Source of the DNA: Entamoeba invadens IP1
Taxonomy: Eukaryota > Evosea > Mastigamoebida > Endamoebidae
Assembly: GCF_000330505.1 (NCBI RefSeq)
Contig: NW_004443648.1
Span: 932,191 to 996,190, forward strand
Length of the DNA stretch: 64,000 bases
Direction of reading: 5' to 3'
Part shown: piece by piece, positions 1 through 64,000 of the stretch
How positions within the stretch are numbered: the first letter of the stretch is position 1
Layout of the letters: each line of letters opens with the position of its first letter
Program-made: the position numbers and the translations under genes
Notes under the pieces: generated by a model
Seen by the model: the letters and a program-made list of their open reading frames with translations, nothing else
Database searches by the model: none
What the model was told of the DNA's origin: nothing

Positions 1-13
1 AAAGAACATACCA

Positions 14-1009
14 ATGTGCGACGTCAAAGACACCTCACCAACGCCAGAAACCACAACCTCACTCACAGAAGAACAACTCAATAACATCCATTCGTACAAA
101 CTTGGTAACATTAAACTCCTCGACAAAATTTCTTTTGTTATTGGAGTTTGTTTATTGCTCATCGGAGAGTATATCGTGCTTGTCCGCCCAGACTTAATGC
201 ACGTGTTCTATATCTGTATGTTTGTCCCTCTCGTCACATCAAGGTATTTAGTGTATCGAATGAACAAATGGCACTACTTTTTGTTGGACTTCTGTTACTA
301 CACAAACGCGACGCTCATTATCACAGTGATTCGCGCGTTTTATTTGAAACAAGACATTTCCTGGATATTCCCGACACTCTATGTCGTGGTTGGTGGTCCT
401 TTGTTAACTGCAATTCCAATGTGGAATAACGCACTTGTCTTCCACGACTTCACGAAACTGACGTCTATCACTATCCACTTGTTACCAGGGATGGTTGTCT
501 ATTGTATTCGATGGAAGAGCGATATTCCTATTCCTCAAGAACTCGACTTTGTGAATGGGTTTGTCTTCCCTTTAATCTTTTTCTCGATATGGCAAACACT
601 GTACCTCGTGATAACAGAAGGGTTTAAAAGAGAAACGATCTATGAGGAGGGATACATGACAAGTGTGAGATGGTTGGTAGAGGAGAAACCCCACAAAATA
701 TTGGTGTACATGAGGAAGTTCTTCCCCGAGAAGTTCTCATATCTGTTTGTGATGACTTGTGTGCAAGTTGGAATGTATTTCATGACAACGTTACCACAAT
801 TCTATTTGTATAAACACAGATTTGCACACCAAATGTGGATCACGTTCTGTTTTGTGTTCTGTGTCTGGAACGGTGCGAACTACTATTTCGATGTCTTCGT
901 AAATAGGTACATCGACTATCTCAGCCAATTCAAAACTACCAACGCGAACAAAAAAGAAAAAGTCGTTCAACCAGTGGGTGACACGGAAAACAAAGAAAAG
1001 AAAGATTGA
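14..1009 (+). CDS. Gpc1-like glycerophosphocholine acyltransferase (DUF2838)
   Basis: The 331-residue polytopic membrane protein has about eight hydrophobic segments between residues 35 and 305. The signature stretch around residues 131-165 contains AIPMWNNALVFHD, then KLTSITIHLLPG and a downstream IRW; this HD...H pattern is the hallmark of the DUF2838/Gpc1 family. In yeast and plants Gpc1 acylates glycerophosphocholine with acyl-CoA to make lysophosphatidylcholine, probably at the ER. It is shorter than yeast Gpc1 because the N-terminal extension is missing, and the C-terminus is a short lysine-rich tail. The ATG lies only 13 bases inside the window, so an upstream exon cannot be excluded. 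Function is inferred from the family. Confidence 0.75.
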   Translation: MCDVKDTSPTPETTTSLTEEQLNNIHSYKLGNIKLLDKISFVIGVCLLLIGEYIVLVRPDLMHVFYICMFVPLVTSRYLVYRMNKWHYFLLDFCYYTNATLIITVIRAFYLKQDISWIFPTLYVVVGGPLLTAIPMWNNALVFHDFTKLTSITIHLLPGMVVYCIRWKSDIPIPQELDFVNGFVFPLIFFSIWQTLYLVITEGFKRETIYEEGYMTSVRWLVEEKPHKILVYMRKFFPEKFSYLFVMTCVQVGMYFMTTLPQFYLYKHRFAHQMWITFCFVFCVWNGANYYFDVFVNRYIDYLSQFKTTNANKKEKVVQPVGDTENKEKKD

Positions 1010-1298
1010 TTGCTTGGTCGTTGTTGTCATTGTCGATGTGTTGTTTAATCTCAATAATTTCCGAAAGATCTTGAAATGATTATTATACTATAGATATAAC
1101 TATATCGAACAACTAAAACGTCAAACTATAAACTATAATTTTATAATTAATTTACTATAAATGTATGATGTTGATGTTACTAGTATTATTTGAATACCCA
1201 ATTTGTTACGATTAAAAAGTCTTATTATAATCCATTTCTTTGGAAGAAAAAACAACTCTTCCACTAAAAAAAAACTTGAACTTGGAATTAACACTTAA

Positions 1299-4200
1299 AT
1301 GAGTTCAAAAGTGGTCGAAGACTATAACCCATTTGCAGATACAGTCTCTAATCCACCACCACCAAAAACTCGGTCGCCTAACCCATTTCTTACTTCCCCA
1401 CGTTCACCACCTCCTACACTCTCAAAATCAACAAACCCTTTCGAAACAACATCAGAGGTCGTAAATACGAACCCATTTGCTGATGCACCTCCTCCCGTGG
1501 CAACAACTTCAGCGAATACAAATCCATTTGCTAGCGAATCGACAACAACAACTTCAGCAACGCAATTACCTTTGCCAGCGAAACCACAAGTCCCACCGAA
1601 GTCGAAAACTCCAAAACCACAAATTGCAGTGTCGAAAAGTCCGATTATGAGAAAAGAAGACGTGCAAGCACTTGATAATATTAACCCATTTGCGGATGGA
1701 AGTGAACAACAAAACACGTCGGAAGCACGAAGTTCACAAACGACTAAAAGTGTGAAGAGCGCACAAAACATTAACCCATTCAGTGATGAGGCACCACAAG
1801 TCAATACGACATCATATAACCCGTTTGGTGAATCAACTCAACCCAAACCACCTCAAGTGTTCCAAGAAACTCAAAAATCAAAAACACCGGAAAGTATTAA
1901 CCCATTTGCAGACGCTCCTCCAGCTCTTGGAGAAGGTACTACTCCATTACAAACGAATTCTACTAACCCATTTTTGGATACAACACAGGTCGAAGGTTCT
2001 AACCCATTTTCAGACTTACCACCAGCCGTCAAACAAACCTCCCCTGGATTGGGAAGAAGTATAGACATGAAAAGTCCAAGAATATTACGCGGTGAAGGGA
2101 TGACAAACAAACCATTTTCGATGACACAATCGACCCCACAACCCGTCAGACCACGGTTTTCATCCCCCGTGGAAGTCAAACGCAAAACACAGAAGAATGT
2201 GATCACACAAGAAAATGAAGAGGAGTGGGAGGATAGTTGGATGGACAAATCGACCTTTGATATTTCGTCACGAGGGATTGTAGCGAAGAATATTCAAAGT
2301 TCGAATGGGAGAGTTCTTTTAATTGGAAAGGAGAAGCACTACTTCTTCATGAATTATAAACCAATACTCATTCGAAACATCCCAAATCATATCACTAAGG
2401 CCGCAATTGATAAGACGGGTACACACATGTTGCTCTCCACTTTCGACGGAAAGCTCTTTTATGTGAACAAAGACCTCATCGACGTGGTGCCGATCAAAAT
2501 TCCACAACAAGCCGATTCCAATGCTAAATATGTGTTCACGGCTATCAGATTTAATGGGAATGAAAGTTCGGAAGAACGTTTGAAAGTCATGGTAGCCACC
2601 GGGAATAGAAATATATTACTCTTGTACATTGACGTCTCATCTGGATCTGGAATTAAGACGTCATGCGAGGTGATGTATGTCAACAAGAAAAAGATGAATG
2701 CGGATGTAGCTCCATTCAACGCGATTGATTGGATAGAGACGTCGACGTCGACCATCATCTTGGCGTCCTCACCGAGTTGTTTACAAAAGATAGTGGTGAA
2801 CACTAAAAAGGATATCATTAAAGACGAGTCGATATTGATCATGCCGTTGAAGACAGAGCCTGAGACTGGATATTTCTCATTGGTGCGTGATATATATGAA
2901 AAGAATATTATTCGAGTGATGTGGGTGTCTGGGAAGATGAAAGGATTAAATCAAGTCAATCCAGCTGAGAGCTCTAATATCGTGACGATGATCACTTTTG
3001 AGGTCGTTGGGAACGAGTTGCAACAGAATAGTAAGAAAGATATTATAAAGGACATTGTAGCTGCGTGCCAAACACAACATTATGTGTTCTATTTGTACAA
3101 TGACCATATTGAATGTCAATCGTTGTTGAATGAAAAGAAGTGCGAGGAAATACTTGAAGGAGGTGCTATATCACTGTGTGCCGATTTGGGAGGAGAAGAA
3201 GAGACCGTCTTTGTGTCGACGGGCTTCTCCCTCTACAAATTTTCAATAGCACAGAACGTCGGAAAAGACGACGAACCTTTCAATAAGAAACTTTTGCGAG
3301 ACATCTCTGATAGAAACAAATTGTTTGGGACGTTACTTAACCAACTGAATGAAGAGTCGAAGAAGGAGAAACAAGAGAACACGAAAATATCGTGTGCTGT
3401 GTTATACTGTTGGTGTGTCTCTATATTACTTGAACGGCTGAATGTGAGTGAAAAAGTCCCGCACATCATGGGGCAGATGAAGTCGTTGTTTTCCAAAGAC
3501 TTTGAAGGGAAGGATATCATCAATAGTAAAATAGTGCGGTACATGGTGCGCAGTTGTGGGAGTGAAGAAGTCTTTAATGTGTATTGTGAGTGTTCGAAAG
3601 ATTATGAAGGGAAAGTTGGTTATTTAATGGAGCGCGGGGAATATTCCGAAGTGATGAAAGTGATTCGTGGGTTAATGAAAAGTCGAGAGGAACGGATAGT
3701 AGGGGAGAGTCTAATGAAAAAGTACTTTGGTGTTTTGTTCATGAAATTGGGTTCTGAGAACACAAACGACTTCTTAGAGATCTTGGAGAATCAAGAGAGT
3801 AAAGAATATCCAGTTCTCTACAGTTGTTTGTTGATGAACGACGACAAAGACTTTTCCATTGACTTTGCGAGACAACTTTTAGAACGAAAAGAGAAAGGGA
3901 AGAAGAGTGGGAATGACAAGACAGTGGTCAATTACATCTTTTGGAGATATGTTGATCCGTTGAGTAATGTTCGAGACGAGGACGTTAAAAGATTTTTAGA
4001 AGAGAAAGGGAGATGGGATTCAATCGAATTTGAGAGTGGGATGCGCGCGCTGAAAGACAAGCGGTTTTATAGGACTTCGTTGTTTATGAATTTACAGAAA
4101 AAGAGATATGAAAGTGCGATAGAAGATGCTATAGTGTTGATCAACCAGTATGACACTATCAACAAAGAACAGAAAGATGAGGATGTCTCGTTGTTATTAA

Positions 4201-4850
4201 AGCTTCCGGGGAACATTACTAATGAAGATGAAAAGCGGTATTATTATTTAAGAGCAATGAGTGGCTATTTGTCTGGCGTGAAAACGTCGGGCGACCCAGA
4301 ACAACGGAAAGCTATCTATGAGACAGTTATGAAGAACAAAATCCCCGTGGAAGACTTGTTACAACTGTTGCCGTCCGATTGGAATTTGGGGGAGTTCAAA
4401 GAAATTGTTAAAAACGCGATCGAAGTGGAAGACAAGAAGAACAAAAACTTGATGAATGAAGTCGAGCGGATGTGTGGCTCGAGTGCTAAATTTGAAAGTA
4501 CCACTGCGAGATATAAAAAGTGCTATAAGACTGAACTGACTGCACTCAAATGCAACTTCTGCGGAGAACATATCATACCACAGAAGAAGGGAGAGTTCAA
4601 CTTGGATGGATCAAGAGGGGCTATGTTCCCCTGTTCGCATTGCTTCCACTTGCTTTGCATCAAAAACGAATTCAAACAACACCCAACCGCCTTTGCTCGA
4701 TATGTCACACAACTCATCATCAATGCACAAGATGAGGAGGAACAATTCAACTGTTATGCAGCAGAGTGTCCTATTTGTGGAGAACACAGTATCGACTTGA
4801 TCAAGTTCCCTTACACCTCTGCCCAGAACGATCAGTACTGGAATCTTTAA
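1299..4850 (+). CDS. Vps18/Pep3-like HOPS-CORVET subunit with N-terminal NPF array
   Basis: The protein has 1183 residues. Residues 1-250 are disordered, Pro/Thr/Asn-rich and carry eleven NPF motifs, most followed by x-D or x-D-like residues. Residues 310-650 look like a degenerate beta-propeller and residues 700-1080 are alpha-solenoid. The C-terminus carries a RING-type zinc site: CNFCGEH, then FPCSHCFHLLC, then AECPICGE and IKFPY. That arrangement, especially AECPICGE followed by FPY, matches Vps18/Pep3, the RING subunit of the HOPS and CORVET endolysosomal tethers. NPF motifs bind EH domains and NPFxD binds SHD1-type domains in endocytic adaptors. Animal and fungal Vps18 are not known for such a tail. 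It converges on the separase gene, with 96 bases between their stop codons. Confidence 0.75.
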   Translation: MSSKVVEDYNPFADTVSNPPPPKTRSPNPFLTSPRSPPPTLSKSTNPFETTSEVVNTNPFADAPPPVATTSANTNPFASESTTTTSATQLPLPAKPQVPPKSKTPKPQIAVSKSPIMRKEDVQALDNINPFADGSEQQNTSEARSSQTTKSVKSAQNINPFSDEAPQVNTTSYNPFGESTQPKPPQVFQETQKSKTPESINPFADAPPALGEGTTPLQTNSTNPFLDTTQVEGSNPFSDLPPAVKQTSPGLGRSIDMKSPRILRGEGMTNKPFSMTQSTPQPVRPRFSSPVEVKRKTQKNVITQENEEEWEDSWMDKSTFDISSRGIVAKNIQSSNGRVLLIGKEKHYFFMNYKPILIRNIPNHITKAAIDKTGTHMLLSTFDGKLFYVNKDLIDVVPIKIPQQADSNAKYVFTAIRFNGNESSEERLKVMVATGNRNILLLYIDVSSGSGIKTSCEVMYVNKKKMNADVAPFNAIDWIETSTSTIILASSPSCLQKIVVNTKKDIIKDESILIMPLKTEPETGYFSLVRDIYEKNIIRVMWVSGKMKGLNQVNPAESSNIVTMITFEVVGNELQQNSKKDIIKDIVAACQTQHYVFYLYNDHIECQSLLNEKKCEEILEGGAISLCADLGGEEETVFVSTGFSLYKFSIAQNVGKDDEPFNKKLLRDISDRNKLFGTLLNQLNEESKKEKQENTKISCAVLYCWCVSILLERLNVSEKVPHIMGQMKSLFSKDFEGKDIINSKIVRYMVRSCGSEEVFNVYCECSKDYEGKVGYLMERGEYSEVMKVIRGLMKSREERIVGESLMKKYFGVLFMKLGSENTNDFLEILENQESKEYPVLYSCLLMNDDKDFSIDFARQLLERKEKGKKSGNDKTVVNYIFWRYVDPLSNVRDEDVKRFLEEKGRWDSIEFESGMRALKDKRFYRTSLFMNLQKKRYESAIEDAIVLINQYDTINKEQKDEDVSLLLKLPGNITNEDEKRYYYLRAMSGYLSGVKTSGDPEQRKAIYETVMKNKIPVEDLLQLLPSDWNLGEFKEIVKNAIEVEDKKNKNLMNEVERMCGSSAKFESTTARYKKCYKTELTALKCNFCGEHIIPQKKGEFNLDGSRGAMFPCSHCFHLLCIKNEFKQHPTAFARYVTQLIINAQDEEEQFNCYAAECPICGEHSIDLIKFPYTSAQNDQYWNL

Positions 4851-4946
4851 TTGTGTTCTTCCTTTTTTGAGGTAGTTTATCTAGTTTATTTTATTATAAA
4901 AATACTATATGTAATACCAATTTTGTCATCACAATAGAACAGTCAA

Positions 4947-7900
4947 TCAATTGGATTTCTTGAGAATGGGAAACCCATAACACACTATCGAAGCTCCCAT
5001 AAAGTACTTACTCTTACACTTTCTTTTGGCTTTGTTGATTACATCGATCAGATACCCCTCTTGATCACTTTTAAGCCATTCTAAAATCTCTAATGTCATT
5101 GTGTCTAAATCGTTATCAGGAACACTCCACAAGTTCCCACAACACATTGGAGAGCCAGCAACTAAATAATCGATAGGAACACCACTGGGATCAAACTCAC
5201 CTCTTTGCTCCATTCGAACCGATTTACACCCCATCATCATAGAGACGGAACACCGTTTCAATTTCCGAATGCGACGACCAGGAACAAACTGCTCACCACT
5301 TCCGTGACCACAGTACATGAGTATATCATTCTCCTCAAGTGCTTTCAAAAACACATCAGCGTCGGGTATACTATTGGTAATGCCTTTCCACCCCATACTA
5401 TTGAGAACGGGTCCAACACGTTCGACAGTCCTTACTAGGTCTTGTGTTGGGTTGAGTACATAGAAGCCCTTCTTTTTGTCGATATAAAACATATTGTCAT
5501 CACTCTTGTTAATAGTGTTGAACGGTTCAAAAGAGGGAAGTCTGGAGTACATAACATCTTGCACATCTTTCATCGCCTCCCATGGCAATCTGTGGAACTG
5601 TTTGTCTAATATCAACACAACATGCACAGGCTTGTCTTCGACTTCTTGTAACTTGATCTGACGAAGACGGTGCAAGAGAAGCTCCCCTTCAATTGGTCCA
5701 ACCAACTTCCCAGTGACATCCTCAACCCCATCAAACACCTCTTCGTCCGACAAAATATCGATATGACGAATGATCGAATAGAATAAGCTCTTATTTTTGA
5801 TGTCACAATTCATCGACTCGTGTATGATCGAACGGAGGAATACATCCACATCCTCAGTTTCTTTAAAATCGACGGGAAAGAGTAACACACGGAGATACCC
5901 TAATACCTCTTTACTCATCGTTTCAGTGACACTTTCGATCTCTTGGTCAATGCTATGCACTTTGTTCCAATGACTTTTCTTCTCACACTCTTTCATGTGC
6001 GCACTGACACCACCAAACGCGTCTCTGATTTCCCCTTCAATTTCGTTGATTCTTTTTGTAGTGTCATTGATAAGACCACGACTTGTCTTCTTAATGACTG
6101 TGACGCAGTAATTCAGACTCAAATGACTGATCGCAATTTCATTCTTTTCATTTTCACTGGAGATACATACAAGACACATTCTACTCGAAACACTTTTCAA
6201 AATGTCGTGTAAGTCTTGCCCCTCATTTTCCACAGGAAATCGTAATCGATACGATAACCCAATCGATTTCAAATTGGCATACCCACGAAGGGGTTCATCT
6301 TCGACACAACAAATCATGTTATGGTATATCTTGTGAAGAAGAATTGGAATACCATACTCACTCCCACTTGTGAGTGCTTCATCTAGTACTTCGATTGCAA
6401 TGTCTTTCCGGTCGTTATCAATTTCTCGCCGACCAATCTCATTCAAAATGCACACACGAGTGATCCCACTGATTTCATCGGTTTCAAGTAATTTATAAAA
6501 CATTTCAATCACCTTCTCCCCTCTCTCCGCTTGTTGTGTGAGCTTCAGAATTTTATAATCAATCCGCCCTTTAATGGCGTAATACACCTCTTTTGTCTTA
6601 CTAGTTTTACGGTGGACTATCTCGCGCTTAATTTCCGTCTTACGTTTCACTTCACTTAATCGCTTCAACTTCTTTGGTTTATCATAAAATATCGAGCTCT
6701 CCATGTTCTCGTAATTTTTGGGCATCTTCCCATCAAGCGATTGTCTCACATTGAATTCACGATTCGTCGAGTCGCCAACTTCTATTTTGAGCGGCTCAAT
6801 TTTGTCACTTTGAATGACTTCTTCAACCAATTTCTTGGACAGTTGATAATATTCAAGTGCCTTTGAAAGCTCTCCCGTCTTGTTATATAAATCGCCGAGG
6901 CGCATGAATATCATAATGAGTTGCCTTTTAACAGACACATACCTTTTGATGGAACTCGATATTTGGTCGACAAAAGTAAATGCTTCAATCGACTTCTCGT
7001 AGTTCCCACACTTCATTTCAAGCTCTCCAATTTCTCCTTGAATCTCTATTTGTCGGCCATATGAACAGAATAGCTGGCAAAGTTTAAAACAGAAGTTGTA
7101 GCATTTCAAGGAATCCAAATAATTGTTGAGAACTTCAGTAAGCCACCCAAAGTGGATATACGAGTTGATCATGTCGGTGAGGAATGTCAGAACATTGGAG
7201 GAAAACAACCGTTTCATTTTGATTGGTTCATTCTTCTCGATTTTTTCAATCAGTTTTGAACGCGTTTCTATCCCACTTTTGCGTTGGTCAAACGACAAAT
7301 TGAACTCTCCAATCCGTTCGTTGTATCCCGATTGAATGTCGAGAAATCGCCCTTTCAGTAGCGTTATTTCAAACGTCGATGAACTCCGTTTTTGCGTCTC
7401 ATACAAAGAAATTGCCTCCGCAATTGTGTCGATCAAACTCTCGAAGTCCGTGTCATTCCTCGAAACTGTTTTAAGTAAAAAAGACGCCTTGAATAATAAA
7501 AATTCGATTGTAGTTAACTCCTTCTCTTCTCCATTCGGAAGTGTTTGGATTTTCCTTTCAATTTCAGTGATCACTCGTTTGGTAAAATCAGTATATCCCA
7601 TTTCAATATAACACCGAAGGGATTCAAACTCGCATTCAATGCACTCTTCATCACTCAGTGGAGCTTCTAAAATGAGTCTTCGTAGCATGTCCACAGACTT
7701 GATCCAACTTGTCAAGTCGCCATATAAACAAAACATCCCAACATATTTAGTCAAGACATATACAACCATATTTCCTCGTTGTTTGTATTCCTTTGTCCCT
7801 TTATACCCGTTGTCTATCACTTCTATATAACTCAACCCTTTCATTAAGTCCAATATTTGCGCCTCATTCGTTCCATCTTTCTGTGTGAAAATGATGAACC

Positions 7901-9449
7901 TGAAATAGAACGCAACTGCAATGAGTGTGTTGACATCAATTGGACTTGTCTTCAAAAATTCGTTACTTCTTTCTCGTGTTTTGATCTCGTCAATTAACTT
8001 TCCTATTCCATTGTAGTCTTGTGAGAGAATAGCTTTGAAGACTTGTAGTCGAATGTCTTGGAACCCTTGATTGTCCTTTTTAAAGCTTTGCTGCTCTAAT
8101 TCACAGAAAGTTGTTATTCCAAGTCTTTCATTCTCTTCAATGGTAGTGATCCTGAGCTGTCCAAGTAACAAATAAATCATCATTTCGGAGATAAAGAGAT
8201 GCACTCGTTTCGTTTGATTCTCTTTCAAGTCTTCCAGTGTTGAAACAATGACGTTCACCAATTCCAAAACTGTTTTACTGTTCTTCTGAGTTTTGAAAGA
8301 GTCTCTGATGCTCTCAAACACAAAGACTTTGTCTTGAAACGTCGGACTTTCAATATTGAAAAACTGTGAAATGATCATTTGTGGCGACTCACTTCCCACA
8401 TTCCTTGAACTCATTAACACCATCTTTTCTGAGTCTTCAATGAGTTTATGAGTGAAAGTCGGGAAGATACTTTTCTTGACTGTAAAGAACACATTAAGTG
8501 TATTAATCGCGCCGTAGTAATTCTCGCTTCGGTATAAGGAATACGCAATTTTGTATATCACATTAATCATCTCTTCCGGTTGCACTCGAAGAACCTTTGC
8601 ATTTGTTCTCAAAACTTGTGTGATCTTTGTGTGGTAGAGATTATGGAACATTAACACCGCAGAGAGTTGGACAACGGTTTTCCCTACCGACTTCACGTCG
8701 ATATTTGTCTGTTCTTTAGGCCCAAACCGTGGTTTTTCGTTATTCTCTGTTCTTAGAACTTGTGGGGAGATCTGAAAGAGTGTGCTGATTGCCTCCACAA
8801 GAGCTTCAATAAAGTGAAGAATTTCCAAATAGAATTTCTCGTCGTTTAATAACGCAAGGCGCTCTTTGAAACACAGAAAACCAAAAGTAGAAAGTGACTT
8901 TTCATACCCTTCAAATTGGTAGATGTAATTGAGTGAATTGGGAGATGGAAGTTGTGCAGACGAAGATAAATTTCGCAATGACGCTACTGCTTGATGCATC
9001 TCCTCCACCACTTGTAAATTTTCGTTCTTAGAAATCGAATTAGTGACTTTCAGAAGTGTTTTGTGTGCCATAAAAATGTCGAACACTAAAGAGTGTTCAA
9101 TGTCCAATTCCTTACTCTTCACATCTTGAAGTTTCCTTTCAATTTTCACCGCAAATTTGATGAACTCGTCAAACGGCATTTTGATCGTAATAAACCCGCA
9201 GTAAATGAAGTCCAGATACACTTCAAGTGGATATTTCTCTTCTAATATTTCAATTAAAAAGTTAAGAAGAGGTACCGACCTTTGGTATATCACAAACCTC
9301 GAACAATATTCCAGTGTTTGTGGGTGACTTACCATCACCAAGATTTTTGTGAGTTCCTCAAACACCTCATCTGACTTTTCATTTGCAATGTACATATGGT
9401 TGAATGTTTTAGTCACTACCATTGTGATAAGTTTCCTCTCCCTCTCCAT
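4947..9449 (-). CDS. Separase (peptidase C50), cohesin-cleaving cysteine protease
   Basis: The open frame reaches 9500 but only through a GTG; the first in-frame ATG is at 9449 (MERERKL), giving 1500 residues. The C-terminal caspase-like domain has the catalytic His in CGHGSGEQ (about residue 1382) and the catalytic Cys in MMMGCKS (about 1408). Their spacing of 26 residues is the same as in human separase. Flanking family motifs are also visible: YLVAGSPMCCGNLWSVPDND. The first 1250 residues are helical, TPR-like superhelix as in other separases. The enzyme cleaves the kleisin subunit of cohesin at anaphase. No securin is recognisable nearby. The dyad is intact, so the enzyme should be active. 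Confidence 0.95.
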   Translation of the reverse strand: MERERKLITMVVTKTFNHMYIANEKSDEVFEELTKILVMVSHPQTLEYCSRFVIYQRSVPLLNFLIEILEEKYPLEVYLDFIYCGFITIKMPFDEFIKFAVKIERKLQDVKSKELDIEHSLVFDIFMAHKTLLKVTNSISKNENLQVVEEMHQAVASLRNLSSSAQLPSPNSLNYIYQFEGYEKSLSTFGFLCFKERLALLNDEKFYLEILHFIEALVEAISTLFQISPQVLRTENNEKPRFGPKEQTNIDVKSVGKTVVQLSAVLMFHNLYHTKITQVLRTNAKVLRVQPEEMINVIYKIAYSLYRSENYYGAINTLNVFFTVKKSIFPTFTHKLIEDSEKMVLMSSRNVGSESPQMIISQFFNIESPTFQDKVFVFESIRDSFKTQKNSKTVLELVNVIVSTLEDLKENQTKRVHLFISEMMIYLLLGQLRITTIEENERLGITTFCELEQQSFKKDNQGFQDIRLQVFKAILSQDYNGIGKLIDEIKTRERSNEFLKTSPIDVNTLIAVAFYFRFIIFTQKDGTNEAQILDLMKGLSYIEVIDNGYKGTKEYKQRGNMVVYVLTKYVGMFCLYGDLTSWIKSVDMLRRLILEAPLSDEECIECEFESLRCYIEMGYTDFTKRVITEIERKIQTLPNGEEKELTTIEFLLFKASFLLKTVSRNDTDFESLIDTIAEAISLYETQKRSSSTFEITLLKGRFLDIQSGYNERIGEFNLSFDQRKSGIETRSKLIEKIEKNEPIKMKRLFSSNVLTFLTDMINSYIHFGWLTEVLNNYLDSLKCYNFCFKLCQLFCSYGRQIEIQGEIGELEMKCGNYEKSIEAFTFVDQISSSIKRYVSVKRQLIMIFMRLGDLYNKTGELSKALEYYQLSKKLVEEVIQSDKIEPLKIEVGDSTNREFNVRQSLDGKMPKNYENMESSIFYDKPKKLKRLSEVKRKTEIKREIVHRKTSKTKEVYYAIKGRIDYKILKLTQQAERGEKVIEMFYKLLETDEISGITRVCILNEIGRREIDNDRKDIAIEVLDEALTSGSEYGIPILLHKIYHNMICCVEDEPLRGYANLKSIGLSYRLRFPVENEGQDLHDILKSVSSRMCLVCISSENEKNEIAISHLSLNYCVTVIKKTSRGLINDTTKRINEIEGEIRDAFGGVSAHMKECEKKSHWNKVHSIDQEIESVTETMSKEVLGYLRVLLFPVDFKETEDVDVFLRSIIHESMNCDIKNKSLFYSIIRHIDILSDEEVFDGVEDVTGKLVGPIEGELLLHRLRQIKLQEVEDKPVHVVLILDKQFHRLPWEAMKDVQDVMYSRLPSFEPFNTINKSDDNMFYIDKKKGFYVLNPTQDLVRTVERVGPVLNSMGWKGITNSIPDADVFLKALEENDILMYCGHGSGEQFVPGRRIRKLKRCSVSMMMGCKSVRMEQRGEFDPSGVPIDYLVAGSPMCCGNLWSVPDNDLDTMTLEILEWLKSDQEGYLIDVINKAKRKCKSKYFMGASIVCYGFPILKKSN

Positions 9450-9623
9450 TCCGTTTCCTTTGATTATTATTTTCAGTCCCAAGTCAGTGTTTGAGAACAC
9501 AAAAAGTGAAGAAAAAAGCTGAAGAAAAAGAGAATGAAAAAGAACTCCGACTCCAAATATAGAATCGTTGGAAACTAAACACCGACGACTTATTTATTTG
9601 ATACACCAAAAAGACTCGCAGAC

Positions 9624-10403
9624 TTAAAAGTCGTCCTCGTCATCAATATACCTCTTCCCACTCGACTTCGCTTTCTTCAATTCTTCCTCATCTTCCCTTC
9701 TCCCAATACGATCACTCTCCGCTTCTTCATTCAACAACTGCGCATATCCCAAATCCTCTTCGCTTCCCCCATCGTTGGAATTATCATTATAATGATCGTC
9801 ATAATTGTCATTATCAGCGTAAGTGTTCGTGTAACTAGACGCCCCTCCATAACTACTTTTAGTGTAACTCTCATACCTCTCGGGGGGTTTGCTTTGTCGA
9901 ATAAGAGGCGCAGATGGTTTCTTTGTTGGTGCTGATTTGAATGAAATCTCCTCGCCGTCTGCTTGCGCTGTTTTGCGCTTCATCGTCAAACTTTTTTTAG
10001 TTGGACCTTCACGCGTTTTCGCCTCTTTCTTTTCTCTCTCCATCTTCGCTAAAGCATTTGCGATTACAAGTGGATCAGCTACCCTTTTACCACGCTTGAG
10101 CATCTGAAGCTTTTCCTCATCAGATAATTGTTTGTTTACAACTTTAGGAGAGACAACGGCTTTGACTGAAGTACGCTTCTCACCCTGGACGTGTGGGTCG
10201 GACGACCGGCGCGGCTTCGTACCTTCACTCCTTCGCGAGTGTTGCGTCGATTTTCTCTCGGCCTTCTCTTTTGCGCGAGTTTCTTCTTCAAGAAGGTGTG
10301 GCGTATACATTTGCTTGAACCGCATCGGGTCGTTCTTCTTCATGTCCAACTGCTCCAACGACAACACCATTTTCCCGTTGAACCATCTGATCCCGTCACT
10401 CAT
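9624..10403 (-). CDS. SPT2-like chromatin protein (putative histone H3-H4 chaperone)
   Basis: The protein has 259 residues and is mostly disordered and highly charged. The N-terminus has GIRWFNGKMVLSLEQLD; the middle is Lys/Arg-rich. The C-terminus reads DLGYAQLLNEEAESDRIG followed by RREDEEELKKAKSSGKR and ends in an acidic DDEDDF. This E-E-x-x-S-x-R-I-x-R-x-E-D-E-x-E-L pattern is the conserved C-terminal SPT2 motif, which in yeast and human binds H3-H4 during transcription. A Tyr/Asp/Asn-rich low-complexity patch precedes it. Outside the C-terminal motif there is no recognisable similarity, so the call rests on about 35 residues. Confidence 0.55.
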   Translation of the reverse strand: MSDGIRWFNGKMVLSLEQLDMKKNDPMRFKQMYTPHLLEEETRAKEKAERKSTQHSRRSEGTKPRRSSDPHVQGEKRTSVKAVVSPKVVNKQLSDEEKLQMLKRGKRVADPLVIANALAKMEREKKEAKTREGPTKKSLTMKRKTAQADGEEISFKSAPTKKPSAPLIRQSKPPERYESYTKSSYGGASSYTNTYADNDNYDDHYNDNSNDGGSEEDLGYAQLLNEEAESDRIGRREDEEELKKAKSSGKRYIDDEDDF

Positions 10404-10696
10404 CTATATTTTTTTGTTCGCTCGATTTTGGCCGTTTCTTATTCTTTTTTTTTTGTAATGACAACTTTTCTTTATAATTTCTGTTCGAGTTTTTACTAAG
10501 AAACAACATATTTGCAACACAAACAAATTATTTGCCAAAAATCATGATTTCTTGCACCATAAAAACATTAATTTCATTTGTGTTATTTTGTATAATTCTT
10601 CTTATTATAAAGTATAATAAATGGTACTATATTTTAACTACAAAAACAATATATTAACGAACACAAAAATACAGAAGGAGTCTTGAGATGGGATAC

Positions 10697-13600
10697 TCAC
10701 TCCCATCTCAAGACAACCAACCGCGATAAGTCAAAAGTACCTTCTCCAGTGAAATAGAGGTGTTTTGTTTCTGGGACGTTTTGGTATTCCAGAACAAACT
10801 TCTTCAAAATTTCAGACCGCCCCGTTTTGTGGATCCGATAAAACCGCTTCACGGAGAACATCGTCTTCTTGTCGCCCTCGCTCCACACACAAACGGTTTT
10901 CCCGTTCTTTTTCCTCTTGAATCGTTGTGGCTCGTCGTGGTTTCTGTTGAACAACGAGAATATGAAAAAGTTCTGGTCGTTGTTCAAATACGAGTATCTC
11001 TTCTTCGGTGCTATCGGAAAAGTCATGCTGTTATACGAACCAAACACAAACCCACTTGTTGTTATAGCTATTATCATCAAATTCCCTTTCAAACAGATCG
11101 TCTCATTTATACGATTAGTTGTCAAATTTGCAAACTTCTCGTCCAATATAACGTTAAAATTTCTCTTGCCAACCCATTCACATAAGGTCTCTTTGAAATA
11201 GTCCAAAATCACATCCGAAGAACTCCGAACAATGTTCTCTCCATCCAACACAAACGGAACGTTTTTCGTTTTCTCTTGGTCTATTGTGTCGTGCTTCTTC
11301 TTTTTGGCTTGCGCCAACTTCGCAAGTCGCTCTTTCTCCATTTTCTCTCGGGCACGAATTCGCTTTTGCTCTTCCGTTTCATCGTCTTCCTTTGGTGATT
11401 CGATTTTTTCTGACAATTGAAGATTTTTGGCCGGAGTTCCAATTGTAGAAGTTGTACCCTCCTTGGGCTGGAACAAAAAGTCCTTTCCATAGCGCGGCGT
11501 GGAGATAACAGGAGACGACGACATGTCTGTCGAGATACTTTCGCTTGATAAATTCAATCGGCCGTGTTTTTCATTCGTGTCTTTTGTTGGTGCAACACTT
11601 TCTTCTTGTCTTTCGTCATTTTTGGCGACCTTCTGTAAAGGTTTTAAACCATTTGAGACTTCGAGTTCTGGCGTTTTAATTTGGTTGTCGTCTGTTTTAT
11701 CTTCTTTTTCATCATGAGAACTTTGAGAGTTGGTAGATAAATCAATGCTTTGAATTTTGTTATCTTTTGACGCTTCGACCTCGACAAAATTGTTCTGGAT
11801 GTTATTTTGATCTTCCACTGGTGTCTTTTCCTCTTTTTGGTTGATTACATTAGACCCTAATACACATTGAATGTTGTCCTCATCACTTTCAATTTTTGGT
11901 GTCTTGTTACTCTCGTTTTTTTCTCGTTGCTTTCTATCGTACATTTCCTTTGCTAAGCGAATTTGTATCAACTCAAGACGTTGGTTTTCTTGCTTTGAAC
12001 AACTTTTTCCGACCACCAAAATTCCTCCCTCACTAATAGGTTCTGCCTTTTGTTTTGCAACCATAAACTGGTTTATTTTTTCTTGGTATTGTTTCTCAGC
12101 ATCGATTTGAGTTTGGATTGGTGTGGTCTGGTTTGAATTTTCTAATGTCTTGGTGTTGTCATTTTGAGAATCCAAATCTTGTTGGTCTCCCTTCGTTTGG
12201 TTTCTGATATTTTCCTCTGTCATACGCCGCTTTTCAGTCTTCACCTTTTCTATGCCGAGACGCTCCATCTCCAATTCAACTCTGTGCTTTTTGCATTGGT
12301 CGAGTTGTTGGGCGGTTTCGATTATCAAAATACTCAATTCATTCTTTTCAAAAATCAGTTTTTCCATTTTGCTTAACTGTTCTTTAATTTTCTCAATTTG
12401 GAACTCTTCTTCACTATTGGGACTTTCTGGAGGTTTAATCTCCGGTTTGGATTGCTCCAATTCCACAACTTTAAGTTGCGGAGACACTACAGTTTCTTGA
12501 ATTTTTATTTCAACCTTTTCGTTTTGGTTCAAAATGCTTTTGTTGTGATTTTTTGGCAAAAGATCGTCGACTTTATTCTCGACTTCAGTAACTTCTTCTT
12601 GTGATTTTGTTTCAACTAACTCTTCGACCTTTTGTTCCTCAAGAAGAGGCGAACCACTGGGTTTGATACATAGTGGCGGGGTTGTGTTTTCAGGTTTCTT
12701 TTCTTCGTTCTCCGTTTCTTCAGCAGCACTGTTTTGTGTTTGTTTTAAAAACAATTCTGGAGGCACACAATGGTTTACTTCATTTATCTTCTTTGAATCG
12801 ACACCTTTGTTATTTTCTTCTTGAATTTCTTTTTGTGGAATTAATAAGTCGTGTTTCTCGATAGTTAATGGTTGTGGCAATTTCATTGCAACTTCATTTG
12901 TTATTTCTTGTTTATTCTCAATTTTTGGTTCTGTTTCAACTTGGTTGGTTTCCTTTTTCTGAGTAACCGGTTCTTTGTTCTTTTCTTGAACCCCGTCTTT
13001 ATGTGCCTGGTAAACAGTGATTGGAAATTCATCATCATCGGAGCTCTTCTTTTCTGTCATTCTGTCTTGTTCAATCTTTTCGTTCTCAATTTTTACTTCG
13101 TCTTTTTTGATTGTTTTTTGATTAATTTCGTTTTTGTTAATATTTTTTATTTCTTCAAATCTCCTTCCATTTTTTATCGAGACTTCAATAGAAACTGTTT
13201 GAGCGTCGAAATTCAAATCAAATTCATTTTCTTCATTTTCGTTTTTAATTGTGTTTTCAATTTTTAACGTATTTTTGAGACTTTCACGTTTTTCCGAATT
13301 CAATTTTTCTTCTCTCAGTCCACTTCCTCGTTTTGATTTTCTCAATGGTGATTGGACTATACACAAGCTTTTCCGTGGTTTTCGTATTCCCAAAATCTCG
13401 TCTTTCATCAAAAGATCTCTTTCTTTGTCAAATTTCAATCTCAGTGCGTCAAAGTCAATCTGAGAAGCTTGGCGGAAAGCAGTGATCTCGTTTTTCATTT
13501 CAAACATCCTCTTTGCAAGCATCATAGTGGTCAATTCATCGACGCCGACGTTCTCGACCTTCGTGAAGACCTTCACGACGCCGATCGTTTCAAGGGTGAA

Positions 13601-14053
13601 CAACGGATTGTTCTCTCCCGCTATCAACATCACAACCATTCCATCACTCCATTCATTCAAAAAGTTCTGGCATCGCCATCCAGTTACGCTTTCAACCCAT
13701 TCGATGACGTCGCTCATCGCGTTTCTTCGCAGCCCCAAAAACTTCTGAGCGGCGGTCGTGAAAAAGGTGAGAAGGGTTTTCTCGTCCTTCTTATTAATAT
13801 CTTCTGCAGAACACGTCAAAAAAAGGCCAAGCTCTTTTGAAAATTGAAGCAGAGCGTTGGACGTCTCGAGACGCTGGAAGGGCGTCCGCTGCATTTTGGG
13901 GAAAGGAACGTGACACTTTGTTGCGGAGATCTTTTCTAAAAATCGGAGTAAAAGCTCCGGGGTCAACGACGAGAAGTCCGTGAAAGTTGTTGATTGTTCG
14001 TGGTTAACCCACTGGACCATCGCGTATGTCTGGATGGCACGATAACTTTCCAT
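10697..14053 (-). CDS. Tandem calponin-homology protein with long coiled/low-complexity linker and C-terminal TLDc-like domain
   Basis: The frame is open to 14137 but starts there with TTG; the ATG at 14053 (MESYRAIQ) gives 1118 residues. Residues 1-110 and 120-200 resemble CH domains: YAMVQWVNHE opens the first, and VIEWVESVTGW with a following FLNEWSDG opens the second, suggesting an actin-binding pair. Residues 240-900 are Lys/Glu/Gln/Asn-rich with heptads between about 500 and 700. The last 190 residues form a TLDc-like domain of the Entamoeba type (NFNVILDEKF, GFVFGSYNSMTFPI, FFIFSL, ending LSRLVVLRW), related to two single-domain genes at 23203 and 33481. It probably links actin to membranes or oxidative-stress biology; TLDc function here is unknown. 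Confidence 0.6.
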   Translation of the reverse strand: MESYRAIQTYAMVQWVNHEQSTTFTDFSSLTPELLLRFLEKISATKCHVPFPKMQRTPFQRLETSNALLQFSKELGLFLTCSAEDINKKDEKTLLTFFTTAAQKFLGLRRNAMSDVIEWVESVTGWRCQNFLNEWSDGMVVMLIAGENNPLFTLETIGVVKVFTKVENVGVDELTTMMLAKRMFEMKNEITAFRQASQIDFDALRLKFDKERDLLMKDEILGIRKPRKSLCIVQSPLRKSKRGSGLREEKLNSEKRESLKNTLKIENTIKNENEENEFDLNFDAQTVSIEVSIKNGRRFEEIKNINKNEINQKTIKKDEVKIENEKIEQDRMTEKKSSDDDEFPITVYQAHKDGVQEKNKEPVTQKKETNQVETEPKIENKQEITNEVAMKLPQPLTIEKHDLLIPQKEIQEENNKGVDSKKINEVNHCVPPELFLKQTQNSAAEETENEEKKPENTTPPLCIKPSGSPLLEEQKVEELVETKSQEEVTEVENKVDDLLPKNHNKSILNQNEKVEIKIQETVVSPQLKVVELEQSKPEIKPPESPNSEEEFQIEKIKEQLSKMEKLIFEKNELSILIIETAQQLDQCKKHRVELEMERLGIEKVKTEKRRMTEENIRNQTKGDQQDLDSQNDNTKTLENSNQTTPIQTQIDAEKQYQEKINQFMVAKQKAEPISEGGILVVGKSCSKQENQRLELIQIRLAKEMYDRKQREKNESNKTPKIESDEDNIQCVLGSNVINQKEEKTPVEDQNNIQNNFVEVEASKDNKIQSIDLSTNSQSSHDEKEDKTDDNQIKTPELEVSNGLKPLQKVAKNDERQEESVAPTKDTNEKHGRLNLSSESISTDMSSSPVISTPRYGKDFLFQPKEGTTSTIGTPAKNLQLSEKIESPKEDDETEEQKRIRAREKMEKERLAKLAQAKKKKHDTIDQEKTKNVPFVLDGENIVRSSSDVILDYFKETLCEWVGKRNFNVILDEKFANLTTNRINETICLKGNLMIIAITTSGFVFGSYNSMTFPIAPKKRYSYLNNDQNFFIFSLFNRNHDEPQRFKRKKNGKTVCVWSEGDKKTMFSVKRFYRIHKTGRSEILKKFVLEYQNVPETKHLYFTGEGTFDLSRLVVLRWE

Positions 14054-14255
14054 GGTTGTTTTTTTGAGATGAATGGGAACAGCTCCATATCCAATGAACG
14101 TTTTGTCTTTTTGAAAATAAAAAGCGAGTAAAATCAACGAGTATTAGGGCTTCTTCTTACTGTTTTGTAGGATTAGTTATATTTATTTATAAAAGACTTT
14201 TTGATTCATTGATACGGAAATTTTATAACAAGACTGTACACGTGGATGAAGTTGT

Positions 14256-14450
14256 ATGAAAAAGATGGTATTCAAAGAAGCTGAAGGAGAAATTGCCTTA
14301 AATCAAAAGCAAAGTAAATTTGAAATTGTTAATATAGATTCGGATTATTTCAAAGGTAGAACAGCAAAATTGGCGGGAACACAACTTGATCCCCAATACA
14401 TTCTATTATTAATTATAATAGTATTTATTATTTATTATAGTATAATGTAA
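14256..14450 (+). CDS. Small hypothetical protein with C-terminal membrane anchor
   Basis: This 64-residue frame starts with ATG about 200 bases from the divergent CH/TLDc gene. It has a polar, charged first 45 residues and a terminal hydrophobic run (YILLLIIIVFIIYYSIM) typical of tail-anchored proteins. I recognise no family. It may be a real small gene, the last exon of a decayed gene, or chance in an AT-rich spacer, where Ile/Tyr-rich runs arise easily. Confidence 0.3.
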   Translation: MKKMVFKEAEGEIALNQKQSKFEIVNIDSDYFKGRTAKLAGTQLDPQYILLLIIIVFIIYYSIM

Positions 14451-14666
14451 TATTTCTTGGTTAATACAGGGTTGTCGAAAGAGTTTTAGTTGAATTTTAA
14501 ACTCATAATAAAACGTCAATAATCTTTATATTGATGTTTATATAGTTGTGTTTAGCTTAAAATGCTGAAAATGTTGAAATATAATCACTATTTTAATAAC
14601 TAATTACTTTCATTTATAATTAAAATATTTAATATAAATATCTATAGATATGGCTTACAGTTGGAG

Positions 14667-14705
14667 TAATAACCTGTCAACCGGAACTAACCTGTCAGCC
14701 ATTTT
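14667..14705 (+). repeat. Left terminal inverted repeat of pogo/Fot1-like element
   Basis: It starts TAATAACCTGTCAACC and ends CAGCCATTTT. It pairs with the complement of 17690-17728, with mismatches only near the tip and at one internal G/A. Confidence 0.85.
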
Positions 14706-15374
14706 TTAAATTCAATTTATGGTATTTTAACCATTAATTTGTCTTTTTTAGATTATTCAAGTTCAACAAAATCAATAACAAAAAGCAATGAACGAATGAG
14801 ATGTTTTCTTCGAATTTCAAAAACGAAAAAAAAGCCGAAAAAAACTTCAAAAATTTCCAAAATTTGTCCTCATTTCACCAAAAAGAGTCATCGTTTTATA
14901 AAACATTTTCTTTTTTACTTGGTTATATTTTCTTGATTTTTTTAGAAAATGTCTTCTCGTATTGAATCAATTTCAAAGTCTTTACCAAAAAGTTAAAGTG
15001 GAAGATATTCAAATCCCCCCAAACCCCAATTTTTGCACAAAACAATCCATTATTTTCATTTAAACAATTTTCTTTTAGGTTTTAAATCGTTCATAACTTT
15101 AAACATCCTTTTCATGTTGCCAAGTTTTTCATCACTGAATCTGATGTCCTGCTTCCCTAATCCTCAAAATCGCGTTGTCGCTGATCACAACACTGAAATT
15201 CCAAAAGAGACAAAAGAAACAAAACAGTTGAAGAAACCTTCTCTTTCACAAAACAGTATGCGTCAAAATGTCCAGAAATCAAAAGAGAATGGTATCTCTC
15301 CAAAGAGACTTCTTCTTGTTGAACAGGCTCTTGAACAAGCTTGGTAGGATGAGACATTTTTGAAGGAGACTTCC

Positions 15375-17477
15375 ATGCGTGAACAAATCCATTATTTGCA
15401 TTACAAACTTCATCACTCAACAAGAACTATCCAGATGCTTTATGGTGCTTCAAAATCCACGATAGACACCCACACCAGAAAAAAAATCGGAGAATTGAAG
15501 AACGGCAAACCTCCAAAAATCTCCAAAGATGTTGATAACAAAATCGACAAGTGGCTTGTCACTTGTAAACGAAAGGGAATTGCATGTACTGTCACTGGAA
15601 TTCTTCGGTACCTGAGTCAAAAAGTACCCGACATTGAAATATCGCGACGGGGTCTCATTAAACACATGAAGAAGTTGAAGATTGGTCTCAAGAAAGCAAC
15701 CGCAGAAGATCTAGACAGAATCTCCATCAATCCAGAGAACATTGTTGATAACTTCAAAGAGCTCAAAAAGTTTGACAATATACCAGCAGCCCTATGTGTA
15801 AACATCGATGAAATGGGAAGCAACGATTGGGCAGACAGAAAGAATCTATACATCTTCCAGAGTAATGAGGACAAGACAACCCCAAAGCACGGTTGTAGCA
15901 GGTCAAGTAAACATTCCACGGCGATAGTTGGAATTTGTGCGGATGGAACAACGTTGCCTTTCGGCATTGTCATCAACCAAAAACAGTTCTTTTGCGAAGC
16001 CAAAGAGAAGTTCCCCGACTGTTTCGTCTATTACACAAACAACGGGTTCGTCAACAAATATATCTTCAAGCATTGGATGGCGCAGATCATCAAAGTGATC
16101 GTCAAAAAGAGAACAGAACTTGGTCTTGATGGTAGTTGGGGACTTATCACAATGGACAACTTTTCGGGACATCTTGACGAGGAGCTTCTTGGATGGCTCG
16201 AAGCAAACCAGATCAAATTGCACACATACTGCCCCCATTCAAGTCACCTCACTCAACCACTCGATCTGTGTTTTTTTGGAGCAGTCAAAAAACACTCAAA
16301 CGCAGCAAAGTCACTTGTTCGAAAGAGCGCTCCCACCAAAGAAATCACCACTATGTTTTCAGAAGTTGAACAAGAAGATGAGTCCGACCAGGAAGTCAAC
16401 GACGCCTTCAATGAATTCATCGAAGATCCAGAGGACGTAGAGATTATGAAGTCGTTTGCAATGGAAGATGAAGCAATCAACAAAGTCCTTAATGGAAACA
16501 AAAGATCTCCAAACGGAAGGCAAATCAGCCTCAAAATCTCCTCACTTCTCAAGACTCTGAGTGATCGCTCAACCATTGGAACAGTGGTGGTTTCATTTGA
16601 GAGAAGTGGGATTGTCGTCAGAGAGGTAGATGGTATCAAACGAATAAGAATTGACCCGAATCGAGCTGCGCGGTTTGTAAAAGAATATACTTCCATCGCG
16701 ACAAGAACGGACATTCTGGAAATGTCGGAAATTCCGAATGAACCCGTTCTCATTGGGACTGTCGATGAAAAGGTTGTTGAAGTTCCCAACCTTTTGTCGA
16801 CTCTGGTTGCGACGATCACAAAAGGTGTCGAAGCAATAGAGAACATTTGTTGTTCCGAAGAAATGAGACAGAGTGTAATCCTGATACAGAACGAGATCCA
16901 GAAACTGACAGAGTTTAAAGAAAGGTACAACCCAAGTGAGAAGTCTTTGGAACCAGTTAAGTTTTATCTGGATCAAGACAAAAGGAGATACTTTGTTTCC
17001 AGCAAGCATGGTGACGATATCACGTTTTCAAGGAGGTGGTTCGAAAGGATGGATGGTGTTAATGTAACAGTGGTCCAACCCGATTGCCCCATAACCCCAA
17101 TTCAAAACATCCCAGGAAGTTCCCAACAAAACGAGCAAAGAGGAAGAAGAACAAGTCGTAGAGGAAGAGCTCCAAGCAATAACAGAAGAATGGACACCAA
17201 CAGCATTTCCAACGCCGGTCAAGAGACTTCCATCCATAATACTCAACAAGTAGAATTGCGACCGCCCCGGTTGGATTCTTTTCAACCTGACGGTTCTGGA
17301 ACCCCCAGTTTCCAACCCACCTTCGCTGTTAATTATGTGACACTCGGAACCCCATTCGAAACACTGGGGTATTCTCAAAAAAGACAAACCTTTTTTCTCC
17401 TCAATTCTTCCCACATAGTGAATTGCAACAGCGTGGCAGAATGTTGTCCCAGCATCCCACCCATCAGCTTCAGCTGA
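15375..17477 (+). CDS. DDE transposase (DD35D, pogo/Fot1-like)
   Basis: About 700 residues from the first ATG at 15375; the frame opens at a TTG. The N-terminus is an HTH/CENP-B-like DNA-binding region (about residues 1-110). The catalytic triad is visible as NIDEMG (about D145), TMDNFSGH (about D261) and SHLTQPLDLCFFG (about D297), with 35 residues between the last two acids. The HSSHLTQPLD motif is the signature of DDE_1 pogo/Fot1/CENP-B transposases. The last 150 residues are Arg/Ser/Gln-rich. The same frame continues upstream of an in-frame TAG at 15345-15347 into a plausible N-terminal stretch from an ATG near 15114, so the original protein may have been longer and be truncated here. Confidence 0.85.
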   Translation: MREQIHYLHYKLHHSTRTIQMLYGASKSTIDTHTRKKIGELKNGKPPKISKDVDNKIDKWLVTCKRKGIACTVTGILRYLSQKVPDIEISRRGLIKHMKKLKIGLKKATAEDLDRISINPENIVDNFKELKKFDNIPAALCVNIDEMGSNDWADRKNLYIFQSNEDKTTPKHGCSRSSKHSTAIVGICADGTTLPFGIVINQKQFFCEAKEKFPDCFVYYTNNGFVNKYIFKHWMAQIIKVIVKKRTELGLDGSWGLITMDNFSGHLDEELLGWLEANQIKLHTYCPHSSHLTQPLDLCFFGAVKKHSNAAKSLVRKSAPTKEITTMFSEVEQEDESDQEVNDAFNEFIEDPEDVEIMKSFAMEDEAINKVLNGNKRSPNGRQISLKISSLLKTLSDRSTIGTVVVSFERSGIVVREVDGIKRIRIDPNRAARFVKEYTSIATRTDILEMSEIPNEPVLIGTVDEKVVEVPNLLSTLVATITKGVEAIENICCSEEMRQSVILIQNEIQKLTEFKERYNPSEKSLEPVKFYLDQDKRRYFVSSKHGDDITFSRRWFERMDGVNVTVVQPDCPITPIQNIPGSSQQNEQRGRRTSRRGRAPSNNRRMDTNSISNAGQETSIHNTQQVELRPPRLDSFQPDGSGTPSFQPTFAVNYVTLGTPFETLGYSQKRQTFFLLNSSHIVNCNSVAECCPSIPPISFS

Positions 17478-17689
17478 GGCTGGTCCTCGATGACCAAAGC
17501 GTTGATGAAGAACATCACAATTAAGATGTCTTTTACTCTCATCGTTTTTCTTTTTTAGTTTTACTTTTTTACAAAACCCAAAAATACCAAAAATACCAAA
17601 AAAGCTGACAGGTTTCATTTTTGAGATGAAATCTCAAAAAACAAATGCCATAAAAAACATACTAATCCGGGTTTTAGGCTTCCTAAAGG

Positions 17690-17728
17690 AAAATGGCTGA
17701 CAGGTTAGTTCTGGTTGACAGGTTAGTA
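17690..17728 (-). repeat. Right terminal inverted repeat of pogo/Fot1-like element
   Basis: It is the inverted partner of 14667-14705 and ends in TA at 17727-17728. Internally it contains two CAGGTTAGT units in tandem. Confidence 0.85.
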
Positions 17729-17743
17729 CCTCACCTGTATATC

Positions 17744-17871
17744 CAGAGGTTTCCAAAATAATTATTGCCGAAAATGTGGTATTATAACGTACGAATTTAT
17801 AAGAAAAAATGAACATTTTGGTTATGAAATGGTGAAGTGGGTAATTAGGATTGTGATTTTGGAAACCTCTG
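17744..17871. mobile_element. 128 bp MITE with hAT-like termini
   Basis: The ends are CAGAGGTTTCCAAAAT and its inverted copy, 16 bp perfect. The 8-base flanks are TGTATATC and CTTATATC, which agree at six of eight positions. Termini beginning CAG and an 8 bp target-site duplication are typical of hAT elements. There is no coding capacity. It begins 16 bases after the pogo-like element ends. Confidence 0.65.
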
Positions 17872-18393
17872 CTTATATCCATCGTTATTTTATATAATTA
17901 AATATCGATAATTATAAATACAATAATTTATGTAATATGTTATACATATTGATTTAATTATATTTTTAATTTCGTTTATTTTTTTATTTCGAAAACAATC
18001 AAAAATGTTATATAAAATGTTTTTTGTTTCTGTGTATTATTGTAACTTCTGGAAAATTGTTGTGAAAGATAATAAATAATATACAGTATAAATTCTATCG
18101 GTGTGTGGAGTCATGAAAATGGTTTTCCCAAGGTGTGTAAATTTTTTTTTCTTTTCTTTTTTAATTTCTGGCAAATAAACTAAAAATTGATGAAATTTGT
18201 AAAACTATCCACAATCAAGAAAAATGACAAAATGTATTTTTTGTTTTTTTTTGAAAAAAAAACGCGACACGTGTAAACATAAAATAATATTGTGAATTTT
18301 TTTAAATTGTTTAGAATAAGAACAACGCATTGTGTTTTTGTATAAACACGTGGACTTTTGGTGCGGATTCTTGTCAATTTACAACTCGAGTGT

Positions 18394-18812
18394 ACCTTGA
18401 TAATTGCTTCAATTGCTTCTTTGTCTTTTGTTGATAACCTTGAAAAAATTTGCTTGTTCACCGTGTTATTACACGGTAGCATAAAATGAGTGTCGATTTT
18501 TAGCCTCAAAAGTTATCATCTTGCCGTCCTCCGCCTTGAACTTCTTTGCGTCTGCAACCATCTTGTCCACTTGTGCCTTTGAGAATCTTCTTTCCTGTTG
18601 TCTCGTTTTCAGCCGACACATTTAATATCCCATTTGCATTTGTGTCAAACGTGACTTCAACTGTGAGACTCCATGTGGTGCTAATAAGATACCAAACAAC
18701 CCAAACTTTCCAAGCAGGTTGCAGTGTGATGTCATAGATGCCTCACCCTCAAAGACTTGGATGAGCACGCCAGGCTTATTGTCTGCATGTGTCGAAAATA
18801 TCTGTGACTTCC
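18394..18812 (-). pseudogene. Hsp70 substrate-binding-domain fragment, frameshifted
   Basis: On the minus strand from 18810 the translation reads [21 protein letters not shown], then after a frameshift [18 protein letters not shown], then in another frame KAQVDKMVADAKKFKAED, and finally NTVNKQ with KDKEAIEAI. These are consecutive segments of the Hsp70 substrate-binding and lid region in the right order. At least two frameshifts and several stops break it. About 420 bases survive; the ATPase domain and the C-terminus are absent. It lies wholly inside the 18082-19191 TIR element. Confidence 0.85.
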
Positions 18813-18818
18813 TTAATT

Positions 18819-18852
18819 AACTTATTAATTTAATATCTGAAATTAATAAGTT
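18819..18852. repeat. Perfect 13 bp hairpin
   Basis: AACTTATTAATTT pairs with AAATTAATAAGTT across an 8-base loop, at the edge of the captured Hsp70 fragment. It may mark the junction of the capture. Confidence 0.6.
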
Positions 18853-18873
18853 TTGTGGTATCAATTCTGTCAT

Positions 18874-18909
18874 CACACCAATCACAAGCGTTCTCTTGTG
18901 ATTGGTGTG
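18874..18909. repeat. Perfect 15 bp hairpin
   Basis: CACACCAATCACAAG pairs perfectly with CTTGTGATTGGTGTG across a 6-base loop. GATTGGT recurs near the right terminus (19156), so this may be an internal copy of subterminal transposon sequence. Confidence 0.7.
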
Positions 18910-19256
18910 TGGTAGTCGGTGCATTTTTTATTATCATTTAAAGTTTAATATTTTGAGAGGAGCATTTTCTGCTTTTCTTTTCTTATCTTTTTTGAATTGA
19001 TTTTTGTTTGATAATTTTTCTCTTTTTAAGTTTTTATTACCAAGTCTTTACTCTTTTTAAATAAAAACAAATTTGCAATGGACATTATTTTTGCGGGTTT
19101 TGGTGCCAAATATGTGGGAAATCATTATATTATATCGGTGTGTAGGTCACTTTTGATTGGTCAAAACCACACCGATAGAATTTCTACTGTATGATTTTAT
19201 AATAAAATAATAATTTCTTAATAAACAACGTTTGTTGAATTACTTTATGACTCTTT

Positions 19257-20726
19257 TAAAGAGTGTTAACGTGATAGGGCGTATCCACACAGAAATTGTG
19301 AATCTTTGTGGATTGGAATATTTTGTGTGGATAGCCTCTTATTTTTTTGTCGAAAAAACCCAAATATTCGTTTTAAACCATATGTTATGATTTTTAAAAT
19401 TAATAATTGTTACTTATAATCATTTATGGGACAAAAATGATACACAAACATGAATACCCCCATAAAGAGTATTTCCAAGTTTCGCAATAATTTCATAGTA
19501 AAAAAAAACGCTATTTTCAGCCTTTTTGTGGAGTGGTAAAATAAGAATAGATCAAAATGAACAAATAAAATAATTAACAAAATTTACGTGTATTATCCCG
19601 TTTATTTGATACATGTAACACTATTTTTTTCGTTTTTTTTAATTGAAAAAACATTTCAAAAGTGATTTATGTGATTATAATTTGGGAAAATTCCCGTTTT
19701 TTGCATTATAAAATATTTAATTTTAGTATCAATTAACAATTATATTATTTTTTTTGTTTATCGTGGCTCAAAATTGCATTTATTATCACTTTTTACTAAT
19801 AGTATTGTAATTTATATAAACACTCCATTAGTTTATTATTTTAATAATAATATTTGAAAATTGAAATTTGTTAAATAAAGTTCTTTTAGTTGGCGCAAAT
19901 TATACGTATAAAGACGGGTATTACATCCTAAATTATATTCTGGTTTTGTTGAAAATGTTAAACATTGAGGTTTTATGTCTAAACTAAACTATTAATTAAT
20001 AACAATAAATTATATTACAATAGTACATTATTTATGAACATAAAAATGACAGAATAATCACAAAACAAATTCTATTAACATAGTTAAATAAAATGTAATT
20101 TTTACTATAAAAACGTTAAAAAGTTAAATGGCAAATTACCACATTGTTACCATAAGTTATTTTTTATGTTATTAAAAAAAATCATAACAACACAAGTTAA
20201 TTAGAATAGAATTATACGGCAAATACGAACAAAAACCATCAAAAAATACAAGTCATGTTACTCATTACATCTAACATGTAATAATAAAGATTGTCTATCT
20301 ATATTTACTATCCACACCTTTTCAGCTTATCCACAGTAAACTATGCCATAGTATTTTATGACAAATTATTTGTTATTTTTCAAATTTTTCAATTTCAATA
20401 ATTTTTTTGATTAAATATAGTTTATACAATTAATTAAATAAACTAAAGTTAATTAATAAAAAAACTTTAGTCTTAAAATTTTTACCAAAAATATTTTTTT
20501 TTGCGGCAAATTAATTGAAATGGTAAAAGTAAAAGATGACTTTTACTAAAAATAAAATTTGATTTTTCTGTTTTAACTTTCAAAAAAATCGGTTTTTTAT
20601 GAATTCGGTCCAAAAAACGTATTTTTTTCTAAACTCTTAGGCAAATTTTATATCAATTACAACAAAAATGTGTAAGATTTTTAAAGCCATCCACATAAAA
20701 GTGGTCTATCACGTTAACACTCTTAA
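19257..20726. mobile_element. 1.46 kb non-coding TIR element
   Basis: An 18 bp perfect inverted repeat, AGAGTGTTAACGTGATAG, sits at 19260-19277 with its partner at 20706-20723. Directly outside both ends is TAA, a possible 3 bp target duplication as seen in PIF/Harbinger elements; TA plus an extra A is the alternative reading. The interior is extremely AT-rich and has no credible frame. Both ends carry a further GTGGAT motif just inside the repeat. Confidence 0.6.
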
Positions 20727-20850
20727 ATTTTGGCTTTGATTAATATATTATTTAATTATTACAAAATAAACCATTTTGTAATAAAATAAATCAAAACAAT
20801 CAAATTAGTATTTATTATAAGTTTAAAACTTTCAAAAGAAACAAGAAGTA

Positions 20851-21039
20851 TCATACTTCTTTGATACTTTCTGGTTCTTTTTTCTCTGAAGGAGAAATGA
20901 CGTTCTGGAGGTTTTCAATGAAACTTTTTCTTGTTTCAAGAATTGAGTCGATAATTTCTTTGTTTGATTCTTTGTTTGTTATTAACACTTTAAACTGTTC
21001 CTCTGTAATCGTGAGTGGGTCGAAGTATGTTTGTGACAT
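20851..21039 (-). CDS. Small hypothetical protein, 62 residues
   Basis: An ATG-initiated frame encodes a soluble, charged, helical peptide (MSQTYFDPLTITEEQFKVLI...), ending in a Glu/Lys/Ser-rich tail. Base composition is more balanced than in the flanks, which favours a real gene. I recognise no family. A perfect 15 bp hairpin lies about 100 bases upstream. Confidence 0.4.
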   Translation of the reverse strand: MSQTYFDPLTITEEQFKVLITNKESNKEIIDSILETRKSFIENLQNVISPSEKKEPESIKEV

Positions 21040-21668
21040 ATGGAATATAGGAGTTTCTACTTTTTATTTATATTGAAAGCGTTTTGTTTAACTTCCAAAT
21101 CTTTTTCAATAGTTTTTATTTTTATTATTGTGATTATTACGAATCACTAAATGTGATTCGTAATAATAACATAAATTAAGTATTTAAACTCTATATTTAA
21201 GGATATTTGTTATTAAACAAAGTACAGTGTTTATTGACATTTTCATAAACGAAAAATAATTACATGATTGTTCAAACATTGAAAAATTAATCATTTTGTC
21301 AAACTAAAATCCCGTTCAATCAATTTAACATCATTTCAACATCAAAATTATCACTTTTCTTAAAACGAAAAATCATACACAGATTTTTATTTGATTAAAA
21401 AACAAAACCTCAACTCTTTCAAATCATCTAATATATTTATATTATAATTAATAATAATAATATTTATTATTAATAGTTTATTTTACAATTAATTCAAATA
21501 TAGTTAATTACTAATAAACCTATCAAATCAACAATTGTGTTTTAAAAAAAAGTGACGAATTTTGAGAAAAAGTGAAGAACTCAAAGCCGATAAAAAAAAG
21601 ATGACACCTCAAAACGATATAAACACAATGAATTACTCACACAACGCATTTCTTTTCCAATCTGCGTC
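21040..21668. other. AT-rich spacer with one strong hairpin
   Basis: No credible frame. At 21133-21167 ATTATTACGAATCAC pairs perfectly with GTGATTCGTAATAAT across a 5-base loop. The remainder is AT simple sequence, including TTA/TAA runs near 21430-21480. Confidence 0.6.
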
Positions 21669-22142
21669 TCAAAGTGAATTAGCCCCAATCGACCCCATAA
21701 TTCTTTTAAAATCCTCATCGTCGATTTGTCCTCTAAAATTTGTGACTTTCTCGATCAAATCTGGTCGAATCTTTGCCTCGACTTTGTACTTGTTTTTAAG
21801 TTGAGTTCTTGTTCTTGTGTAGTTGAAGTACGCCTCCAAGAGAGAGAAGTCCACTCCACATGCCATAAGACCTTTATAAAAATTACAGACCTCATCCTCT
21901 TTCCACCACTTTTTGTACGCCTTTCCTTTGTCACTTCTTGGCTTCATTTCCTCTTTGTGATTCTCCAGTGCCTTGTTCGCTTTCTCAAGTCGTTCACTTT
22001 TATCGGTCTCTTCGACAGATCCAACGCAAATCTCATCACAGAATCGGTTCGTAAACTTGTTCTGTGGTGCTTTAGAGAGTTTGAGGTGACATACCTCGGA
22101 AAGAGTTAATCCCACTGTTGTCTTAGCTTTTTGCTCGCTCAT
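21669..22142 (-). CDS. TFIIIB subunit B''/Bdp1-like protein (Myb/SANT domain)
   Basis: The protein has 157 residues from an ATG. The C-terminal half is a SANT domain of the Bdp1 type: KKWWKEDEVCNFYKGLMACG, then VDFSLLEAYF, then RTRTQLKNKYKVE. In Bdp1 proteins the equivalent W-x-x-E-E...FY-x-x-L...G-x-DFSLI...R-x-R-x-QLK-x-K-x-x-x-E block is diagnostic and is needed to assemble TFIIIB on tRNA and 5S promoters with TBP and Brf1. Yeast Bdp1 is far larger (594 residues), so this is a minimal version. The N-terminal 70 residues are Lys/Glu-rich without recognised motifs. Confidence 0.8.
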   Translation of the reverse strand: MSEQKAKTTVGLTLSEVCHLKLSKAPQNKFTNRFCDEICVGSVEETDKSERLEKANKALENHKEEMKPRSDKGKAYKKWWKEDEVCNFYKGLMACGVDFSLLEAYFNYTRTRTQLKNKYKVEAKIRPDLIEKVTNFRGQIDDEDFKRIMGSIGANSL

Positions 22143-22709
22143 TGTTTTTTCCAGTTTTGTTGTCTACATTCTACACTTCTCTATCTCTTTCCAAACATTT
22201 CATCATTCACTTTTTTTTATATGCCTTTATTCATTTATTTATAACTTCTTTATAGTTCATATAAACTAGCCAAAACTCAAAAACTTCATCTCTGAGTTTT
22301 TTATTGTTTTTCATTTACGTCATTTGGACCTCAAAGTCTGTTTTCACCAAAAAATTCCACTTCAAAATTGTAATTTTCCGGGAAAGTTATTATTTAAATA
22401 TAATTTTTCTGAGTTATTCTATTATTATATTATAATACTTAAACTATAATTCTTATTTATCATTATTTTTAAAAATTTCTTTTTTTTATTCTATTAAATA
22501 GTTTATAATAAGTTTATATATGAAATCTTTTCAAAAAACATTAATAGTATTTACAATAGTAAATAAAATTATATTTCTCTGTTTCAACCAAAAAAAAAAA
22601 ATAAAACCATTTAAATTATAATAATTGAACCATTCAAAAATCATTATTGTATATCCCAATTTCCTGATAAAACGGTTCTGTTTTCCCCACTATGAATTGG
22701 GTAATGAAT
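22143..22709. other. AT-rich intergenic spacer
   Basis: I see only poly-A/poly-T tracts and short AT palindromes; no frame or repeat worth naming. Confidence 0.6.
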
Positions 22710-23009
22710 TCACAACACATTCAATTTGAAGTAAAACTTACAAGCAGCATAAATGACAAGAAGAAGTGCCGCAATTGCAAATCCGCTATAAAACGCGATG
22801 TTGAATTTTCTGCGACAAGCCGCACGTTTTAAAGCGGCCTCATCTTCTTGTAAATTACTTTGCATTTGTTGCAGACGGAGTGTTGACTCTCGAAGAGAAT
22901 CATTTGCCCTTCTCACATTCCCAAGTATCTCAACTGCAACATCCACGTTATTCTCTGACGTCACCACAGATGAATTCAGTGGAGTTGTGATGGCTTCGAG
23001 GCTTGTCAT
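22710..23009 (-). CDS. Tail-anchored coiled-coil protein, SNARE-like
   Basis: The frame opens at a TTG (23027); the first ATG at 23009 gives 99 residues. Residues 30-65 form a heptad helix (ILGNVRRANDSLRESTLRLQ...), followed by a basic cluster (KRAACRRKF) and a single C-terminal membrane segment (about residues 70-93). This layout is that of a short tail-anchored SNARE of the Sec20/Vti1 kind, but the central polar layer residue is not clear and the N-terminal domain is missing. A non-SNARE tail-anchored protein is equally possible. Confidence 0.5.
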   Translation of the reverse strand: MTSLEAITTPLNSSVVTSENNVDVAVEILGNVRRANDSLRESTLRLQQMQSNLQEDEAALKRAACRRKFNIAFYSGFAIAALLLVIYAACKFYFKLNVL

Positions 23010-23202
23010 GTTCTTGTATAATTTCAAGTTCCTTGCTATTAATTAGTGACTCTTTTGCTCTCGTTTACAAATGTCATGCCCATTTGACGTATTAGTGTTG
23101 TTATACCTTTCATCGCGACCTCCCGCCCGTCTCTATTATAACACCAATCCTCAGTTTGAATTGTGTCTTTTAGTAATTTGAAGATTATTTGTATAGACAT
23201 CA

Positions 23203-23808
23203 TTAATTCACTGCATTAAACACCAACAACCGTTTTAAGTAGAGTGTGCAGTGGAGATGTTCGTCTGTAAATTTCGAGTGGATATCTGAGAAGCCGTGTC
23301 CGAAATTGAGTGTAATTTCATTTGATGTTTTGATAGAGAAACAATTAAAGACGGTACATACAAAGCTCAGTTCGGCGTTATTAAAGAGTAAGAGTGAGGT
23401 TTGGTTGTTCTCGATTTTAAAGGAGAAGATTTTGTTGTGTGGGTTCTTAATCGAAAAAAAGAAGAAGGGTTGTGAACTCCTCGATTTGTTCACCAGTCGG
23501 CTCCGTGGTGGAGAATTGATGTGGGGAATATAACACCCAAAGATCTCGTCAGTCGTCCAAATCACTAAATACACTCGTTGGTGGAAAGATACTGTTGCGT
23601 TAAAGTGGCGAGGAGAAAGCTCGTAATAAAGGCTATCGTATAATGTTTCATATGTGCAGTGTGGGGTGATTGAGTCAAATAATTCTTCTATGGATAAAAA
23701 CTCAAATTCGCGTGTTGATGAGTGAACATTAAGAGGGGTGTCTGTCTCACAAAAGTTGGCGGTTGATACAATGCGCTTTTGGTGCTGACTTGAAAAGGAA
23801 ACACCCAT
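23203..23808 (-). CDS. Entamoeba-type TLDc-like protein, putatively N-myristoylated
   Basis: The 201-residue protein consists almost entirely of one TLDc-like domain: YLVIWTTDEIFGCYIP corresponds to the core strand pair, FFFFSIKNP to the F-x-F-S-L motif, and the end LKRLLVFN to the terminal strand. It shares this order with the gene at 33481 and with the C-terminus of the gene at 10697. The N-terminus MGVSFS fits the N-myristoylation rule (Gly2, Ser6). TLDc domains elsewhere occur in oxidation-resistance (OXR1) and V-ATPase-binding proteins; the role in Entamoeba is unknown. Confidence 0.55.
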   Translation of the reverse strand: MGVSFSSQHQKRIVSTANFCETDTPLNVHSSTREFEFLSIEELFDSITPHCTYETLYDSLYYELSPRHFNATVSFHQRVYLVIWTTDEIFGCYIPHINSPPRSRLVNKSRSSQPFFFFSIKNPHNKIFSFKIENNQTSLLLFNNAELSFVCTVFNCFSIKTSNEITLNFGHGFSDIHSKFTDEHLHCTLYLKRLLVFNAVN

Positions 23809-24488
23809 TGATCTATAGTTCTGGTTTAATAAATTATTTTTATAACTTATTTTACTATAAATAATTATACAATTGTTAATTGTTAATTATTAATTAAATG
23901 ATGTGATTGTAATTATAGTAATGGTATTTATATTAAAATGAAAGTAGTTTCACTTATTATTAAAATAACTAAAACTGATTGACATGTTTGTGATTCTTAT
24001 GTCGGAATAAAGCAATTATTGTATCATCAACATCGAAATAGCCCGATAATTTACATTATTATTTTGTCTAATTAATTCACTGAAATACGAAATAGTAACA
24101 ATAAAAAAAATTAGTTGTAAATTATTTTTCAAAACAACACAAATAAAATCTTAAGTAATATTTTTAAGATGTTAGAATAAAAAGAGACTAAACTCTTAAA
24201 AAGTGATAAAGGAAAAAAGCAAGACATAATGCAAAATGGTGCTGTTTTCCCGCATCAACAGACTTTCAAACGCATAAATCAACTCCATCTTAACTGATTT
24301 TTTATCCAAAAACTAAACAAAATAACCAAAGCAAAAAACAGAAGGTATAAAAGAATGAAGAGAAGGTGAAAGAGTCAAAAACAAAGCCGCCACACGTTCC
24401 AAACTTGTTATATTCGAAACCGAGAGAATTCTCCACCCGCTTCGGTCATTCAAAAACGAACTTCAGTGATCTCAAAAGTGTATTCAAT
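23809..24488. other. AT-rich spacer upstream of uridine phosphorylase
   Basis: The stretch 24360-24488 stays open in the phosphorylase frame because of a GTG at 24366, but lacks an ATG. Earlier sequence is AT-rich without repeats or frames. Confidence 0.5.
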
Positions 24489-25442
24489 ATGACTAATATC
24501 AACGAAGCAACACTTCCAGCCACACATGGCGTCATATACCATCTCTCCGTCTCCGCAGACCAAGTTGCCAACAACATCATAGTAGTTGGTGACCCCGAAC
24601 GTGTTCCAAAAATTGCCGACTTAATTTTCGATAAGACACAACCGATATTCAGAAAGGACCATAGAGGGCTTTCTGTGATGACTGGTAATTGTACTGGTGA
24701 CAATTTTAGAGTCTCTATTATTACACACGGAATGGGTACTGGGTCGTCAGAGATCGTATTAAACGAGATTTTGGCTCTTAAGGCTATTGACATCGACAAG
24801 AGACAACCAAAGAAAGTCACTGAACCACTGAACATCATCCGTGTGGGGACTTCCGGTGCTTTGAGTATCGACACCAAACTCGGGACTACTATTTTGACGA
24901 AATACGCCGTTGGCCTTGACTCGACTGGACTCTTCTATGATATTAAACCACAAAACCCAAAGGTGACCGAACTTGAGAACACCATCGATAGGTTGCTCGA
25001 TGAGGCTATTCCAGACAATCGCAGATTTAAAGGAAAAATCCACCCTTATGCATCAATGCCAGACACACGGATGGTCGAGGCACTGGAGAAGAGTGCGGAA
25101 AAGCACAAATTACCATGTAAAGTCGGTATCACTGCATCTGCCCCCGGTTTCTTTAACTGCCAAGGAAGACTTCTCTTCGATGAGTTGCCGGGAACAGTCA
25201 CGTCTATTGAAAATGCACTCTCCTTCGACTTTGACGGTGTTAGGCCTGAAAACTTTGAAATGGAAATCTCCATCTTCAGTTTGATTGCTTCGGGACTCAA
25301 GTGGGTCAGATTTGGAGCAATGTGTATGGTCATTGCGAACAGGAAACTGAACACATTTGCAAAAGACACAGAGAGCAGTTTAGACCCAACTATTCTCACT
25401 GTCGTCGACGCTTTGAGAGAAATGGACAAAGTCCCACTTTAA
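24489..25442 (+). CDS. Uridine phosphorylase (nucleoside phosphorylase family I)
   Basis: The ATG at 24489 gives 317 residues; the first residues then align well with the family. Visible motifs are IVVGDPERVPKIA (phosphate-binding glycine turn, residues 30-43), THGMGTGSSEIVLNE (residues 80-95), IRVGTSGALSID (phosphate and ribose site) and FEMEIS near residue 260, where the Glu-Met-Glu contacts the ribose. The enzyme splits uridine with phosphate to uracil and ribose-1-phosphate in the cytosol, a salvage route important in Entamoeba, which is reported to lack de novo pyrimidine synthesis. Purine nucleoside phosphorylases share the fold, but overall the motifs fit uridine phosphorylase better. 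Confidence 0.85.
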   Translation: MTNINEATLPATHGVIYHLSVSADQVANNIIVVGDPERVPKIADLIFDKTQPIFRKDHRGLSVMTGNCTGDNFRVSIITHGMGTGSSEIVLNEILALKAIDIDKRQPKKVTEPLNIIRVGTSGALSIDTKLGTTILTKYAVGLDSTGLFYDIKPQNPKVTELENTIDRLLDEAIPDNRRFKGKIHPYASMPDTRMVEALEKSAEKHKLPCKVGITASAPGFFNCQGRLLFDELPGTVTSIENALSFDFDGVRPENFEMEISIFSLIASGLKWVRFGAMCMVIANRKLNTFAKDTESSLDPTILTVVDALREMDKVPL

Positions 25443-25685
25443 TTCATTCAGTTTTCATTTTTATTAGTCGACTCGTCTTATTAATTAATTTCTTATACAA
25501 TTAATATAGTAATAAGACTAAAAGTTTGAATCGAACCAAATCACCAATATTAAAATTTGTAGTGATTTCGATAATAGAATTTTATAGATTTTTTACTTAT
25601 TTGAAATAGTTTCGATGTATTTATAGAAAATAGACTCTTTTATTAATAAAAGAACTAATCTTTTAGTAACAAATGAATTATTTCC

Positions 25686-26129
25686 TTAAAACTTTCTTGC
25701 TTGTTTGACGACTCTCTTTCGTTCATTTCTTGGGTCCTTTTGAATGTGGTTGTTGTGTTCTGGATGTTTTGGACCAAATGGAAAAGGTGCAGGGACTTGA
25801 GAGTCCATTGATCCTTCAAAAGGAGCAGTTGAGTTGTCATCATGTGGATGGTGTGGTGGGAAGTGTGGGACTTCTGAACCAAATGGCACATCTGAACCGT
25901 CTTTTGGTGGGAAAGGTGGTGGGATGGTTGAGTCACAAGACTCACTTCCATCTTCACAAGGCACGTGTGGCGGATGTGGGAAGTGAGGACCGTGGTTGTG
26001 GTCATTATGTGGGAACTCGGGTGGTGCCATTGAACCTTCTGGGACTTGTGAGTCTTCAATTGGCTTCTCATGTCTTCCTCTGAACGCAAGTGCAGAGAAA
26101 ATGAGTGCTACAAAGAGGATTTGTTTCAT
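25686..26129 (-). CDS. Secreted Pro/His-rich protein
   Basis: The 147-residue product has a clear signal peptide (MKQILFVALIFSALA). The mature part is rich in Pro, His, Phe, Asp and Ser, with repeated FPH/PHFPHPPH-like stretches, two cysteines (PCEDGSESC) and a strongly basic C-terminus (RNERKRVVKQARKF). Such His-Pro-rich secreted chains can bind metals or sit in a wall or extracellular matrix, but I recognise no family. A second frame on the same strand (25655-26089) is an overlapping shadow. Confidence 0.65.
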   Translation of the reverse strand: MKQILFVALIFSALAFRGRHEKPIEDSQVPEGSMAPPEFPHNDHNHGPHFPHPPHVPCEDGSESCDSTIPPPFPPKDGSDVPFGSEVPHFPPHHPHDDNSTAPFEGSMDSQVPAPFPFGPKHPEHNNHIQKDPRNERKRVVKQARKF

Positions 26130-26585
26130 CTGATATTGTGGTTGATTTTCAATTGGCTTATATAGGTGTCCTTTGCGTCAAAGTTGCTGTTTTTGATAGA
26201 AAGGTATTTCGCATTGAAATAGAAATCCTACCATCTTTCCTACCAACAACAGAAGAAGACTCTTTTATGGTTTTTGATCATTTTAATATTAATTTAAGTA
26301 CTATTTAACTATAGTTTTCAATAATAATATTTTAAAAAACAACCAAACTTTAATTTATAGTTTAACAATGATAATCAATTGATATAAAAAAGACGACAAA
26401 TAGACTCAACAGATTCATCCATATTTTTTTTGAGTATTTGTTTTTCAAATTTTCTTTTTTACAACACATTTGAATATTATTTTTAAACTATATAATAGCA
26501 TTTGTTTTACAACCCATAATCCATTCAGAATGGTATATTTAACTATATCAATACAAGAAGTCCAACAACTCAATAGAAATGGAAA
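26130..26585. other. Intergenic spacer
   Basis: AT-rich sequence separating the secreted His/Pro-rich gene from the LRR-GILT gene; nothing recognisable. Confidence 0.5.
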
Positions 26586-28094
26586 TCAATTATTGCCACA
26601 CGCTTCAGGCTTTTTGTCGCCCTTATATTCCTTGCAGACGTCCCTAATCCAATCTTCAATAGTTGCAGCACCGCATGGAGATGAGTCGTACAAACAGTAC
26701 AACTTGTCATTGATATAAACGGTAGGTGACCACGTTGAACCGAGTCTCTTGACGTCGTCCATACCATCCTTAATCAGTTGTTTTCCATACGCGTCATTTG
26801 TGCACTTTGTAATAGCAATTGGGTCAAGTCTTTGATGTTCTGCGCACAAAGTGAAGTCGAGTGGGACTGAGTCCAAACTTGAACTCAAACATTGATAGAA
26901 GCTCATAGCTTTTGAAGAGTTGTAGAGTGCATTGACGCATGAGAACATGAAGTCGCCTTGGACTTCAGTGTTTCCGTGCATTGAGTAATACCCTGTTGGA
27001 TACTCCGTGTTTTCTGTTATGATCCATCCGAACTTAAAATCGATGATATCGCCAATTTGCTCTAACATTGGGTACAAAGCACCATTGACCAAATTTTCGA
27101 AGTCCGGGCATTTCGACATACCATGTGAAGTCACTGTAACTAAAGCAGGGCAATCCGCTAAAACTCGTTCTCTATACATATAAGGCACTGGGCATGACAC
27201 TTGTGTTCCTCTGACGTCTAAGAGTTGCACACTTGAAACTATCAATTCCGGCAATTTACCACTGACTTGCGTGTTTTTGAGGTAGACGGAAGTGACAACA
27301 GGGGAATAATTCATAGGACTTAAGTCACCAGTGATATCATTATTGGAAAGGTCTATTAACACTAACGACTTGCCACTAAATAAACTGGAAGGAAGCTTGC
27401 CAGAGATCTTGTTGTGGCCCAACAAGATCTCGACTATGCTTGGAAGAGATCCCAAAGACTCTGGGATAGCACCAACAATCTGATTATTACTCAAGTCGAT
27501 GGTAGCCAATTTGACTAAATTGGTCAGTGGAGGGATCTCTGATGTGATGCTGTTTGAGCCTAAAGACAGTGTTCTGAGGTGAATTAAAGTATTAATTGAA
27601 CGTGGAATTGTCATCACTTTGTTTCCAGTTAAACCAATAACTTCAAGCAATGGACAGTTCTTTACCAAATATAAGATGTCGTCAAACTGATTGTTATCAG
27701 CATGGAAAAATCGTAATATTGTCCCTTCGGCATTGGCATAGCCACTGAATTTGTTGTTTTTAATTGAAATTGCCTCGAACAGAGAGAGCCCATTAAGTGC
27801 AGTTAATGATCCAGAGACTTGGTTGTTGTCTATAACCAAAGCATATAATTTTGTTAGACCAGAAAGCTTTGGTAAAACTCCGACCAAATTGTTGCTTGAT
27901 AGGGTGATTTGGTAAACATACCCATCTTTGTCACATGTGATACCATACCAGTCGCAGACATCTACTTTTTCATTCAACCAATTCGTATTTTTGACCCATT
28001 CGTTGCCTGCCAACTCAGTATAAAAGTTGCTTAATGTGTCAAATTCCCCTGGCTGTGTCGCCAATGTGCTTATTAGAAACAAGAAACAAAGCAT
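26586..28094 (-). CDS. Secreted leucine-rich-repeat protein fused to a GILT-like domain lacking active-site cysteines
   Basis: The protein has 502 residues with a signal peptide (about 1-13). Residues 20-60 form a plant-type LRR N-cap (NWL...CDWYGITCDKDGYV). Residues 60-310 are about ten LRRs of the LxxLxLxxNxxxGxIP type. Residues 325-490 align with gamma-interferon-inducible lysosomal thiol reductase (GILT). The catalytic CxxC position reads CPDF (C329, F332). The GILT signature CQHGxxECxxNxxxxC is matched in exact spacing by SMHGNTEVQGDFMFSC, but with three cysteine or polar positions replaced. Later family cysteines (CAEH, ITKC) remain. It is presumably a lysosomal or secreted binding protein without thiol-reductase activity. 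Confidence 0.75.
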   Translation of the reverse strand: MLCFLFLISTLATQPGEFDTLSNFYTELAGNEWVKNTNWLNEKVDVCDWYGITCDKDGYVYQITLSSNNLVGVLPKLSGLTKLYALVIDNNQVSGSLTALNGLSLFEAISIKNNKFSGYANAEGTILRFFHADNNQFDDILYLVKNCPLLEVIGLTGNKVMTIPRSINTLIHLRTLSLGSNSITSEIPPLTNLVKLATIDLSNNQIVGAIPESLGSLPSIVEILLGHNKISGKLPSSLFSGKSLVLIDLSNNDITGDLSPMNYSPVVTSVYLKNTQVSGKLPELIVSSVQLLDVRGTQVSCPVPYMYRERVLADCPALVTVTSHGMSKCPDFENLVNGALYPMLEQIGDIIDFKFGWIITENTEYPTGYYSMHGNTEVQGDFMFSCVNALYNSSKAMSFYQCLSSSLDSVPLDFTLCAEHQRLDPIAITKCTNDAYGKQLIKDGMDDVKRLGSTWSPTVYINDKLYCLYDSSPCGAATIEDWIRDVCKEYKGDKKPEACGNN

Positions 28095-28752
28095 CTACTT
28101 TGGAGTTCTAAAGAGTTTTTTAAAGATGAAAAAGAGTGGCATTTTAAAAACCAATTCAATAACGACTTGCTGTTTTTACAAAAAGTTGACTTGTGGTTTA
28201 TGTTCTATGAAATTCATGGCAAATTCATTGAAACAAATGCAAATGAAAAAACTAAGTGTTTGGAAAGATTTTCTTTTTTTATTAAAAAAATTAATAATTT
28301 TACTATATTGTATTTTCTTAATTCTTCGTCAAACACATTTTACAATCATATAACACCCTCCACACAACACTTTTGATCTGTTGTATTATTATGCTTTTTA
28401 TTATATTATATTATAACATTTTTTTGTTAATTGTTTTAGTTTAAGTAACTAATGTTTTTATGATTCTCAAAAGTGGTAGTTCTTTTTATAATAACAAATA
28501 GATTTTTTGGATTTATTGTATTTTATAGTTTTAATATAATATTTTGTTATTCTTATTATTTACAAATAACATTTTCAAACAATAAAAATGTTATTATAAT
28601 ACATATTTCCCATCCAGATATTGATATTAAAAGTAAAGTTAAAATCTACACAGAAATAACACAGAAAATTTAAGTAAACACTTCAAATTTCATGAAAACA
28701 GGAAAAGAGGCTAAAAAATAACTAATTAAAATAATAAGGAGAGCACATAATG
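28095..28752. other. AT-rich spacer
   Basis: Open frames here are short, Phe/Ile/Asn-rich and lack ATG context or homology. Nothing else seen. Confidence 0.5.
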
Positions 28753-29878
28753 TTACAATTCAGATTGACCGAACCCCGTCTTTCCAATGTGGTTTGCGCT
28801 ATCTTGGTGGAACGAAGGGTTCATAACAATTTGATTTGAAAAGAACGGGAGCCCCATAGGTGCTGCGAGTTGTTCCGAGAGCCCCACCAAGTTTTGAACG
28901 TTTAAACAAAATGCGTTGAGGTAATTTGAGTCGATGTTTTGTCCATTCGATGACTCCAAATACCTAAGTATCGATTCATTGTTCATCACAAGACCAGTGA
29001 TTTGTCTTGATATCTCTTCTTTCTCTCCGCCATTAAATAAATTGAGTTTGAGTTGATACTTTGGTGGTTGTCTATTGAATTGTTCGAGAGTTGGGAGTTG
29101 GTGTAGTTGTTGGCATTGTTGTTGTGTGTACCCATTTTGATTAATTGTTTGATTCATGACAACGGGACAACTTGACTCTTCTATTGGAGGGACTTGAATG
29201 AACATAGCAGAACCTCTGTTATGTTTCAAGTGTCGTACTTCCTTTGTTTTGATTAATCCAGTGATGTGGGTATCAGAGTCTGTACTCATCGAATCCCCTC
29301 CCAACTGTGGGGTATACAACCCTTTAGTTTCTTCGCTGAGTGTTTGTGTTTCAGTTTGATTCGGAACTGAGTGCCGTTTCCGGAATTTCTCTTCGTTCTC
29401 TCGCTTCTTTGACACAAACTGACACGACCGCCTATTCATCGTTTTTTCAATTTTCGCTTTGGGCGACGGGGCAGTCTTGGGAGACTGGTTTTGTGGCGTC
29501 TTTTGATTTTGTCTACAGTACTCCTCCCAACCAATTTTCTATTCATTAACATTGAAAAGGTCTTTACTCCACTAGTGATATGAAGGTAACAACATACCAA
29601 TTTGTTAAAGAACAAACCGATTTCAAAGGAAGCCAATTCAGTCTCATTGTTAGCTGTTGTAACGACTTATTAGGAAACAACATGGCTATTTCAAATATCG
29701 ACTTCAAATTGGCCTCCGACATTTCAAGTTTGGGGATGTTCTGCTCTAACAGTGTTTGTTCTTCACTGCTCCAGACTACTGGTGCGGACGTTGGGGATGT
29801 CTCGGAACATACGGACATCTTGTCTGAAGCGAGCAAAGGTGAGATGTTCAGTTGGGTAGTTGTGTTGTAGGTGGCCAT
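28753..29878 (-). CDS. Myb/SANT-domain protein, two exons
   Basis: Exon 1 is 29878-29618 and exon 2 is 29538-28753; the 79-base intron runs from GTTTGT at 29617 to TAG at 29539. The join is in phase and makes a 348-residue protein (MRLNWLPLKS joined to KIGWEEYCRQN). Residues 34-86 hold a Myb-like helix set (VVWSSEEQTLLEQNIPKLE, then IAMLFPNKSLQQLTMRLNW), similar to the W-x-x-E-E-Q-x-x-L-E...LPNK-T-x-x-x-x-x-R-x-x-W form of SANT proteins. The remainder is basic, then Gln/Asn-rich with a predicted helix near the C-terminus. It is likely nuclear and DNA-binding. Confidence 0.7.
29539..29617 (-). other. 79-base spliceosomal intron of the Myb gene
   Basis: It starts GTTTGTTC and ends GAATAG, matching the Entamoeba donor and acceptor consensus. 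Removal keeps the frame and skips the in-phase TAG. A closer TAG after 46 bases would give a stop after about eleven codons. Confidence 0.7.
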
Positions 29879-30881
29879 ATGAATTTAGAGTTTGAAACTG
29901 TCAGTCAACCAAGATTGAGAAGAGACGCCAATTGATGTGTACATTCGGGAAATCTTGCCGTTGACATTTCTTTTCTTTAGTTTTTTTGTGGGATGATCAA
30001 AATATTATTAGGGCTGGACATCACTCACAAACTCCTTGATGTTGTGGGACAGAATAATTACATCGAACACTTTGGATTGTCCATGAAAATGTCAAGTGAA
30101 CTATAAAAGTATAGTTTATTGTACTTCGTATATAAAATTTGTCTTATTTTTTGGCGATAAGAGACAAATTTGTTTTTTTGACACATTTCCATTATTTAAC
30201 TGCGGTTGAACAAGCAATTCATTGGGGTTTTCCCCACGTAATTCGCCTAATAATATCGGAAAACTATTGTAAACATCTTATTCAAAATAGGTGTAATTAA
30301 GTGCAATAGTTTATATGTTATCATTTAATACTCCGATATAATTATGAGGGCAGTAAAAATTGGATTTTTTCGCGTTTTAAAATTTTCGCTACAACTCTAA
30401 AGACAGAACAATGAAAGTAGTAAATATATAGTAAAATAAACAATTCAATTTACAAATCATATTGTTTTCATTTCTGAGTTGATGATAATTTTAATTCTTA
30501 TCTTTGCCTTTTTTTTTGATATAATCCATTTTTTTTGTTTATAAAAACGGGAATAGCATACAAAAACTAAAAGAGATTTTATTTTATAATGAAATTACTT
30601 ATTTTTTTTTTTATGAAAAAAAAACAATAAATTCAGTCGTATTTTTTCCGTTTTGGTATTATAATTAAAAATTTGCTGTATGTTTTTCTTTGTGTTTAAA
30701 TCTATTTTCGCGTTTTAGTTTTCTCAACTCAACAATCCAAAAGTCTTTGAAATCCATAATTTTAATATATTATTAGGTTGCTTATTAATACAGTTTTTAT
30801 TTTTTAAAGGTCAGTTGTACTATTATCAATATTAATAGATACTAATAACACAACTCAAGAGATAAAATACAATAAATGGGT
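29879..30881. other. 1 kb AT-rich spacer
   Basis: No ATG-led frame. A 37-codon open stretch from 30190 resembles a single degenerate ankyrin repeat but is too short to call. Elsewhere poly-T and poly-A tracts dominate. Confidence 0.5.
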
Positions 30882-33068
30882 TCAATACACATACTCGTAA
30901 CACGACGGATCTTGTTCGCTTCTCCTGATATATTCTTTCTCGATGAGATACTCCACCGTGTCCTTGATGAGCGAAATCGTTGGGACAAATTTGCTTGATG
31001 AAATTTTAAACACATCCGCGACCAAATCGTTGTGCGAAATGTACTTTTTCTGTTTCATGATGCGCACTATAAACGACTGCATCACCACTTTACGACTATT
31101 TTGAAGCTCTTTTTCAACATCACTTTCTTTTTCTCTCTCAGTTTGTTCGCTACAGTTGATGACTATTCGCCGAGTCTTCTGACTCAAAAAGAACTCACGC
31201 TTAATACACACCTTCCCTTCACTCTCTTCAATTACACCAAGCCGACGCAACGTCTCGTATGCCGAAAAAACTTGAGCCTTTTGGACATGCCCTTTTGCTT
31301 CCCAATCACTCCCATACTGATTGATTAAATTCATAACACAGAAAGCACTTGTTTGTATTAACAAATCAACTTTAAAACTACCAACTCTGACCAATACCAT
31401 CGCTTTGCCTAAATGATTCAACCACACCAATTTCTTCGACTTCCCCTTCTTTAGATAAAACGCTTCATACTCCTTTTCCGCGGCACTGATGTCTTTGGGC
31501 AATATTTCAGAAGGGACGGTTTCATTACTAAAAGGCCAAACACCCAATGTGAGCACATTGACGTACAACGGTGTTTTAACTTTTTCGTGGAAAAGAACAT
31601 CCAACTCCACGCTACTACTAATGTCACGGTTCATGTGATTTATTTTCGAAATGTACTCACAGCCACACACACTCCTGATTCCTTCAATAACGCATTTCTC
31701 AACACTCTCGTCAAACCCACTGATCGTGTTTAATAACCGTCGGGCGACTAAATTGGTGTTCATCACCATAAAGACGTCTTTGTTCTCAACGCTTTGCAAT
31801 AAATTCATCGAGTTGTCGACTTTGCTTAAAACAACGTCCAACGCTTCTTTGCCAGGACCAACACGTCGTAACAACAAGTCGATATAAAGTGCGATGTATT
31901 TGGGGTGCTCTTCATGGTACATGTTGTCAGGACTATTTAAAAAGTTTGCAACACCGTTTTTAACGCTTTCCATGAAGGCAGAACTCCCCTCAAATACTTT
32001 GAGTAAATCCATAATCTTCAAATAACACCCAATGTACATTTCGATCAATCCAACGTAATTGGTGTTCTTCGTGGGTTTGTACTCGTCGAGTGCCTCTTTC
32101 ATTATTTTGGTTATCCAAAAGGCATATCCCTCATTCAAGTCCGTCAACATTTCTCGTGAATTTGAACACCTCGAAAACGTTGTGTAGAGAAGTGCGATAT
32201 CTTCTTTTATACACCTCTCAAAAATCTTGTTGATGTGCGGCTTTATTTGTTCACGCTTTTTCATCCACATCTCGTCCGACATAACGCTCATAATCTTTTC
32301 AAGTGTAATCGACTCGAGGCAGTTGCCGATCACATTCTGCTCTTTGGACACCTTTAAAAATCCCTCCTTGATATATTCGATGATTTCCAACTCATTGAAT
32401 GTACTTGCAATCCAAGTTTCCGTCTCTTCTGTCAACTGTTTTAAATACGGTTCTTCAAATGAAGACACATATAACCCAATAACATCACTATCCATGACAC
32501 TGTGTAACACTATCAAACTTTTGGTATATTCCCTCACAACTTCCAAACTCTTTCGTTCGTCGGAGACTCTTGCGTGCTGTATTAGTGTCGACGAGATTTC
32601 GTAAAGTTTTTTATTTAAGTTGTCGAAGACGTTTCTCTTCCACTCGATCTTCCCAATATCTCCAACATCTCTAAATCTCGACTTCCCACGCTTCTGCTTG
32701 ATCTCCATTTCAATGACAAATTTGGTTAAGTATTTGCAGACCTTTTTAATACCATTCACCCCATTCTCAAATTGCTTGAAAAGTCTGGTATAATCCGTGA
32801 GAAGTCCGACATCGCTTTCTTTACTCAACTTCTCCGCCGCAGTCATCGTTTGCTTTGTAATGAAATTAAAAATGTCATAATAAAGGCGTTCCTTCAGTGT
32901 GTCATCCAATGATGTGCACAACGAAAAAACGATGTTGTAGAGCATCATGTATTCACTGCTCTCGCTCACCTCCTCCGAGTCCATCATCGTTTGGAATTTC
33001 GAAAAAAGTGTTGTTTGTTGTTCTTTGTATTGTTCTTCGGTACAATTCTTGGGGAAGAGTGATTGCAT
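30882..33068 (-). CDS. Cullin-family ubiquitin ligase scaffold
   Basis: The 728-residue length is normal for a cullin. The C-terminal winged-helix/neddylation domain is unmistakable: FIVRIMKQKK, HNDLVADVF, FVPTISLIKDTVEYLIEKEYI and YEYVY. The conserved NEDD8 acceptor is the Lys of RIMK, about residue 672. Upstream, the cullin-homology region includes LLIQTSAFCVMNLIN, and the N-terminal 380 residues are helical cullin repeats. It organises a RING E3 ligase through RBX1. N-terminal divergence prevents assignment to the CUL1, CUL3 or CUL4 subgroup. Confidence 0.9.
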   Translation of the reverse strand: MQSLFPKNCTEEQYKEQQTTLFSKFQTMMDSEEVSESSEYMMLYNIVFSLCTSLDDTLKERLYYDIFNFITKQTMTAAEKLSKESDVGLLTDYTRLFKQFENGVNGIKKVCKYLTKFVIEMEIKQKRGKSRFRDVGDIGKIEWKRNVFDNLNKKLYEISSTLIQHARVSDERKSLEVVREYTKSLIVLHSVMDSDVIGLYVSSFEEPYLKQLTEETETWIASTFNELEIIEYIKEGFLKVSKEQNVIGNCLESITLEKIMSVMSDEMWMKKREQIKPHINKIFERCIKEDIALLYTTFSRCSNSREMLTDLNEGYAFWITKIMKEALDEYKPTKNTNYVGLIEMYIGCYLKIMDLLKVFEGSSAFMESVKNGVANFLNSPDNMYHEEHPKYIALYIDLLLRRVGPGKEALDVVLSKVDNSMNLLQSVENKDVFMVMNTNLVARRLLNTISGFDESVEKCVIEGIRSVCGCEYISKINHMNRDISSSVELDVLFHEKVKTPLYVNVLTLGVWPFSNETVPSEILPKDISAAEKEYEAFYLKKGKSKKLVWLNHLGKAMVLVRVGSFKVDLLIQTSAFCVMNLINQYGSDWEAKGHVQKAQVFSAYETLRRLGVIEESEGKVCIKREFFLSQKTRRIVINCSEQTEREKESDVEKELQNSRKVVMQSFIVRIMKQKKYISHNDLVADVFKISSSKFVPTISLIKDTVEYLIEKEYIRRSEQDPSCYEYVY

Positions 33069-33480
33069 TGAAACTAGTTTTTTTTAGTTCACTATTAATA
33101 TGTTCACGTCAATCACTTTCTTTTTCTCTGAGATTTTTTTCTTGTTGTTTTTTTGTGAATCTATTATTATTACAACAATTAATTATACCAGTATTTATAT
33201 TAAAATAAGTTAATTATTAATTACTTTTTTAATAATTGATAGTAATAATTTATAACCAATTTTTTTAAACTATTTTAAATTTAATTTTAACCATAACACA
33301 TCAATTCAGTCAATAATTAATTATTATATTACTAGAAGTAATAATAAATAAAATATCATTGTGATTAAATGACAAATGTCGATCACAAAAGTTGATTACG
33401 ATGATAAAAAATAATACATTTAATATATTTAATTTATTTTGATAGTAACAAACAAATGAGTGAACACAAAATAATAAAAC
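33069..33480. other. AT-rich spacer
   Basis: TTA/TAA-rich sequence between the divergent 5' end of the cullin gene and the 3' end of the TLDc gene; nothing recognisable. Confidence 0.5.
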
Positions 33481-34011
33481 TCATTCACTTATTTGAATAA
33501 GGAGTATCCTCTCGACCGAAAATTGTTGACCGCTCAGTCCAAGTAATGTAGAGTCTTTAAGTTCCGGGTAAGTATTTTGAATATTATAACAATAACTATT
33601 AAAAGTGTTTGGTTTTCCAATTCGAATTCCGCCTTTAAATCCGATCCTGAAAAGACTATATTCCTCATCAGAATTAGGCATATAAAAGCACCTGTGGTTA
33701 TTCTTTATAGTAAAAAATTGCTTTGGTTTTGTTAATGGTGACATAGTGTTTTTAAGTGAGAACACAAAGTGCGATGGGTCATCGACACTAAGACAAAGTT
33801 CCCTTACAGAACCCTTGTTGTAACACCCAAAAACGTTTCCAGCTTTGTCGATGATGACGTAGTAGATGTGCGATCTGTGAAGAACCAAATTTCCGATGAG
33901 ACTAAGGTTAATAGGGTCGATGTCGGTATCATAAATAATATTGAACTTTTTGAAGCCACACCACCCTTGCAGTGTTTCCAATAAGTCACTTGTTATTTTC
34001 TCTTGCTCCAT
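33481..34011 (-). CDS. Entamoeba-type TLDc-like single-domain protein
   Basis: The 176-residue protein is the cleanest of three such domains here. Visible blocks are FKKFNIIYDTDIDP, AGNVFGCYNKGSV, DPSHFVFSLKN, a YSLFRIGFKGGIRIGKPN block and the final VERILLIQ strand. GNVFG corresponds to the G-x-x-FG of TLDc/OXR1 proteins. Entamoeba genomes are known to carry an expanded family of such proteins. No membrane segment or signal peptide is seen. A role in oxidative-stress tolerance or V-ATPase regulation is only inferred. Confidence 0.6.
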   Translation of the reverse strand: MEQEKITSDLLETLQGWCGFKKFNIIYDTDIDPINLSLIGNLVLHRSHIYYVIIDKAGNVFGCYNKGSVRELCLSVDDPSHFVFSLKNTMSPLTKPKQFFTIKNNHRCFYMPNSDEEYSLFRIGFKGGIRIGKPNTFNSYCYNIQNTYPELKDSTLLGLSGQQFSVERILLIQISE

Positions 34012-34391
34012 ACTGTGACTTGAAGTTTTCTAAAAAAGCCAAAAATTTTTAATATTTAAAGTATAAAATAAATCATAATCTTATGGTAAATGGATTATTG
34101 AATAATAGAATTATTATTTATAATTCTAATGGAGCTAAATATTTTTACTATTTATTATCATATCTTTATTATTTGTATATAATAAAAGAAAAATATTGAT
34201 GATAATAAAATAATTATTATTAAAATAATTATTGTTGATTATAACAGTTTAAATGTTTTTCGGAAATTTTTTAAAAGTATTCAACAATTCATTCATAATT
34301 GAATCACAAACACTCATTTTGTTTTTTTTCACGAAATTGACGGAACGAAAAAGCTTATGGGCGTAAATTATGAAACAAGGTCCATTAAACA
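34012..34391. other. Divergent intergenic region between TLDc and FHA-kinase genes
   Basis: AT-rich, with TTA/TAA runs near 34100-34240; it must contain the promoters of both divergent genes. No clear GAAC element was found. Confidence 0.4.
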
Positions 34392-35714
34392 ATGTCAATT
34401 AAAGGACAAAGCATTATACAGCCCGGTCCGAACAAAGCGATTCCTGGAAAACCACTCGTATTTCTAAAATCAAACACAACGTCAAAACCAGATTTGGAGA
34501 TCAACCAGACACCTTTTATCCTTGGAAGGTCCAACACTGTTTGTGGATATAAAGAAGACGTGATCAGTAATCGCCACTGTGTAATTATTGAGTGCACACC
34601 ACTAGACTCAGACCTCACAAACATCAAAAAATTCTGCACCATCGACAAGTCAACAAATGGAACCTACATCAACAACGAAAGAACACAAAGGGGACAAGCC
34701 CAAGAGATAAGATGCTACGACGAGTTGTCTGTACTAAGACCACATGTGGACAAAGACTCTGTGAGTTATTGTTTTATTGACTTGCAAGTTTTTGAAGTGG
34801 AAAACACAGCGTGCAATGTTTTTAAAAAATATGAAATTGGGAAGTTTTTAGGAAGTGGTGGGGCTGGAGTTGTGAGAGAAGTGACCAACGGAGGGGAGAA
34901 ATTTGCAATGAAGATACTTTTGGTTTTAGACTTGAGTGAGAAAAAAAGTAAAAATGTTGAACGAGAGTGCGATTTGCTCAAGAAACTTGACCACAAAAAC
35001 ATTGTAAAGTTTATTGAATGTCTCAATGGAAGCTATTTCAAGTACATTGTCATGGAGTATGTTGAAGGACATGATCTGTTTCATCTAATATTTACGAACA
35101 AGCTGATGAATGAAAAATACATACGTAACATCGCGAAACAGCTTTTCGAAGCGCTGAAATACCTCCACTCGCTCGGTGTCATACACAGAGACATTAAACC
35201 CGAAAACGTTATGATAACAAAAGACCAGATTGTCAAACTGACGGACTTCGGTTTTGGAAAGAAGGTCGACGACACACACTACGCCGAGACCCTTTGTGGA
35301 ACGGATATGTACGCACCACCAGAAATACTCCGAGGCGTTGTTTATGATGGGTTCAAAACAGACGTCTGGAGTGCGGGTGTTTTGATGTTTGTAATGTCGA
35401 CCAAGGAATACCCCTTTGTTTTTAATGATGAAGACGATGCAGAGGTAAAGGCTGTTGGACACATTTTAAAAAACGAGATTTGCCCAAATAAAGACTTTAA
35501 TGAACGTTCTGAAATGTTAAAAGACTTGATTGGGAACATGCTTGTCCTTGACCCACAGAAAAGACTTGGTTTTGCGACTTGCCTTGAGCACGAGTTTTTT
35601 GAAGACGATAAGACGAATGTGGATTTTCCAATCAATTGCCAACAAAAAAGAATGGGCGAATTGTTTGGATATTCACAAAGTAAAAGTGCGTTTTGTATTT
35701 TTTACACCATTTGA
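34392..35714 (+). CDS. FHA-domain serine/threonine kinase (Rad53/Chk2/Dun1-like, CAMK group)
   Basis: The protein has 440 residues. The N-terminal FHA domain (about 25-125) shows FILGRSN, ISNRHC and the NGTYINN loop that bind phosphothreonine. The kinase domain (about 146-405) is complete: LGSGGAGVV glycine loop, FAMKIL lysine, HRDIKPENVM catalytic loop, DFGFG, and GTDMYAPPEIL in place of APE. FHA followed by a CAMK-type kinase is the Chk2/Rad53/Cds1/Dun1 arrangement used in DNA-damage checkpoints. A second FHA or an SQ/TQ cluster is absent, so it is closer in layout to Dun1/Cds1. The C-terminus is short. Confidence 0.9.
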   Translation: MSIKGQSIIQPGPNKAIPGKPLVFLKSNTTSKPDLEINQTPFILGRSNTVCGYKEDVISNRHCVIIECTPLDSDLTNIKKFCTIDKSTNGTYINNERTQRGQAQEIRCYDELSVLRPHVDKDSVSYCFIDLQVFEVENTACNVFKKYEIGKFLGSGGAGVVREVTNGGEKFAMKILLVLDLSEKKSKNVERECDLLKKLDHKNIVKFIECLNGSYFKYIVMEYVEGHDLFHLIFTNKLMNEKYIRNIAKQLFEALKYLHSLGVIHRDIKPENVMITKDQIVKLTDFGFGKKVDDTHYAETLCGTDMYAPPEILRGVVYDGFKTDVWSAGVLMFVMSTKEYPFVFNDEDDAEVKAVGHILKNEICPNKDFNERSEMLKDLIGNMLVLDPQKRLGFATCLEHEFFEDDKTNVDFPINCQQKRMGELFGYSQSKSAFCIFYTI

Positions 35715-35843
35715 ATGGTTTCAAAAATCTTATTTTTTGCAAAAAAAGTGAAGTAATTTATGTATTGGAGTTTAGGAAAAAAATATAAATTGGGTTTAAA
35801 AACATTTCAAATTGTTGAGATTATAGAAGATTACCCAAAATAT

Positions 35844-35851
35844 AATGAACT
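35844..35851 (+). promoter_or_regulatory. GAAC-type core promoter element
   Basis: AATGAACT is an exact match to the Entamoeba GAAC consensus and lies 14 bases before the ATG at 35865. The consensus is known from E. histolytica promoters; use here is inferred. Confidence 0.45.
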
Positions 35852-35864
35852 ATTAAACTAGTTG

Positions 35865-36437
35865 ATGCCAAAGACACCCTTCAGGAGAAAAACACGAAAG
35901 TACACACGCGAGTTAGCAGAGCAAAAAGAGCAAAAGAAACTTGACGAGGATCAACAACAAAAGACGACAGAAGCAGAAATCCCTCCTTTCGGTGTTCAAA
36001 AGACACTACTTGATACCCCACCCACATCAAAGACTCGGGTTAAAGACCGTGAAGAAAAAGAAGAGGGTCTATTAACTGATTCGGACGAATCCCCCAATCG
36101 GATTTCCTGCACATCGCAACAAAAAGAGGTTGTTCGCAACTCCGTTTCTCTTGCCGAGTCCCCCAAACACATTAAACAGAAAAAGCCTCGCAAAGAGCGA
36201 GTTGATCGGCCAACTTGCTCCATTGAATTGCTTCCGGATGTTGCGGATGATCCCTCACAATACTCTTTACCCAAAAGGCAGATTGCTCTAACATTCAAGA
36301 ACTTAGCAAATTATGGGAAGTGTGGCTCCCTTCGAGTCAAAGAGCTTGAAAGGCGAGTATACAGGTGGATGCTTCCTGTTTTGGAACAACCCTTGACTTT
36401 TGTATATCCAAAGAGTACACCCGAACATCAGCCATAG
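35865..36437 (+). CDS. Hypothetical basic, probably nuclear protein
   Basis: The frame begins at TTG 35862, but the ATG at 35865 is preferred and gives 190 residues. The N-terminus is Arg/Lys-rich (MPKTPFRRKTRKYTRELAEQ) and resembles a nuclear localisation signal. The centre is disordered with several SP/TP sites (DTPPTSK, ESPNR, ESPKH). Residues 125-185 (SIELLPDV, then LPKRQIALTFKNLANYG, then RVKELERRVYRWM) look folded, perhaps a small helical domain. I recognise no family. Confidence 0.6.
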   Translation: MPKTPFRRKTRKYTRELAEQKEQKKLDEDQQQKTTEAEIPPFGVQKTLLDTPPTSKTRVKDREEKEEGLLTDSDESPNRISCTSQQKEVVRNSVSLAESPKHIKQKKPRKERVDRPTCSIELLPDVADDPSQYSLPKRQIALTFKNLANYGKCGSLRVKELERRVYRWMLPVLEQPLTFVYPKSTPEHQP

Positions 36438-36606
36438 TCTTCAATATAAGTATTTGACATGACACAAAGTACGCTCACCTGAATTCGATTTTTTTTGTTT
36501 CTTTGCTTTTTAGCTTTTGTATGTCGTTGTTTTATAACCAAATAATTGAACGAAATGCTACTGTTGAGCGTTCTATGAATGTCTCAAAAAAAGGAAAAGA
36601 AATGAA

Positions 36607-37668
36607 TCAATAATTCCAAGCACTTGCGATGAGAGCGGAGATGTCACTTGGCGTGACACTTTTGAAAAAGCCTTTGTTCTGTTTGTCAAACGAAATCAAG
36701 TCGTCAAGATTTCCTCCACGACTCACTACTAATTTGACAAACCCTACTACTAAACTAACAATCCCAGAGAACACGTTGGCTTCTTTACAAATTGTCCCTG
36801 ATATGAGTTGATCATATATCGGGCAAGTGTTGTGGACTGACAATTGTCGTGCAAAGAAACAGACTAACAGTCCATAGACCTGTTGTTTCACAATTAAATT
36901 GTCGTCATAATTTGATGCGAAGTCCGGGTCTTCTTTCCCCAATCGTGTCACAACGACTCTCCATAGGGACTCGGGGTGGAACTCGATTTTTTCTTTTTGA
37001 ATTGGACACTTTGAAATTACGTTGTTCATTAAATACACAACTAGCGTGTATGTAGCAGCTTCCGTTATTTTAAGAACATCTTCACTTGTTTTTTCTAGGT
37101 TTTCAACAGTCAATTTGCCCATATAATACTCACAAAAGATCACAAAAAAGACGGTGACGATATCACCAAATCCTTGGAAATACCCCGGGTTGGGATAGTA
37201 GTGCTCATACATTCTTTTGATTCTTCTCATCCGCACACGGACGTCTGCCCTTTTAAATACGTCGACGTACCCTTCTGGAAACATGCGAACGACATCGACT
37301 TCAATAGTCTTCTCTTGCTTCTTGTCCAATTGAAATGAGTCACACTCCGCAGCTTCAGTCCAATAATCGTTGTACAACTGGTGTGAGCATAAAGTAATTA
37401 CTTCGTCGAAAGTAATACCCTCTGTTGCAAAATAATACCACACAACCGGTCTTATTTCTTTCGCAATTCCATTTCTCACATCAAAAAAGAGTTTTTGCCT
37501 GTTATTTGTTTTAATATCTTTGAGAACGTCCACGGCTTTTGATTTGTTTCCTTCATAAGTCGTTGTATGTTGAAATGACCCGGAGACTTTTTTAATCACA
37601 CTATTTGGGTACAAACGTTCAATTTGTTGTATTTTCAAATATGCAGTGTCTTTGATATCGTCCTCCAT
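36607..37668 (-). CDS. TBC-domain Rab GTPase-activating protein
   Basis: The protein has 353 residues, almost all TBC domain. Visible are RNGIAKEIRPVVWYYFATEGI (R-x-G-I-x-x-x-x-R-x-x-x-W), IEVDVVRMFPE carrying the catalytic arginine finger of I-x-x-D-x-x-R, and NPGYFQGFGDIV carrying the glutamine finger of Y-x-QG. With both fingers present the protein should stimulate GTP hydrolysis on a Rab. The N-terminal 60 residues are not recognised. It probably acts in vesicle traffic; its Rab partner cannot be read from the sequence. Confidence 0.85.
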   Translation of the reverse strand: MEDDIKDTAYLKIQQIERLYPNSVIKKVSGSFQHTTTYEGNKSKAVDVLKDIKTNNRQKLFFDVRNGIAKEIRPVVWYYFATEGITFDEVITLCSHQLYNDYWTEAAECDSFQLDKKQEKTIEVDVVRMFPEGYVDVFKRADVRVRMRRIKRMYEHYYPNPGYFQGFGDIVTVFFVIFCEYYMGKLTVENLEKTSEDVLKITEAATYTLVVYLMNNVISKCPIQKEKIEFHPESLWRVVVTRLGKEDPDFASNYDDNLIVKQQVYGLLVCFFARQLSVHNTCPIYDQLISGTICKEANVFSGIVSLVVGFVKLVVSRGGNLDDLISFDKQNKGFFKSVTPSDISALIASAWNY

Positions 37669-37763
37669 TCCATTTTCTAGTTCGTAAAACTAAAAATTTT
37701 GGTTTCGTTCTTTTTATTTCAAATATCCAAAAATAAAACACACTTTATACAATTAAAAACTGC

Positions 37764-39038
37764 CTATTGAATACAACAGGACTCAGAAAGTGTCTTCCTT
37801 CTTTTATTTTTCACTGGAGTGTGTTTCAGAGGCTCTTTGATGAAGTGGAAATTCGACACATCAAGTAATGAACACTCCACAAACACGTTCTTTTGAATTG
37901 TAAGGTCTCTGTATGTTGGTATACTTTTCAAACTTCTGCACTGAAAGAATGCGAATTCTCCTATACTCTTGACACACTCAGAACACTCAACAATGCCCAA
38001 TTCATAACACTTGTAAAAACACTTCTTTGAGAGTTTGAAGACTCTGTTATTTAATACAACACGTTTGAGAGATCGACACATCATGAAACACTCAGTTGGA
38101 ATAACACAAACACCACTTGGCACTGAGATAGAAGACAACGCTGTGCATCCCAAGAAACACCGTTTACCCATGACTTCCAATTGCTCAGGCAAGACTATGT
38201 TTTGAAGTGACCAGCAATCCTCAAAACTACTTTCTCCAAAAGAAGTGACTTGAGTGATATTCTCAATTTTAGTGAGTTTGGAGCATCCTTTGAATATCAA
38301 ATTGTTGATGGAAACCACGTGTTTTGAGAAATGGACCTCACAAAGAGAACAACAGTTCAGAAAAGCAGAAGTTCCAATTTCGACGATATTGTCGTGGAAA
38401 CTTAACAAGGAAAGTGCCTTGCATTCTTCAAACGTGGAGTTTCCAATTGACGATACGGAGGGGGGAATACTCAATGTACTCAATGAATAACATTTCTGAA
38501 AACAAAAGTCTGGGAGGCGAAGGATCCACTCATTCAGTTTGGCGTCTTTCAAAAAGTCGCAAAAGGCAAAACACCCCACCGACAACTGTTTCACGTTTTC
38601 TGGCAAGACAAAGTCAATCAGTGTAAAACATTTTGTGAAGCAAAATGGTTGTAACGCTTTGACTTCTTTTGGAATTGTTTTACCGAGTGTCATCACGTCG
38701 CTCTTATAATAAGTAATGAGACCAAATGAGATGTTCTTCCGTTGCTTTGAAAGTGCTAAGTATTGTGCGTATGTGAAGTTGATGTATTTGTATGAGTTAA
38801 TATCATTAAGGATGAGATCTGAGTCGGAGTATATGTATTGAGTCTCCAACCCTTTAAAGAAGAACATCGTCGTTTGTGAAATAGGAATCGGGTTGTAGTG
38901 GAATTTGTCTAGAGTGTCTTTGTATTTCTTGCACACACAAATCAGGTTCAAAAAGTCGTTTGGAATCAAAAAGTACTTCGATACTATCATCGCAGAGTAG
39001 CTGTCTAAGTGTGATGATACGTGGCTTGATTCACTCAT
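37764..39038 (-). CDS. BspA-like leucine-rich-repeat protein with CaaX box
   Basis: The protein has 424 residues. Residues 1-110 are the short N-terminal domain common to Entamoeba BspA proteins (YFLIPNDFLNLICVCKKYKD). Residues 120-400 contain about ten LRR_5 repeats of about 23 residues, such as LSTLSIPPSVSSIGNSTFEE and QNIVLPEQLEVMGKRCFLG. There is no signal peptide. The C-terminus RRKTLSESCCIQ ends in a CaaX-type box (CCIQ) after a basic patch, predicting farnesylation and membrane attachment; such boxes are known in E. histolytica BspA-like proteins. The bacterial BspA family mediates adhesion; here the exact role is unknown. Confidence 0.85.
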   Translation of the reverse strand: MSESSHVSSHLDSYSAMIVSKYFLIPNDFLNLICVCKKYKDTLDKFHYNPIPISQTTMFFFKGLETQYIYSDSDLILNDINSYKYINFTYAQYLALSKQRKNISFGLITYYKSDVMTLGKTIPKEVKALQPFCFTKCFTLIDFVLPENVKQLSVGCFAFCDFLKDAKLNEWILRLPDFCFQKCYSLSTLSIPPSVSSIGNSTFEECKALSLLSFHDNIVEIGTSAFLNCCSLCEVHFSKHVVSINNLIFKGCSKLTKIENITQVTSFGESSFEDCWSLQNIVLPEQLEVMGKRCFLGCTALSSISVPSGVCVIPTECFMMCRSLKRVVLNNRVFKLSKKCFYKCYELGIVECSECVKSIGEFAFFQCRSLKSIPTYRDLTIQKNVFVECSLLDVSNFHFIKEPLKHTPVKNKRRKTLSESCCIQ

Positions 39039-40088
39039 ATCTGGTCTATTTTCAAAAAATAGATTTCTGAGATTTGCTTCACTTCTATTATTAATAGTAT
39101 AATTAATTTTACTATATATGTATTAACATATCTCAATCATTTCTTTGATAGAATATATATAGTTTTTTGTACTATATTGATCTGATACACTTCCCCATAA
39201 AGACAAGTTCTCAGTACCACCAATAATATATACTGTGTAATATCATGAATCAGAAAGTATAAGTTATGGGGTATATAGATGTTAGTAAAATTTACAAAGA
39301 AATGATTGGCCTAATTATCCAATCAGAGATTTGTTAGAAATAAAAAGTTAATATAAAAACTAGGAATTGTAGTTTGGAAATGTTTAAAAACGACGAATCA
39401 AAATTATTATAATTATACCACCAAAAAAACTTGAAATTGTTTTTCCCAATAAGATAACAAATTCACATAAAAATAAATTTAAAAAACAGGATATGTATTT
39501 AAAATGATTGGTGTTTACCATAACTATAATAATGAATTGGAATTAAAAACCCTTTGTATTAAACAATTATTCTTCTGTTATAAAGATCTTTTCTTATTGG
39601 TTATATTGAAATGGTTTTATTATAATAAATATATAATAACATTTTAATAAAAAATATTTGTTTTGTAATAATTTATTAATGATTTTTATAGTATTAATAA
39701 TTAAAATAAAACTATAATTTTTATTTTTTCAAACTCAACTTCATAGTAATATATAATAAAATATATAGTTTGAAATTAACATGAAAAACTGATTTGAAAG
39801 AACTCTCTTCGTAAATATAATACCTTCGTTTTAATCATTCCGCCAATCAGAAAGAACCGTCTCTCGGTTAAAATTAGCAAATAAAGCGAGAGACAGACGA
39901 AAGCCAATACCAGACGTCGCGTTCTGCCACGATAATCACAATTTGAGATTGAATTTATTACAACTTGATAAATTGCTAAAGTTTTATAGAAAAACATAGA
40001 AATACAAACACATTTGGCTTTTCAATCTCAAAGTGACAACATGACAAAACAAAATGAGTGCCTTACGAAAATTCAGATCCAACCTCAA
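39039..40088. other. AT-rich spacer with a GC-richer island
   Basis: Most is AT sequence with poly-A/T and TTA runs. The interval 39830-39960 is markedly richer in G and C and contains an 8 bp stem, GTCTCTCG with CGAGAGAC (39859-39894), around a 20-base loop. No RNA family is recognised. Confidence 0.4.
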
Positions 40089-40111
40089 TATATAAAAGGG
40101 ATTGTTGAACT
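40089..40111 (+). promoter_or_regulatory. TATA-like box plus GAAC-like element of the actinin-like gene
   Basis: TATATAAAAGGG at 40089-40100 is followed by TTGAACTC at 40104-40111, 13-35 bases before the ATG. Order and closeness match the tripartite Entamoeba core promoter. Confidence 0.45.
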
Positions 40112-40123
40112 CGAAAGTCTAAC

Positions 40124-42130
40124 ATGTCCGACGCCGCAGCGATCACTGAATGGGAACAGTCTCAAATCCGAACATATACTCATTGGGTCAATTACAACTT
40201 AGATGAAAAACACCAAATCACAGATATCACCAAAGAGTTGGGTGACAGTGATGTTCTCATTTCTCTTATTGAAAAATTGGCAGGGAAGACCTTTTATTCC
40301 CACAAACCAGCCGTTGCTAAGTCGAAGATATTTAAGATAAACAATTGCACCAAAGCTATAGAAGTCATGCATAAAGAAGGAGTAAATGCAGACATCTCTG
40401 CTGAGAACATAGTCGACGGTGAACAGAAGTACATTCTTGGCATGGTCTGGATGATGATTCTGAAATACAAAATTAACAATGTTCCAAAGAGTGACGAGTC
40501 TTCTGGGAAACAAGCAGCAGCACCCGTTGATGCTGCACTTCTGGATTGGGTTAATTCACTCTCTGATGTTAAAGTGACAAACTTTTCCAGTGACTGGAGC
40601 AGTGGAGAGGCTTTTGTCGCTCTTACTGGAGCAGTCTCGTTTGGAGAGATTGATGTCAATGAATTCGATGGACTTTCTCCACACGATAAAATCGAGAAGT
40701 GTCAACAAGCTGCTCAAGAGAAATTGAACATCCCTGTTCTTATGGATGTACAAGACTTGGCATGTGAGAAACCAGACCCCAAGAGCGTTATGACATATAT
40801 CTCCGTCTACAAAGAAAAGTATCCAGCTTTACAACAAGCCCACGAAGATAAAATTAAACAACAACAAGAAAACGAAGAAGCAGAGAAAAAACGACTTGCA
40901 GATGAAGAAGAAGAGCGAAAAGAGGCCGAGCGTTTCGCCGCAGAACAGGCTGAGAAGGCGAGAATAGCTGCAGAGGAGGCTGAAAGAAAGAGAATTGCTG
41001 AAGAAGAAGCAGAAAAAGCCAGAATTGCTGCAGAGGAGGCCGAGAAAGCAAGATTGGCGGCGGAAGAAGCTGAGCGGTTAAGAAAGGAGAAGGAAGAAGC
41101 TGAAAGACTGGCAGCAGAAGAAGCCGAGAGAGCTAGAATACAAGCCGAAGAGGCAGAAAAGGCAAGACTCGCCGCTGAAGAACTCGAGAGACAACGACAG
41201 GCAGCACAAGAAGAATCTGAACGACAAAGAATCGCCGCGGAACAAGCTGAACAGGCCCGAATTGCTGCTGAGCAAGCAGAGAAGGCGAGGATCGCCGCAG
41301 AAGAAGCTGAAAAGGCAAGATTGGCTGCTGAGGAGGCTGAAAAACAACGCATTGCAGCAGAACAGGCCGAGAGAGATCGAATTGCTGCTCAAGAAGCCGA
41401 ACGTCAAAGAATGATTGCCGAAGAACAAGAAAGACAACGTCTTGCCGCTATCGAAGCCGAAAGGCTTGCTAGAGAAAGATCATCACGTCCACAGTTCTTC
41501 GCTATTCAAGAAGCAGTCGACCAATGGGTTGCAGAGACTGTAAAAGCTGCTGTGGCTGCCAATCCAAGATTACAGTTCCAGTGGTGGTTCCCGTTGGTTT
41601 TGACATTGACTGGTAATGACTACAGAGAGTTGCAAGCATGGTTTAAGAAGATAGATAAGGACAAAAGTGGGACATTGGAATTGGACGAATTGTTGAAAGC
41701 GAAATGGCCAAAAGATATGAAAATCAACTCCGAGACCACCAAGAGACTGATGATGATCTTTGATGCTGGGTGCACTGGATCCATTGGTTTCTTTGAGTTT
41801 GTAGCATTGTACAACTGGGTTAAACTCTGCTTTGCCACATTTAATAGGTTTGACAAAGACAACAGTGATTCGTTGAGTCTTGACGAGGCACAAGAGGCTC
41901 TCCCATACTTGGGATTCTCATTGAATAAAAAGAACACAAACACTCTCATCAAGCTGAACAAGAACTTGTTTGGAAAGAAAAAACTCAACAAGGTGCAGTT
42001 CTGTTGTGCTGTTTCATATCTTGCACAATGCCGCACTATCTATCAACTCACTTTTGATACTCCAGCTGTTGACTTAGATAAGGTTGAGTTTGACAAATTT
42101 GTCAACCTTGTTTTGTCACTAGCAGACTAA
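40124..42130 (+). CDS. Actinin-like protein: CH-CH, Ala/Glu-rich coiled coil, penta-EF-hand-like C-terminus
   Basis: The protein has 668 residues. Residues 1-110 (QIRTYTHWVNYNL...) and 134-228 (ALLDWVNSL...FVALTG) are CH domains forming an actin-binding module. Residues 240-455 are an uninterrupted coiled coil built from more than fifteen copies of an AAEEAE+ARI-type 8-9 residue unit. Residues 500-668 form a sorcin/ALG-2-like EF-hand domain (YRELQAWFKKIDKDKSGTLE and RFDKDNSDSLSLDEAQE have good calcium loops). The architecture replaces the spectrin repeats of alpha-actinin with a low-complexity coil. It is likely a calcium-sensitive actin crosslinker. It is well expressed if the consensus promoter is a guide. 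Confidence 0.85.
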   Translation: MSDAAAITEWEQSQIRTYTHWVNYNLDEKHQITDITKELGDSDVLISLIEKLAGKTFYSHKPAVAKSKIFKINNCTKAIEVMHKEGVNADISAENIVDGEQKYILGMVWMMILKYKINNVPKSDESSGKQAAAPVDAALLDWVNSLSDVKVTNFSSDWSSGEAFVALTGAVSFGEIDVNEFDGLSPHDKIEKCQQAAQEKLNIPVLMDVQDLACEKPDPKSVMTYISVYKEKYPALQQAHEDKIKQQQENEEAEKKRLADEEEERKEAERFAAEQAEKARIAAEEAERKRIAEEEAEKARIAAEEAEKARLAAEEAERLRKEKEEAERLAAEEAERARIQAEEAEKARLAAEELERQRQAAQEESERQRIAAEQAEQARIAAEQAEKARIAAEEAEKARLAAEEAEKQRIAAEQAERDRIAAQEAERQRMIAEEQERQRLAAIEAERLARERSSRPQFFAIQEAVDQWVAETVKAAVAANPRLQFQWWFPLVLTLTGNDYRELQAWFKKIDKDKSGTLELDELLKAKWPKDMKINSETTKRLMMIFDAGCTGSIGFFEFVALYNWVKLCFATFNRFDKDNSDSLSLDEAQEALPYLGFSLNKKNTNTLIKLNKNLFGKKKLNKVQFCCAVSYLAQCRTIYQLTFDTPAVDLDKVEFDKFVNLVLSLAD

Positions 42131-42256
42131 TTCATTTCCATTCTTAATCTTTGATTTTAGTTTATTTTTTTCATCACTTTATGTAATTCGATTGGTGCAA
42201 ACAACGCTTAACTATTTCTATAAAGAACAACCAAAACAAATAATCGAAATACGAAA

Positions 42257-43363
42257 TCAATCAAGGTCGGATTGCACTGAAAGCACTCGAGAACTTTTCT
42301 TTCTAATTGGTGCGCTCGGTTTTCTAGTGAGGAGTTGTGTGTTTTTTAATATTTTGACTTGTTCATCTTTAGGTTCTGGTGCTTTTGGGACTTTCTGCGT
42401 TGTTTCATTCTTTTCAAGTGGTTTTGGTATTTGAGTGGATTTTGCATTCAACTTGAGAACGGAAAATTCCGTCTTTTCGTCGGTGACTACGACGTCGTCG
42501 ACGTCTTCATTTTCAGCGACTGTTAGTTTCTCTTGTTGTGTATCGGCTTTCTCCTGCTCGGAATAAGTTGTTTGAACTGCTTCCAACTCATTTGGGAATT
42601 TGTCGACATTTGTGTCGGCCATTTTGAACGTGTTGACGAGATAGTCCGAACTTAACATCTTCTCTTTATATTCTGCTGTAAATTCAGGTATTCGGAATAA
42701 CTCGAAGAAGGTTGTGCGCTTTGCAAAGACATCGCTCCACAAATTCCAAGAAGGAGTGTCACTTTTTGTGGTGTGTTGAATCGAGTGAGAAATGTCGACA
42801 ATCTCATTTTTCTCAAAAAGATCGACTGGTGACTTTGCGATGAATTTTGTTTTAAAAATGTCGTCTGTTGAAATAATTGTGTTTGGCGCATTTTCAGGTG
42901 TGTTGACTTTTTCATTCTTTGGTGGTTCACATGCCATTCCTTTGATTTCTTCATTTTCTTTTTCGACATCAATTGGAGTCGTCTCGACCATTTTCATTGG
43001 TGCAACTTTCTCGTCGTCGATAATTACAACTTCGTCAATTTTTTCTTTTTTGGAATTGTTTTCGACTTTTTCAATTTCCATTTTTTGGGGTATTTCTGAA
43101 GGACGTGGTACACTCAATTCTTCTTCCATTTTGTTATTCACAACAACTTGAGGTGTTTCAATTTGTACAACTTTGTCCACCTGTTCCTCTGTCTTTTCTT
43201 GTTGAAGTTGAACTGTTTGAGCGGAAGTTTGTTGTCCTAAAAGATCGTCCAAATTTTCTTGTGTTGTCGACACAACACCAACATTGACTTTATCCTTTTC
43301 GACAACCTCTGCCTTCCCATCGAGACACAACTCAACATCACTCCACTCCTCTTCCATGTCCAT
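42257..43363 (-). CDS. Hypothetical acidic, disordered protein
   Basis: The protein has 368 residues, rich in Glu, Lys, Val, Thr and Asp. It starts MDMEEEWSDVELCLDG; residues 190-260 hold the most ordered part (SPVDLFEKNEI, SWNLWSDVFAKRTTFFELF, AEYKEKMLSSDYL), perhaps a short helical domain with aromatic anchor residues. EIP/TP sites are frequent. The C-terminus is basic (RKPSAPIRKKSSRVLS). I recognise no family; an adaptor or nuclear protein is plausible. Confidence 0.55.
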   Translation of the reverse strand: MDMEEEWSDVELCLDGKAEVVEKDKVNVGVVSTTQENLDDLLGQQTSAQTVQLQQEKTEEQVDKVVQIETPQVVVNNKMEEELSVPRPSEIPQKMEIEKVENNSKKEKIDEVVIIDDEKVAPMKMVETTPIDVEKENEEIKGMACEPPKNEKVNTPENAPNTIISTDDIFKTKFIAKSPVDLFEKNEIVDISHSIQHTTKSDTPSWNLWSDVFAKRTTFFELFRIPEFTAEYKEKMLSSDYLVNTFKMADTNVDKFPNELEAVQTTYSEQEKADTQQEKLTVAENEDVDDVVVTDEKTEFSVLKLNAKSTQIPKPLEKNETTQKVPKAPEPKDEQVKILKNTQLLTRKPSAPIRKKSSRVLSVQSDLD

Positions 43364-43432
43364 TCGAAAAAGAAAAACTGGAAACTTCTAACCCTTGTCT
43401 AGGGTTTGCCTTTTTCAAAATTATAAAGCAAG

Positions 43433-44298
43433 ATGGGTCGTTTTAAGCTTTACAAGAAGTTCGTCGGGTTCTATAAGGTATATTGTGGACTTAAAGAGCC
43501 GATCCATGTCTACACAGATAGCACTTTTATCATCGAGGCAAACAACAGATCCATTTGGATATCAAACCAATTTGAAAAGATCTTTGAAGGGCACCCTAAA
43601 ATTTATTTGACATCTTGTGTGTTAGCGGAGCTTGTTGGGCAAAAGCTCCCACCCCACCAGGTCGTGCAATGTACCCATCAAAAAATGGATGCAAAAGATG
43701 TTTGTTTTTATCTTATTGAAGCATAACAAGGAACTTTAACAACTAGTGTTTTATGTCACACATCAAAGCGTCTGGGTTTGATGCTCCGATGGGAAAAGCT
43801 ATTCCATTTAATATAGTTATAGCAAGTATGGATTCCACCATGCTTACCTTTTACAGAAACACTCGGTTTCCATTGTTCACATTCGAAAAACAAATTATGA
43901 AATTCTGTCCCCCAAGCTATCAAGTACGAAAGAGGTTTAAAGAAATTATTAAACTTGCATCAAAACTCACTGAAGATGAAAAGAAAGCGGTGCAAGAAGG
44001 GGAGGAGGCTCTGCGCAGAAAAGAACGAGAAAAGAACAAAGAAGAGTTAGGAGCTGTCACACATATGAGAGGGTTGGTCAGCTTACGAAAAGCACTTGGA
44101 CCAAACCCCTTATCTATCAAAAAGCGAGCTACAAAGCCAACGCGACGTGACGATGGCACAATAAAAAAGGTTCGAAGAGGTACCCGTGGTAATACCAAAC
44201 AGAGAAAAATCCGTCGCGCTCTCAATCGACTTGCAGAATCCAAACAACCACAAAAAGAAGAAAATGGTGATTTAAAGTTAAGCGCAAAAAGCGAGTGA
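43433..44298 (+). CDS. Utp23-like PIN-domain rRNA-processing factor, two exons
   Basis: Exon 1 is 43433-43699, exon 2 is 43747-44298, separated by a 47-base intron (GTTTGTTT...AACTAG). The join (HQKMDAKD to CFMSHIKASG) is in phase and yields 272 residues. The N-terminus FYKVYCGLKEPIHVYTDSTF with following CVLAELV is the start of the Utp23/Fcf1 PIN domain. The C-terminal LGPNPLSIKKR is the Utp23 signature, followed by an Arg/Lys-rich tail. Utp23 acts in the nucleolus on early 18S pre-rRNA and releases snR30/U17. The PIN acidic site is degenerate in Utp23 proteins generally, so it is probably not a nuclease. Confidence 0.85.
43700..43746 (+). other. 47-base spliceosomal intron of the Utp23 gene
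   Basis: GTTTGT donor and CTAG acceptor match the genus consensus. Unspliced translation would stop in the intron. Confidence 0.85.
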
Positions 44299-44758
44299 TA
44301 TTCCACTTGAATAGAATGTTAGGCATATGATTCAAAGTCTTTCCTTGAAGTGATTGATTGAGTAATAATATTGTTTTTATGGCTTTGAAGATTTACCACT
44401 TTTTTATTCTCTTTTTAATAATGGAGTTGTGAGTGACTTTAACCCGTTAAACTCTATTCTTCCCTATTTTTGTCTTGTTAATTTCATATCTGCTCAAATA
44501 GAATTTTTCTTTTTCTTTATTTTATCATATTAAAAAATCCCGTTTCTTGTAGTTTAAAAAAACGTAAAATAACTCAGATAATAAAAAAACAAATGGAAGA
44601 AACTATTTCGTGTCTTTTATTACACTTTTTTACTTCGAAAATTAAAATGCCTGTAAAATGAGAATCGCCCAAAAGTGAACTATTCATTACTATTGGACTG
44701 ATCCATTTAACCCTTTCTCTTTCCTATTTCTGCATTGGTAAACTGAAAATTCACTCAA
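44299..44758. other. Spacer and promoter of the importin-like gene
   Basis: AGTGAACTATT near 44674 resembles a GAAC element and AAAATTCA near 44746 resembles the Entamoeba initiator (AAAAATTCA), twelve bases before the ATG. Otherwise AT-rich. Confidence 0.4.
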
Positions 44759-47407
44759 ATGACCGACTTACAACAACTCCACCAGTATTTAATTGGAGTC
44801 TCTAACTCGTGGCAGAACGGCGCGGGTATCGCAAAAAGCACGGACATATATTTAACACACCTCCAGAAACCAGAGTTCGTCGTTTCACTTCTTCAGGTGG
44901 TGTTACAAACTCAAGACAATGAGCCTGCAGTTATCCAAATAGCTATCGTCTTCATTCGACAGATCCTTCAAAAGTATTACAATGAAGAAAACTATTACAC
45001 ACCAGAAATTCGAGAACAAGTCCGTACACTGTTGTTCACAGCCGTCTTTTCTAAGCCTGTGCATGCAAGGAAATTACTTTTGGCTGCTATTTCAATAGTT
45101 GCCGGAACGGACTTCCCAACAAAGTGGCCGACGATGGTCACTCTTATTCTTCAAACGTTTGCCAATGGTACACCAGAGCAACGATTTGTATGTGTACAGA
45201 TTCTCTCTGCGGTTGCGAAGAAGTACAGAAAGATGGAAAATATTGCAAATGTTATCTACGAGATCAAGGAAATTGTGAAGGTCCTCCCAGTGATAATTCC
45301 AGTCTTTGTTGCCCTTCCAAGTAACGACCGAATGATTAACCCAATTCTGAAGTTCTTGGAAGGTATTTTGACCATCGAGCTTGTAGACGAAATAGAAAAC
45401 GTCATTCAAACAGTCTGCGAGAAGCTTGCCGATATAATGAAGACGGGGGAGTCAAAGAGCCAATTGAAGATATTGAAAATCTATCGACTCTTTTCGACGA
45501 GGTATTTGGACAACGAGTTTTTGAACAGAACGATGACCACCGTGATGTACACAACTTCAGTGCAAGTGCTTTCACTGAACGTTCGAGAAAGCAAAAACGT
45601 TATTGCGGCGTATGATTTGTTAAACACGTTGGCTCCAACTTTGAAACAAATTCCAAACGACGACTTTGTTCGCTTGATCACTATAATTGCCAAGGACGTT
45701 TCGTTGACACAAGATGAGGCTTTGTCCGCCAAAGAAGATCCTGAAGAGTTTGTGAAATTTGAATTAGAAAGCGAGTTGATGTCTGTCAAGAAAAGTGCTG
45801 GAAGTGTGTTGAATTTGTTTAAACGTGTACGAAACGATACCGTGACTCTTGTCATGAGCGGAATTCAAAATCTTATGGCGAGCAATTTTGACTCGGCGAT
45901 TCGGTTGTTTGTTGGGCTTGTTGTTGAAGGAGAAATAGCGAGATACGGTGCCACTAAAATCACCGCAGGTGTTGATGTTCTTCAGTTTTGGAATGTCTTT
46001 GTGAAGCCGAAATTCTTTGCCCATCCCGACATTTCTTCACTCAACTTTGTGAGAATGTTTCGAAGTATATTGCCAGTGAGTAATGCCGAGTTTGGAGAAA
46101 TCTTTACTAAAGTGTTTCAAACCTCAGTAATTCCGAACGCGGATGGAGAGGATAAAACGTGTAGTTTACTTGCTGCGAATATTGTAGAAAATATGTTACT
46201 TTTAAAAAGCTCTGATCAGTACTCCAAATGCATGAATGGGGTAGACAGAAGTTTGTTGAGTGCCGCTTACCGGATGGCGTGTGAATTGACATCGAATGGA
46301 ATTCGTCTGCACTCACAATATCATCTCCGAGCTGCTGTAAGAACATTGCAACAAGCTGCAAAGATCAATGTTCCTGTCGACCAAGGGTTGAACGATTTGG
46401 TGACATTTTTAGTGAAGGAAGCAGCAAATGAAGTGAATAACAAACAGATTGATGGCATCTTTGTTGGAATGAAATTTGAAGTGTTGTCTGTTGCTTTGTC
46501 TATATCACTTCCACCAATAGAAAAAGAGTTATATGCGATCACAGCGGAAGCGTGTAAAGTGGACAATGTCGATGTTTTAGGTTATATCTTACAACTCATG
46601 TCATTGTACGCGGACAAAGTAGCGTCTGTATGTGGAGATGTGTTAGCAATAAACATTAGTGAGCGGACCAGTTTAGTGAATCCGATGGTCAAATTCTTAA
46701 CGGCGTGTTTGAAGAAATCGCCGAATTCATTCAACGAAGCGATGACAGGGAAATTGATTGAAATGTTCCAATTTCTCCTTTCAATCGACTTTGTGGACGA
46801 CGCATTCAATTTGTTAAATGGAGTGACGTTCTACACAAATGTGAGTAAAATGCCACAAATCATTACGTCTCTTCTCAACACTATGGTGCAAAGACTTGAA
46901 GCTCATCAAACAAGACTGTTAATGTATAACATTATGTGTTACGTCTTACAACTGTGTTATGTATCAAACGTTGATTATATCGCAGCATTAAATATTCCAG
47001 TCCAGATCGTACAAATTTCAGTCAATAACATCTTTAAGTTGCCTTTGGAGATGAACCGCCCTGTCTGTGTTGTGGGGTTGTGTAAGTTGTTATCACTCCC
47101 ACAATTTACACCAGTCGTCGTGGGACAAAATCTTGTCCTCTTCCTCAAAAGTGTTGTTGATACTTTGAAGGAGAAGAGAGTCATCGACTTCGACTTGGAG
47201 GAAATCGTCACAGATAAGACGTCGAATTTGTCCACAGTCAAAATGGTACCCGTGTCACCCGTTATCACAAATCTGAAGGACGAAATCAAAAACGCAATTT
47301 TTGCTTTGTTCAACGTTGTATTTGTGGCTAACGGACAACAGACCACACTTAAACAGTTTTTGGTCGGTGATGCCGCAGCTGTGTTTGAATGGATATCTAA
47401 AGTTTAG
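44759..47407 (+). CDS. Importin-beta superfamily nuclear transport receptor
   Basis: The protein has 882 residues made of HEAT-like helical pairs throughout. The N-terminus (about residues 20-110: AKSTDIYLTHLQKPEFVVSL, then VIQIAIVFIRQILQKYYNE) matches the Ran-binding importin-beta N-terminal domain, with the A-x-x-x-L-x-x-L pattern and the second-repeat motif. Length and helical texture are close to the CSE1/importin-7/8 class, but I cannot pick a subfamily. It would carry cargo across the nuclear pore under RanGTP control. Confidence 0.7.
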   Translation: MTDLQQLHQYLIGVSNSWQNGAGIAKSTDIYLTHLQKPEFVVSLLQVVLQTQDNEPAVIQIAIVFIRQILQKYYNEENYYTPEIREQVRTLLFTAVFSKPVHARKLLLAAISIVAGTDFPTKWPTMVTLILQTFANGTPEQRFVCVQILSAVAKKYRKMENIANVIYEIKEIVKVLPVIIPVFVALPSNDRMINPILKFLEGILTIELVDEIENVIQTVCEKLADIMKTGESKSQLKILKIYRLFSTRYLDNEFLNRTMTTVMYTTSVQVLSLNVRESKNVIAAYDLLNTLAPTLKQIPNDDFVRLITIIAKDVSLTQDEALSAKEDPEEFVKFELESELMSVKKSAGSVLNLFKRVRNDTVTLVMSGIQNLMASNFDSAIRLFVGLVVEGEIARYGATKITAGVDVLQFWNVFVKPKFFAHPDISSLNFVRMFRSILPVSNAEFGEIFTKVFQTSVIPNADGEDKTCSLLAANIVENMLLLKSSDQYSKCMNGVDRSLLSAAYRMACELTSNGIRLHSQYHLRAAVRTLQQAAKINVPVDQGLNDLVTFLVKEAANEVNNKQIDGIFVGMKFEVLSVALSISLPPIEKELYAITAEACKVDNVDVLGYILQLMSLYADKVASVCGDVLAINISERTSLVNPMVKFLTACLKKSPNSFNEAMTGKLIEMFQFLLSIDFVDDAFNLLNGVTFYTNVSKMPQIITSLLNTMVQRLEAHQTRLLMYNIMCYVLQLCYVSNVDYIAALNIPVQIVQISVNNIFKLPLEMNRPVCVVGLCKLLSLPQFTPVVVGQNLVLFLKSVVDTLKEKRVIDFDLEEIVTDKTSNLSTVKMVPVSPVITNLKDEIKNAIFALFNVVFVANGQQTTLKQFLVGDAAAVFEWISKV

Positions 47408-48084
47408 ACTCAATTCTAAGGATTGCTTATTCTTTTTGTTATTAAAACGTTATTAATAACATTTTATTCGTAAATTTTTGTTTTTTAAGATGTAACTCTT
47501 TGATTTTTTGTTGTTTTGTAACAACTCTTTTTATTAGTTTGAGTATAGTTTATAAATAATATCTATTTTTGAGTAGTTAATAACTTTAGAATAGTTAATG
47601 ATAATAATAAACATTTTATTATTCAAAGTGAAAAAAATAAAAGTTTTTTTTTGGTTTATGTTCTTTCGATCTTTGATTGAAATTTGGTCATTTTTTGTTA
47701 ATTTTGCGCTTTGACTTTATTTATATTTTTATTAAAATAAAATAATATATAATTATATATAATATTTTAAATTAAATAAATGGTTATAAGAAGTTTCAGT
47801 TACTAACTACTCAAAAAAGTTTAACAAGAAACTCAAACCCAAAAAAGAAAAAAAAAATATAGTAAAACATATAATATATTACTAATGACTAATAATTCAA
47901 ATTAAAGAAATAATTTCATATTTGTTTTTAAAAAAAGTTTATGTTAACAAATGAAATAATAAGTTGAATTAATAATAACCGATATTATAATTTAACTATA
48001 ATTCAACCAATAATAAAACCACCAAAAATAGCTTTATTTAAAAAAATTGACCAATTGTTTCAAAGGACTTCATTCCATACAAAA
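47408..48084. other. AT-rich spacer leading into an assembly gap
   Basis: Poly-A/T and TTA/TAA stretches; nothing coding is seen before the run of N. Confidence 0.5.
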
Positions 48085-48184
48085 NNNNNNNNNNNNNNNN
48101 NNNNNNNNNNNNNNNNNNNNNNNNNNNNNNNNNNNNNNNNNNNNNNNNNNNNNNNNNNNNNNNNNNNNNNNNNNNNNNNNNNNN
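48085..48184. other. Assembly gap (100 N)
   Basis: Exactly 100 unknown bases, the conventional placeholder for a gap of unknown size. It hides the start of the following gene. Confidence 0.95.
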
Positions 48185-50839
48185 TATCTTTACAACACAT
48201 CCATCGAGAGTAAAGTGATTGTTGCAGCTTATGATAGTAACAACGTCTTGATATATAATACCGAGAATAATGGGTTTATTATCGACCAATATTCATGTCC
48301 TAAAGGAACAATTTTGAATTCGTCTGTGTTTGATGGGACAGGGCTTTTGTTTTTGAGACAGATGTTCACCGAAGAGGTTTTCTTGGCTGTGTCATACATT
48401 TCACCCAACTTGATACTCAAAAGCTACCAATTTACTTACATCACCGATCCAAAACCAGACCAAAATCCACTTACATTTCAGTTACTTTCAAATACAAATA
48501 CTCCAATGGAAGAGCCCCTCTTTATGGACTGCGACGAAACGACTTGTTTGTTGTCTACTGAGAACAAAGTGTATCAAATTGATATTACGCCTGCTTCCGG
48601 AGATGCTTACCCGATATGTTCAATTAAAGAACGAACAACTCTCTCAAAGACAAATCTCCACTGTACACCTCAAAAGACAGTTCCGACCAAATTTGACACA
48701 ACTGCAGTCGAATGTGTTGATATGGACAAGCTTTATCTCTTTAAAGAAGACGGCGTCGTCGAAATGACTTCTTATATATATGAAGACACCCCACTTATCT
48801 CTGTTTTGGGTAATGGCGATTTGGTCATGTACGACGGAAATCGCGTTTTTGTGCACACTGGAATGAATCAGTTGTTGTACAACTCATATAAATTGCCAGA
48901 GGATGTTTTAGTAGCGACAAACAACTACGTTCTCACGAAAACGGGTATTTACAAATATGGAAATACACAACTGAACGTTTTTACAGAACCAGTTGTGCAA
49001 GACACTTGTGTCGTGAAAGCTTCTGAAATCGTTTATAACACAAAAGCGACACTTTTCCATCCGTCACAAACAGCACTTGGAGGAGAATACATCAATGATT
49101 GTATTGGTGTAGTCTATGTAGACACCCGGTTTGGACAGAACTTGACTCCTGAATCATTGTCCAACTACAATTTTACATTCAGTGTTGGGGAGTATAGTAC
49201 TTCGATGAGTGATCTTGCAAGTAAAGGATTTATTCGAGTGAATAAGATGAATGTGTCATATGACAACACCATTACAACCATTTTTAATCTTAAAGGAGAG
49301 GAGGAAGAAACTATGAGAGGGTTCAATGTCTATTTCATACTCAATTGGACAACGGGCGAACACAAGTCTTCGAGCATCTATACGTACACTGGCAAGCCAA
49401 TAAGTTTGAGAAGCGGTGTTATTCGGTATGAAATCAACAATCGACAATACAAAGTGAATATTAAGGAGACACTTGATTTTGATATTACTCAAGACATCTA
49501 CAACACCGAAAACCAACAAATTGATTTGGTTAAATTTAAAACAAAAACGTACATTCAATATGGAGAGTTGGTTGACATCAATGACACGAATGCATATCTT
49601 AATGAACGAAAAGTGTTACAGTATTGGGTGTATAATTCGTATTTGTACTCGCAATTTCTTCGCGATGTATGTACTTCAGAGACCACTAAAGTAGTTCAAA
49701 TGAAAAAGAAAGGGGTATGTGAGGTGCCCACGTACACGTACTTCATGAAGGATCAAACAACAACGACGACTGAAAATGTGGAGTGTTGTAACAGTGACAC
49801 GTGTAACACTATATTTGTTGAAGGTGTTGATTGTAAACCATTAGAAGGTGTTGTGACTGATGTGTATTCATCTACATTGGTTAAGCTTGCGTTGACAAAG
49901 AAATTTGATTTTATGGACGAGAGAAGTTGTTTTGAAAAGATGGTCAATCAGTCTGCTACTGGGTCTTTCTTTTTAGAATGTGTGTACGGCAACATGCAGA
50001 CACTTGCCGAGTGTGTAGACAATAAAACAGTTTCGTCGTGTGCGCAAGTGATGTTTTCCAATAGCGCCGATGACACGAAGGTTGAGAAGCAGCAGGTGGT
50101 AGCAGACAGTGGCGAGAAAGTGCAGCTTCTTACAGCGACTTCTTCGATTAGTCCGACAAGCACAAACATTGTAACACCCCAAAACATGAATACTGATACA
50201 TTCAAATTCCAAGTCCAAAGTATTCTTAACGCGAATGGGAAGGACGCAACGACGGAGACTCCAGTCGCCAAGTTGTTCTTCAAGAAAATGTCGAAAGTAA
50301 AAAACACGCGACATTTGAAAGGAGCGGGAATGGAGTTGCCGTCCATTGATGTGGATGACAAGAGCACCGCCTTATTAGTAGGTGATGGGTTAACTGTTGA
50401 TAATGAGAATGTATATATCAAAGACAACATCACCGTCTGTCTTGAAATGAACGAGTTTTGTTCCGAAGGGATCAGTGCGGATCAAAAGATCGATATCATC
50501 TACGTAGTGAATGGTATCAATGAAGACCAAGAAATCGTCATTTTGGACGGAGGAAGTACTCCGAGTTTCATCGACTCTGAGAACAAAAAGGTGTGCAATA
50601 CAGTGAACAAACCGGGGTCCGTCTATCCAGTTATTACTCAAATAGAAGACCCTCCCGTCGTAGAAAAGGGGAAAGCTAAGAATGGTGTTATTATAGGGAT
50701 AGTAGTATCTGTTATAGTGTGTGTTATTATAGCCGTGTTGATCATTTTAAGTGTTGTTGGTGTTCAGACACTTATGAAGAGAAGAAGAATGAAAATCATC
50801 AATGAAGCGTTCCAAGACGATTCAATTTCCGATATTTGA
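48185..50839 (+). CDS. Type I membrane protein, 5' end lost in gap
   Basis: At least 884 residues are visible; the start and signal peptide lie in the gap. The first 330 residues have repeating strand patterns (VIVAAYDSNNVLIYNT, GNGDLVMYDGNRVFVHTG), suggesting a beta-propeller. Residues about 420-640 contain many Cys, including CC and several C-x-x-x-C spacings, with numerous N-glycosylation sequons. A single membrane span (GVIIGIVVSVIVCVIIAVLI) is followed by a 25-residue basic-then-acidic tail (KRRRMKIINEAFQDDSISDI). It looks like a surface receptor or adhesin. I recognise no family; it is not an obvious Gal/GalNAc lectin subunit. Confidence 0.6.
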   Translation, partial: YLYNTSIESKVIVAAYDSNNVLIYNTENNGFIIDQYSCPKGTILNSSVFDGTGLLFLRQMFTEEVFLAVSYISPNLILKSYQFTYITDPKPDQNPLTFQLLSNTNTPMEEPLFMDCDETTCLLSTENKVYQIDITPASGDAYPICSIKERTTLSKTNLHCTPQKTVPTKFDTTAVECVDMDKLYLFKEDGVVEMTSYIYEDTPLISVLGNGDLVMYDGNRVFVHTGMNQLLYNSYKLPEDVLVATNNYVLTKTGIYKYGNTQLNVFTEPVVQDTCVVKASEIVYNTKATLFHPSQTALGGEYINDCIGVVYVDTRFGQNLTPESLSNYNFTFSVGEYSTSMSDLASKGFIRVNKMNVSYDNTITTIFNLKGEEEETMRGFNVYFILNWTTGEHKSSSIYTYTGKPISLRSGVIRYEINNRQYKVNIKETLDFDITQDIYNTENQQIDLVKFKTKTYIQYGELVDINDTNAYLNERKVLQYWVYNSYLYSQFLRDVCTSETTKVVQMKKKGVCEVPTYTYFMKDQTTTTTENVECCNSDTCNTIFVEGVDCKPLEGVVTDVYSSTLVKLALTKKFDFMDERSCFEKMVNQSATGSFFLECVYGNMQTLAECVDNKTVSSCAQVMFSNSADDTKVEKQQVVADSGEKVQLLTATSSISPTSTNIVTPQNMNTDTFKFQVQSILNANGKDATTETPVAKLFFKKMSKVKNTRHLKGAGMELPSIDVDDKSTALLVGDGLTVDNENVYIKDNITVCLEMNEFCSEGISADQKIDIIYVVNGINEDQEIVILDGGSTPSFIDSENKKVCNTVNKPGSVYPVITQIEDPPVVEKGKAKNGVIIGIVVSVIVCVIIAVLIILSVVGVQTLMKRRRMKIINEAFQDDSISDI

Positions 50840-50959
50840 GAAACTTGTGTGTTTTCTTTTGGGTTCAATTAAATAACAAAAATTAACAATTGTGTTATTG
50901 AGTTTTTGTTATAAATTATTAAAAGAATAAAAGAACTAAAAAATTTAATAGGAAAATTA

Positions 50960-52837
50960 ATGAGGAAGAAGACTGTGTACGATGTTGAAAATTCTATAAG
51001 ACAGTACGAAGAGTTTTTACGCCAAATTACTCTGAGGAGCGATTACAACACAGAAGTCGAGACAAGATTTGGGACGATCGAAAATGGCCGTTTCATATCA
51101 GGCATAAAACAAGAGGAGTTTCATTCGATCTTGGGGTTTGCGAATCGTTCTGAAACACTGAAACAGACAGAGACGAATACGACGGAACACATCTTCAAAA
51201 ATGAAAGAAACGACACAGTAAGAGTTGTTGATGCGATTGAAAATGGCGAAAAGGTGCGATACGTCGAAGTCAAAGAGTCACTGAGGAAGGAAGAGATAGT
51301 ACTTGGAAGACATGAATACGGTCTTAGAGTTGCGTTATCAAGAGAAACACAAGAAGCATATAACAGCGATACTGTGTATGGGAAAGAGCGAATGACACGA
51401 CAGAAACATAGATACACGTTTTACTTCGAGGACTTTTTCCATGTTGATTTTACTGATGTTGTTCAACATTCATTTGAAGACGACAAGAAGACTCGATCGT
51501 ATGAAGTTGAGTTTGAATTTGATTCCAACGTCATTGCAGACTATTTGGGTGATGAGAGCAAACCAAGACTCCGCGAAAAGATCACGAAGTACATGGGATA
51601 CATCAACAACTTCCGCGACTTGATCAAGAAGTCCCATGGAAACTACTTCAAAGACCTTGAAATGAACAAAGAGTATAGTTTGGGGTTTGCACTGTCGCGA
51701 TTTGTGTGCGACTCGATCACCGGGACTGAGGGACAGTCTAACAATTTTCCGGGTGCGATGCCCGTCAATTTTGGAAGGACATCCTTTGAAATTATTCAGA
51801 AAAGTCCGTACATTGTCTCCGAGAAAACAGATGGTGTCAGGCATTTTGTATTAGTGACAGAGAAAGAAGTCTATTTGGTCACCAGAAAGATGGAGTTTTA
51901 TAAAGTCAACTTCCCCGAGTTTGTTGAGATCTCTGGGAAGCATGGTGTTTCATTATTTGATGGCGAGATTGTGAGAAACATCAATACTTTTCGACCAGTT
52001 TTGATGCTGTTTGATGCGATGATAGTCGACGGGTATAACATCACCAAACAGATCTACAGCGAAAGGATCAAGAAAATTGAAGAAGTGGTTCAGAGGTACA
52101 ATGAGTTGATACAAGAGGATGATGTGCAGAGTGAGAGTGGACTATCGAGTGAGAAGAAGGTGCCTACTACGGAGAGAGTGTTTGATATCATTGTGAAGAC
52201 GTTCTTTAAAAAGGAGGATATCAAGAAGATCTTTGAAATGATCTGCTTTAATGACCAAATTGATAGTTATGTCATTCAAGACGAGTTGAGATGCCATAGG
52301 TCTGATGGTATCATTTTTGCACCAGATATCCCATATCAACCGTTTGCAAATCCTGGGTTGTTTAAATGGAAATATATGACACATTGGACGATCGATTATG
52401 GCATCAAAGAGTACGGATATTATGGAGATAATCGAGAGATGTTGTTCACGGTCGACAGACAAAGAGATATCATAATGAGAGAGTTGAACTTTTCAAATGC
52501 GGACTTGGACGCATTTGACGAAGACAAAGAGAAGTATGGGTGGAATACGAGCGGAGTTGTGGAAACGTCGTTTGATGTGTGGACGGGGAGATGGAAATAT
52601 TTGATATATCGGTATGATAAGCCAAAGCCGAATCATATTAGTGTGTGTGTTGATACATTAGAAGCAATGGCTTGTAATATATCCCAAGAGGAACTTATTT
52701 ACCGATGTTCGGTACCACTTGGAGAGGACAGATGGACCCAATTGTATTTCAACGAGCTTAAAAAGCAAGTTGAAGCGTTCCCAGAAAAGATGAGACAAAG
52801 GTTAGAAATGAAATCAAAACAAATGGAAGTCGAATGA
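50960..52837 (+). CDS. Bifunctional mRNA capping enzyme (TTM triphosphatase + guanylyltransferase)
   Basis: The protein has 625 residues. Residues 1-235 are a tunnel-type (TTM/Cet1-like) RNA triphosphatase: EVETRFG (32-38) and YEVEFEFD (181-188) are the metal-binding ExE strands. Residues 265 to about 600 are a GTP:RNA guanylyltransferase: KTDGVR (motif I, Lys289 forms the GMP adduct), FDGEIV (III, 333-338), LFDAM (IIIa), SDGIIF (IV) and FKWKYMTHWTIDY (V). No methyltransferase domain follows. Together the two domains build GpppN on nascent mRNA. A TTM domain fused to guanylyltransferase resembles large DNA viruses more than animals, which use a phosphatase-type triphosphatase. Confidence 0.9.
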   Translation: MRKKTVYDVENSIRQYEEFLRQITLRSDYNTEVETRFGTIENGRFISGIKQEEFHSILGFANRSETLKQTETNTTEHIFKNERNDTVRVVDAIENGEKVRYVEVKESLRKEEIVLGRHEYGLRVALSRETQEAYNSDTVYGKERMTRQKHRYTFYFEDFFHVDFTDVVQHSFEDDKKTRSYEVEFEFDSNVIADYLGDESKPRLREKITKYMGYINNFRDLIKKSHGNYFKDLEMNKEYSLGFALSRFVCDSITGTEGQSNNFPGAMPVNFGRTSFEIIQKSPYIVSEKTDGVRHFVLVTEKEVYLVTRKMEFYKVNFPEFVEISGKHGVSLFDGEIVRNINTFRPVLMLFDAMIVDGYNITKQIYSERIKKIEEVVQRYNELIQEDDVQSESGLSSEKKVPTTERVFDIIVKTFFKKEDIKKIFEMICFNDQIDSYVIQDELRCHRSDGIIFAPDIPYQPFANPGLFKWKYMTHWTIDYGIKEYGYYGDNREMLFTVDRQRDIIMRELNFSNADLDAFDEDKEKYGWNTSGVVETSFDVWTGRWKYLIYRYDKPKPNHISVCVDTLEAMACNISQEELIYRCSVPLGEDRWTQLYFNELKKQVEAFPEKMRQRLEMKSKQMEVE

Positions 52838-52947
52838 ATTGTGAATGTCAAGTGAAGGTAGGGTATAATTCTGTTATTCATTTTATTAAAGTTAGTAGTA
52901 TATATATTATAATTTATACTATTCATAACGCAAACAATGGTTTTGAT

Positions 52948-54439
52948 TTATTTCTTCTTTCCTTTGGAAGCTTTGGGTGTCACTTTCTTTGTTACTTTCG
53001 TAATAATTTTCTTTGGAGCTTTCTTTACAATTTTCTTCACTTTATTGGCCACTTTGGCTTTGGTTTTTTTAATTGTCCCTTTGAGTTTATTCATCGTCTT
53101 TTTAACACTCTTTACAGTGCTTTTTACTTTACTGGCGGATTTTTTAATACTTTTGACACTCGACTTGACTTTATTTTTAATCGAAGTTTTGACGGTGCCT
53201 TTCACTTTACCAACAACCTTTTTTACTCCTTTGACAACTTTTTTTGCTTTGGTGGAAGCCTTCTTGGCTGAAGCACCAACTCTGGCGGTAGTTTTGTTGA
53301 TGGACGTTTTCAAAGTGCCTTTGATCTTGTCTTTCACCTTCTTCTCGACCTTGTCCATCGCAAGTTTTGCAACACCCTTTCCAACTGCTTTCGCCGTCTG
53401 CTTTATGCCATTTGCCGTGATCTTTTTCCCCACATTCTTCAGTCCAGTTTTAGCTGCCGATGCGATTTGTTTCGCACTTTTTCCTTTCAAGTTCTTGACG
53501 CCATTCTTGACGGTCGATAATTTCAACGCTTTGTCTCCACCAGCTATCTTTGACAAATTATCGTTATATGTGGTTTTGAAGCCTTTTGTGGTTTTCTTTA
53601 TGTCACCTAACGTGTTCTTCATCTTTTTTTTCACATTAAACGCTTCTTTAAATTTGCTCTTTGCAGTCGACTTCAAATTGGCAGATGAAAGATCAAGCTT
53701 CTGTCCAGTTAGTACTTTCTTACCAGCACCAACAGCAGCATCTGCTACGACACCAACAGCTTTGTCTATTGCCCAGTTCTTTGCGTTATTCAAAGCAGTC
53801 TTCCCACCTTGTTTCAACCCTTCCTTAACCCCACCTTTTTGATACCCTTTTGAAAAGTCGGTCGCAACATCCACCGTTTTCTTCGCTACAGAAGCAACTG
53901 TTTTCACTGCTTTCGCTCCAGTTTCAATGGTTTTAGAAGCTGCTGCAATGGGTGCTTTTTGTTAAATGTGTTATAATAATAATAATATTTATTATATAAA
54001 TAATTATAATAATTATAATAATATTTATTATATTAATAATTATAATAATTAAGTTATAAAACAAACCAGCAACAGCATTAACACCAGGTATGACAGAAGC
54101 AACAGTAGCTACTTTATTCACAACACCGGCCACTTTGGCAACAGTCCCAGCCACATTAGCTACCTTGTCAAGACCACTTGATATCTTCTCACCATTCTTC
54201 GCCATCCAATCGGTCGACTTCTCTACCACGTTGTGAATACTACTCTTTGCTTTGTCTAACCAACCGTCATCAAGCAAAAAGTCTGACTCGTTGCCTTCGA
54301 AGACTTCGAGAAAGTTGTCCAAATCAGTTTCCCCAAAGATGTCATCTTGGGAGAAAAAGTCGAGGTCAAAATCAAATTTCAACGATGAGGACGAAACGCA
54401 ACAGATCAGAACGCAGAAAAGGAAAATTCCGTATTTCAT
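52948..54439 (-). CDS. Secreted acidic/lysine-rich bipartite protein, two exons
   Basis: Exon 1 is 54439-54067: signal peptide (MKYGIFLFCVLICCVSSSS), a strongly acidic Asp/Glu/Phe segment (residues 20-65), then a small-residue helical segment (NVAGTVAKVAGVVNKVATVA). Exon 2 ends at 52948 and is Lys/Ala/Thr/Ser/Val-rich, histone-H1-like over 300 residues, with an extremely basic C-terminus. The intron opens GTTTGT at 54066; its end is uncertain, CAG at 53943 or AAG at 53955, and both keep the frame, giving about 455-459 residues. Acidic and basic parts could pair intramolecularly. No family is recognised; a cationic granule or wall protein is one possibility. Confidence 0.65.
53943..54066 (-). 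other. AT simple-sequence intron (about 112-124 bases)
   Basis: GTTTGT donor followed by TTA/ATT repeats. Read through, it would encode an Ile/Asn run and a stop, which is why two separate frames appear. Confidence 0.65.
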
Positions 54440-55377
54440 TAATATAATATGATTTGGAGATCATTAGGAAAATGTTTACCATTCTTCAAACTTGTTGAAC
54501 CACAGCTATCTGTCGGAGTTATTTAATGGAACTCAATTGCAAAAAAAATTATTCTGGTTAATTTATGTATTATATTCGATAGTTTATTGTTAATTGTGCA
54601 GCAAAGTGATTAAATATGCCTTTTGATAACAAAAAAAGTGGGGTTTTTAGTTTTGTTATTTATTTGGAAGTTTTTAGAACATTATTATTATCATCAACAC
54701 AAAAATAGAAAATCATATTGTTTTTTTTGGTAATTTTTATAGTTAATTGAAAGAGAAAGTGGTAAAGACAAAAAAAAATGTTACTAGTTGAATTAATGTA
54801 AAATTTATTAAAATAAACTATCAAACTCTTTTTTAAAAAATAAATAATTGTTAATATTTGAGTGATTATAATTCCAAAGATTTCTATAATAAGATAAAGC
54901 CCCGATACTTTGTTTCAAAAATTAGCTTTTTTATTATGGATTTTAGTTTTCTCAACCAAAAAGATGTTCGTATCGTATTTAGTAGTAGTTTCCAAAATAT
55001 TAAATTAATCAAAAACTTTTCAAAAATCACAAATTGTTGATTTAGTAACTATACTAAAATTATAATATTATTATTCTATATTATAATAATTAAAATACTA
55101 GTATGTATTATAATTTATATTATTTTTTTTCAAACAATAATGGTATTTATATTAGTAAATATTAATTAAATTTAATTAAAAAAAAACAAATATAATAGTA
55201 AAGTTCTTATTATTAGTAGTTAGTATTTATTGTAAATTAAATAAGTTACAATTATTTAAATAGACATTTTAATGTATTAATAAATATGATAATAATTACT
55301 ATAGTATATGATACAAAACATAAGAATAAAAAACAAATCAATGAGAATGTACAAATGTCTGGTTATGTAATTATGGT
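54440..55377. other. AT-rich spacer
   Basis: No ATG-led frame with coding character; TTA/TAA palindromes and poly-A/T only. Confidence 0.5.
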
Positions 55378-55956
55378 TTAAAATTTCAACTCACCCCTTC
55401 GAAGGAAGCAGTTATTTGCTGTGTCTTTTGACACTTCGAACAAATGTTCTGACATCCCAATTCCGATATTAATAACTTCTTTTTTTCCACAGAGATAGAC
55501 TCCATCTTTCCATACTCTTTCTATCTGTTCTGTTTTATAATTTCGTTTTCCTTTTGCTACCCTTTTGCACTCAAAGAAATAGCCGAGTTCTAAGCATATA
55601 TCCATTAACAGGCAACTCATGAAGTAAGTCTTTTTATTGAGGTATTTTCGAAAAGCTTTCTTTTGATCCAGTCCTTCAATAATATCCTTATTATAGTCTA
55701 CTTTACAACAACTCTTCACGAATTCCCCAATGTCAAGTTTCTCGTTTTGAAAAGTCAACGTTTTGATGGAAAAGAGTTGGTGGGTCAGCCGCGCTTTCTT
55801 TCGAGGCTTCTTAAACTCGACCACTGAATGTTGATTGATCAAATACACAAGAAAGCCTTGAAGGATGGCTTTTTCTTCTCTCTTCTGTCGACTCTCGAGA
55901 GCGTGTTGCTGCCTTTTGTCGACAGGTCTGACCACGTTTCTTTTGGTCTGCTGCAT
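55378..55956 (-). CDS. Hypothetical basic protein
   Basis: The open frame extends to a GTG at 56211, but the first ATG is at 55956 (MQQTKRNVVRP), giving 192 residues. The N-terminus is Arg/Lys/Gln-rich; residues 30-130 are helical (ILQGFLVYLINQHSVVEF, KTYFMSCLLMDICLELG), and the C-terminus includes ERVWKDGVYLCGKKE. The layout suggests a small nuclear or DNA/RNA-binding protein, but I recognise no family. The extra 85 upstream codons without a stop may hold a missed exon or be chance. Confidence 0.5.
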   Translation of the reverse strand: MQQTKRNVVRPVDKRQQHALESRQKREEKAILQGFLVYLINQHSVVEFKKPRKKARLTHQLFSIKTLTFQNEKLDIGEFVKSCCKVDYNKDIIEGLDQKKAFRKYLNKKTYFMSCLLMDICLELGYFFECKRVAKGKRNYKTEQIERVWKDGVYLCGKKEVINIGIGMSEHLFEVSKDTANNCFLRRGELKF

Positions 55957-58900
55957 ACCAATGACAATGAGTTCATTCACTTTAAATGACAAATCCAAAG
56001 TGGTCGTTTTTGTTCTAAAAATGAATAATGGTACTGCTATCCTGATTCGTTGGTTAAAAAACGGCGCATTCCACTTGGAAATATATAAATATATATTGTT
56101 TGAAAAAATTCTGTTTTGTAGATTGTGATAGGGGTTTCTCGTACAAAGTTGGACTCTATGAACAATTGCATATCTGGTGCAATTGTGTATTTCATTGGCT
56201 AACTTAAACACACTTTTATTTAGTATAATTGATTAAGAAAAATAATTTCTCGATGTTGGGCGAAAGTCCAAGTCCAAAAACAACTCATCTTGTTTGTTTT
56301 TTCTGATGTTTGCAGAAGCTCTTCACACGTTATTTTAGGCTTGACAGTTGAAAAGTTTTGACCCTAGCAAAACTGCATATTGTTAACCAATTAATTGTTT
56401 TGTTACTGATTAATAACAATATTTATATTGTAAATAGTGTTTGTTTTTTATTGGAGCGTTTTGCTGCATCATTGTGCATTTTGAAAGTTTCATTGGAATT
56501 TAACTCCGCATATGGAAAAACAAATAAATAGAAAATCGTGGATAAACAAAACCAAAGCAATTTAAATATTTTTTTTTTCTTATTTGTTTTCTCATAGAAA
56601 AATATTTATCAATATTATTAAATATGTTTTCTTATTCAACTAATAAATATTTATTATAACAACAGAATTCGAGTCATTTTAAATGATTATTGATTATACT
56701 CTCAAGTGTCGGCAAATTCTTTTATTTAAAACCATGAAATGTTACCAAATGTCTTTATTTTGCTTATTAAAAAAGAACAAAGACACTTTAGAATGTTTAA
56801 TTCGACTATTGTAAGTCTTCAAGTTTATTATTGACATTATATTAAGATTCAAATTTATTTGATATGTTTTAATCTCTTCATGTGAATTTTAGTTTCGAGG
56901 AAATGTAATATAAATTCTATACCATCCAAAACGATTATAAAACATTTTTGTTCAGTTTTATTTGGATAAATCTTATGATAAATTATAAAAGCTGTTCAAT
57001 CAAATTGTTAACTCCATTGATAATTAAAGAACAAAAAATTTTCAGAATTTAACAATTTAAGCTCAAAAACGATCAGAATTTTGGTTTTCTCAACATTCAA
57101 ACCAAAACCCAATAATTTAAATCTTCTTTTAACCGTTTATTTGTAACCCGGGATAACAAGGTCCACAAAGAGGAACACTTAATTATTATGTTGTTTTTTT
57201 CAAATTAGAAGTTTTGCTCACTCCTATTTTAAGTAAATTTAATTAATCTAAAATTGGATAATCAAGTTTTATAAATATTAATTTGACCGGTATTTTTAAG
57301 ACCTCATAATAAATAAATGAAACATATTAAAACTATTAAACTTTATTCTTTGCTTAATTGGTCTGTTAGTCGAACCCAATAATGTTATTTTAAATTATAA
57401 AAATGTTTATTTAAATTTATTATCCAATATGAATCTGTTTTTTTCAAAGTGCACAACAGAAAAAATATATATAACATTCAATTAGTGAACATAAAAACGA
57501 ACCAAAGGCTCAAGTTGAAATGAAGATAAAAGACATAATATTTAACTTCGGTTTATATACACAATGAGTAGTATTAATTAAAAAAGTGACTCAAAAATTT
57601 ACTTTTGGTGATTCAATTAATTAAAAAAATATAAGAATCAACGAGGTACTTACCATATTTTTTTTAATACCCCATGTTTTTCGTTCTAGCTTGAAAAATT
57701 TTATAAATATTTTGTCTTACTATTATCGCAATTGTTTTATAAATAAGATTCTAAACAAACTTTATGAAACTGTAGGTAGCGATTTAACATCATTATTTTA
57801 CACAATAATTGCATGGCTTATTATTAACAACTTTTTTATACAATTTAATTGTTGTTTTTATTGGTATTATTTTAATACCAGCTTTAGTCTTTATCATTAT
57901 TTGAATGCAAACATTGTTATGTTTGGAATAATTCACATTTTGTTGTTTGTAAATTTGAAGAGACTAAATTCTAAAGAGTAAAATTTGTTTTTAAAAATCT
58001 GAATCTGTGATGTACATGTAGATCACACAAGAGATTATAGATGTCTTCCAATGAGAAATTGTGACACCACAAATTCAAAAACGAACTAAAATGCAGACGT
58101 TGTAAATACAACAATGGTTTGTACTTATATTTAAACTCAACTTTCTACATTGGAACGAAGATTGTTTTTGATTGTATGCAATATGAAAAAATATACTGTA
58201 TTGTTTTACAACAATCAAAAAAGTATGTTATTTTAATTTATCGTCCGACACAAGAAATACAACAAGTTTTTAGAATGTAAATTATTTACAATTAGCAACA
58301 AAAGATGGAGCAAACAAGAAACATTCATCTATTAACAATTTGAAATAACAATTATAAACAAGACGACAAACAATTCTAATAGAAAGCACAATGTCGACAC
58401 CAAATCTTCATTTTGTTAATTTTATTCAAATTTACTTTGACAAAGACTAATTTGAAAAAAATAAAAAACTTGTTGTTATTATATATAATCGACAAAAAGA
58501 TTATATTTCACCACTGGAATATAATCATTTTATCTGAACCAGTGTTCAGATACCACTTCATTGTTTGTGTTTCAAAGCTTTCCAAAAATTGGTCTTATAT
58601 TCAATTAGCAACAAGTTGTAAAATGTTAAATGTAATTCAATGAAGAGTTATAACGTAATTTAAAATGTAGTGTTGTCTTCTTCATCACAATAGAAAATTA
58701 TTTAATACAAAAGAAAAGTTTCTCATTATTATCACTATCAAAACAATATAAGAAGAATATTTCGTGGTATTTTTATCAAAATTCAAATGATTAAAAAATT
58801 GATATGCAATTTGAATTAAGAATTTGGGTAAATAAATGAAATTTTTTTCGTATTATGGCGCTTCATAACCGGTTGAGGTACTTATAATGTATTTAAAATC

Positions 58901-59648
58901 CAAATAGTTAAATTATAATTATACATCCATTCTAATTTTTTTTAGTAAATCCCAACAATTTATAGTTTCTAAGATAATAAAACCACAACATTTCACTTTT
59001 TAATTTACGCCGTCTTTTATATAAAAAATTAAACTACTTTTTGAAAAAGCAAACCATTGTTTCCTAATCTATGAATTGTGGGTGTTGTTATATAATGTAA
59101 AACAAAATGTATATTTTTGATATGATTATTAAATAATTTTAAATATAATAAATAATAAGTGTTTTATGGTTATTATTACATTAACTTTTAATAAACGGGA
59201 TTAGTAATATAAGAAAGGTTTAAGAAAAAAATTCGTTACAACATATAAATCGAATTTCTATCCACTTTTTAGACAAAAATATAAACATAATTATCAGTAC
59301 CAGATTATAAATTAAAACCCTGCTTATTTATAATGGGCTGGCTTTACCCAAAGTCTTTTCAAAGGCACAAAATGGACAAAAATACCCTTTGACAAACTAA
59401 CATGATAATTTGCAAAACCACTCTATATTAGTCATTCTTAAACCATTTTTTTCTTTTTAAGTGACCTTAATTATTGCAAAATGTGTAAAATGTCGTTTTT
59501 CTGATGTTTAATCCACCCAAAAATGAAAAAGAAGTGTTGCAAAATAAAATCGGAGGTGATTGGTCAACGAAGAAAGTCTAAAAAGATAATTAAAAAGAGG
59601 ATTATACGTTGATAAACAAAGATCGCTACAATCTGATTAAATAGAACA
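55957..59648. other. 3.7 kb gene-poor AT-rich region
   Basis: No convincing gene. Minus-strand 56960-57140 resembles a decayed reverse-transcriptase palm segment. Frames at 57691-57981 and 58413-58643 are Ile/Asn/Phe/Leu-rich, lack support and are judged spurious. Short imperfect inverted repeats occur (TTTTTGATTGT / ACAATCAAAAA near 58166-58222). Confidence 0.5.
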
Positions 59649-62529
59649 ATGAGTGAACTTTCTTTCTCAACTACAGAAAAAATCCAACAACTTGAGACTC
59701 AGCAAATTTACGTTTGTCTTTACTTATCATCTTCTTCTTATTCAACACACCGTTAGTGATATTTCGAATAACAAAAAGGCCTACAAAATGTTTGTTAACT
59801 ACGTCAACTCTGACAACCCTTTTGTTGACGATTTGCTCCACGACTTAAAAGATGGATTGGTTCTCGCGAAGTTTCTTCGAAACTTAAGTTGTAAAAACAT
59901 TCCAACTATCATCAGGAAGCCGACTAAAGATATCGAGAAGCTTCAAAACCTCTCTGAAATTATTCGTGTTGTCAAGGATGAAGGTGTTAAAACCTCTGCA
60001 GCCTCTGACGAAATTTTTAATGGGAATAAGAAAGCCATATTGTCGTTATTGTACCAATTGATGTATAAATTCCGTCTTGGAAGTTTGTTCTTTCGAGTGA
60101 TTTAATAATAAAAAAACTAATCAATAGATTGCTCTGTGAGGATGGTCGATTTCACGAAATGGGTGAAAGGAAGAATTGGCGTGAAAGACCCCGAATTTGA
60201 TTTGAAACAATCACTGGCCGATGGCATCATATTTGCGCAATTATTAAATTATTTGCAAAGTGGCGTTATTGATATATCCACATTAGAAGGAAGTAATACA
60301 GAAAAGGTACAGAAATGTATTGATGTTGCTTATGCGCGTCTGAATATACCAAAACTGATAATGGCGGATTATGTTGCACAAGGGACTGTTGATGACTACT
60401 GTCTTTATGTCTATTTAACTTTCTTTATTATGAAAGATACACATTTTGAAGACAATGAAGTGATGAACGAAATTGCAAAGAACTTGAGAGAAAGAAAACT
60501 ACAAGCGCGAACAACTTTACGAGCGCGAGTTGCTAACACCATTCAAAGAATGTTGGACTGTGTTAAAAATGTGAAGATCAAATACCCTAATATGGATGAT
60601 GAAAACATCCCAGAAGAAGCTAAAGAACTCATCCCAATGGAAGAGAGTCTTCAGAAATTACTTAACGACTTCATGAATGTTAAAATGGATGAGAATAACG
60701 AAGAAATGCTTTTTGATATTGTGAATGACCCAAACATGTTGATGTTAAAAGACTGGGAAGAGAAGGTCGGTAAGCAAGAAGAGTTAATTAAAAACTTGAC
60801 GACGGGTCTTGAAAGAGGTAAACGGAGAAAAATGTTCCAATCGATGAAGGAAGTCAGTTCTGCAACGGACTTGACATCACCAATCGTGAAAGAGTTGGCA
60901 GAGAAAAAGAAGCAACTTGATGATAAAAATCGAGACATAGAAGTGTTAAAGAAAATGCGAATGACATCAGAAGAAGATAAGAAGAAGCTTGAAGAGGAAG
61001 TTAAAGAGCTTACCGTGAAGATTGAAGAGTTACACAAGAAAGTAGAAGCCTCAGAAGAGCTTCAAACTGAAATTGAAACTTTGAAGGAAAAAGTGAAAGA
61101 CAAAGAAGCATTAGAAAAGCAATTAGAACTTATTACAAATGAAAGTGAATGTTTTAAAAGTAATTGCGAACAATTGAAAAGTGAAATTGAAAGAATGAAA
61201 AAAGAACAAGAAGACGTCGAAACAACACATAAAACACAAATAGAAGAACTTAACTCTCAAAATGAACAGCAACAGAAAAGTATCGATGAGTTTAATAGTT
61301 TAATTCAACAACAAGAAAAAGAAAAGGAAACTATTGTTTCTAACCTTCAAGAAAAAGAAGCGATGATTAAAGAATTCGATTTGAAAATTCAGACTTTCGA
61401 GACGGAGTGCGAGAAAATGAAAACAACAAATGTGGAGTTAACAACACACAATGAAAAAATTCAAAGTGATTTCAATGAATTAACAAAGAAACACACTGAA
61501 GAAATACAGAAATCGGAACAGCAAATAAATGAAAAGGAAAAACTCATTGAAGAACTAACAACGTCAAACAAGAGCAAAGAAGAACAAGTCGAAGAGCTTA
61601 AGACGAAGATGAAAGACTCGATGGGTACACAATGCGAAATTGTTCAAGAACTTGACAAAACGATACAAGACAACAAAGACTTACACAACCAAATTGAAGT
61701 ACTTCGTTCTCAAGTCGACAATTTACTTCAACAAACTGAAGAAGAAAAGGAAAAAGGCAAAGCACAAGTCGAAGACAGTGAAAAGAAAATCCGTGACGTG
61801 TTAAATACTGTCAGTGAAAAGGACAAAGTGATTTCTGAATTACAAAAACAAATAGAAACACATCAAACAGACAAAAATGACATTCAAAAGCAACTCGAAC
61901 AGTTGAAACTCGAGAACGACGCTTTCAAACTCCAAATTTTCACGTTGACACAAGAGAAGGAGAATGAGAGGAAAATGACAGAAGAGGCACAGGAACGCTT
62001 GAAGAAAGAAATGGACGACAAGCTTCGCGAATTGGAAGACTTAAAAGGACAAAGCAAATCAAAGGAAGAAGACTTCTCGCAACTCAAAATCATCATCGAC
62101 GGTCTTTCAAAAAGTCTTGGCGAGAAGACGGCAGCTGTGAGTGAGTTGACAAATGAGAAGACTCGCATAGAAGAAGAGAAAATCAAGACCAAAATCGCTT
62201 GTTCTGACTTAGCAAAACAGCACGAAGCCGATCAACTCACAATCCAAAAGATGACAAAGACCCTTGAGAAATTAGAGAACGATTACATCGAAGATAAGAA
62301 GTATTACAGCACACTAGAAATGGGCTACAAAAACAAAGAACTGTTCTCTTTGGACAAAGAAGATGACAGACGTGTACTCTTCAACTCGTTAGCACTTGCA
62401 ATCAAAATTGTGATGCCAAAGCAAATAGTCCTTGATAACACAATGTTGTACGAGGAATGCCTCGCCGAGAAAGTTCCGTTGAAGGAATGGAACTTGTGGC
62501 TCGTTCGCAGACTCCACGGAGAAAAGTGA
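59649..62529 (+). CDS. Tandem CH-domain protein with very long coiled coil, three exons
   Basis: The likely first exon is 59649-59711 (MSELSFSTTEK). The last intron is certain: 60083-60127, 45 bases, GTTTGT...AATAG, joining RLG to NCSVRMVDFTKW in phase. CH1 is in the middle exon (AYKMFVNYVNSDNPFVDDLLHDLKDGLVLAKFL) and CH2 begins the last exon (FTKWVKGRIG...LADGIIFAQLLNYL). Residues about 330-830 are a continuous Glu/Lys/Gln coiled coil; the last 90 residues are helical and conserved-looking (ALAIKIVMPKQIV...WNLWLVRRLHG). It is probably an actin-binding rod protein. The first intron (59712 to 59756 or 59777) needs an AAG acceptor to stay in frame. Confidence 0.75.
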
Positions 62530-62545
62530 ATCACTCACAAACACG

Positions 62546-63961
62546 TCAATTGAAAAATATGTTCTCGTTTTGGTTGTCGTACGTAAAGCGGAGCTGCTTT
62601 TTAGCGTCGTTTAGAAATTCTTTGAACGTGTTGATATCATTTGCTTTAAAACACATCGCTGTCATCACATATTGGTACGACAATTTTCCTTTGAACGTCA
62701 TTAAAACCGACTCAAACAACATCATCCGAGCCGACGGCACAATATTCTTCTCAATAAATTTCATAACCAACGTCGGGAACGTTCCACTGTACGCTTTAAG
62801 TAAAACCGACCGCATCTCGCCACAGAAGTAATACTTCAAGAGTTCGCAAACACTTAATAAAAGAGGGTTTTGAACCTCTGTTTTGATATGACCGAGTAAG
62901 TCGTTATATGCCTTGATTGACATTGTGTTCTTCTGGAGTCCGGTGTGTGAATAGAGCAAACTGATAGCCAAAAAGATGATATGCGTGTCGTCGTGTATTG
63001 ATAATACACCATCGACTTCAATGAGTTTCTTCACACATGTAATAAGCTCAGTGAGATCGTTCTGTCAGTAAGTGCAACTGAACAACAGATGATAATTATA
63101 ACAAACGTTGTCCAATTCGGTAATCAAGTTGGCGATATAAACTTCTCTTGTAAACTGATTAACAATACCCTGGACAGTCAAGTCTTGTCTGATCGACTTG
63201 AGTTGGTCAAGGAAGTAGTTAATATCTCTTTCTCCGCTTTTGTACTTATTCCCGACAAACACAAACGCCTTTTGAAGGACGTCCAAAGGTCTTACTGAGT
63301 CTGGTGTGATCACCTTCACAAGTCTCAAATAGTGTTTCTCGAGTTGTTGGCACGTCCCAACTATATTTTTCGAGTTATCTTTGTTGGTGTCTTCTTTTTT
63401 AGTCTCATTCGATTGGTTTTGTTTCTTATCAATTTTTGCATTACAATTAGTATTACCCTTTCGTTGTGGAAGTTCCGCCTTAATTTGAGTTTGGGGTTCA
63501 GAACCCTTTGGTCGTTGTGGTGGTTCAAATTTGATTCCTTTGATCACAGGAAATACAATAGGTTTTGTTGGTTCGGAGACGACATGTTTTGGTTCAACAT
63601 TTTGTTGGAGTGATTTCTCTTGTAATTGTTGTTCAACGAGTTGAATGCTTTGTTGTTGTGGGGTGGATCGAACAGTCTCAATTCCATTTTCTTTCATTGT
63701 TTTAACTTCTTCGTTCTGATTCTTCTCTTGAACCTTTTCTTCTTCGGTACCACCTTCACTCTCCATTTGGTTGTTTTCAGACTGTGTGGAAGTGTCTGAT
63801 TGATCCGATTCATCAACGTTATCTGCTCCTTCTGAATCATTTTCAGGATTATATTCCTCTTGGCTCATTTCCAAGTCATCCCCTTCTTTGTTATCAAAAG
63901 TGTTTGTGTTTGGAGCCCTCTTCCCTTGAACCCCATCAATATCATCAGTGAAACACGACAT
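62546..63961 (-). CDS. SAC3/GANP-family protein (LENG8/Thp3-like), two exons
   Basis: Exon 1 is 63961-63107 from an ATG (an open GTG reaches 63991); exon 2 is 63061-62546. The 45-base intron has GTTTGT at 63106 and a CAG end at 63062; the join (LITELDN to NDLTELITCVK) is in phase and makes 456 residues. The N-terminal 185 residues are disordered, Glu/Gln/Asn-rich. The core has LEKHYLRLVKVITPDSVRP, then LKSIRQDLTVQGIVNQFT, the latter diagnostic of SAC3/GANP/LENG8 proteins, followed by PCI-like helices. Members act in mRNA export (TREX-2) or, for Thp3/LENG8, transcription-coupled splicing. The gene sits 40 bases from the window end, so an upstream exon is possible. Confidence 0.75.
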
Positions 63962-64000
63962 TTCCAAAAAAGGCGAGTTTTGTGCAAACACAGCATCTGG

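Follow-up and report, generated by a model that had tools for sequence, protein, structure and literature searches.

How does a broken piece of an Hsp70 gene come to lie inside a transposon in Entamoeba invadens, and at what point did the element acquire it? The question is raised by a segment at positions 18082-19191 of a 64-kb stretch of E. invadens DNA (the window), which a preliminary description interpreted as a transposon with terminal inverted repeats (TIRs) that had captured a host gene fragment. Our analysis makes it very likely that this is a real transposon family of the pogo superfamily with captured host Hsp70, and that the copy in the window is an internally deleted, non-autonomous member. 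Contigs (C) and loci (L) carry our own numbers.

Ends and parts of the element in the window

The preliminary description placed 24-bp TIRs with TA at both ends at 18082-19191, and this claim is borne out: we detected an inverted repeat at 18081-18105 and 19168-19192 (25 nt, 96% complementary), and the end motif recurs genome-wide. With up to three mismatches allowed, there are 74 matches to the end motif in the genome compared to 0 for a reversed control pattern, so the terminal repeats are not due to chance. The element is made up of these parts:

18082..18105, plus strand: left terminal inverted repeat, starting with the TA target dinucleotide; TACAGTATAAATTCTATCGGTGTG
18106..18385, no strand: left subterminal region, with a counterpart in transposase-bearing relatives
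18386..18879, minus strand: captured Hsp70 fragment, host codons ~411-581, frameshifted
18819..18852, no strand: hairpin from an inverted insertion of ~21 bp, in the window copy only (1 of 22)
18874..18909, no strand: hairpin with arms 18874-18888 and 18895-18909, made of Hsp70 codons ~294-303 and an inverted partial copy
18880..18918, minus strand: captured Hsp70 fragment, host codons ~294-305, which an internal deletion of the passenger brings next to codon ~411
18919..19167, no strand: right subterminal region, element positions from ~842
19168..19191, minus strand: right terminal inverted repeat, with the TA target dinucleotide as its last two bases

The left part of the element has sequence matches of 70-82% identity in the longer relatives L031, L032, L045, and L061. 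The right subterminal region, which contains a palindrome (19129-19181), is preceded in the long relatives by the transposase gene.

As the reference host gene we used the complete Hsp70 on contig C112 (locus L064; 653 aa), whose best PDB matches are Hsp70 proteins. By tblastn, the window copy matches its coding sequence in antisense in three pieces that lie in order: 18814-18386 corresponds to codons 425-581, 18879-18849 to codons 411-421, and 18918-18893 to codons 294-303. The last is a scrap from the ATPase domain, weak alone in the window (E = 0.009) and clearer in other copies. Each of the 22 short copies has a match to this host gene; in other copies the tract of codons ~411-581 extends to ~591, and its orientation is opposite to that of the transposase gene in the long relatives. 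The preliminary description was right that the Hsp70 segment lies inside the element on the minus strand; its span of 18394-18812 has to be widened to 18386-18918. There is no Hsp70 match elsewhere in the 64-kb window (tblastn, E 0.01), so the similarity stops within the inverted repeats and does not run past them.

Two perfect hairpins, 18819-18852 and 18874-18909, are confirmed in the sequence. The preliminary description had suggested that they may mark the junctions of the capture, a reading that does not hold up: the first occurs in just one of the 22 copies, that in the window, and the second derives from Hsp70 and lies at a later internal deletion. The latter hairpin sits at the internal-deletion junction of the short copies, with Hsp70 codons ~294-303 forming one of its arms. 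It occurs in 22 of 22 short copies, is nearly intact in L035 and degenerate in L034, and was not found in L031 or L032. A further deletion in the short copies joins Hsp70 codon ~305 to ~411.

The surroundings of the element hold other repeats. About 90 bp downstream lies a short imperfect palindrome (19282-19333) with TATCCACACA ends, perhaps another miniature element. Just upstream, positions 14658-17736 are occupied by a second DNA transposon. Its inverted ends are imperfect and adjoin TA, and it contains an uninterrupted ORF of 700 aa (15375-17477) that gives a borderline DDE_1 match (1.6e-4, 21.8 bits against a cut-off of 22). An element nested within L044, another copy of the family, matches it at 98.6% identity along ~3.08 kb, which suggests recent movement.

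Dispersed copies and their target sites

We ran BLAST against the genome from which the window comes (35.0 Mb in 233 contigs). Beyond the window copy, at least 23 places align with the query over no fewer than 956 of its 1110 bases (86-92% identity); longer and partial relatives are also present. Including the window element, there are at least 22 complete short copies of 983-1144 bp with matching 24-bp ends. The dispersed copies with the same ends that the preliminary description expected of a mobile element are therefore there; their flanks are mostly unrelated, and Hsp70 is present in all 22 complete short copies.

Our copy table covers the 24 loci expected to have clean end pairs. When these paired-end loci were read, 22 measured 983-1144 bp, L032 measured 2538 bp, and L031 measured 3040 bp. 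Copies interrupted by nested elements (C6, C23, C49:74769, and C182) are left out of the table, as are L061, L050, single ends, and three miniature copies. TA stands on both sides in 24 of 24 paired-end copies, where the motif itself includes TA and up to six mismatches were allowed. The 300-bp flanks of the copies have in common only short or dispersed repeats. Mean pairwise identity among the 22 short copies is 91.3%, with 97.6% for the closest pair.

Empty sites were sought for 10 of the 24 copies with queries of 90 + 90 bp of flank joined by a single TA, and were found for two, L022 and L013. The empty site of L022 (C36:165339-165520; 91% over 182 of 182 bp) was read and has a single TA. 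L013 is inserted in a dispersed repeat, in which 19 places among the matches listed are empty (82-89%); four of these were read, each with a single TA. For the other eight copies there was no empty site among the matches listed, simple repeats having been skipped. These sites show, for two copies, that insertion duplicated the TA target.

Some loci depart from the common form. Three miniature copies of 75-91 bp (C30:217829-217903, C213:165033-165123, and C188:68094-68168) are reduced to the ends and the part of the right end that starts at element position ~1048, so that ~1048-1110 is what they retain. At L043, L044, and L045, unrelated nested insertions of 1.9-3.1 kb with inverted ends lie at element position ~956-959, a possible insertion hotspot.

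Transposase-bearing relatives and the origin of the Hsp70 fragment

Five relatives carry a transposase: L031, L032, L045 (which includes the stretch L033), L061, and L050/L070. In these long relatives the transposase is bounded by the Hsp70 side and the right end region. Complete end pairs are present in L031 and L032, both end motifs in L045, and the left motif only in L050; L061 failed the motif search and has a BLAST match to both end regions. The transposase of L032 matches DDE_1 (2.9e-30) and HTH_Tnp_Tc5 (3e-5) in Pfam, the catalytic triad of the family's transposase is D-D57-D, and the nearest database proteins are CENP-B-like and Tigger-like, the best at ~35% identity. Among the matches listed by two protein searches there is no Entamoeba protein. 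Given these two domains, the TA target, and the wide triad spacing, we assign the family to the pogo superfamily within the IS630-Tc1-mariner group. By motif positions, the spacing of the last two residues is 56 in L069 and 59 in L071. L069, a sister pogo element, has an open frame of 528 aa and imperfect ends beginning TACAGTAAAACCCC, and there is no Hsp70 match in its 4-kb locus.

No uninterrupted transposase of the window element's own family was found; the best copy, L032, has one in-frame stop. Within the 64-kb window there is no match to this transposase (tblastn, E 0.01). With a broken transposase and a mean identity of 91.3%, neither current mobility nor recent spread is indicated, and the amplification of the short copies is, by the look of these sequences, not fresh.

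Antisense Hsp70 and transposase occur together in four of the five relatives (L031, L045, L061, and L050/L070; tblastn). The fifth, L032, keeps only the stretch up to element position 403, the tail of the Hsp70 region of the window copy. One Hsp70 deletion (codons ~326 to 426) is common to L031, L033/L045, and L061, and L050 has codons ~272-394 with a weak match onward to ~228. Over all members, the captured span is at least Hsp70 codons ~272-591. Since Hsp70 is found in transposase-bearing relatives, the fragment probably entered a transposase-bearing ancestor, and the short form seems to have arisen by internal deletion. This bears on the earlier proposal of Pack-type capture: the window copy is indeed a TIR element with a host fragment and without a transposase, but acquisition by a non-autonomous element does not fit with four of five transposase-bearing relatives carrying Hsp70.

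To place the donor, we built a tree from the shared Hsp70 region (21 rows, including 7 of the 22 short copies, with L075 as outgroup). The family's pieces form one group (78/91), moderate support for a single origin, and the long and short copies form a group within it (95/98). The family group nests with host genes L064/L065 and not with L063/L074 (88/97). On this tree, the donor lineage, which the preliminary description had left to be identified, is the cytosolic Hsp70 of contigs C112/C66.

L034 and L035 lack a transposase and have a longer Hsp70 joined to the right end (codons 294-574 and 294-561, respectively). Both are truncated, and no left end was found for either. Related segments in these two loci and in L031 match Pfam HSP70. 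The evidence on their position conflicts: the shared hairpin puts them with the short copies, whereas in the Hsp70 tree they fall outside the group formed by the long and short copies (95/98).

We propose the following history. An ancestor with a transposase would have acquired an internal fragment of the host cytosolic Hsp70, antisense, between its left end and the divergent transposase gene, most likely as host DNA copied in during the repair of an excision gap. Descendants would have lost the transposase to give L034, L035, and the short copies, which have a common Hsp70-derived hairpin beside the right end; the order of these losses is our reconstruction. The short lineage would also have lost Hsp70 codons ~306-410 and would have been amplified by cut-and-paste, with transposase acting in trans on conserved ends and TA targets. 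Judging from the shared ends, this transposase would have been the family's own. The passenger travels with the element and is not under selection as a protein.

Fate of the passenger, rival explanations, and known systems

We asked how the passenger has changed since capture, using 21 of the 22 short copies (L038 was dropped because of a large deletion). Polymorphic sites are spread evenly over the three codon positions (66/61/76 of 165/165/166, p = 0.44), and each copy has 5-10 frameshifting gaps. As a control, the host paralog L063 differs from L064 mostly at third positions (24/6/77). The even spread and the frameshifts show that the passenger is not kept as a protein: it is without protein-level constraint in the short copies, and a functional Hsp70 protein is unsupported. 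Fixed differences between the short copies and the host (15/6/11 by codon position, p = 0.15) are too scarce for any further statement. In the long copies and in L034/L035, the differences from the host are spread unevenly over codon positions, with the fewest at second positions (p 1e-4 to 3e-3), which can stem from the host branch; for L067, a separate Hsp70-containing repeat, the same test gives p = 0.035.

The passenger also bears signs of exchange. We took the 59 sites where the long copies agree and yet differ from both hosts, L064 and L065, and scored L034 and L067 along with 4 of the 22 short copies. In the short copies tested, the host state predominates over the first 28 sites and the element state over the remaining ones. 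In the window copy, host-like and element-like sites number 22:4 versus 9:14 (p = 0.0013); p is 1.7e-5 for L005, 5.9e-5 for L009, 1.3e-5 for L023, and 0.0096 for L034, compared to 0.59 for the control L067. These values are indicative only, as sites were taken as independent, the cut at 28 was chosen post hoc, and the copies are related. At element positions ~290-345, the 22 short copies fall into two sequence types in the Hsp70 tail. Type 1 (L001-L004, L020) resembles host L064/L065 and L067; type 2 resembles the long copies L061/L031/L033. A small host-like patch near codons 575-580 is present in L001-L004 and partly in L006 and L020. Together, the clustered sites and host-like patches suggest exchange with Hsp70-like sequence after capture.

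Could the fragment have been retained for a function other than a protein, for example by giving rise to antisense or small RNAs directed at host Hsp70, or by a camouflage that renders the element costly to silence? In favor are its antisense orientation to the transposase, its persistence in all 22 short copies and, clearly, in four of the five relatives with a transposase, and stretches of up to 40 nt in element copies that are still identical to host Hsp70 genes; in addition, according to the available text of PMC4053983, unannotated transcripts of E. invadens commonly held DDE_1 and hsp70 domains. Set against this are the absence of coding constraint with its many frameshifts, the near-complete loss of Hsp70 from L032, and the fact that descent explains the shared presence, and we judge such retention very unlikely. 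Another reading is that ordinary Hsp70 pseudogenes were hit by an unrelated transposon, or that a segmental duplication was mistaken for an element. Hsp70 fragments are common in this genome (75 Pfam matches), but 22 copies have the same Hsp70 junction with mostly unrelated flanks, TA at both ends, and empty sites for two, leaving this reading with next to no probability.

A composite origin deserves more weight, although we still consider it unlikely: two pogo elements flanking an Hsp70 pseudogene could have moved together, in place of copying during gap repair. The large captured piece (at least codons ~272-591), its position between one end and the transposase, and the abundance of Hsp70 pieces in the genome would all suit such a unit. 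A motif search of L045 and L050, however, turned up no further pair of ends inside them; such a pair, if decayed, might escape this search, as the left part is 18-30% diverged, and the ends of L031 and L032 were read for the best outer pair only. Capture by a transposase-bearing pogo element followed by internal deletion is the account that we favor. It is improbable, in our estimate, that Hsp70 is a preferred target of capture here, with highly transcribed, heat-inducible loci serving as gap-repair templates and antisense copies feeding RNA silencing. What prompts this idea is that two more multicopy repeats, described next, hold Hsp70 pieces of their own, and that exchange between the pogo copies and Hsp70 seems to continue.

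Hsp70 sequence is found in other repeats of this genome as well. The L066 family (C178:52000-55700, with L068) carries an Hsp70 chimera that joins codons ~31-304 to codons ~471-654, the two parts having 95% and 87% identity to host DNA; eight other copies (C214, C175, C51, C24, C199, C165, C222, and C173), 92-97% identical, span L066:1-2624. Adjoining this Hsp70 is a transposase-like ORF without Pfam support; a hAT label for it is not supported, as Pfam finds no hAT domain at E up to 10. A second repeat begins at TTAA within the L066-type repeat (L066:2621 onward, C178) and also occurs on C120, C158, and C162; its reverse-strand ORF is presumably piggyBac-like. The L067 repeat (~1.6 kb; L067:968-2537, C168) contains Hsp70 codons ~379-616 and has five other copies at 89-93% identity (C175, C57, C171, C138, and C213, the last partial).

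How does the family compare with known systems? Plant Pack-TYPE transposons are described in the available text of PMC8903248 for MULE, CACTA, hAT, PIF, and Mariner elements, including Pack-Mariner. The window element is like them in being a non-autonomous TIR element with a host coding fragment inside and its superfamily's target duplication; unlike them, the fragment is also found in transposase-bearing relatives, the superfamily is pogo, and the host is an amoebozoan. A complete hAT transposon carrying histone H3 in Pseudocercospora fijiensis (PMC6710886, as far as its available text goes) is likewise a transposase-bearing DNA transposon that captured a housekeeping gene and was amplified, with decayed copies. 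The fungal element has an 8-bp duplication and hundreds of RIP-inactivated copies, whereas here we find a pogo element, TA, and tens of copies. Turmoil-1 of C. elegans also has coding fragments in a DNA transposon outside plants; in the part of PMC2572040 available, they lie in the inverted terminal repeats, whereas here they lie in the interior.

Closer to the host, the pogoR elements of Amoebozoa, some with DD56D or DD59D, are like this family in the very wide spacing of the last two residues (here DD57D), the TA target, and short ends; we set the two side by side by description, and unlike the present case, the available text of PMC7386202 mentions no captured host gene for pogoR. The Tc1/mariner families of E. 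invadens (Hydargos, Gemini, Piglet, Mogwai, and Gizmo) are of a related superfamily and probably the same host group, a comparison made by name only; the accessible text of PMC2657916 contains 0 occurrences of pogo, hsp70, heat shock, MITE, or capture. In E. histolytica, a cluster of 31 Hsp70 members is associated with transposable elements within 1 kb in 30% of cases (PMC2886108, partial text); that is proximity to elements, whereas here the fragment is inside one. The portion of PMC6414313 at hand reports eight heat shock protein families with 27 genes unique to E. invadens, and Tigger-like genes in E. moshkovskii. Among the titles and starts of abstracts listed in our searches of the open-licence literature, we found no earlier report of such a capture in Amoebozoa or Entamoeba or in the pogo superfamily.

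Gene-fragment capture by cut-and-paste transposons is best known in plants, with cases in fungi and nematodes. Here, one genome keeps several stages, namely transposase with Hsp70, Hsp70 without transposase, and a shorter, amplified form, so that capture, loss, and amplification can be studied together. The family may also help to explain the broken Hsp70 pieces of this genome and the E. invadens transcripts with hsp70 and DDE_1 domains described in the available text of PMC4053983.
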